Source: a virus. From it: a stretch of DNA of 26,664 nucleotides. How positions within the stretch are numbered: position 1 is the stretch's first letter; every line of letters begins with the position of its first letter. Positions 1-26,664 of the stretch are shown here, one piece after another. The position numbers and the translations under genes are program-made. Under the pieces are notes generated by a model, which ran no database searches, had not been told where the DNA came from, and saw only the letters and a program-made list of their open reading frames with translations. The stretch spans positions 1-26,664 of the IMG/VR virus record IMGVR_UViG_3300020205_001010. One strand, 5' to 3'.

Positions 1-1
1 T

Positions 2-562
2 ATGAACTTACGAGAAAAAGTAAACGCTCTTTTCGCAAAACACAATGTAAGCCTATCTGCTGAAGAAGTAGTTGAGGTGAAGCAAATGGTTGAAGCGATC
101 TTAGAGGACGGAACAAGCATCTACTCAGACAGCGACACTTGGGCTGCTGGTGTTCGTGTATTCGCTAAAGACGCAGAAGGCAACGAGGTTGTTGTTGCGG
201 ACGGAGAATACACAACAGCAGAAGGAGTTATTGTAGTTGTTGCTGACGGTCTTTTAGTTGAATTGAAGCCAATGGTTGAAGAACCAGAAGTTGAGATTGA
301 AGTAGAAGCCGAAGAACAAGCTAAAGAAGAAACATTCAACGCAGAGGTTGAAGGTCTTTTGTCTTTGGTTGCAAAATTAGAAAGTGAACTTGCTGACATC
401 AAAAAAGCAAACACCGAACTTTCTGCAAACGTAGAGAAGTTGAGCGCACAACCTGCGGCAACATCAATCAAAGAAGTTAAACAATCAAAAGTAAGCGCAC
501 CTGCTAAATCTTACAACAAGATGTCAGCAGAAGAACGCTTCTTATTTCACTTAAAAAAATAA
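2..562 (+). CDS. Scaffold-like or capsid assembly protein (possibly 5'-partial)
   Basis: The 186-residue acidic protein ends 16 bases before the major capsid gene, the usual place of a scaffold or prohead-protease/scaffold protein. Residues 1-88 look like a compact beta-rich domain (alternating valines, several DG turns). Residues 90-110 are almost all Glu/Val, residues 112-145 have heptad-like leucines that fit a coiled coil, and the tail ends in a basic FLFHLKK. An N-terminal domain followed by an acidic coiled coil suits a scaffold that is removed from the capsid. I see no protease catalytic motif. The ATG is at base 2, so a start upstream of the window cannot be excluded. The function is inferred from position and composition, not from a recognised domain. 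Confidence 0.6.
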   Translation: MNLREKVNALFAKHNVSLSAEEVVEVKQMVEAILEDGTSIYSDSDTWAAGVRVFAKDAEGNEVVVADGEYTTAEGVIVVVADGLLVELKPMVEEPEVEIEVEAEEQAKEETFNAEVEGLLSLVAKLESELADIKKANTELSANVEKLSAQPAATSIKEVKQSKVSAPAKSYNKMSAEERFLFHLKK

Positions 563-578
563 AAAAACACAATAAAAA

Positions 579-1481
579 ATGGCTACTACCACTTCATTAA
601 CTACTACCTACGCAGGTAGAGAAGCAGCAGGATACATCCGCGCTGCATTTTTAAGCAACGAATCACTTGCTGCTGTTACTTTCAAAGAGAATATCGAGTA
701 CAAGCAAGTTGTTCGCAAATTAGTTGATTCTATCACTTTTGCAAACGCAACTTGTGACTTCACTCCAACTGGAACTGTTACTCTTACTGAGCGTATCTTG
801 ACACTTGAAAAATTCCAAGTTCACCGTCAACTTTGCAAGAAAGATTTCTTGACTGATTGGGAAGCTAAGTCTGAGCAAGACGGATTCCTTCACGCTTCAT
901 TGACTGACGCTTTAATTGCTAACGTTTTAGCAGGAGTTGCTGCACGAAATGAAGTATTGATATGGCAGGGTGTTAACGCAACTGCAGGTCAGTATGACGG
1001 TTTCGAAACTTTGTTCTTAGCTGACGGTGACGTTCTTGACGTTGCTTCACCTGAAGCTATCACTTCAGGAAACGTAATCGAAGAAATGGGTAAACTTGTT
1101 TTGACACTTCCAACACGCGTACGTCGTGCAACTGAGAAGCCTGTTATCGCAGTTAGCTCAAATGTAGCTGAAGCATACAGAAGCGCAATTCTTGGTCTTG
1201 GTGGTGGATACTACCTTTATCAAGGAGAATCAGTTGTAATGAACTGGCAGGGACAATACGATGTTATCGAATGTCCTGGTATGTCTGATGACACAATGGC
1301 TTTCTATCAGAAGTCTAACCTATGGTTCGGTACTAACCTTCTTGACCAATGGAACAACGTAGCAGTTTTGGACATGTACCAATATGACCTTTCTGACAAC
1401 GTTCGTTTCGCAGCTTCTTTCTTCGCAGGTGTACAATACGGCTTCGGTAACGAAATCGCATTCTACCAATATACTGCCTAA
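579..1481 (+). CDS. Major capsid protein
   Basis: The 300-residue protein has the length and look of a compact HK97-fold capsid subunit as found in Bacteroidota phages. It has a Thr/Ser-rich N-terminus with AGREAAGYIRAAFLS, a central EKFQVHRQLCKKDFL segment, a long middle domain with a VIAVSSNVAEAYRSA helix, and a C-terminus rich in aromatic beta strands (VQYGFGNEIAFYQYTA). It follows the scaffold-like gene and is followed by a stem-loop with a T run, which fits a very highly expressed late gene. Codons are strongly biased (aac, gac, gtt), as expected for such a gene. The start is the only plausible ATG, behind the A-rich leader acacaataaaaa. The HK97 fold itself is inferred from family knowledge and context. 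Confidence 0.85.
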   Translation: MATTTSLTTTYAGREAAGYIRAAFLSNESLAAVTFKENIEYKQVVRKLVDSITFANATCDFTPTGTVTLTERILTLEKFQVHRQLCKKDFLTDWEAKSEQDGFLHASLTDALIANVLAGVAARNEVLIWQGVNATAGQYDGFETLFLADGDVLDVASPEAITSGNVIEEMGKLVLTLPTRVRRATEKPVIAVSSNVAEAYRSAILGLGGGYYLYQGESVVMNWQGQYDVIECPGMSDDTMAFYQKSNLWFGTNLLDQWNNVAVLDMYQYDLSDNVRFAASFFAGVQYGFGNEIAFYQYTA

Positions 1482-1510
1482 TCTCAACCATTCTAACCCT
1501 TGCATAAACG

Positions 1511-1540
1511 GAGGTAGCGGCTAAACACCGCTCCTCTTTT
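1511..1540 (+). terminator. Probable intrinsic terminator after the capsid gene
   Basis: GAGGTAGCGG (1511-1520) pairs with CCGCTCCTC (1528-1536) as a 9-bp GC-rich stem with one bulged T and the 7-base loop CTAAACA. TTTT follows at once and then GTG. It sits 30 bases after the capsid stop. It would attenuate transcription and give more capsid mRNA than downstream mRNA. Confidence 0.7.
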
Positions 1541-1563
1541 GTGCTAATAAAAAACATACAAAT

Positions 1564-2079
1564 ATGGCTTGTGAATTAAACATCGGATTTGGTCTTGACT
1601 GTAAAGACGGCATTGGTGGTATCAAAAAAATTGTTTTGACAGATTTTACAAATGTTGACGCGTTTACTTTAGATGCAGACGAAGTTGTTACGGCAATTAT
1701 TGCAAATGACGCTGATGCAATTTATACCTACGAATTACCTACGCAAACAGGATCGTTCGAAGAAACAATTAACTTCAATCGCGACGCAGGTACAATTTTT
1801 TACACGCAAACAGTTAATGTAATGTTAAACAAATTAAGCGCAGCAAAGCGTCTTGAATTGCAAAATGTTGCTACTGCTCGTGTTGTTGTATTTGTTAACG
1901 ATTCAAACGGCAACTGGTGGGCTGTTGGTTACGAATACGGAGCTGACCTTTCAACTGCAACAGCAGCAACAGGAACTGTTTTGGGCGACATGAACGGCTT
2001 TACACTTGCCTTCACGCACGAAACTCCTAAGAGAGCGTATAAGTTGATTAACTCACCTTCTGCAATCATTACAGACTAA
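1564..2079 (+). CDS. Probable major tail tube protein
   Basis: The 171-residue protein is rich in alternating beta-strand residues with few charges. It has a SFEETINFNRDAGTIFYTQT strand pair followed by VNVMLNKLSAAKRLELQNVA, a helix preceded and followed by strands. The end (GDMNGFTLAFTHETPKRAY) is the kind of closing strand seen in tail tube proteins. It has its own leader after the capsid terminator, which fits a protein made in many copies. I call it tail tube from this pattern and from resemblance to Bacteroidota phage tail proteins I recall, not from a demonstrated domain. A capsid decoration protein is the main alternative. It sits between capsid and portal genes, an unusual place for a tail tube gene. 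Confidence 0.55.
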   Translation: MACELNIGFGLDCKDGIGGIKKIVLTDFTNVDAFTLDADEVVTAIIANDADAIYTYELPTQTGSFEETINFNRDAGTIFYTQTVNVMLNKLSAAKRLELQNVATARVVVFVNDSNGNWWAVGYEYGADLSTATAATGTVLGDMNGFTLAFTHETPKRAYKLINSPSAIITD

Positions 2080-2092
2080 GAAAAACTTTTAC

Positions 2093-2121
2093 ACACATAG
2101 GGACAAAGCGTCCCTACGTGT
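2093..2121 (+). terminator. Strong hairpin between structural genes (attenuator or processing site)
   Basis: ACACATAGGGAC (2093-2104) pairs with GTCCCTACGTGT (2110-2121) around the loop AAAGC, with one A-C mismatch in 12 positions. The following bases TTGTAATTTC form only a weak U tract. It may be a leaky terminator or an mRNA-stabilising 3' end for the preceding tail-tube-like gene. Confidence 0.5.
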
Positions 2122-2152
2122 TGTAATTTCAGCAAACAAATAAAAGGATAGA

Positions 2153-2536
2153 ATGGTTTATCTGAATACAAATACTGCGAATCAAGATGCGTGGCTTTCA
2201 CTCGATGAAGGTCGCCAATACTTCAATGTTGCATTCACTTACTATCTTTTAATCTTGACCTACGAAATGACAGGCGAACAACTCGCTCAAGTCGTAGAAG
2301 TCATAAACGAAAACGAACGTGTCACAAAGATACGTTTGACAACAGTTGGTCTTGTTGACGCTGGTAAGTACAAGTACGATGTGTACGGACAAAACAGCGA
2401 CGACAATTTAGATCCAACAGACGCTTCCGTTGTAGGTTTGGTTGAGCGTGGCTCGATGATACTTCAAGACGGAACAATTTACTTTGATGTTTCAACACCG
2501 ACAATCCCTGTCGATGTAATATATACCGGTGCTTAA
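2153..2536 (+). CDS. Small structural protein of unknown function
   Basis: The 127-residue protein has several beta-strand stretches and lies between the tail-tube-like gene and the portal gene, so it is probably a virion or connector component. Residues 20-45 are hydrophobic and aromatic (NVAFTYYLLILTYEM) and look like buried strands rather than a membrane segment. The second half (KIRLTTVGLVDAGKYKYDVYG) has the strand-turn-strand look of an immunoglobulin-like or fibronectin-like fold, often seen in proteins that decorate capsids or tails. I do not recognise a named family. The start is ATG at 2153 after the SD-like aaaggataga. The stop is followed two bases later by the portal start, so the two are probably translationally coupled. 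Confidence 0.75.
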   Translation: MVYLNTNTANQDAWLSLDEGRQYFNVAFTYYLLILTYEMTGEQLAQVVEVINENERVTKIRLTTVGLVDAGKYKYDVYGQNSDDNLDPTDASVVGLVERGSMILQDGTIYFDVSTPTIPVDVIYTGA

Positions 2537-2538
2537 TT

Positions 2539-4224
2539 ATGGAAAACAACATTCAGGCAATAAACCTTTCGGCATACCAACCAATTGAAGCTGTTGAAAA
2601 AGAAAACCGCGCAGGTTGGATTGACTACGGGTTTAACAACTTATTTCCACAGCACCTCATAACGCTTTACTACAATAGCCCTATTCATAACGCATTGACG
2701 AACTCAATTGCTTACATGATTGAAGGACAAGGAACAGGAACAATTCTCGATAACGCTTTGCAAGGCATCGCATTCGACTTAAAACTTCAAGGTTCATTTT
2801 GTGCTGAAGTTATTTGGTCGTTAGACTTCACGCGCGTTGTACAAATAAACCACTTGCCTTTTGAGAATTGTCGCCTTGCTTACGACAAAGACGAAGACGA
2901 CATAACAGGAATTTGGTATTCTAAAGACTGGGCAAATACAAGAAGCAAGAAGGGAAAACCCGAATTTATTCCTGCGTTCAACCCGTCCATTGCACAAGAG
3001 CAGCCAAGACAAGTGATTTACGCACACGGCATGATGGCAGGTTCTTCGTATTATGCGAAGCCTGACTACTTCGGTGCGTTGAACTATGTTGAGTTGTCTT
3101 ATCAAATGGGACTTTATCATGTCAACAATATCTTGAACGGATTATTTCCTTCATTCATTATAAACTTCTTAAACGGAATACCGCAGAAAGAAGAAAGAGA
3201 AAGCATTCGTCGTGAGTGGGAAACAAGATTGAGTGGAGCAAGTAACGCGGGTAAGTTCTTAATGACTTTCAATGAAGATCCTACACGCGCTCCACAAATC
3301 GAATCATTTCCACTTAGTGACGCAGACAAACAATATCAATTCTTAAGTGAAGAAACCGCGAAACAAATCATGGTAGGACACCGCGTTGTGTCGCCATTGA
3401 TTCACGGGATCAGAGATGCAAACGGCTTTGGTTCAAACAAAGATGAAATGTTGGTTGGATTGGAGATATTCAACAACCAAGTTATTAAGCCATACCAAAG
3501 AATTATCGAGCGTGTTTTCACTCCAATTTTAGGAGAGATAAATATCGAAATGAACTCGCCATTCAACGAAGTAGTCGTTGTTCAACCAACGGTTCAAACT
3601 GCTGAGTTAAAAAAAAAAGTAGTTGCTGCTGAGAATGACTTTTCAGATGAGCAAGGTCGTCTTTGGATTAACGCACTAAAAGAAAAGGCTGAATTAGTCG
3701 ATTTAGACGAATGGGAATTGCTTAGTGAAGAAGAAGTAACAGAACCCGAAAACGAGGCTAACTTTCGTCAAGAATATATGAGTGCGCGTACCTACGCAAA
3801 CGCTGACGAGAGGTCGCCTTTTGGAGATACAGGACTTTATAAATTACGTTACGCTTATTCTCAAAACTTAAGCGAAAATAGTCGTGAGTTTTGTCAAGAA
3901 ATGGTAGGTATTTCACAAGCAGGTTTGTCTTTTAGATATGAAGATATTGAAAAGATGAGCAAAGACCCCGACATTAACCCCGACTTCGGTCCAGGCGGTT
4001 CAAACACTTACGATATTTTTGTTTGGAAAGGTGGCGCATTTTGTCACCACTTCTGGAAGCGTCAAATCTACATTAGAAAGAGAGATTCAAAAGGTCGTGT
4101 ACTTCCTAACGACGGATTAAATAACGACAAGCGAGTTGGTAACAATCCATTTGTACCACAAAAAGGAGCTGAAGGTGTTGCTCCAATTAACACACCCTCA
4201 CGAGGTTCACTTAAATACTCATAA
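2539..4224 (+). CDS. Portal protein with a C-terminal Cys/His (MuF-like) domain
   Basis: The 561-residue protein has a portal-like body over roughly residues 1-350. It includes an early WIDYGFNNLFPQHLI segment, SPIHNALTNSIAYMIEGQG near residue 50, and a late VVSPLIHGIRDANGFGSNKDEM followed by an amphipathic helix containing FNNQVIKPYQRIIERVFTP, which matches portal stem and wing helices. An acidic linker of about 50 residues follows. The C-terminal part (from about 430) contains SREFC (Cys452), a GGSN turn and KGGAFCHHFW (Cys502, His503, His504), which resembles the metal-binding end of MuF-type head morphogenesis proteins. Portal proteins form the dodecamer at the DNA-entry vertex. The large terminase is about 4 kb away on the other strand rather than adjacent. 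The portal call is fairly confident, the MuF-like label less so. Confidence 0.75.
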   Translation: MENNIQAINLSAYQPIEAVEKENRAGWIDYGFNNLFPQHLITLYYNSPIHNALTNSIAYMIEGQGTGTILDNALQGIAFDLKLQGSFCAEVIWSLDFTRVVQINHLPFENCRLAYDKDEDDITGIWYSKDWANTRSKKGKPEFIPAFNPSIAQEQPRQVIYAHGMMAGSSYYAKPDYFGALNYVELSYQMGLYHVNNILNGLFPSFIINFLNGIPQKEERESIRREWETRLSGASNAGKFLMTFNEDPTRAPQIESFPLSDADKQYQFLSEETAKQIMVGHRVVSPLIHGIRDANGFGSNKDEMLVGLEIFNNQVIKPYQRIIERVFTPILGEINIEMNSPFNEVVVVQPTVQTAELKKKVVAAENDFSDEQGRLWINALKEKAELVDLDEWELLSEEEVTEPENEANFRQEYMSARTYANADERSPFGDTGLYKLRYAYSQNLSENSREFCQEMVGISQAGLSFRYEDIEKMSKDPDINPDFGPGGSNTYDIFVWKGGAFCHHFWKRQIYIRKRDSKGRVLPNDGLNNDKRVGNNPFVPQKGAEGVAPINTPSRGSLKYS

Positions 4225-4227
4225 AAA

Positions 4228-4800
4228 ATGGCACTACAACCCGAAGTTCTACTCATTGACGAAAATTACATCAAAAAATATACTTGGATAAACGGTTCTG
4301 TTGATCCGTTGCTTCTTTACCCTGCTATCTATTTATCGCAAGACAAGTACGCGCAACTGTATTTAGGTACTGACCTTTACAACCGCATCAAAGAAGACGT
4401 TGTGAACGACGACATTACAGGCGCATACGCAACCCTTCTTGACAATTACTTGCGTAGAATGATAATGTGGTGGACGATGTACGAAGTCCTTCCGCATTTG
4501 TACGTTAAAACGGACAATGGAAGTTTAGTAATTCGCACAAGCGAAGACACAACACCCATTTCACAAACCGACTTACAAAACTACCGCGACCAAGCGCGTT
4601 CACAAGCTATGTTTTACACGCAACGAATGGTCGATTATTTGTGCTTCAACAGTTCTGACTTTCCAGAGTACACGACAAACGTAACGCAGCAAATATGGTC
4701 GCAAACAAATGTTTATCCGTCAAACGCTTTTGAGATTTCAACTGGACGCGATAGAAGTCCTTACGAATATAGAAGACAAGGTCTTGGGTGGCTTAGATAA
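4228..4800 (+). CDS. Head-tail connector-like protein
   Basis: The 190-residue protein starts three bases after the portal stop. It is mostly helical: residues 25-60 carry YPAIYLSQDKYAQLYLGTDLY, residues 75-100 an aromatic helix (RRMIMWWTMYEVLPHLYV), and the end is a disordered RSPYEYRRQGLGWLR tail. Position next to the portal and helix content fit an adaptor or head-completion protein that docks under the portal. I recall a Bacteroidota phage family of this type (DUF6712-like), but cannot verify membership without a profile search. A tail-completion role is the alternative. Confidence 0.65.
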   Translation: MALQPEVLLIDENYIKKYTWINGSVDPLLLYPAIYLSQDKYAQLYLGTDLYNRIKEDVVNDDITGAYATLLDNYLRRMIMWWTMYEVLPHLYVKTDNGSLVIRTSEDTTPISQTDLQNYRDQARSQAMFYTQRMVDYLCFNSSDFPEYTTNVTQQIWSQTNVYPSNAFEISTGRDRSPYEYRRQGLGWLR

Positions 4801-4815
4801 CGAACAAAACAAAAC

Positions 4816-4932
4816 ATGGCTAAAGCAGGGAGAAAAAAAGACATGGTTAAGCAGAAGGTGTACGAAGATAAATTTCGTCGCTACCTTTTAAACAAAGAAA
4901 AACAAATAAAGAAATTGGTCAATGCAAGTTAA
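4816..4932 (+). CDS. Small basic protein
   Basis: The 38-residue ORF encodes a peptide that begins MAKAGRKKDMVKQKVYEDKF and has about 14 Lys/Arg residues. It lies 15 bases after the connector gene and overlaps the lysozyme start by 11 bases, so it occupies a gap that would otherwise be empty in a dense operon. It is too short for automatic ORF callers. It may be a small structural or nucleic-acid-binding peptide; no function can be named. Confidence 0.6.
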   Translation: MAKAGRKKDMVKQKVYEDKFRRYLLNKEKQIKKLVNAS

Positions 4933-5365
4933 CGCTGAAGGTTATTCCCTTATAAAGAAGTTCGAAGGTTGCAAATTAAAAGCATACCGTTGTCCTGCAA
5001 ATGTTCTAACGATTGGCTACGGAAATACTTTTTATGAGAACGGAGATAAGGTCAAAGAAGGTGATGTAATCACTCAACAACGCGCTGAGGAATTGGCGAA
5101 GTTTATCATTGACCAGTTCGCTGTTTCAATCACTCCATTTATCAAACAACCACTAACTGAAAATCAATTCAGCGCGTGTGTTTCACTTGCGTACAACATC
5201 GGAACAGGCAACTTCAAAAAGTCTTCAGTATTCAAGAAACTAAATATCAATCCTAACGACTCAACAATAGCCGATTCATTTCGGTTGTGGAACAAGGGCG
5301 GTGGTGTTGTGTTGAAAGGACTTGTTCGTCGTCGTGAAGCTGAGATACAACTATACTTCAAATGA
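4922..5365 (+). CDS. Endolysin, GH24 lysozyme (N-acetylmuramidase)
   Basis: The 147-residue protein is a full-length phage lysozyme that cleaves the MurNAc-GlcNAc bond of peptidoglycan. The catalytic triad follows the family spacing E-x8-(C/D)-x5-T: Glu15 in KKFEGCK, Cys24 in YRCPAN and Thr30 in LTIGYGNT. Further conserved parts are QFSACVSLAYNIGTGNF (substrate groove) and LWNKGGGVVLKGLVRRREAE (C-terminal helix with the usual GL..RR.AE). There is no signal peptide, so release needs the holin-like proteins encoded next. The start overlaps the preceding small gene and the stop overlaps the next gene (ATGA). The Cys in place of Asp is normal for the P22/P21-type branch. Confidence 0.95.
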   Translation: MQVNAEGYSLIKKFEGCKLKAYRCPANVLTIGYGNTFYENGDKVKEGDVITQQRAEELAKFIIDQFAVSITPFIKQPLTENQFSACVSLAYNIGTGNFKKSSVFKKLNINPNDSTIADSFRLWNKGGGVVLKGLVRRREAEIQLYFK

Positions 5366-5610
5366 ACACCGAAACCGAAATAGCTTTGATACACGAACAA
5401 CTTCAAGGAATGGACAAGAAGATTGACCGAATTTACAACGTGTTAATCGGTGACGACCAGATGAAAATTGAAGGTCTTGTAAGCAAAGTTCAGAAGCACG
5501 ACAAGTATATTCAGAACCAACGCTTGCAGGTTGCTCGTTTGGGTGGTATTGCAACCGCAGCAGGTGTCGTTGGTGGCTTAATTGTTCAGCTCATTCTTAA
5601 AGTATTATGA
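5362..5610 (+). CDS. Holin-associated membrane protein (XhlA-like)
   Basis: The 82-residue protein has a charged N-terminal half predicted to form an amphipathic coiled coil (residues 5-35, with IHEQLQGMDKKIDRIYNVL) and one C-terminal transmembrane segment (about residues 60-80, rich in Gly, Val and Ile). This is the arrangement of XhlA/haemolysin-type proteins that accompany phage holins. It overlaps the lysozyme stop by 4 bases and the next gene by 4 bases, which ties it to the lysis cassette. A role as holin partner or holin is inferred; no sequence identity is claimed. Confidence 0.65.
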   Translation: MNTETEIALIHEQLQGMDKKIDRIYNVLIGDDQMKIEGLVSKVQKHDKYIQNQRLQVARLGGIATAAGVVGGLIVQLILKVL

Positions 5611-5864
5611 ATGATTGGTTGAAATCTTTGTTAACATCGTGTTCAAAAGTTAGTTCAAAGCGAGTTATTGCTATATTTGTCGTAATCAATTTAATCGTTT
5701 TCAGTTATGTTGCTACCTTCACACATTACGTTTGTCCCCTTGCGATGTTTGACACGCTCGCATTGTTGACCGGTGGTTTGTTCACAGGAACGGTAATTGA
5801 AAGATTCACTAAACAAAAGGACAATGGCAGGACAAGTGAAAACAGTAGCGAGGACATTAGCTGA
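5607..5864 (+). CDS. Holin-like two-segment membrane protein
   Basis: The 85-residue protein has a short cationic N-terminus, a first transmembrane segment at about residues 20-38 (VIAIFVVINLIVFSYVATF), a short loop, and a second segment at about 44-64 with small residues (LALLTGGLFTGTVI). A hydrophilic tail ends in several Ser and Glu. Size, topology and place right after the lysozyme fit a class II-type holin, which would form membrane lesions to free the endolysin. It is coupled to the previous gene (4-base overlap), and its 3' end overlaps the next gene by 41 bases. Confidence 0.65.
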   Translation: MNDWLKSLLTSCSKVSSKRVIAIFVVINLIVFSYVATFTHYVCPLAMFDTLALLTGGLFTGTVIERFTKQKDNGRTSENSSEDIS

Positions 5865-6828
5865 AGAAGTATGTTCTAAATTCAAAGAAACACCATCATT
5901 GACTTTAGCAAAGAAGCTATTTGCTGAATATCCAGAAGTATACAATTCAATTGACCATGCAAGAACGACTGTTCGAATGATTCGTGGTAAAATAGGATTA
6001 AGACAAAAAAAATCGTTAAATGATAAATCACTAATGGATAATAAGCCGCGACCACTCAACCCATTTGCACTTCCAAAGTCGTATGCAAAAAAGCGTAGAC
6101 ACGTTGAAGTTAAGGGAACAAAGTTCTTAATACTTTGCGATTTGCACTTTCCATACCAAGACAACGAAGCAATTGAGTGCGCTATCAACGAAGGATTAAA
6201 GCAAGGTTGTGATTCAATTATTTTGAACGGTGATGCGTTAGACTGTCACATGATTAGTGACTTCGTTAAAGATCCACGCAAACGCAAATTCAAAGACGAA
6301 CTATATTCTATCCGTCAATTCCTTGCGTCGTTAAGACATACCTTTCCAACGGCTAACATTTACTACAAAGAAGGAAACCACGAAGAAAGATATTGGCGCT
6401 ATATGAGAATTAAAGCACCTGAGTTATTTGACATTGATGCTTTCGACTTTCCTTCATTGACGCATTGTGATAAACATGATGTTAAATGGATTGACGGAAA
6501 GAGCAAATTGAATATCGGCAAGTTGTCTATCTTTCACGGACACGAATTTGGAAAGCAATTCCTTCCTTCTGTCAACGTAGCGCGTGGTTTGTTTATGAAG
6601 ACTAAGGTGTCCGCGCTTTGCGGACATCATCATCAAACAGCAGAACACAACGAGCGCGATGCTAACGGCAAGTTCATCACTTGTTGGGGTGTTGGTTGCT
6701 TATCTGAATTATCTCCTGATTACAACCCTTATTCGAAGTATAATCACGGCTTCGCAATCGTGGAGAAAGGAGTGAATGGAAGTTATAGCGTAAAGAATCA
6801 CCGCATACACGAAGGACAAATACTATGA
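5824..6828 (+). CDS. Calcineurin-like metallophosphoesterase
   Basis: The protein has all five motifs of the two-metal phosphoesterase fold. Numbered from the ATG at 5824, they are CDLHFPY (Asp106, His108), NGDALD (Asp137), GNHEERY (Asn185, His186), FHGHEFG (His240) and CGHHHQTAEH (268-270). These bind two metals and hydrolyse phosphodiesters or phosphomonoesters; the substrate is unknown. The first 65 residues are helical and basic and precede the enzyme domain, perhaps a DNA- or partner-binding head. An in-frame TTG at 5797 would add nine residues. I prefer the ATG at 5824 because it is preceded by the SD-like AAAAGGACA. It sits between the holin-like and spanin-like genes, an odd location. 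Length 334 residues. Confidence 0.88.
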   Translation: MAGQVKTVARTLAEEVCSKFKETPSLTLAKKLFAEYPEVYNSIDHARTTVRMIRGKIGLRQKKSLNDKSLMDNKPRPLNPFALPKSYAKKRRHVEVKGTKFLILCDLHFPYQDNEAIECAINEGLKQGCDSIILNGDALDCHMISDFVKDPRKRKFKDELYSIRQFLASLRHTFPTANIYYKEGNHEERYWRYMRIKAPELFDIDAFDFPSLTHCDKHDVKWIDGKSKLNIGKLSIFHGHEFGKQFLPSVNVARGLFMKTKVSALCGHHHQTAEHNERDANGKFITCWGVGCLSELSPDYNPYSKYNHGFAIVEKGVNGSYSVKNHRIHEGQIL

Positions 6829-7400
6829 ACAGAAATATATTCGCAGCAATCTTGTTGTTTATTGGAACATCGATTCTTTGGTTGGTGTTGTGTTGGAACA
6901 TTTGGGGAAAAGTTCATGCAAATAATGCAACAACTGAACTACAAAAACAAGATAGCGTTATCAATTACAACGCAGGTGAATACCAGATGCTACTCGAAGA
7001 AACAATTGAACTAAAAGAACAACTTGCTTACTATGAAAACGCTCAATCTTCAGCCAAAACCACCTATAAAAGAACTCGTAATACTATTATTATTCGAGAT
7101 ACTATTACTCTTGTGGATGTCATCCATTTGGTGAACTCTTGTGATAGCGTTATTGCTTCTGATTCGCTCGTGATTAACAACTTGAAGGAACAATTGAACA
7201 TCGAAGGGAAAAAAATAAACAACTTGCAAGAGGTCGTTGTTGCTTATGAACACAAAGAGGATGTGTTACAGGAAGAAATTAACAATCTTGCTACTGATAA
7301 AAAGAAATTGGAGAAACAAAAAAAGCGCAGAAACCACGCTTTAGTGTTTACTTCAAGTGTCGCTATTTTGTCGACGTTTGTTCTTTCAATTTTACTTTAG
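6825..7400 (+). CDS. Spanin-like protein with two membrane anchors
   Basis: The 191-residue protein has a hydrophobic N-terminal segment (about residues 5-24, ending in LVLCWNIWGK), a long hydrophilic region with heptad repeats (residues 40-70 and 115-165), and a second hydrophobic segment at the extreme C-terminus (HALVFTSSVAILSTFVLSILL region, about 171-191). It follows lysozyme and holin-like genes and overlaps the phosphoesterase stop by 4 bases. Spanins join inner and outer membranes in Gram-negative hosts. A classical Rz has only an N-terminal anchor, so the added C-terminal segment suggests a single-protein spanin or another periplasm-spanning protein. Cys23 could be a lipidation site, but Leu at -1 is not typical. 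Confidence 0.6.
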   Translation: MNRNIFAAILLFIGTSILWLVLCWNIWGKVHANNATTELQKQDSVINYNAGEYQMLLEETIELKEQLAYYENAQSSAKTTYKRTRNTIIIRDTITLVDVIHLVNSCDSVIASDSLVINNLKEQLNIEGKKINNLQEVVVAYEHKEDVLQEEINNLATDKKKLEKQKKRRNHALVFTSSVAILSTFVLSILL

Positions 7401-7548
7401 ATTCGTCAACGTAGAACTTCATTGAGAACTGGATTGCTTCGCTCAAAAAGATATTGCGACTATTCTCTCCACGTTTCTCGTCTATCTCGTTCCACAGGTC
7501 TTTGTGTAAGTAAACACATATTCCTTTCTTAGTTTTGCTTTCTGCCAT
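7363..7548 (-). CDS. Small ribbon-helix-helix (CopG/Arc-type) protein
   Basis: The 61-residue protein fits the ribbon-helix-helix pattern: a beta strand at KKGICVYLHKDL, then helix 1 (WNEIDEKRG), a turn (ENSRN) and helix 2 (FLSEAIQFSMKFYV). Such dimers bind operator DNA, usually as autorepressors. It is the last gene of the leftward block and its 3' end overlaps the convergent spanin-like gene by 38 bases. It shares the small three-gene transcript from the promoter near 7976-8006. Targets cannot be read from the sequence. Confidence 0.7.
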   Translation of the reverse strand: MAESKTKKGICVYLHKDLWNEIDEKRGENSRNIFLSEAIQFSMKFYVDESKVKLKEQTSTK

Positions 7549-7559
7549 TTTGTTTAATT

Positions 7560-7763
7560 TTAAGTTTCTTCAACAATTTCAATTGAAATAACAGGTGGAC
7601 ATTCGTTTGTAAAAACATAATAACCATCGCAACGTGAACACAATCGAAATTTTTCAGCGTGTTCTTTCAATATATTTTTCGCTTTTGTTTTCGATGTATG
7701 ACGTTCGTAATGCGTCATTACATCGTTTCTTTTGAAAATTAATTTATAAACAATATCACTCAT
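7560..7763 (-). CDS. Small protein with CxxC motif, unknown function
   Basis: The 67-residue protein has a basic helical N-terminal half (THYERHTSKTKAKNILKEHA) and a Cys-containing C-terminal half, CSRCDGYY followed by NEC, which could hold a zinc ion with one further ligand. It overlaps the upstream gene by 8 bases and lies 11 bases before the ribbon-helix-helix gene, so all three are one transcription unit. No family recognised. Confidence 0.65.
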   Translation of the reverse strand: MSDIVYKLIFKRNDVMTHYERHTSKTKAKNILKEHAEKFRLCSRCDGYYVFTNECPPVISIEIVEET

Positions 7764-7971
7764 TTTCTTGATTTGGTTTAGACATCATTGAACCAATCAT
7801 AAGCGCAAGATATATTTTCTCTTTCGCGTTCATGTCTTTGCGTTGTGAAAGTTCAAGGAGAATATCGCCTAAGATTTTTCCTTGTTGGAAGTACGTCGCC
7901 ATTGAATTAACAATTTCGCGTTCGCGTTCGTAAGTCATTTTTAGTGACTCGTATAGTGGTGTTTGTTTCAT
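7756..7971 (-). CDS. Small helical protein, unknown function
   Basis: The 71-residue protein is almost entirely predicted helix: a charged heptad-like stretch (LKMTYEREREIVNSMATYF), an amphipathic LGDILLELSQ segment and a methionine-rich IYLALMIGSMMSK region. Its ATG is only 5 bases from the -7 box of the promoter at 7976-8006, so its transcript would be leaderless or nearly so. It heads a three-gene leftward unit next to the terminase. Confidence 0.7.
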   Translation of the reverse strand: MKQTPLYESLKMTYEREREIVNSMATYFQQGKILGDILLELSQRKDMNAKEKIYLALMIGSMMSKPNQENE

Positions 7972-7975
7972 ATTG

Positions 7976-8006
7976 TAAATGTATGCTAAATTATTTTATC
8001 CGACAA
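7976..8006 (-). promoter_or_regulatory. Leftward Bacteroidota-type promoter inside the 3' end of terL
   Basis: Read on the minus strand, TTG (8006-8004) is followed after 20 bases by TACATTTA (7983-7976), close to the -33 TTG / -7 TAnnTTTG consensus. The ATG of the first small gene begins 5 bases later. The core AAATGTATGCTAAA (7977-7990, plus strand) matches 15151-15164 with one difference, which suggests a shared regulator or extended promoter motif. Confidence 0.6.
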
Positions 8007-9303
8007 CGTATTGTCCATAACTTGGATTGAGTTCGAAATACATTCTCATCATGATTGCGTCGGCAACGTCGGGCGAAATTCCTTCGCGGTTCTTGATAAC
8101 GTCCTTCGGTGTGACCATTAACTTTCCTTCCACGTCTGCGCGGTGTCGCTTAATCATTTCTAACTCTTTGACGATTTGTTCTTTGCGTCCATTGACTAAG
8201 ATAGTGAGCCGATTTTCCTCGACGTATTGAGCCAATTTGTAGTAACACTCGCTTTTCAAATTTTGGTATTGCGGTTGTTTGGGTTTAGATCCGTTGACGA
8301 ACCCGCGACACTTAAGAAAATCAACTACTCCAGCACCGATTCCGTCCTCATCTGCAACGACATCCTGTAACAAAATGTTATGTTCTTTTGTTACGAGACG
8401 TATCTTGTTTACGACCTCATCTAACGACGCTCTGTTGAGTTCAATTATTTCAATAATCGTCAATCCGTTCCAAACACAAATGATTGTCCTATCCTTTCCA
8501 AAACGCGCTATGTCGGCGGTAATATATTTCTTTCCTTCAATGAGTTCGTTGCGGAACATACGCAGCAGGTTGTCCGTTGAGAATAGTTTGTCGCTGTCGT
8601 CGTCAAATTCCCAGTTGCCTTCGAGCAGACGTTTGCGGTCGTACTCTGGAAGGCGACGCAACGATTCAATGTAAGCAACCGGTAAGAACGGATTGTCCTG
8701 CGGTAACGCCTGAACGAATGCGCGGTGTGAAGGTAGTTCGTTACGGTTGTTCTTAATATAAAACTCATTGTAAAGCCAACCCTTCGCAGGATTGCAAGAA
8801 AGAAAACCTTTCGGTATCAAGTTAAACTCATTTAACTTAAAACGACAACGTGAGTGAACAATGCTGACTGCCTTTTCGGTTACTTCGGAACACTCGTCAA
8901 TAAAGTAATCTGTGATTTCTAACGATCCGAGTGAATTAAAATTTACATCTGAGGGGTAAGCGAACAAATCTTTTAGAACAATTTCGCTTCCGTTAAAGAA
9001 CTTAATCACGTTGGATTGTCCGTTGAAAGTGTAGTGTTTGTTTGCTATCAATCCAAACTCCTCAGCCGTTTCAAAGAACGTGTTTAATGTCGTCTTTTTA
9101 AGCGTGTCTAATTTGCTACGTCCAATCAACGAACGTGTACCTGCGTACTTCAAACGACGTTGTATCTGCCACATACAACCGAACTTCGTCTTACCACCCC
9201 CTGCCGCGCCACCGTATAACAACTGTTCAACGATGCTATCGGTGTTCAGAAAGTTCAACGCTTCAATCTGACGCGGCAGGTATGTTGGTTTATAGGGTGT
9301 CAA
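7996..9303 (-). CDS. terL: Terminase large subunit (TerL)
   Basis: The 435-residue packaging motor and nuclease has both catalytic domains. In the ATPase, Walker A is GGAAGGGKT (31-39), Walker B is YFIDE (133-137) and the coupling motif is SCNP (169-172). In the RNase H-like nuclease, metal ligands are probably Asp264 (TADIARFGKD), Asp318/Asp320 (VVADEDGIGAG) and a late Asp in SPDVADAIMM. TerL cuts concatemeric DNA and pumps it through the portal. The start is TTG at 9303, sharing the four bases TTGA with the stop of the upstream Mom-like gene; the next Met lies beyond the Walker A motif, so the TTG is needed. It is transcribed opposite to the head genes and far from the portal, which is unusual. 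Confidence 0.95.
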   Translation of the reverse strand: MTPYKPTYLPRQIEALNFLNTDSIVEQLLYGGAAGGGKTKFGCMWQIQRRLKYAGTRSLIGRSKLDTLKKTTLNTFFETAEEFGLIANKHYTFNGQSNVIKFFNGSEIVLKDLFAYPSDVNFNSLGSLEITDYFIDECSEVTEKAVSIVHSRCRFKLNEFNLIPKGFLSCNPAKGWLYNEFYIKNNRNELPSHRAFVQALPQDNPFLPVAYIESLRRLPEYDRKRLLEGNWEFDDDSDKLFSTDNLLRMFRNELIEGKKYITADIARFGKDRTIICVWNGLTIIEIIELNRASLDEVVNKIRLVTKEHNILLQDVVADEDGIGAGVVDFLKCRGFVNGSKPKQPQYQNLKSECYYKLAQYVEENRLTILVNGRKEQIVKELEMIKRHRADVEGKLMVTPKDVIKNREGISPDVADAIMMRMYFELNPSYGQYVVG

Positions 9304-10010
9304 AATAATTCAGTTTGAATAAGCGGTTTATAACTAGCATCATATCTTTTATTTTCTCCTTTTGGATATGATTTAATAGAAAAATGTTCGTTAATTATTT
9401 TGTTCATTTTGTTCTTAAATTTTTTATCTCCACAAACAAAAAAATATCTGTGCTTTCGCTCTTGCTTTAAAATTTGACCTCCATTTTTAATCCAATTTTC
9501 GTTTTTTGTTTTTGATTTATCAATTTGAAATTTATATCTTAACATGGTTTCTGGTATATGTCTTTCGTGAAATTCTTTGTTATTAAAAAAAAATCTGTTT
9601 ACTCCTCTTTCATCTTTTTCATTTACCCTTCCTGCTCCAGTATAAACCCAATTAGTTGCTTGATAAATATATCCATTATGCCCGTTGTTTGGATCAGCAT
9701 AAGAAACTACAACACATTTTTTCATTTGTTTCAAACAATTAGAAACAAAATAACTTAATGAATTTTTATCTAATCCGTCTTTTACACACAATCTATTTAA
9801 CTCATAATAACTTTCTCCAGAAAACAAAGTTGAAAAAAAAGGAGTTGGTGGCATACCAAACGTACATATACCAACTAATAAATTATTTTCAAATAATCCA
9901 AAAGAATAAGATATACTACACATTCTTTTAGCATAATGTTTTTTTAATAACCATTCTTTGCATAAAAAAGAATCAATACTTTGAATTTTATATTTTTTTT
10001 TTATTGACAT
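9300..10010 (-). CDS. Mom-like adenine-modification protein
   Basis: The 236-residue protein matches the pattern I know from the phage Mu Mom family (GNAT-like fold; converts adenine to N6-carbamoylmethyladenine). It shows HYAKR (His25, Tyr26), SISYSFGLFE, VGICTFGMPP, YELNRLCV (69-76), VVSYADPNNGHNGYIYQATN (starts at 101) and WVYTGAGR. From memory, Mu Mom depends on a His-Tyr pair and on Asp and Tyr residues 10 apart; here Asp106 and Tyr116 have the same spacing. Such modification blocks many restriction enzymes. The gene is strikingly AT-rich (12-19 G+C per 60 bases in three lines I counted, against 31 in a terminase line), so it is probably a recent acquisition. It overlaps the upstream gene by 10 bases and terL by 4. 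Confidence 0.8.
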   Translation of the reverse strand: MSIKKKYKIQSIDSFLCKEWLLKKHYAKRMCSISYSFGLFENNLLVGICTFGMPPTPFFSTLFSGESYYELNRLCVKDGLDKNSLSYFVSNCLKQMKKCVVVSYADPNNGHNGYIYQATNWVYTGAGRVNEKDERGVNRFFFNNKEFHERHIPETMLRYKFQIDKSKTKNENWIKNGGQILKQERKHRYFFVCGDKKFKNKMNKIINEHFSIKSYPKGENKRYDASYKPLIQTELF

Positions 10011-10762
10011 TGCTTCGACAAATAAAGTTTGTACAACTCACGCATTCCTTCGAAATAAATTGACTCTTTAAGCAACTGGCGTTTGCGGTCGCTCATTCGC
10101 TCAACCATTGGTTTGTTCAAGTTCTGTTCAAAGTAGATATTCTTGCGTGCCTTTGCTTTGCACAGGTTGTATTCCTCGTCCGTGAACGTGTCAGCGGTTA
10201 TGTACTTCGCTTCTTCAAGCCAACGCATAAGCGACACCGCGCGAATCTCAATTACCGTATATTTTCCTTTCTTATAACTCTCAATATCTTCTGCAAGCAT
10301 TTGCTTCCAGCTATCGTCGTTTACCGCCATTTCGCTCTCCTTTAATTGTTTAGATTGTTCTTCTTTTGATTCCGCGATTTCGCGTTGTATTTGTAGATTT
10401 GCCTTGTCGCGGTGTGGTTTGTAGTGCGTCAACACATCACCAATAAACGACACGCTCAACGCTCCGAAGTGTTCGCATTTCTTTGACAGTTCGTTAGCCG
10501 CGTTCATTTCGAAAGCAAGGTTGAAGTGTTCAAACGTTACCCAACGAAAGTGTTTAACAATGAACTCGTGCAACATTTGCAACAGTTGCGCTTCGGGAAG
10601 TGCTATGCCGTACATAGCGCACACCTTCGAACACAACTTGACAAAATTTGGCAAGTCATAATCTGCTACAAATGCGCTTTCGCGTTCTGCACGATCAACC
10701 CTTTGTGTAGTTGTGAGCGTCGTTGTAGATGCGTTGCGCAGCATCGGAGTCGAATTTTCCAT
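10001..10762 (-). CDS. Replication-associated protein of unknown function
   Basis: The 253-residue helical protein has a Thr-rich N-terminal tail (ASTTTLTTTQRVDRAERESAF), a domain at about residues 35-115 containing LPEAQLLQMLHEFIVKHFRW and HFGALSVSFIGDVLTHYKPHR, a charged coiled-coil stretch (KANLQIQREIAESKEEQSKQ), and a C-terminal helical domain. The N-terminal domain resembles one I recall in Bacteroidota phage replication loci, possibly linked to helicase loading, but I cannot name it. It shares 68 bases with the upstream gene (10695-10762), which makes the two a tightly linked pair. The ATG at 10762 follows the leader cactaaaatcaaaa, a form seen elsewhere in this operon. Confidence 0.7.
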   Translation of the reverse strand: MENSTPMLRNASTTTLTTTQRVDRAERESAFVADYDLPNFVKLCSKVCAMYGIALPEAQLLQMLHEFIVKHFRWVTFEHFNLAFEMNAANELSKKCEHFGALSVSFIGDVLTHYKPHRDKANLQIQREIAESKEEQSKQLKESEMAVNDDSWKQMLAEDIESYKKGKYTVIEIRAVSLMRWLEEAKYITADTFTDEEYNLCKAKARKNIYFEQNLNKPMVERMSDRKRQLLKESIYFEGMRELYKLYLSKQCQ

Positions 10763-11096
10763 TTTTGATTTTAGTGTTTTGGTTTGTAGTTACAAAAGTA
10801 GTTAAGTCCCATTTACGCACGGCTGCCTTCCAGTCTTTCATTGCGTTGCGTCCGACCTTCCAACCGTTCGCCTCGTAGTGTGCATGAAATTTCTCGGTAA
10901 ACGCAAGCGCGTCGTCTTTGCTTAGTTTCTCACAAGCGTAGTCGTATATCTCAACAACCGTTGGTTTGACGAAAGGACATTTTTTGTCCTTTGCAATTAG
11001 CGTTGGTGCTGTTGGCGTTATTTGCGCATTCAATAGTTGTTGAACTTGCGCTTCGAGAATCTCAATTCTCTTTTTGAGTTGTAGTATTAGCATCAT
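10695..11096 (-). CDS. Small protein with a GWKVGRNAMKDW-type domain, likely replication-related
   Basis: The 133-residue protein begins with a short leucine-zipper-like coiled coil (LILQLKKRIEILEAQVQQLL) and continues into a domain with FVKPTVVEIYDYACEK, FHAHYEANGWKVGRNAMKDWKAAVRKW. That second segment is a familiar C-terminal module in phage and mobile-element replication-initiation proteins (F.PPT.EEV..Y ... GWKVG...M.DWK..VR.W), usually with a DnaD-like or winged-helix region before it. Here it appears alone with only the coiled coil. Its 3' end overlaps the next gene by 68 bases. The exact role is inferred. Confidence 0.7.
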   Translation of the reverse strand: MMLILQLKKRIEILEAQVQQLLNAQITPTAPTLIAKDKKCPFVKPTVVEIYDYACEKLSKDDALAFTEKFHAHYEANGWKVGRNAMKDWKAAVRKWDLTTFVTTNQNTKIKNGKFDSDAAQRIYNDAHNYTKG

Positions 11097-11102
11097 GTTT
11101 TT

Positions 11103-11372
11103 TTATATAAAGAAAGGTCTAATTGTTATCACTCCTGTAATGAAACCAACGCTAAAAGCTAATGCTATCAAAGCGCGTTCCTTTAATGTCTTGACTTCAA
11201 TTGTATAGTGATTCATTGGTAAACAAAGAAATGGATTAATTCCAACCATCATAACCATTCCTATCCAGTTCTTATCCATTAAGAATCTGAATCCTGCTAT
11301 TGAATTAGCTTCAAGTACGATTGCTGAAACGAAGACAACGAGTAATTTCCACCATTGAATTTTCATTCCCAT
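11103..11372 (-). CDS. Small membrane protein
   Basis: The 89-residue protein has three predicted transmembrane segments: about residues 7-27 (LLVVFVSAIVLE), 36-54 (IGMVMMVGINPFLCLPM) and 67-88 (LIALAFSVGFITGVITI). It could be a superinfection-exclusion or membrane-anchoring protein, but nothing in the sequence decides this. It overlaps the upstream zinc-ribbon gene by 10 bases. Similar small membrane proteins are common in phage early operons. Confidence 0.65.
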   Translation of the reverse strand: MGMKIQWWKLLVVFVSAIVLEANSIAGFRFLMDKNWIGMVMMVGINPFLCLPMNHYTIEVKTLKERALIALAFSVGFITGVITIRPFFI

Positions 11373-11632
11373 CCCTCCCCTTTGCCGTCGTCGTCTGCGT
11401 CATCCCATTCGTGACAATCGAAACATACTTTGATTTCTCCTTCTTCGTCTACAAATTCATACGCGGTGTCCCAGTCTTGAAGTTGTTGGTCGCGTAAGAT
11501 TTCATCAACTCGTTCTGCGAGTTCTTTGCTTTCGCAGTTGGGACAGAATGTCAATTCACTTTTCATAGTTTTTCGTTTTTGGTTTGATATTATTTGTGTT
11601 AATTCATAAACATGTAAGAAGTGTTCATCCAT
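11363..11632 (-). CDS. Small zinc-ribbon protein
   Basis: The protein has two Cys pairs, FCPNCES and VCFDCHEW, about 38 residues apart, which fits a four-Cys zinc ribbon, followed by a very acidic tail (DDADDDGKGEGWE). From the ATG at 11632 it is 89 residues and follows an SD-like AGGTGA. From the internal ATG at 11566 (MKSELTFCPNC) it would be 67 residues and begin just before the ribbon. The longer form is preferred for its position 5 bases after the upstream stop, but the shorter is possible. Function unknown. Confidence 0.65.
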   Translation of the reverse strand: MDEHFLHVYELTQIISNQKRKTMKSELTFCPNCESKELAERVDEILRDQQLQDWDTAYEFVDEEGEIKVCFDCHEWDDADDDGKGEGWE

Positions 11633-11637
11633 TTCAC

Positions 11638-12171
11638 CTATTTAATTTTAGATTTTCTTTTTGCACGAAGCGTCTTTTGATGCTCAACGTGGTCGACAAA
11701 TTTAGTGAAAAAAGACATAGGTTTAGCATAACCCATTTCGGCAAGTATAAAACAAATGCGTTCCACGTTGGCTCGATAGTATTTGTCCCATTCAACCTGT
11801 GCGCTTGCCTGATTGATTCCGTGCAGAATCGTAGCGTGATCTTTTTTGTACCGGTCACCTACATTCTTCAATGACAACACATAACAAGGTCGAACGATGA
11901 AGAAGATGATTTGTCGTGCGGTTACTATCTCTCGCTTTCTTGTCGGTGTGTACAATGCCTGTGAAGGAACACCCAAGACGGAACAGGTCACGTCTTCCAG
12001 TGCGCTCCAAAACATATCGCGTTCGTTTTCCATTTCTTTCTGCATTTCTATTTGTTCACTCGTTAGACGTTCGTAGCGTGGTGTTATCATCGTCCACAAT
12101 AACTCGAAGCGTTCCATGTGTCTGAACGGTATCATGTCAAGCACTTCGTTTCTTATCTGTTCGTTAGTCAT
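11638..12171 (-). CDS. Stand-alone DnaA domain-IV-like DNA-binding protein
   Basis: The 177-residue protein contains the C-terminal DNA-binding fold of DnaA and nothing of its AAA+ ATPase. Between residues 57 and 122 it shows LEDVTCSVLGVPSQALYTPT, RKREIVTARQIIFFIV, SLKNVGDRYKKDHATILHGI; the RKRE..TARQ helix and the DHAT.LHG loop are the diagnostic parts that read DnaA boxes. Proteins of this type occur in Bacteroidota phages and may mark a phage origin or block host initiation. Residues 1-55 are helical and charged. It overlaps the upstream gene by 8 bases. Identification of the fold is strong; the role is inferred. Confidence 0.85.
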   Translation of the reverse strand: MTNEQIRNEVLDMIPFRHMERFELLWTMITPRYERLTSEQIEMQKEMENERDMFWSALEDVTCSVLGVPSQALYTPTRKREIVTARQIIFFIVRPCYVLSLKNVGDRYKKDHATILHGINQASAQVEWDKYYRANVERICFILAEMGYAKPMSFFTKFVDHVEHQKTLRAKRKSKIK

Positions 12172-12403
12172 TTTCTTCGTTTATTAATTTTGTTGGTGTG
12201 AAGGTGCTGAATACGTCTTCGCGTGAAAGACCTGTGTGAAGGCAAATGTTGTTGAAGTCTTTTATTCTCATTCGCTCTGGGTGTGCGACGTAAAGTCTTG
12301 CAGTCGGATCGCTGATTCTTAACGCTGTCTTAAAGTTTGTCAGCGTCTTGAAGTTTATCTTGACTAAGCGACCGAATGGCGTCTTGTATATTTCTTTGTT
12401 CAT
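12164..12403 (-). CDS. Small helix-turn-helix-like protein
   Basis: The 79-residue protein (start ATG at 12403, overlapping the upstream TGA as ATGA) has a C-terminal stretch, MRIKDFNNICLHTGLSREDV, that looks like a Cro/XRE-type recognition region. It is preceded by a basic strand-rich part (PFGRLVKINFKTLTNFKTAL). A longer reading frame upstream is open for 34 residues but lies inside the neighbouring gene in another frame and is probably not translated. A DNA-binding regulator is plausible but not shown. Confidence 0.6.
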   Translation of the reverse strand: MNKEIYKTPFGRLVKINFKTLTNFKTALRISDPTARLYVAHPERMRIKDFNNICLHTGLSREDVFSTFTPTKLINEEND

Positions 12404-12783
12404 AGTTTGAAAAGTGATTTTACCACGCGTTGAATGAAGTTGAGTTGAGGTTGTTTCGCCTTCATTGTCGGAGCTGGTGTTGTTGTCTTTGGTTTGGGTT
12501 GGCAAAATAAAGTCCTTTGCTTAACAATAGGTTTTCCTTTATAGCTTTTAATATAATTGCTTTTTTCCTGTTGAAATAATGCGTAACGTTCCGCACGAAT
12601 GCGTTCAACTGCTTTAAATGTACCGTCTTTTTCTCTCCAAAATAGACCTGCTGAACGTAATGGATTTACATATCCGTTCGAACCGTTCATAATTCTTAAA
12701 GCTTCGTTTGGTGTTTTGCCTTCATTAACTAATGCGCAAAATTGTTTTACTCTTTCAATGTTAAATGGTTGTGCTGTTTTCAT
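12400..12783 (-). CDS. Small basic protein, unknown function
   Basis: The 127-residue protein starts with a helical region (FNIERVKQFCALVNEGKTPNEALRIMNGSNG), continues through VNPLRSAGLFWREKDGTFKAV, and ends in a Pro/Thr/Lys-rich linker and a short hydrophobic-basic tail (QLNFIQRVVKSLFKL). The first part resembles a small helix-turn-helix, so DNA binding is possible. It begins the cluster downstream of the hairpin at 12831-12863 and is coupled to the next gene by ATGA. Confidence 0.6.
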   Translation of the reverse strand: MKTAQPFNIERVKQFCALVNEGKTPNEALRIMNGSNGYVNPLRSAGLFWREKDGTFKAVERIRAERYALFQQEKSNYIKSYKGKPIVKQRTLFCQPKPKTTTPAPTMKAKQPQLNFIQRVVKSLFKL

Positions 12784-12830
12784 TGTTTTATGTTTTTTGA
12801 TTGTATGGTTTAATAGTCATTAAGTGTAAT

Positions 12831-12863
12831 AAAAGACGATTATGTATGATATAACCGCCTTTT
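12831..12863 (-). terminator. Hairpin downstream of the SSB-like gene (partial terminator)
   Basis: On the minus strand AAAAGGCGGTTAT (12863-12851) pairs along its full 13 bases, including two G-U pairs, with ATAATCGTCTTTT (12843-12831) around a 7-base loop, and ends in CTTTTATTA. On the plus strand the two wobbles become A-C mismatches, so the hairpin was probably selected in the leftward RNA. It lies in the 96-base gap after the SSB-like stop. Confidence 0.6.
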
Positions 12864-12879
12864 ATAACATCTTATTAAT

Positions 12880-13662
12880 TTAGAACGGCATGTCGTCAGT
12901 TTCGTCTGTTGAACTTACAAGACCGCTTTGCTCAAGCATGTTCTTCGCTTTGTTCATTTGATCCGCAGCTTTGTCTAAACGTTGGCTAAACTCAGCAGAT
13001 GAACTCACCTTGTTTTGCAACCACTCTGGAAGCATCTTGAATCGAAGGTCGAAGTCTTGCGAATCGTAGTCCAACAAGAACGCTGCGTTAACCTGAGGTG
13101 GGCAGGTCATTCCTTTAGCAAGTGGTGACGCTCCTTTCAAGTCAGCATAAGTGCGCCCTGTGTTCGCTGTGCGGTGCATTACGCTCACCATTGCTTCCTT
13201 GCCTAACAAAGTACCAATGTCGAATTTAGACGCTTCAGAATCACTCATTGACTTTCCAAGCCAAGATTGAACGAAGGCGCGTAAGCCACTCTTTTCGTGC
13301 ATTGACAATGTGAAGTCACGACCGATTGAAAACGGTTGTTCACCTTTACCGAAGTCGGCAAGTTCTAAAGGTAGTTCGAACACTAAGCGAACTTTGTTCA
13401 CTAACTTTTCCTCACCTTGATAGGTGTCGACAATCGTTCCTATGTGAATGATTTGGTAGCAACGTGCGACGTGCGTACCTGCCGGTACTGTTTGACCTGC
13501 GCTGTTGTTTGATTGTTGGGCAATGATGCTCATGTTGTTGTTTATTTGGTTTTGATTTATATAATTTTCAAATTTGTTTGCGAGCTTTGTTTCTTCGTTC
13601 TGCCAGAACCATTCGTTCTGCGACATTTGTTCTTCCTCGCTTTGTCTTTTGTAGTAACCCAT
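12880..13662 (-). CDS. Single-stranded DNA-binding-like protein with DDMPF tail
   Basis: The protein ends in STDETDDMPF, the acidic tip ending in Pro-Phe that bacterial and phage SSBs use to bind partners. The body has beta-rich segments compatible with an OB fold: THVARCYQIIHIGTIVDTYQ, VRLVFELPLELADF, FSIGRDFTLSMHEKSGLRAF, EAMVSVMHRTANTGRTYADL. It would coat single-stranded DNA during replication. Two starts are possible. ATG at 13662 (260 residues) directly abuts the upstream stop (TAAATG). ATG at 13533 (217 residues) follows an A-rich leader like others in this operon. The 43-residue extra head (MGYYKRQSEEEQ and so on) is polar and helical and unlike an OB strand. Confidence 0.8.
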   Translation of the reverse strand: MGYYKRQSEEEQMSQNEWFWQNEETKLANKFENYINQNQINNNMSIIAQQSNNSAGQTVPAGTHVARCYQIIHIGTIVDTYQGEEKLVNKVRLVFELPLELADFGKGEQPFSIGRDFTLSMHEKSGLRAFVQSWLGKSMSDSEASKFDIGTLLGKEAMVSVMHRTANTGRTYADLKGASPLAKGMTCPPQVNAAFLLDYDSQDFDLRFKMLPEWLQNKVSSSAEFSQRLDKAADQMNKAKNMLEQSGLVSSTDETDDMPF

Positions 13663-13953
13663 TTAGATATGGTCGTCAAAGATGTTGATGTCAAAGCTAA
13701 ACGAAACACCGTCCTTTTCTAACGTGACGAAGTCCAAGTCAAACTCAGGATCGTCGCTGCGGAAGAAACGACCGCGCAAACTGATTGTGTACATATTATC
13801 TTGTTCGTCTACAAATGTCAGGTGTTGTTTTTCGTCTACTTCGAACCAACCTGTCTGGTCGTCGTTGTAGTTGTTAGCGATTGATTTGATGCGCTCGTTC
13901 AACGTGCGAATATCGTCGTCGTTGAAGCAGTAAGTGATTTTTGGACAGTACAT
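13663..13953 (-). CDS. Small acidic protein, unknown function
   Basis: The 96-residue acidic protein has DIRTLNERIKSIANNYNDDQ (helix), then strands WFEVDEKQHLTFVDEQDNMYTISLRG and a C-terminal DFVTLEKDGVSFSFDINIF. The ATG at 13953 follows the leader actaaaatcaaaaat, similar to that at 10762. An in-frame TTG at 13986 lies further upstream but is unlikely. It abuts the SSB-like gene (TAAATG). No family recognised. Confidence 0.65.
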   Translation of the reverse strand: MYCPKITYCFNDDDIRTLNERIKSIANNYNDDQTGWFEVDEKQHLTFVDEQDNMYTISLRGRFFRSDDPEFDLDFVTLEKDGVSFSFDINIFDDHI

Positions 13954-13963
13954 ATTTTTGATT

Positions 13964-14149
13964 TTAGTGGTTACAAATGTATTCAATTAGTTGGTCGTTC
14001 CAACGCGCTTCCGAAAGTTTTTGACATTTCTCAATGTTGGCTGCGACTTCGTTGTGCGTTAGGTTGTACGCGTTAGCTGATGAATAAACGCAAACAAAGT
14101 TAGATTTCTTCTGTTGGCTCTGGTAGTTCTTTGTAATCCGCTGAATCAA
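13964..14149 (-). CDS. Small protein with uncertain start (overlaps upstream gene)
   Basis: An open frame ending at 13964 encodes a convincing protein end: VCVYSSANAYNLTHNEVAAN, IEKCQKLSEARWNDQLIEYI. No ATG fits near its beginning. The closest candidates are TTG at 14149 (61 residues) and ATT at 14134, both inside the upstream 75-residue gene in a different frame. A more distant ATG at 14200 also exists. A frameshift from the upstream gene is another possibility. The coding content looks real; the start is a guess. Confidence 0.5.
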   Translation of the reverse strand: MIQRITKNYQSQQKKSNFVCVYSSANAYNLTHNEVAANIEKCQKLSEARWNDQLIEYICNH

Positions 14150-14327
14150 GTTTGTTGAATACTCGTTCAAGTTCTTCAATTCGCGCTTGATAATAATCAT
14201 GCCTATCCAATGTTCCAGTTCTCTTATCACCATAATAATTTTGGGCGATAACGATTGCATTTTTGATTTCGTGAATGTCGCTTTCAAAAAGAAGCGGAGT
14301 TGTGTAATAGTGTTTTTCATTGTTCAT
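14100..14327 (-). CDS. Small helical protein, unknown function
   Basis: The 75-residue protein has a helical region with HEIKNAIVIAQNYYGDKRTG and RIEELERVFNKLDSAD and an acidic ELPEPTEEI end. It starts at ATG 14327 behind the leader aaaaccaacaaacaaa, typical of this operon. It overlaps the following out-of-frame gene by about 50 bases. Function unknown. Confidence 0.65.
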   Translation of the reverse strand: MNNEKHYYTTPLLFESDIHEIKNAIVIAQNYYGDKRTGTLDRHDYYQARIEELERVFNKLDSADYKELPEPTEEI

Positions 14328-14341
14328 TTTGTTTGTTGGTT

Positions 14342-14512
14342 TTAGATTTCTTTTGATAAGATGATTTCTTCGCGTGGGATGGCTGACTTAATGCGGTCGT
14401 ATGCAAGTACCGCTTCGTCGTAGTCGTTGTACGACATATGAAACTCTCCGTTGACTACGATCTTATAGTACATATCGGTCAGCGTTGTCTTTTGAATTAG
14501 TTCTACTTTCAT
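14342..14512 (-). CDS. Small protein, unknown function
   Basis: The 56-residue ORF begins MKVELIQKTTLTDMYYKIVV and continues NGEFHMSYNDYDEAVLAYDR, a strand-turn-strand-helix pattern that suggests a small folded alpha/beta protein. Its ATG overlaps the stop of the next-upstream small gene (ATGA). It is too short for automatic ORF lists but fills an otherwise empty stretch of the operon. Confidence 0.65.
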   Translation of the reverse strand: MKVELIQKTTLTDMYYKIVVNGEFHMSYNDYDEAVLAYDRIKSAIPREEIILSKEI

Positions 14513-14622
14513 TTGTTTATGTGTTTTGGGGTTTGTTCTAGTTGTCTTGTTTGTTCGTCAATCGTTCCTGCGATTAACATTCCTGCGAATAGCATCGCGA
14601 TAAAGAGTAAGGTTTTTTTCAT
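14509..14622 (-). CDS. Small membrane or exported peptide
   Basis: The 37-residue ORF starts MKKTLLFIAMLFAGMLIAGT, a typical signal or membrane-anchor sequence with two lysines followed by a hydrophobic core, then a short polar tail (IDEQTRQLEQTPKHINK). Its ATG is joined to the upstream stop as TAATG and its own stop overlaps the next ATG. Its reading frame survives only because of these couplings, which supports translation. Confidence 0.6.
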   Translation of the reverse strand: MKKTLLFIAMLFAGMLIAGTIDEQTRQLEQTPKHINK

Positions 14623-14933
14623 TATAGTAGTTGTTTTGATTTATACATATTCCAAAGTTCAATATCAATTCTTTCAGAAGCCACGTCGCTTTCGCTTTTA
14701 TAATAGTAAGTGTCTTTTATTTGATTGATACATTTATAGTGATTGTCGAAAACTACATTCATAAATTCAACGCACTGGTCTTGTTCGAAACTTTTAGCGT
14801 ATTCTTTATATTGTTGAAGGTCTTTAATTACTTCCTGTAAAGTAATGTCGCCTTTCTCAAGGCTTGTTAAACGGCTTTCAATCTCATTTGAAAACCATTC
14901 AACAGGCGACTTACTATTCCATTGTTTGTACAT
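14622..14933 (-). CDS. Helical protein, unknown function
   Basis: The 103-residue protein is largely helical: WFSNEIESRLTSLEKGDITL, VIKDLQQYKEYAKSFEQDQ, FMNVVFDNHYKCINQIKDTY. The first part (SPVEWFSNEIESRL) resembles small early phage proteins that appear in many genomes without assigned roles. The stop and the next ATG share one base. It lies two positions from the leftward promoter and so is expected to be early. Confidence 0.7.
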   Translation of the reverse strand: MYKQWNSKSPVEWFSNEIESRLTSLEKGDITLQEVIKDLQQYKEYAKSFEQDQCVEFMNVVFDNHYKCINQIKDTYYYKSESDVASERIDIELWNMYKSKQLL

Positions 14934-14934
14934 A

Positions 14935-15114
14935 TTATTTAGATTTAGTGTTGCAAACTACTTCAGTAGCCCAAGTGTAAAGAATTGCTACTTTGTTTTC
15001 GTTCCACTCTTGCGCTGTGATTCCAACTTGCTTTGCGATGTTTGCGCAGTTGTTACGAAATTCTACTGAGTTGATTAGTGCGTTGATTTCTGCTGTGATT
15101 GTTTGTGTGTTCAT
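14935..15114 (-). CDS. First small gene of the leftward operon
   Basis: The 59-residue ORF (MNTQTITAEINALINSVEFR, then ANIAKQVGITAQEWNENKVA, ending VCNTKSK) is the first gene after the leftward promoter at 15150-15183. The central AKQVGITAQEWNENK looks like a small helix-turn-helix, but this is only suggestive. Its leader has the A-rich aaagataaacaaa before ATG. Function unknown; the position suggests very early expression. Confidence 0.65.
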   Translation of the reverse strand: MNTQTITAEINALINSVEFRNNCANIAKQVGITAQEWNENKVAILYTWATEVVCNTKSK

Positions 15115-15149
15115 TTTGTTTATCTTTGGTGTTGTTGTTAATTGTTTTA

Positions 15150-15183
15150 CAAATATATGCTAAACTTTTAGATACACAACAAA
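15150..15183 (-). promoter_or_regulatory. Leftward promoter of the early/replication operon
   Basis: On the minus strand TTTGTTG (15183-15177) is followed after 19 bases by TATATTTG (15157-15150), an exact fit to the Bacteroidota TTTG/TTG and TAnnTTTG boxes. The first gene starts 36 bases after the -7 box, with a short A-rich leader. Everything from 15114 to 7996 can be read from here. An identical box pair and spacing recur at 17218-17251. Confidence 0.85.
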
Positions 15184-15224
15184 AAAATGAAAATAAATTG
15201 AAAATAATTTATAACTGATTGAAA

Positions 15225-15629
15225 ATGAACGTGAAAACTTTTAAGAAATCTTATAAAAAAAGTGTACCGAAGCGTAAAATCGCACCCGAAAGCGAAGCGA
15301 ACCAACAAGAGATCGTGATAAAATATCTTCGTTTAGCATATCCTCACGTTCTTTATTGCGCTTCCGCAGGTGGAATGAGGACAAGTTACCTTCAAGCAAT
15401 CAAGATGAAGCGTACCGGTTATGTCAAAGGCTTTCCAGACCTATTCATATACGAACCGAATCAAGACTATCATGGTCTTGCTATTGAAATGAAGAAAGAG
15501 AAAGGCGGTGTTGCATCACCCGAACAAAAGTCATGGCAGGAACAATTGAGAAACAGGGGATATGCTTCGTATATTTGTAAAGGTAGCGAGGAAGCAATTA
15601 AGATAATAGACGAATACTTTAATGGGTGA
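15225..15629 (+). CDS. VRR-NUC domain nuclease
   Basis: The protein has the signature of the VRR-NUC family of PD-(D/E)XK nucleases. It shows an EANQQEIVIKYLRLAYPHVL N-terminal helix, a VKGFPDLFI strand with the catalytic Asp, an AIEMKKEKGG strand with the Glu-x-Lys pair, and SPEQKSWQEQLRNRGYASYI. These enzymes cut DNA flaps or Holliday-like joints in phage replication or recombination. The ATG at 15225 (134 residues) is preferred over a TTG two codons upstream. A basic N-terminal extension (KTFKKSYKKSVPKRK) may bind DNA. It is the first gene of a rightward cluster, whose promoter I cannot place with confidence. Confidence 0.88.
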   Translation: MNVKTFKKSYKKSVPKRKIAPESEANQQEIVIKYLRLAYPHVLYCASAGGMRTSYLQAIKMKRTGYVKGFPDLFIYEPNQDYHGLAIEMKKEKGGVASPEQKSWQEQLRNRGYASYICKGSEEAIKIIDEYFNG

Positions 15630-16129
15630 CACTTGAGAACTACATAGAAGGACACTATAAGCATTTCAAAGAACTTGCTTACAGCATCGCGCGTAAAGAA
15701 CCATTCTACGAGGATCTCTTGCACGACTCTTTGCTTTCTATGTTTGGTTCAAAGCATATCGAGAATCTAATTGACACAGGCGACTTCGAATTCTATCTTA
15801 TCCGCGTAATGTATCTTTCCGTTAATTCACCACGTTCGCCTTTCTACAAACAAACAATCGCTTGGAACAGAAACCGACGGGACTTCAAAGACTACGCTCA
15901 CGAAGTTGACAAGACGTGGTTAGGCGCACGAATGACAAACGAACAACTCGATATTCTTATAAGTAGGTTGAGCGAGTTTGAACGGTTAATCTTTCAGGAA
16001 TACATTCTCGAAGATTTTACCTACCGCGAACTATCCAAACAGACGGGAATACCTGTTACCTTCCTTTACCGAACAATAGATAATATCAAACAAAAAATAA
16101 GAGCCAATGTTATTCGCAAAACATCATGA
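15626..16129 (+). CDS. Sigma-factor-like (ECF-type) regulator
   Basis: The 167-residue protein starts at GTG 15626, sharing GTGA with the nuclease stop. The N-terminal region (LAYSIARKEPFYEDLLHDSLLS) fits sigma region 2 helix pairs (ED..HD). The C-terminal part, LSEFERLIFQEYILEDFTYR then ELSKQTGIPVTFLYRTIDNI, is a region 4 helix-turn-helix at about residues 116-155. Such phage proteins redirect host RNA polymerase to late promoters or act as DNA-binding regulators. The middle is longer and more polar than in typical ECF factors. Sigma-like is well supported; sigma activity is not shown. Confidence 0.75.
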   Translation: MTLENYIEGHYKHFKELAYSIARKEPFYEDLLHDSLLSMFGSKHIENLIDTGDFEFYLIRVMYLSVNSPRSPFYKQTIAWNRNRRDFKDYAHEVDKTWLGARMTNEQLDILISRLSEFERLIFQEYILEDFTYRELSKQTGIPVTFLYRTIDNIKQKIRANVIRKTS

Positions 16130-16544
16130 GTACAAAAGACGCTTAGACATTTGTCGAGCGTGTAAATTCTTCGAACCTTCAACGCAGTCATGTGGAACTT
16201 TAATAGTAGGTGACGAAGTAGAAACCGAAGTCCTATTCCGTCGCAAATCAATTAAGTTGTGTGGTTGCGTTATGCCGGTAAAAGCAAAACTCGCGTTCGC
16301 TTCCTGTCCAGCGTCAAAATGGGACGGTGTTCTTTCAGTTGAGGAACAAATAGAGTTCAAACGTTTTCTTCTTGATATGAAGGCGAAGGGACGTTTAGAG
16401 CAAAATGATATGCTTCGCTTCTATTCGTTCAAGGATAAAGCCACAGGAGCGTTCAACGAGCGTTCAACGTGTCCGCCTTGCGTGAAGAAAGACATCAATA
16501 GCTTTCTTGAATCGATGAAGGACGTTGACGTCAGCATTGATTAA
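16107..16544 (+). CDS. Cysteine-rich, probably zinc-binding protein
   Basis: The 145-residue protein carries eight cysteines in an ordered pattern: DICRACKFF (Cys16, Cys19), SCG (Cys29), LCGC (Cys52, Cys54), SCP (Cys67), and a late TCPPC (Cys122, Cys125). The first six are typical of a zinc- or iron-sulfur-holding module often seen next to phage regulatory genes; the C-terminal pair stands apart after a charged helix (FKRFLLDMKAKGRLEQ). It overlaps the sigma-like gene by 23 bases and meets the convergent small gene at 16541-16544. It may partner the sigma-like protein, a link suggested only by position. Confidence 0.7.
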   Translation: MLFAKHHEYKRRLDICRACKFFEPSTQSCGTLIVGDEVETEVLFRRKSIKLCGCVMPVKAKLAFASCPASKWDGVLSVEEQIEFKRFLLDMKAKGRLEQNDMLRFYSFKDKATGAFNERSTCPPCVKKDINSFLESMKDVDVSID

Positions 16545-16768
16545 AGATGCAAGTGAAAGTCTTGTAAACTCAATACGTCCCCTCTGAGGTTGTTATTGAC
16601 GTCGTGCCAACGCATACCACTCAAAAAGAAATCAACTGTCTTATTCGGTGTAAAAACGCGAAAGTGACCATGTTGGAAATGATGCCATGTAATAACATTG
16701 TTTGTCTTGTAATTAGTAAGCAATTGAATGAACATGTCTTGCTTTGCTTTCTTGTTTATTTTACTCAT
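16541..16768 (-). CDS. Small protein downstream of the structured non-coding region
   Basis: The 75-residue protein begins MSKINKKAKQDMFIQLLTNY and continues VITWHHFQHGHFRVFTPNKT, VDFFLSGMRWHDVNNNLRGD. The FRVF.PNKTVDFFLSG..WHD pattern resembles small phage proteins of unknown role with a short beta-hairpin fold. It is the only leftward gene in this neighbourhood and lies about 450 bases from the leftward promoter at 17218. The intervening RNA is therefore either its leader or a separate RNA. It overlaps the convergent Cys-rich gene by 4 bases. Confidence 0.7.
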   Translation of the reverse strand: MSKINKKAKQDMFIQLLTNYKTNNVITWHHFQHGHFRVFTPNKTVDFFLSGMRWHDVNNNLRGDVLSLQDFHLHL

Positions 16769-17217
16769 ATATTTTAGTTATGGACATAGAAAGGTTTATG
16801 GGTGAAAAGACATTAAACTCGCATTTATGCCTTATCATTAATCCTTTTAACTACTACTTAATAGTGTTTAGTAGTTACTCATAATTCAGAAGATCCTGCA
16901 TGGGTTACAGGCAATCAGTTAACTATGTCTAGTTTCACCCCCAAGTTCCACCTCTGGATTGCTTGGATTATTTATAACTGTTGTTACTGGTTAATTGTAT
17001 AATCTCAAAAATGATACTCAATGTCATTTCCTACCACTACAAATAACCTTCCTTCTAATTATCACGTTCATTCACCAACTTCACACTTCGTTGGTATGGG
17101 TTGAATGTGGACAAGACCATTCCTCACTTATCTAAAAAGAAGTTGCCCCGCACACCGTACTCGTTAACTTAATAACAGCACAATGCTTGGGGCAATGCTT
17201 TGAGATTAACGAGTATT
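16769..17217 (-). ncRNA. Candidate structured non-coding RNA or long structured leader
   Basis: These 449 bases have no credible protein gene but are rich in complementary pairs. They include the pseudoknot at 17143-17215 (separate entry), a nested stem with CATTCA and CCAAC (17069-17079) pairing with GTTGG (17090-17094) and TGAATG (17102-17107), a long-range GCAATC/GATTGC pair (16911-16916 with 16957-16962), and a 9-bp perfect hairpin TAACTACTA/TAGTAGTTA (16848-16856 with 16869-16877, 12-base loop). A leftward promoter at 17218-17251 would start RNA within a few bases of the pseudoknot arm. I do not recognise tmRNA, tRNA, 6S or a group I/II intron core. The 3' end is unknown; no clear terminator is visible. 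Confidence 0.6.
17143..17215 (-). other. Predicted H-type RNA pseudoknot at the 5' end of the leftward RNA
   Basis: On the minus strand, TACTCGTTAA (17215-17206) pairs perfectly with TTAACGAGTA (17167-17158), 10 bp. Between these arms, TTGCCCC (17195-17189) pairs perfectly with GGGGCAA (17149-17143), 7 bp. The order a-b-a'-b' is the crossing arrangement of a pseudoknot. The connecting bases hold an AGCA-TTG-TGCT mini-hairpin. The G-C content of the second stem stands out in AT-rich surroundings. Confidence 0.65.
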
Positions 17218-17251
17218 CAAATATAAAAAACAATCATCTTGTTTCAACAAA
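17218..17251 (-). promoter_or_regulatory. Leftward promoter of the structured RNA
   Basis: On the minus strand TTTGTTG (17251-17245), 19 bases, then TATATTTG (17225-17218). Boxes and spacing are the same as in the early-operon promoter at 15150-15183. Expected transcription start is about 17212-17214, at the 5' arm of the pseudoknot. It is back to back with the methyltransferase promoter. Confidence 0.8.
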
Positions 17252-17264
17252 TAGATTTCAACAA
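17242..17264. repeat. Direct repeat TTTCAACAA in the divergent promoter region
   Basis: TTTCAACAA occurs at 17242-17250 and again at 17256-17264, start to start 14 bases. The first copy overlaps the leftward -33 box and the second lies just upstream of the rightward one, so a protein bound here could control both. This may be chance in AT-rich DNA. Confidence 0.4.
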
Positions 17265-17267
17265 CTA

Positions 17268-17298
17268 TTGAATGTTAATAATTAATTTCGTATATTTA
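17268..17298 (+). promoter_or_regulatory. Rightward promoter of the methyltransferase gene
   Basis: TTG (17268-17270), 20 bases, then TATATTTA (17291-17298), one base off the TAnnTTTG box. The ATG at 17303 starts only 5 bases after the -7 box, so the mRNA is probably leaderless. The palindrome AGCATATGCT (17298-17307) covers the start codon and could be an operator. Confidence 0.6.
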
Positions 17299-17302
17299 GC
17301 AT

Positions 17303-17923
17303 ATGCTTACAATTACAAACGAAGATAACATGGACTTAATGTCAAGGTATCCAGATAAACACTTCGACCTTGCAATAGTTGACCCGCCGTATGGTATAAA
17401 TGTAAACGTTTCAATTGGACGAAGAAAAGGAGATAAAAAAAGTACTTATCATAAATTTGCAGGAAACGATTGTTGTATTCCTTCAAAAGATTACTTCAAT
17501 GAATTATTTCGTGTTTCTAAAAATCAAATAATTTGGGGTGGTAATTATATGACTGAATACTTAAAACCTTCTTCGTGTTGGCTTTTATGGGACAAAGGTT
17601 TTTCTGAAGATGTTACTTTTGCTCAATTAGAACTTGCGTGGACTTCATTTAATTCAAGTGCGAAAAAATTTGATAAACACCCAAGTCAGCAAAATAGAAT
17701 ACACCCAACACAAAAACCCGTAGCCCTTTACAAATGGCTTTTAGAAAAATACGCTCAACAAGGCGACAAGATACTCGACACCCACTTAGGTAGTGGCTCA
17801 ATAGCGATAGCGTGCCACGATTACAACTTTGATTTAACAGCCTGTGAACTTGACAAAGAATACTTCGACAAAGCAATGCAACGAATAAACAACCACACCG
17901 CACAAATAAAAATGTTTCAATGA
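17303..17923 (+). CDS. DNA adenine methyltransferase (N6-A, beta-type order)
   Basis: The 206-residue enzyme transfers a methyl group from S-adenosylmethionine to adenine in DNA. Motif IV, DPPYGIN (Asp27-Tyr30), comes first. A putative target-recognition part is short and includes IIWGGNYM. HPTQKP (134-139) is motif X-like, and motif I is LDTHLGSGS (158-166), with CELDKEYF (181-188) as the acidic motif II. DPPY before motif I is the beta-class order. No cognate restriction gene is adjacent, so it is probably an orphan phage enzyme that protects DNA or marks it. Target sequence cannot be read. It overlaps the next gene by 4 bases (ATGA). Confidence 0.92.
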   Translation: MLTITNEDNMDLMSRYPDKHFDLAIVDPPYGINVNVSIGRRKGDKKSTYHKFAGNDCCIPSKDYFNELFRVSKNQIIWGGNYMTEYLKPSSCWLLWDKGFSEDVTFAQLELAWTSFNSSAKKFDKHPSQQNRIHPTQKPVALYKWLLEKYAQQGDKILDTHLGSGSIAIACHDYNFDLTACELDKEYFDKAMQRINNHTAQIKMFQ

Positions 17924-18273
17924 TTATCATTCCCGCTCAACTCGAAGCCGTTACTACGCGAAAGGACAAAACGTTAAAGTTGACCTTTGGAACGAATGAG
18001 TTAACACCTAACCAAGCGAGTGAACTATTTACAATAGCTAATCAGTTTGGATATCTTGCTTTCAAAGACGAAGATTTTAAGCGCGAAGAACTGGAAGTGG
18101 TAGAAAGCCTCAAATCAGAGTTAGAAGATACGTTAAAAAAGCCCTCACAACGTTTACGAGGTGTTATGTTCCGTTGCTTCGAGTTAGACAACGAAGGGTT
18201 CAACACGTTCTCAAAATACTACGACAGTAAAATGGAACAAGTTATTAACCACTTCAAGGGTAAACTGACATAG
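17920..18273 (+). CDS. Phage protein of unknown function
   Basis: The 117-residue protein has a KTLKLTFGTNELTPNQASEL beginning, a charged helical middle (FKDEDFKREELEVVESLKSE) and PSQRLRGVMFRCFELDNEGF near the end. The RLRGVMF..FEL and FNTFSKYYDSKMEQVINHFK parts resemble a small family I have seen next to DNA-metabolism genes in Bacteroidota phages. The family may be recombination-related, but I do not know its function. Start ATG at 17920 overlaps the methyltransferase stop. Confidence 0.75.
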   Translation: MIIIPAQLEAVTTRKDKTLKLTFGTNELTPNQASELFTIANQFGYLAFKDEDFKREELEVVESLKSELEDTLKKPSQRLRGVMFRCFELDNEGFNTFSKYYDSKMEQVINHFKGKLT

Positions 18274-18316
18274 TTTTTATATTTACATTTTAGTAAACAT
18301 CAAAAGTTTAGAAAAA

Positions 18317-18586
18317 ATGGGGTTACCAAAAGGCAAAACAAATAATCCAAAAGGCAGACCTGTTGGTTCACAAAACGAACGGACAATAATGTGGCAACAA
18401 CTCGGTGAGTACGTTGTAACGCAAGGAGCTGAACGTGCAATGACTGTCTTGCACTCAATGGACGACGAGGACTATTTGCACAACTATCTCATGATGCTTG
18501 AATACTTCAAACCTAAACAGGCGAGAACGGTTCACGCTGGAGATAGCGACGCACCGGTACAAATAATAATCAATGACAAATTATAA
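18317..18586 (+). CDS. Small DNA-packaging candidate (possible terminase small subunit)
   Basis: The 89-residue protein has a Gly/Pro/Lys/Arg-rich N-terminal tail (LPKGKTNNPKGRPVGSQNE), then helices WQQLGEYVVTQGAERAMTVL and EDYLHNYLMMLEYFKPKQA, and a short C-terminal strand. A PKGRP tail with a short helical domain is common in small terminase-type proteins of Bacteroidota phages. Its own promoter is not obvious; TATATTTA at 18278 lacks a TTG at the right distance. It is on the opposite strand to terL and about 9 kb away, so the assignment is tentative. A DNA-binding regulatory role is possible. Confidence 0.65.
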   Translation: MGLPKGKTNNPKGRPVGSQNERTIMWQQLGEYVVTQGAERAMTVLHSMDDEDYLHNYLMMLEYFKPKQARTVHAGDSDAPVQIIINDKL

Positions 18587-18609
18587 ACCTTAATTCGACA
18601 AATTACCGA

Positions 18610-18855
18610 ATGAGTACCGCAACATTGACATTTGACCTAAGCGACGGCGACGATCGTTTCGAATTTAACCGCATCACGAAGGCGCGTGATATGGCAATGG
18701 CTCTTTGGGAACTCGACATGAACGGATACAGGAAGTTCACAAAGTACAACGAACGACAAGAAGAAGCGTATCAAGAAGGCATTGAAGAAGTCTTTAAATA
18801 CATTCGTGAACTACTTGACGAACATCAAATTAACGTCGAAGATTTAATCGTATAA
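18610..18855 (+). CDS. Small acidic protein, unknown function
   Basis: The 81-residue protein shows STATLTFDLSDGDDRFEFNR, ITKARDMAMALWELDMNGYR and EEVFKYIRELLDEHQINVED. A beta strand followed by two helices with ALWELD is a recurrent small phage protein of unknown role in DNA-metabolism regions. It follows the packaging candidate and precedes another small gene by 3 bases. Confidence 0.75.
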   Translation: MSTATLTFDLSDGDDRFEFNRITKARDMAMALWELDMNGYRKFTKYNERQEEAYQEGIEEVFKYIRELLDEHQINVEDLIV

Positions 18856-18858
18856 CAA

Positions 18859-19014
18859 ATGAGCGAAAACAAATTGAATTTCTTGCGGTCACAGATTGCA
18901 ATGTTTCATCCAGAGTGGACGAAAGAACAAATTGAAATGGAAGCTATCAGAATTAACGAAGAAGCAAACACAATCGACGACGACGATGAAGGTTGTCTTT
19001 ATTGCGGATCTTAA
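18859..19014 (+). CDS. Small acidic protein with CxxC end
   Basis: The 51-residue ORF (MSENKLNFLRSQIAMFHPEW, then TKEQIEMEAIRINEEANTID) ends in a run of aspartates and CLYCGS. The amphipathic helix pair and the terminal CxxC suggest a small adaptor. It fills the gap between the 81-residue protein and the tail assembly chaperone and is too short for automatic ORF lists. Confidence 0.65.
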   Translation: MSENKLNFLRSQIAMFHPEWTKEQIEMEAIRINEEANTIDDDDEGCLYCGS

Positions 19015-19032
19015 ACGAATAAATACGAATAT

Positions 19033-19617
19033 ATGAGTATCAAAGTAAGTATACCTGCTGACTATTCTTCAATCAGCGTCAAGCAATATGTTGACTACCA
19101 CGCAGCAAAGAACGACATCGACAAGTTGGTTAGCATTAGTAACCTACCGAAAAGCAAAGCGGAACAAATTCCCTTCCAACACTTGCCTACATTAATTGCA
19201 GCGTTTGAAGATACACTTGTAAACGAGAGCGCGAAGTTCTTCGAGATAATCACAATCAAAGACAAGGACTTTGGTTTTATTCCCGACCTTTATTCTATCT
19301 CAATGGGCGAGTACGCGGACATTTCAACATGGGCTGCCGATGTCAACGCAAACATGGTGAAGATAATGGGAACGCTTTACCGCCCCATTGACAAACGCGT
19401 GGGTACTAAGTACACGATAGTACCTCATAACAAAGCTTCACGCGAACAAGTTCAGGACTACGTTGAGCAAATGACACTCGAACAATTCAACGGTGCGCTG
19501 CTTTTTTTTTCGACTTTGCTCAGAGAACTAAGCAACACTTCGCTCGATTATTTGGAGAACGAGGTGCAGAAGTTGACGAAGGAATTGACGGAGGAATTGA
19601 AGACAGAGAAGGACTAA
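19033..19617 (+). CDS. Tail assembly chaperone (unshifted product, gpG-like)
   Basis: The 194-residue protein has an alpha/beta N-terminal part (SVKQYVDYHAAKNDIDKLVS, DFGFIPDLYSISMGEYADI), a MVKIMGTLYRPIDKR segment and a C-terminal helical tail (LENEVQKLTKELTEELKTEK). Place and architecture fit the first of the paired tail assembly chaperones of siphoviruses, which normally wrap the tape measure protein. A run of nine T near the 3' end allows a -1 shift into an extension with a conserved GWYHLF...GRDITKLD pattern. The start is ATG at 19033 behind aaatacgaat. No tape measure follows in this window. Confidence 0.75.
   Translation: MSIKVSIPADYSSISVKQYVDYHAAKNDIDKLVSISNLPKSKAEQIPFQHLPTLIAAFEDTLVNESAKFFEIITIKDKDFGFIPDLYSISMGEYADISTWAADVNANMVKIMGTLYRPIDKRVGTKYTIVPHNKASREQVQDYVEQMTLEQFNGALLFFSTLLRELSNTSLDYLENEVQKLTKELTEELKTEKD
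19502..19510 (+). promoter_or_regulatory. Candidate -1 programmed frameshift site (T9 run)
   Basis: C followed by nine T, read in the chaperone frame as ctt ttt ttt tcg. The heptamer T TTT TTT is a classical slippery sequence (X XXY YYZ). In the -1 frame there is no stop from 19509 to 19791, whereas the unshifted frame stops at 19615-19617. I saw no obvious downstream hairpin, and none was computed. Confidence 0.65.
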
Positions 19618-19793
19618 ACCAAGTGCTTGGAAGATACGGTTGGTATCACCTTTTCATGGAAGCCTGCGGACGCGACATAACAAAGTTGGACGCAATTACG
19701 GAAAAATCAGCGTGGGAGATATTTACTTATATGACTTACCTAATAGACTACAATTATGTCGAACGTACAAAGCTACAACGCACTTATAGATAG
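19509..19793 (+). CDS. Frameshift extension of the tail assembly chaperone (gpGT-like)
   Basis: In the -1 frame, 94 codons are open between the T9 site and TAG at 19791. They include EDREGLNQVLGRYGWYHLFM, EACGRDITKLDAITEKSAWE and IFTYMTYLIDYN. The GWYHLF.E..GRDITKLD segment is a conserved pattern in Bacteroidota phages at exactly this place, and it has no start codon of its own that would make sense. The full fusion would be about 253 residues (159 from the first frame plus 94). It overlaps the fibre gene start by 38 bases. The T domain normally recruits tail tube subunits while the G domain binds the tape measure. Confidence 0.65.
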   Translation, partial: FDFAQRTKQHFARLFGERGAEVDEGIDGGIEDREGLNQVLGRYGWYHLFMEACGRDITKLDAITEKSAWEIFTYMTYLIDYNYVERTKLQRTYR

Positions 19794-22647
19794 ATTCAAG
19801 GCATTCGCCTCTGGACACTTTATTCTTAAGACCTTTTCACACGGGCAAATAGACACGGCAGACCTTGAAAAGTTTACCGAATATCCCTTTATGCACGTTG
19901 TGCCTTCGAATGTTACTTACGCGAAAGGTACTAAAACGTTCTCTTTTCAGATTGTCCTTGCGGATCTACCGCGCGACAAAGACAGCAAAGTTGAATTTCA
20001 ACGCGAGGTGTTGTCCGACCTTCAAAGAATCGCAGAAGATTTGATTGCTGAGATTACCAACCACCGAATGTTGTTTGGTGACTTAATCACGGTGCAAAAT
20101 GTCACGCTTGAACCATTCCTTGAAGAATTTCACAACACATTAACCGGTTGGACGGTTAGTTTGGAACTTCTCGTTCCGTATTACTGGGATGCGTGTAGTA
20201 TTCCTGCGGAGTGGAACGACTTCTTCGAAAGCGGAAGCGGTGGCACAGGTTCAATCTTAACGTTCATCGACTCAATAGTACGCGACGAGAATGGAAACGT
20301 TTCTTTAGTCAACGACGAAGCAACACCTTTGCCTAACTATTACTACGGAACGGACGACGAAGGGGTGCGCGGTTGGTACTTGACAACGGACAACATCGGT
20401 TTGACTTGCGAAACGATTGGAGATTGTCAAACGATAATAGACATCGAAGCAGCCATTGACGCACTCGAAGAAGAAATACTTTTAAAGGCTGACATCACGA
20501 GCATCAGCGCGGTTGGTTTCTCGAATGACTACAACGACTTAGACAACCTTCCGACAATACCAACTGGAACGGTTACTTCGGTAGGTTTAACAATGCCTTC
20601 CGCATTTAGTGTGGCGAATAGTCCAATTACGACTTCAGGAGATATAGCGGTAACAGGAGCAGGTACTGTTTCTCAATATGTGAGAGGTGATGGTAGCTTA
20701 GCAAACTTTCCTTCGTCAACAGGTGGCGGTTCTTCGTTAGCTTTCTACTTGAACGGATCAGTAGCACAGGGTACAATAGGCGGTGTGGCATTTAAGGAAA
20801 TGGACAGAACTCCTGTCTTTGGTGCAGGTACTGATTTCACAATAAACGCGAATGGATACATTCAATCTTTTATCACAGATGCGAATGTACCGAATCAATT
20901 AGAGATACCGGCAGGAAATTGGAATTTTGAAACATATTTCAGCGCGTCAAGTAGCGGAGGTACACCTTCATTCTACGTTGAGCTATACAAGTGGAACGGA
21001 GCAACTTTATCTTTGATAGCGTCCAACTCAGCTACTCCCGAAGGCATTACAAATGGAACGGCAATAGATGCGTATTTCAGCGCATTAGCAGTTCCGCAAA
21101 CAACGTTAGCAGCTACCGATAGGTTGGCAATTAGAATTTACGTTACACACTCGGGAAGGACAATTAAACTTCACACCGAGAACAGTCATTTGTGTCAAGT
21201 CATTACTACCTTCTCAACAGGCTTAACTGCATTGAATGGCTTAACGGCACAGGTGCAAAACTTCGCAACGGGAACAAGTGGAACTGACTTCGCTATCTCA
21301 TCTGCGACAAGTACACACACTTTCAACCTTCCAACTGCAAGCGCAGCTAATAGAGGTGCATTAAGTTCTGCGGATTGGAGTACATTTAACGGCAAGTTTA
21401 CGCTACCTGCTTTAACAAGCGGAAGCGTTCTATTCAGCAACGGCACAACGATAGCGCAGGACAATGCAAATCTTTTCTTTGACGATACCAACAATAGGTT
21501 GGGTGTTGGTACGGCTACACCTGCAACAACATTACAAATAGCAGGAACAACTACAACGCAAAATATACTTGTTCAAACAGGCGCAACTTATGACATAGGA
21601 GTCTCTGCAACAAGATTTCGAGATGCTTGGTTTAGCAGAAATGTTCAATGTGGTTCAGTTTGGACAGCTAACATAGCAATTGCTGCAACCAACTTAACAT
21701 TTTATAACAACTCGGTTGCTGTTCTTGGTACTTTATTTGGCACAGGCAATTTACTTCTTTCAACAGGAACACAAACAGACGCAGGCTACAAGTTAGATGT
21801 GAATGGAACGGCGAGAGCTAATTCAATATTCTTTGGCGCAGGTTTGCCTTCGGTTTTATCAGTAGATCCAACAACCGCACTTACAAATATTACAACGGCA
21901 GGTACATCAGTAAGGATAGGTGATAATGTTGGAAGTACTATTACCGGTTATCAAGCTTACGTTACTTCACCTGGCATAGCAGATAGACAATACACATCGG
22001 GTGAGGGTGGTGTAATGATGTTAGGAAGTACTTTAGGTTTTAACCGAACTTTCTCACCAACTTCAGGCACAGGAATTTTCAATATCTTAAGATTATCTTC
22101 TACCATTAACCAAACAGGCGGTGCTAACGGAATAACAAGAGGTCTTTACATCAATCCAACGCTAACAGCTGCTGCGAATTTCAGAGCTATTGAAACAACA
22201 GCAGGACGTGTAGTAATTTCAGATACAGCTACTGTAACAGGAACAAACGCTACCTCTTTATTAGACCTTTCACAAACGTGGAACACAACAGGCGCACCCA
22301 TTGCTTTGAAAGTAAATATAACAGATACGGCAAGTGCTTCACTTTCTGATTTAATCAGTTTGCAGGTTGGCGGCTCAGTAAGATTTAGAGTGTTAAAATC
22401 AGGGTTTTTTACTTTTAATACAGGCGGTGAAATTGCAGGTAACTTAGTTATTGGTGGTAGCACCATTGACGCATCTTCTCAAGTAGAAGTTAGAAGTGTA
22501 ACAAAAGGCTTCCTTCCTCCGCGAATGACCACAACGCAAAAGAACGCTATTGCTTCACCTGCGGCAGGCTTGGTAGTTTACGATACAACACTCAATAAGC
22601 TTTGCGTTAGAACAGCGGCAGCGTGGGAAACAATAACATCACTTTAA
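19756..22647 (+). CDS. Fusion of tail-completion-like domain and tail fibre
   Basis: The 963-residue protein begins with an alpha/beta domain (about 1-155: YNALIDRFKAFASGHFILKT, FSFQIVLADLPRDKDSKVEF, WTVSLELLVPYYWDAC) of the kind usually encoded as a separate tail terminator or completion protein. A GSGGTGS linker (about 160-166) leads to an elongated, repetitive fibre. The fibre has a GWYLTTD motif near 207, a beta-sandwich domain (about 325-490), ALNGLTAQVQNFATGTSG and ANRGALSSADWSTFNG (conserved fibre motif), NNRLGVGTATPATTLQIAG and a C-terminal GFLPPRMTTTQKNAI. The distal part probably binds host surface glycans. The start ATG at 19756 lies inside the chaperone extension. Confidence 0.75.
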   Translation: MSNVQSYNALIDRFKAFASGHFILKTFSHGQIDTADLEKFTEYPFMHVVPSNVTYAKGTKTFSFQIVLADLPRDKDSKVEFQREVLSDLQRIAEDLIAEITNHRMLFGDLITVQNVTLEPFLEEFHNTLTGWTVSLELLVPYYWDACSIPAEWNDFFESGSGGTGSILTFIDSIVRDENGNVSLVNDEATPLPNYYYGTDDEGVRGWYLTTDNIGLTCETIGDCQTIIDIEAAIDALEEEILLKADITSISAVGFSNDYNDLDNLPTIPTGTVTSVGLTMPSAFSVANSPITTSGDIAVTGAGTVSQYVRGDGSLANFPSSTGGGSSLAFYLNGSVAQGTIGGVAFKEMDRTPVFGAGTDFTINANGYIQSFITDANVPNQLEIPAGNWNFETYFSASSSGGTPSFYVELYKWNGATLSLIASNSATPEGITNGTAIDAYFSALAVPQTTLAATDRLAIRIYVTHSGRTIKLHTENSHLCQVITTFSTGLTALNGLTAQVQNFATGTSGTDFAISSATSTHTFNLPTASAANRGALSSADWSTFNGKFTLPALTSGSVLFSNGTTIAQDNANLFFDDTNNRLGVGTATPATTLQIAGTTTTQNILVQTGATYDIGVSATRFRDAWFSRNVQCGSVWTANIAIAATNLTFYNNSVAVLGTLFGTGNLLLSTGTQTDAGYKLDVNGTARANSIFFGAGLPSVLSVDPTTALTNITTAGTSVRIGDNVGSTITGYQAYVTSPGIADRQYTSGEGGVMMLGSTLGFNRTFSPTSGTGIFNILRLSSTINQTGGANGITRGLYINPTLTAAANFRAIETTAGRVVISDTATVTGTNATSLLDLSQTWNTTGAPIALKVNITDTASASLSDLISLQVGGSVRFRVLKSGFFTFNTGGEIAGNLVIGGSTIDASSQVEVRSVTKGFLPPRMTTTQKNAIASPAAGLVVYDTTLNKLCVRTAAAWETITSL

Positions 22648-22658
22648 TAATTTATTAC

Positions 22659-22913
22659 ATGGCTAAAATACAACCTATCAAATTTCCTTTAAACGCAGGA
22701 ACGGCAACACAAATGACAGTTCTCATTTTGAACTTCGAAACAAATGCAGTAACCTGCACAACCTATTACGAATTAAAGACTGATGAAGGAACTGTTCTAA
22801 CAAACGGCAACTACACGCTTACCGAAGAAGAATTCGCAGCATGGGGATTAGATAACGAGTGGGTTGCTGAATGCGTAGCGAACGCAATAGGCGTAACAAT
22901 TATAACTTTCTAA
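22659..22913 (+). CDS. Small beta-rich protein, probable virion accessory
   Basis: The 84-residue protein (start ATG 22659) consists of alternating strands: QPIKFPLNAGTATQMTVLIL, TCTTYYELKTDEGTVLTNGN, YTLTEEEFAAWGLDNEWVAE. It lies immediately after the fibre, where small fibre-tip or chaperone-like proteins often lie. An upstream in-frame start at 22623 overlaps the fibre end and is unlikely. Confidence 0.65.
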   Translation: MAKIQPIKFPLNAGTATQMTVLILNFETNAVTCTTYYELKTDEGTVLTNGNYTLTEEEFAAWGLDNEWVAECVANAIGVTIITF

Positions 22914-22914
22914 T

Positions 22915-23043
22915 ATGCAACTAACAGAGGAACACTTAAAGCAATTAGACGCTTTCATTCAAGAGATGCCTGTCAAATTTGGCTTACCATTGATCCAATT
23001 CTTTAACAAGATAAAAGAGGAAAGCGAAGCGAACAATGGCTAA
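22915..23043 (+). CDS. Small helical protein
   Basis: The 42-residue ORF (MQLTEEHLKQLDAFIQEMPV, then KFGLPLIQFFNKIKEESEAN) is a predicted helical hairpin. It is joined to the next gene by an 8-base overlap and directly follows the small beta-rich gene. Role unknown. Confidence 0.6.
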   Translation: MQLTEEHLKQLDAFIQEMPVKFGLPLIQFFNKIKEESEANNG

Positions 23044-23638
23044 CGAACAGAGCGCACCCAACTTCTTCGCTGTTGTCAACGACATGGCTAAACGCTTTGT
23101 CGAATTGATGCAGTCCGACTATCGCATGAAGCGAAAGGTTGGACGCAACTACACGAATGCGGTGGCAAGTGGAACGCTCGAAAAGTCGTTAGCTTATCGA
23201 TTGAAAATAAAAGGCAAGTCGATTGATATTTCAGTTTATGCGAAGGGAAAGGCAGGGCAATACTTCTTGTTCCGTGAGAAAGGTGTGAATGGAACGCAAA
23301 AGTCACAAGGCGCACCATACTCATTCAAACGCGGAAGCGGAAGTAAACCTGCGAAAGGACAAATGTCGCCTATGCAACAAGCCATTTACGACTGGATGTC
23401 GATAAAAGGAATACGACTACGCGACAAGTCAAGTGGTAAATTTAAGAAGTCAACTGAGGACTTAAAACAACAAGTGGCAAAGCTTATCATGTTCAAAGTT
23501 AGAAGGGACGGAATCAAGGGGTGGAACGCATTTGAGTATGCCTTTGACAATATATGGGACGAATACGAAGCGAAGGTAGTCGCTGCATACGGAAAGGACT
23601 TTACAGCAACATTAGAAAACGAACTAAAAGACATTTAA
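23036..23638 (+). CDS. Tail completion protein candidate (HK97 gp10-like)
   Basis: The 200-residue basic protein has VVNDMAKRFVELMQSDYRMK (helix), ASGTLEKSLAYRLKIKGKSI, VYAKGKAGQYFLFREKGVNG, then a Gly/Lys-rich stretch and a C-terminal domain with AIYDWMSIKGIRLRDKSSGK and KGWNAFEYAFDNIWDEYEAK. The SGTLEKSL..R..... and (F/Y)F.EKGV.G layout matches tail-component proteins of the HK97 gp10 type, which join head and tail. The assignment is motif-based and moderately sure. Confidence 0.6.
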   Translation: MANEQSAPNFFAVVNDMAKRFVELMQSDYRMKRKVGRNYTNAVASGTLEKSLAYRLKIKGKSIDISVYAKGKAGQYFLFREKGVNGTQKSQGAPYSFKRGSGSKPAKGQMSPMQQAIYDWMSIKGIRLRDKSSGKFKKSTEDLKQQVAKLIMFKVRRDGIKGWNAFEYAFDNIWDEYEAKVVAAYGKDFTATLENELKDI

Positions 23639-23642
23639 AAAT

Positions 23643-24878
23643 ATGGCAATTACAATACACGATCAACCTTACCAATACACACCTATCGGTCAACGACTGA
23701 TAATTGTTGCATCTTCGACCAATGTCGCCAACGCAGGTTTTCGATATGTGTTCGACTTCGGTTCTTTCCAAGTCAACGTGCAACCCAACGCAAGCGACAG
23801 AGGAATCTTAGACCTTGCACCAATCTTTCGTGAGAATTTACAACACGATGCAGGTGCATTCAACGACGGAATCAATTTAGAATACACAAGCGTTTCGTTT
23901 ATTTCTTGCACCATAAAAGAAGGGTGGTTGGTTGACGGAGTGTTCACAGTTAGCGGTAGCGGAATGGCTGACATTGACGACGTGTTTGCATTTCTCGCTG
24001 AATATCAAGTTAGCGACGGTTACAAACCAGATCCAAATGACAGATATGCGTTAAGCGGAACGACTAAATACTTGTTAAGCGAAAGAACAACCGACACTCA
24101 CAAATGGAGTGAAGCGGCAGCGCGTGGATTGTCAAACGATTGGGTGTACATACCAACGCGATTAGCTGACTTCGGACAGTTGTATTCAATAAGCAACAAC
24201 GGACTTTTAGTTGACAACGATGCAACCGACTTATTCGTGTCAACATACGACAACAGCAACACGTTGATTGACCAAGTTAATTATACTTTGTTTACAGACG
24301 ATAACAGCGTTTCGCGTTTGGGTGCATATCCACAAAACTTAATAACTGACGGAGTTGATTTCACAAATGTTAAATACTACACAATTCAAGCAGGTGCGCC
24401 CATTACTCTACCTGTTTACACACCTTATTCACGCGTGTATTGTTTCTATCTTGTTCCTGACGATTGTCGCTTTGACAATGTGCGTTTGGGTTGGTCGAAT
24501 ACTTGTGGCGGTGTGGATTACTTTAACTTCACGAAGAAGTCGGAACTTTCGTACAACTACGATCGTAAACAATATCAAAAAGTAATTGGTGCGTATAGCG
24601 ACGACACATTCTCATTCAACACCTACGACAGAGGAGCAACTGACCGGTATGTGAACACAACGAAAGGACTGCAAATAAACAGCGACTGGGTTTCCGTTGG
24701 CGAGTTCAACTTATTGCAAACGCTTTGTCGTTCAAACGACGTGTTTATAATTAACGACGACGCAACGCTCACACCCGTTCTTGTCGACACACAGAACTTT
24801 GTTATCAAAGACGAAAGATATTCGAAACTTTACAATGTTACTTTGAATCTTAAATACTCTCAACCTGTTGGCTTATGA
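23643..24878 (+). CDS. Baseplate or distal tail protein
   Basis: The 411-residue beta-rich protein shows YQYTPIGQRLIIVASSTNVA near the N-terminus, a middle domain with FAFLAEYQVSDGYKPDPNDR, a RLGWSNTCGGVDYFNFTKKS segment, and a C-terminal QLNYDRKQYQKVIG-like region (SYNYDRKQYQKVIGAYSDDT). The W.N.CGG.D.F.F motif recurs in tail proteins of Bacteroidota siphoviruses that sit between tape measure and fibre or baseplate genes. Position in front of another large structural gene supports a distal tail/baseplate role. It overlaps that gene by 4 bases (ATGA). Confidence 0.65.
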   Translation: MAITIHDQPYQYTPIGQRLIIVASSTNVANAGFRYVFDFGSFQVNVQPNASDRGILDLAPIFRENLQHDAGAFNDGINLEYTSVSFISCTIKEGWLVDGVFTVSGSGMADIDDVFAFLAEYQVSDGYKPDPNDRYALSGTTKYLLSERTTDTHKWSEAAARGLSNDWVYIPTRLADFGQLYSISNNGLLVDNDATDLFVSTYDNSNTLIDQVNYTLFTDDNSVSRLGAYPQNLITDGVDFTNVKYYTIQAGAPITLPVYTPYSRVYCFYLVPDDCRFDNVRLGWSNTCGGVDYFNFTKKSELSYNYDRKQYQKVIGAYSDDTFSFNTYDRGATDRYVNTTKGLQINSDWVSVGEFNLLQTLCRSNDVFIINDDATLTPVLVDTQNFVIKDERYSKLYNVTLNLKYSQPVGL

Positions 24879-26664
24879 TGAACCAAGTAATACTGACGCT
24901 AACTGATAACACAGGAGAAACGGCACAAATCGACTTGTATGAAAACGAGAAGATGCACCTCAATTACAAGTTTACCGACCTAACTGACTTCAGCGCGGTA
25001 GGTAACTACTCTCAGGAATTTCGCATACCCGCAAGTGCAACGAATGTAGGTTTCTTCGGTGCGATTTTCAATGTCAATTTCAATGGTTGGTTTGACTTCC
25101 GCAAGAAGGTTGAAGCGACGCTAACGGTTAACACAATACCTATTGCGACAGGACACATTCAAGTTAAAAAACTTTATTGGCAAGCAGGCAAGTTGTTCGA
25201 ATTTGAAGTTGTTTTCTTCGGTGAAGTACCAAACCTTGCAAGACTATTAAACGAGAAGAAACTACGCGATATTCAATCTATTGTTAATGGTGATTTGGAC
25301 TATGACTTGCTTCACGCTAACGTAGAAACACCACCTAACGAACACACTATTCTAACGCTTTGTGATAAGTGGAACTTGACAGCAAGTAATCCAGAAGGAC
25401 AACCTGTTTATTCAACCGTTATTGGCGGTCAGCCAACATACAAACCTCTTTATGTAGGACACTTGACACCTGCGGTTAACGCTAAATATTTGTTCGATGA
25501 AATACTTAAAGACGCAGGTATTCAGCATGTAAGCAATTGGACGATTGAAGAACTCGCGAATGTTTATGTTCCTTTTGTGAATGGTCAGTATTTGAATAGT
25601 TCTTTGGGGTTGAATGATATTACAAGTACGCTTGCGTTAGCTTCTAACGTAACAGGTCAAACATTCGGTCCTGGAGATGTTCAATATAATTTATCCGCTG
25701 CTCTTACTGAATACAACGATCCGAATGGAGATTGGTCAAGTGGTATTTTTACCGCTCCTTTTAGCGGACAATTCTCTTTCAAAGTATGGGCAAGTGGAAC
25801 AATTACTTCTTCTACTTTTTTACAAAGTTTGTTTATTAGACCTGAATTTTATGTGAACGGAACTTTTGTTTCAACACCTACATCTTCATTTTACGCAGAT
25901 ATTAATTTTTCAAATAGTGTTCTTAACACGGTTGATTTAAGCGAAGGTGATACGTTAGAAATTCGTTTAGCACTTACGTTAAACGACGACGGAACAACTG
26001 GACCTGCGGACGCAACAATTACTTTTACAGGTAACGGAGCGAATGACTACACAGGAACGGGCGTTGAACTTATAAGCGTTGGAACATCATTAACAGGTGA
26101 CACTTGTGTAATGCAATTCAACGCTCCAGACATGAAGCAAATTGATTTCATCACATCAATTCAGAAAATGTTCAACCTTGCTTTCGTTCCCGACAGAACA
26201 CTTCCAAACACGTTACGCATTGAGCCACTCGTTGAATATATCGGAAGCGGAAACACTCTTGATTGGACAGATAAACTCGACCTGTCAAAAGACATAACAT
26301 ACTATCCAACAACCGACCTTCAAAAGTCAAAGTTCACATTCACATACACCGAAGACGGAGATTATTACAACTCAGTCTACAAAGACAACGGACACATATA
26401 CGGAACTTACGAAGTAACGGAGAACGATTTCGAAGTAATCAATGAGTTCGCAACTGGAGAAGAAAAGGTTGAGTTAGCCTTTGCACCAACACCTTCACGC
26501 GCGGTTGAAAATACCGATGTTGTCGTGCCTCGTTTTATTAGTGGCGAAGGACAATTCGTGCAACCAAAACCGCGTATTCTTTTTTACTTTGCTGACTTCT
26601 TCGTGAACATGTTTGACGAGGTGAGTGGTGATGTAGTGCAAACGGCAGTCAAGTGTTTGAACAA
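24875..26664 (+). CDS. Large baseplate-like protein, 3' end outside window
   Basis: At least 596 residues run to the window end without a stop. The N-terminus (about 20-115: KMHLNYKFTDLTDFSAVGNY, SQEFRIPASATNVGFFGAIF, HIQVKKLYWQAGKLFEFEVV) is typical of a Bacteroidota phage tail-end protein. A section at about 255-405 looks inserted: FTAPFSGQFSFKVWASG is a C1q/TNF-like or jelly-roll strand pair, flanked by NVTGQTFG and TGVELISVG. The framework resumes with DMKQIDFITSIQKMFNLAF. The start is ATG at 24875 (ATGATG), overlapping the previous stop. Likely a baseplate hub with an embedded glycan-binding domain. Confidence 0.7.
   Translation, partial: MMNQVILTLTDNTGETAQIDLYENEKMHLNYKFTDLTDFSAVGNYSQEFRIPASATNVGFFGAIFNVNFNGWFDFRKKVEATLTVNTIPIATGHIQVKKLYWQAGKLFEFEVVFFGEVPNLARLLNEKKLRDIQSIVNGDLDYDLLHANVETPPNEHTILTLCDKWNLTASNPEGQPVYSTVIGGQPTYKPLYVGHLTPAVNAKYLFDEILKDAGIQHVSNWTIEELANVYVPFVNGQYLNSSLGLNDITSTLALASNVTGQTFGPGDVQYNLSAALTEYNDPNGDWSSGIFTAPFSGQFSFKVWASGTITSSTFLQSLFIRPEFYVNGTFVSTPTSSFYADINFSNSVLNTVDLSEGDTLEIRLALTLNDDGTTGPADATITFTGNGANDYTGTGVELISVGTSLTGDTCVMQFNAPDMKQIDFITSIQKMFNLAFVPDRTLPNTLRIEPLVEYIGSGNTLDWTDKLDLSKDITYYPTTDLQKSKFTFTYTEDGDYYNSVYKDNGHIYGTYEVTENDFEVINEFATGEEKVELAFAPTPSRAVENTDVVVPRFISGEGQFVQPKPRILFYFADFFVNMFDEVSGDVVQTAVKCLN

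Follow-up and report, generated by a model that had tools for sequence, protein, structure and literature searches.

ROOL and GOLLD are the closest described likeness to the RNAs reported here, being structured RNAs of phages and prophages that hold several pseudoknots and have no known partner or function (PMC12286853). They measure about 660 and over 800 nucleotides, often lie near tRNA islands and form RNA-only oligomeric cages (PMC12286853). The RNAs described here belong to this same known kind, that of large, structured RNAs of phages whose function is unknown (PMC12286853). However, the example analysed in most detail is shorter (about 435 nucleotides), the surrounding DNA carries no tRNA genes (although proximity to tRNA genes is not a strict criterion), and three alternative classes occur at one locus. 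The three RNAs are a separate set of families, whose allelic arrangement we did not find described.

Other known systems share single traits with this locus. The pairing of a structured phage RNA with an adjacent protein gene is also seen in type III toxin–antitoxin systems and in AbiF, whose RNA RCd22 is active in cis and in trans (PMC12373285). The neighbouring gene here differs in that it encodes only 75 amino acids without a match to an Abi family, and in that it is frequently missing from the RNA locus. The 6S-flavo RNA (Rfam RF01685, PMC2864571) is a structured Bacteroidota RNA of broadly similar habit, but no match to it was found at either the gathering or a relaxed threshold.

The DNA analysed is a 26,664-base IMG/VR virus record (hereafter the window). 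Because its terminase is nearest to that of Flavobacterium phage 11b (best match, 49%), the host is probably a member of the Bacteroidota. Relatives were gathered by searching with a neighbouring protein, orf145 (16107-16544), which yielded 149 virus stretches, 80 of which were kept. Scans of IMG/VR with core sequences of each RNA class recovered 18 (type A, the class in the window), 34 (type B) and 50 (type C) contigs from 80 datasets. The carriers form a large clade of uncultured phages, kin to Bacteroidota phages and known through environmental DNA. In one relative (L042), an inverted duplication around orf145 and a sigma-like gene is probably an assembly artefact.

Searches for known families gave no assignment. 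No family in Rfam 15 reaches its cut-off, and the covariance models for GOLLD and ROOL give no useful score, in keeping with the sequence-only reading, which had seen no recognisable similarity to either and had proposed this search. The c4 antisense RNA of P1-like phages (Rfam RF01695) is a small phage RNA whose allelic versions set immunity. The likeness to it is that of a small phage RNA locus, but there is no Rfam c4 match here, and no antisense target emerged incidentally. Type B scores 29 bits against the Betaproteobacteria-1 RNA (Rfam RF02932, gathering score 49.4) and shares some loop letters with it. This hit and one to mir-96 were rejected as chance-level, given that the spurious microRNA scores alike (E of 0.003 against 0.002).

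The RNA also had no blastn match among 50,697 phage records, and at the blastn level it is absent from cultured phages. Covariance models for type A (R3) and type C (R1), run with strict filters and no positive control, were each applied to 396 Bacteroidota genomes and yielded no hit. When cellular genomes were scanned with a DNA pattern for the pseudoknot, nine hits appeared, all judged on reading to be chance. The open-access papers searched hold no description of these RNAs.

The predicted elements of the type A RNA are listed in Table 1. Its strand has a folding energy of −121.5 kcal/mol, compared with −96.4 ± 5.9 for shuffled sequences (z = −4.26; none of 100 shuffles as good). The perfect stems reported by the sequence-only reading are all present, namely a 10-bp stem (S1) that crosses a 7-bp stem (S2), and a 9-bp hairpin (16848-16856/16869-16877). 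A long-range pair that it had given as 6 bp does exist, but spans 8 bp (16800-16807/16933-16940). The domain closed by this pair holds four hairpins (16921-16934, 16895-16911, 16849-16876 and 16821-16830), three of which contain compensatory pairs. Several helices are invariant, including this closing stem and the long-range stem 16787-16793/17051-17057, and here the support is pairing rather than covariation. S2 is likewise nearly invariant in type A and so contributes little covariation of its own. A further perfect 10-bp long-range pair (17000-17009/17199-17208) was excluded because it is broken in several relatives (L023, L055 and L057).

Table 1 Predicted features of the type A RNA locus and its surroundings (window positions)
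Feature	Positions	Strand	Evidence
RNA promoter, TTTG-N22-TATATTTG	17218-17251	−	Pattern scan; conservation in type A relatives
Type A structured non-coding RNA	16780-17215	−	Alignment; pair counts
S1 5′ arm (alpha), pairs with 17158-17167	17206-17215	−	Two compensatory pairs, E about 1e-4
S1 3′ arm (gamma)	17158-17167	−	Perfect 10-bp stem with 17206-17215
S2 5′ arm, pairs with 17143-17149, crosses S1	17189-17195	−	Perfect 7 bp
S2 3′ arm	17143-17149	−	Perfect 7 bp with 17189-17195
Beta, alternative partner of gamma (17163-17166) inside S2 hairpin	17173-17176	−	Covaries with alpha and gamma
U-rich run CUUCUUUUU directly after S2	17134-17142	−	Sequence; putatively terminator-like
Two stacked stems, CATTC/GAATG and ACCAAC/GTTGGT	17069-17107	−	Helices 3 and 4; one compensatory pair
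Stem-loop GGTTA-TTGTA/TACAA-TAACC, inner AAATGA/TCATTT	16989-17048	−	Helices 6 and 7
Hairpin CCAAG/CTTGG, inner TCC/GGA, constant loop AGAGGT	16941-16966	−	Helices 9 and 10; three compensatory pairs
Domain closed by long-range stem GGGTGAAA/TTTCACCC	16800-16940	−	Pair counts; closing stem invariant
Long-range stem 17051-17057/16787-16793	16787-17057	−	Helix 5; invariant
p75, the next gene after the RNA (75 codons)	16541-16768	−	Predicted alpha-beta5-alpha fold, pLDDT 88

Compensatory mutations show that this fold is kept by selection. In an alignment of 16 type A sequences, the 85 nested pairs are 98.7% canonical, compared with 31–42% when the columns are slid by one to three positions. Type B reaches 99.6% for 81 pairs, and S1 reaches 99.7% across 41 distinct type B and C sequences. 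These shares are biased towards the named structures because the structures were drawn on the same sequences, and thus two-sided changes constitute the stronger evidence. Such changes affect 9 of the 85 type A pairs, a count matched by none of 500 shuffles, 12 pairs in type B and 11 of 44 in type C. In type A, compensatory changes are spread over a number of helices and also occur in S1. The sequence-only reading had called for a search of homologues for changes of this kind.

We also devised a tree-based test in which substitutions are re-dealt along the tree and only named pairs are scored. It gives E < 0.05 for 6 of 87 pairs in type A (two of them in the crossing stem S1, which was counted on an alignment with a hand-moved gap), 8 of 89 in type B and 5 in type C. 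Named pairs were used because a test of all possible pairs lacked power: at this low power it returned 0, 0 and 1 significant pairs for A, B and C, and when the pseudoknots of B and C were pooled no pair fell below 0.05. In five type A relatives (L057 and L098-L101), alpha, beta and gamma have all changed and both pairings of gamma are still possible; this three-strand change may represent a single evolutionary event. In the pseudoknot alignment of types B and C, a loop purine (column 60) changes with S1 pair 19-53, being G with G-C and A with A-U, which could reflect a base triple or shared descent only.

Coding sequence does not account for this conservation. The sequence-only reading described 16769-17217 as gene-free, and none of the small open reading frames on either strand is kept among relatives. 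Furthermore, substitutions in the RNA stretch fall at the three codon positions 94/127/106 times, which reveals no periodicity, compared with 66/29/139 for the adjacent 75-codon gene (p75). Decayed coding sequence is not supported on this basis. The type A RNA is also more conserved than p75 (92–98% identical against 81–96%). Thus, compensatory change within a conserved structure and the absence of a coding signal, both of which mark a structured non-coding RNA of phages, are found together here, and the central proposal of an undescribed structured phage RNA is supported. Given that the fold is kept by selection, these phages probably use a previously undescribed RNA tool during infection.

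A leftward promoter of Bacteroidota type had also been proposed, and one is found at the expected place. The element TATATTTG and the TTTG 22 bases upstream of it are conserved across type A relatives while the spacer diverges. The same pattern with identical spacing recurs once, at 15183-15150, just upstream of a leftward gene cluster. As the pattern is only weakly enriched in the window (4 matches versus 1.75 expected), we regard the fact that relatives retain it ahead of the RNA as better evidence than the pattern itself. Transcription from this element would begin near 17213 and run leftward.

The sequence-only reading recognized a structured RNA locus, but the allelic arrangement and the three classes lie beyond what it saw. 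Wherever a relative's sequence extends far enough past orf145, a single RNA is present, either A, B or C, and among fetched loci with enough sequence the RNA sits at a nearly fixed distance from orf145. No contig in the larger IMG/VR sets carries two types. The loci without an assigned type are short: three (L026, L075 and L129) end within 170 bases, and two (L035 and L093) end inside the region, the latter pair carrying p75 together with the initial portion of type A. Type B is a different non-coding stretch of a length similar to A, which precedes a p75 homologue on the other strand. Type C is a third non-coding stretch, found in many relatives without p75. Type A lies on the strand opposite to orf145 and is inverted relative to B and C.

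The first 85 or so nucleotides follow one plan in all three classes, a GC-closed hairpin and then a U-rich run. Types B and C share the promoter-like TATATTTG and a 5′ pseudoknot that is interchangeable; its variants occur with either the B or the C body, and therefore this module recombines. The type A pseudoknot has the same layout as that of B and C without sequence similarity. The 3′ bodies, which range from roughly 130 bases (C) to 350 (A and B), show no detectable similarity to one another, and homology between them is rejected since none of the covariance models detects a class other than its own.

The account we favour, at a little better than even likelihood, is that a phage non-coding RNA, independent of the neighbouring genes, is produced here from a promoter of its own, with a 5′ gate and a body that acts in trans. 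The first 85 or so nucleotides would serve as the gate, because S2 and the U-run resemble a terminator hairpin and gamma can pair with alpha or beta. Gamma would form the pseudoknot with alpha at the 5′ end or, in type A, a longer hairpin with beta. A simple terminator scan of the window scored no site in the RNA region, the U-rich run included. Read-through would yield the full RNA, whose body would act on some target of the host or the phage; a protein or ribonucleoprotein is the most plausible candidate. Because A, B and C exclude one another and one of them is always present, they seem to do the same job, as alternative solutions to one task, with p75 as accessory cargo in A and B. If the three alleles do share one job, the job is done by the RNA itself.

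A fuller version, which we offer tentatively and regard as doubtful in its entirety, holds that the RNA is obligatory for these phages and that a 5′ pseudoknot gate has been recombined with dissimilar, trans-acting effector bodies, one of them inverted, directed at a host factor. If true, these phages exchange functional RNAs at a single locus much as others swap protein cargo genes or immunity regions. ROOL and GOLLD are known as large structured phage RNAs but their roles are not, and the locus adds three independent classes from a phage clade that about 80 metagenome datasets contain, with an RNA in every relative examined. A size suited to bench work, the ready covariation map and the natural swapping of alleles therefore make the role of large phage RNAs testable.

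Rather unlikely, but the best placed of the rivals, is a cis-acting leader, a 5′ untranslated region for p75 (in A) or for the next gene (in B and C), with the 5′ hairpin or pseudoknot as attenuator and the body as a sensor governing read-through or translation. Only some 12 bases separate the final helix strand of type A from the p75 start, as expected of a leader, which counts against an independent RNA. The RNA also ends just upstream of p75 in p75-bearing type B loci, a terminator-like hairpin follows the start, and the alpha, beta and gamma strands could form a switch. However, no type C locus has p75, nor do 16 of the 31 type B loci that extend far enough; B and C are followed by varied genes, and type A is directed away from these. 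Moreover, the RNA is better conserved than p75. A leader for p75 or for a downstream operon is thus not the common function; the earlier suggestion of a leader for the 75-residue gene fails as a general function, since other RNAs fill the slot without that gene, and is conceivable within type A, where p75 is a constant partner.

The conservation of the bodies bears on a different proposal, that the locus is a terminator joined to a small-RNA unit. An RNA of about 75–85 nucleotides would be the product, in B and C the element would also end the upstream operon, and the body would rarely be transcribed. The promoter immediately upstream and the GC-closed hairpin and U-run of B and C fit this scheme, but the bodies are conserved at least as well as the 5′ module and themselves show compensatory change, and therefore they must be used. 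We consider the proposal improbable.

More improbable still is a toxin–antitoxin or abortive-infection pair, like type III systems or AbiF and RCd22, with p75 as effector and the RNA as antidote. A structured RNA does immediately precede p75 in type A and at 15 of the 31 type B loci, but RNA types B and C occur without it. No tandem repeats such as those of type III antitoxin RNAs were found, and p75 has no Pfam or PADLOC match and no confident structural relative for its predicted structure. In one relative (L012) the type A RNA stays 98% identical to that of the window while p75 falls to 81% in the same comparison.

The last alternative, in which the inverted repeats stem from the strand symmetry of a DNA element, for instance a replication origin, had been raised by the sequence-only reading and is now very improbable: the locus is always occupied and gene-free, and a near-DnaA box (TTGTCCACA) is conserved in most type A sequences, but the changes keep RNA-level pairing, G-U pairs included, TTWTNCACA is rarer in the window than expected (2 versus 5.4) with neither copy inside the RNA region and no DnaA-box cluster, and the cumulative skew has no sharp turn at the RNA locus.

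Several further observations concern the genes around the RNA. Homologues of p75 at type B loci are 56–60% identical, and no relatives were found in cultured phages; the L012 protein (67% identical) has several type-B-like residues beside a type A RNA 98% identical to that of the window, which suggests recombination between the RNA and the p75 gene. The slot between orf145 and a gene for a 117-amino-acid protein (16545-17920 in the window; surveyed in L001-L080) holds a changing gene set beside the RNA, including methyltransferases and proteins of 131, 149, 201 and 232 amino acids among others, and constitutes a hotspot of exchangeable cargo. A 963-amino-acid protein (19756-22647) has no Pfam match and a PHROG match at chance level only. 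Two genes before the RNA, 15626-16129 encodes a sigma-factor-like protein (phrog_1740, E = 2e-11) that could recognize phage promoters, and 9300-10010 encodes a Mom-like DNA modification protein (phrog_1384, E = 1e-49).
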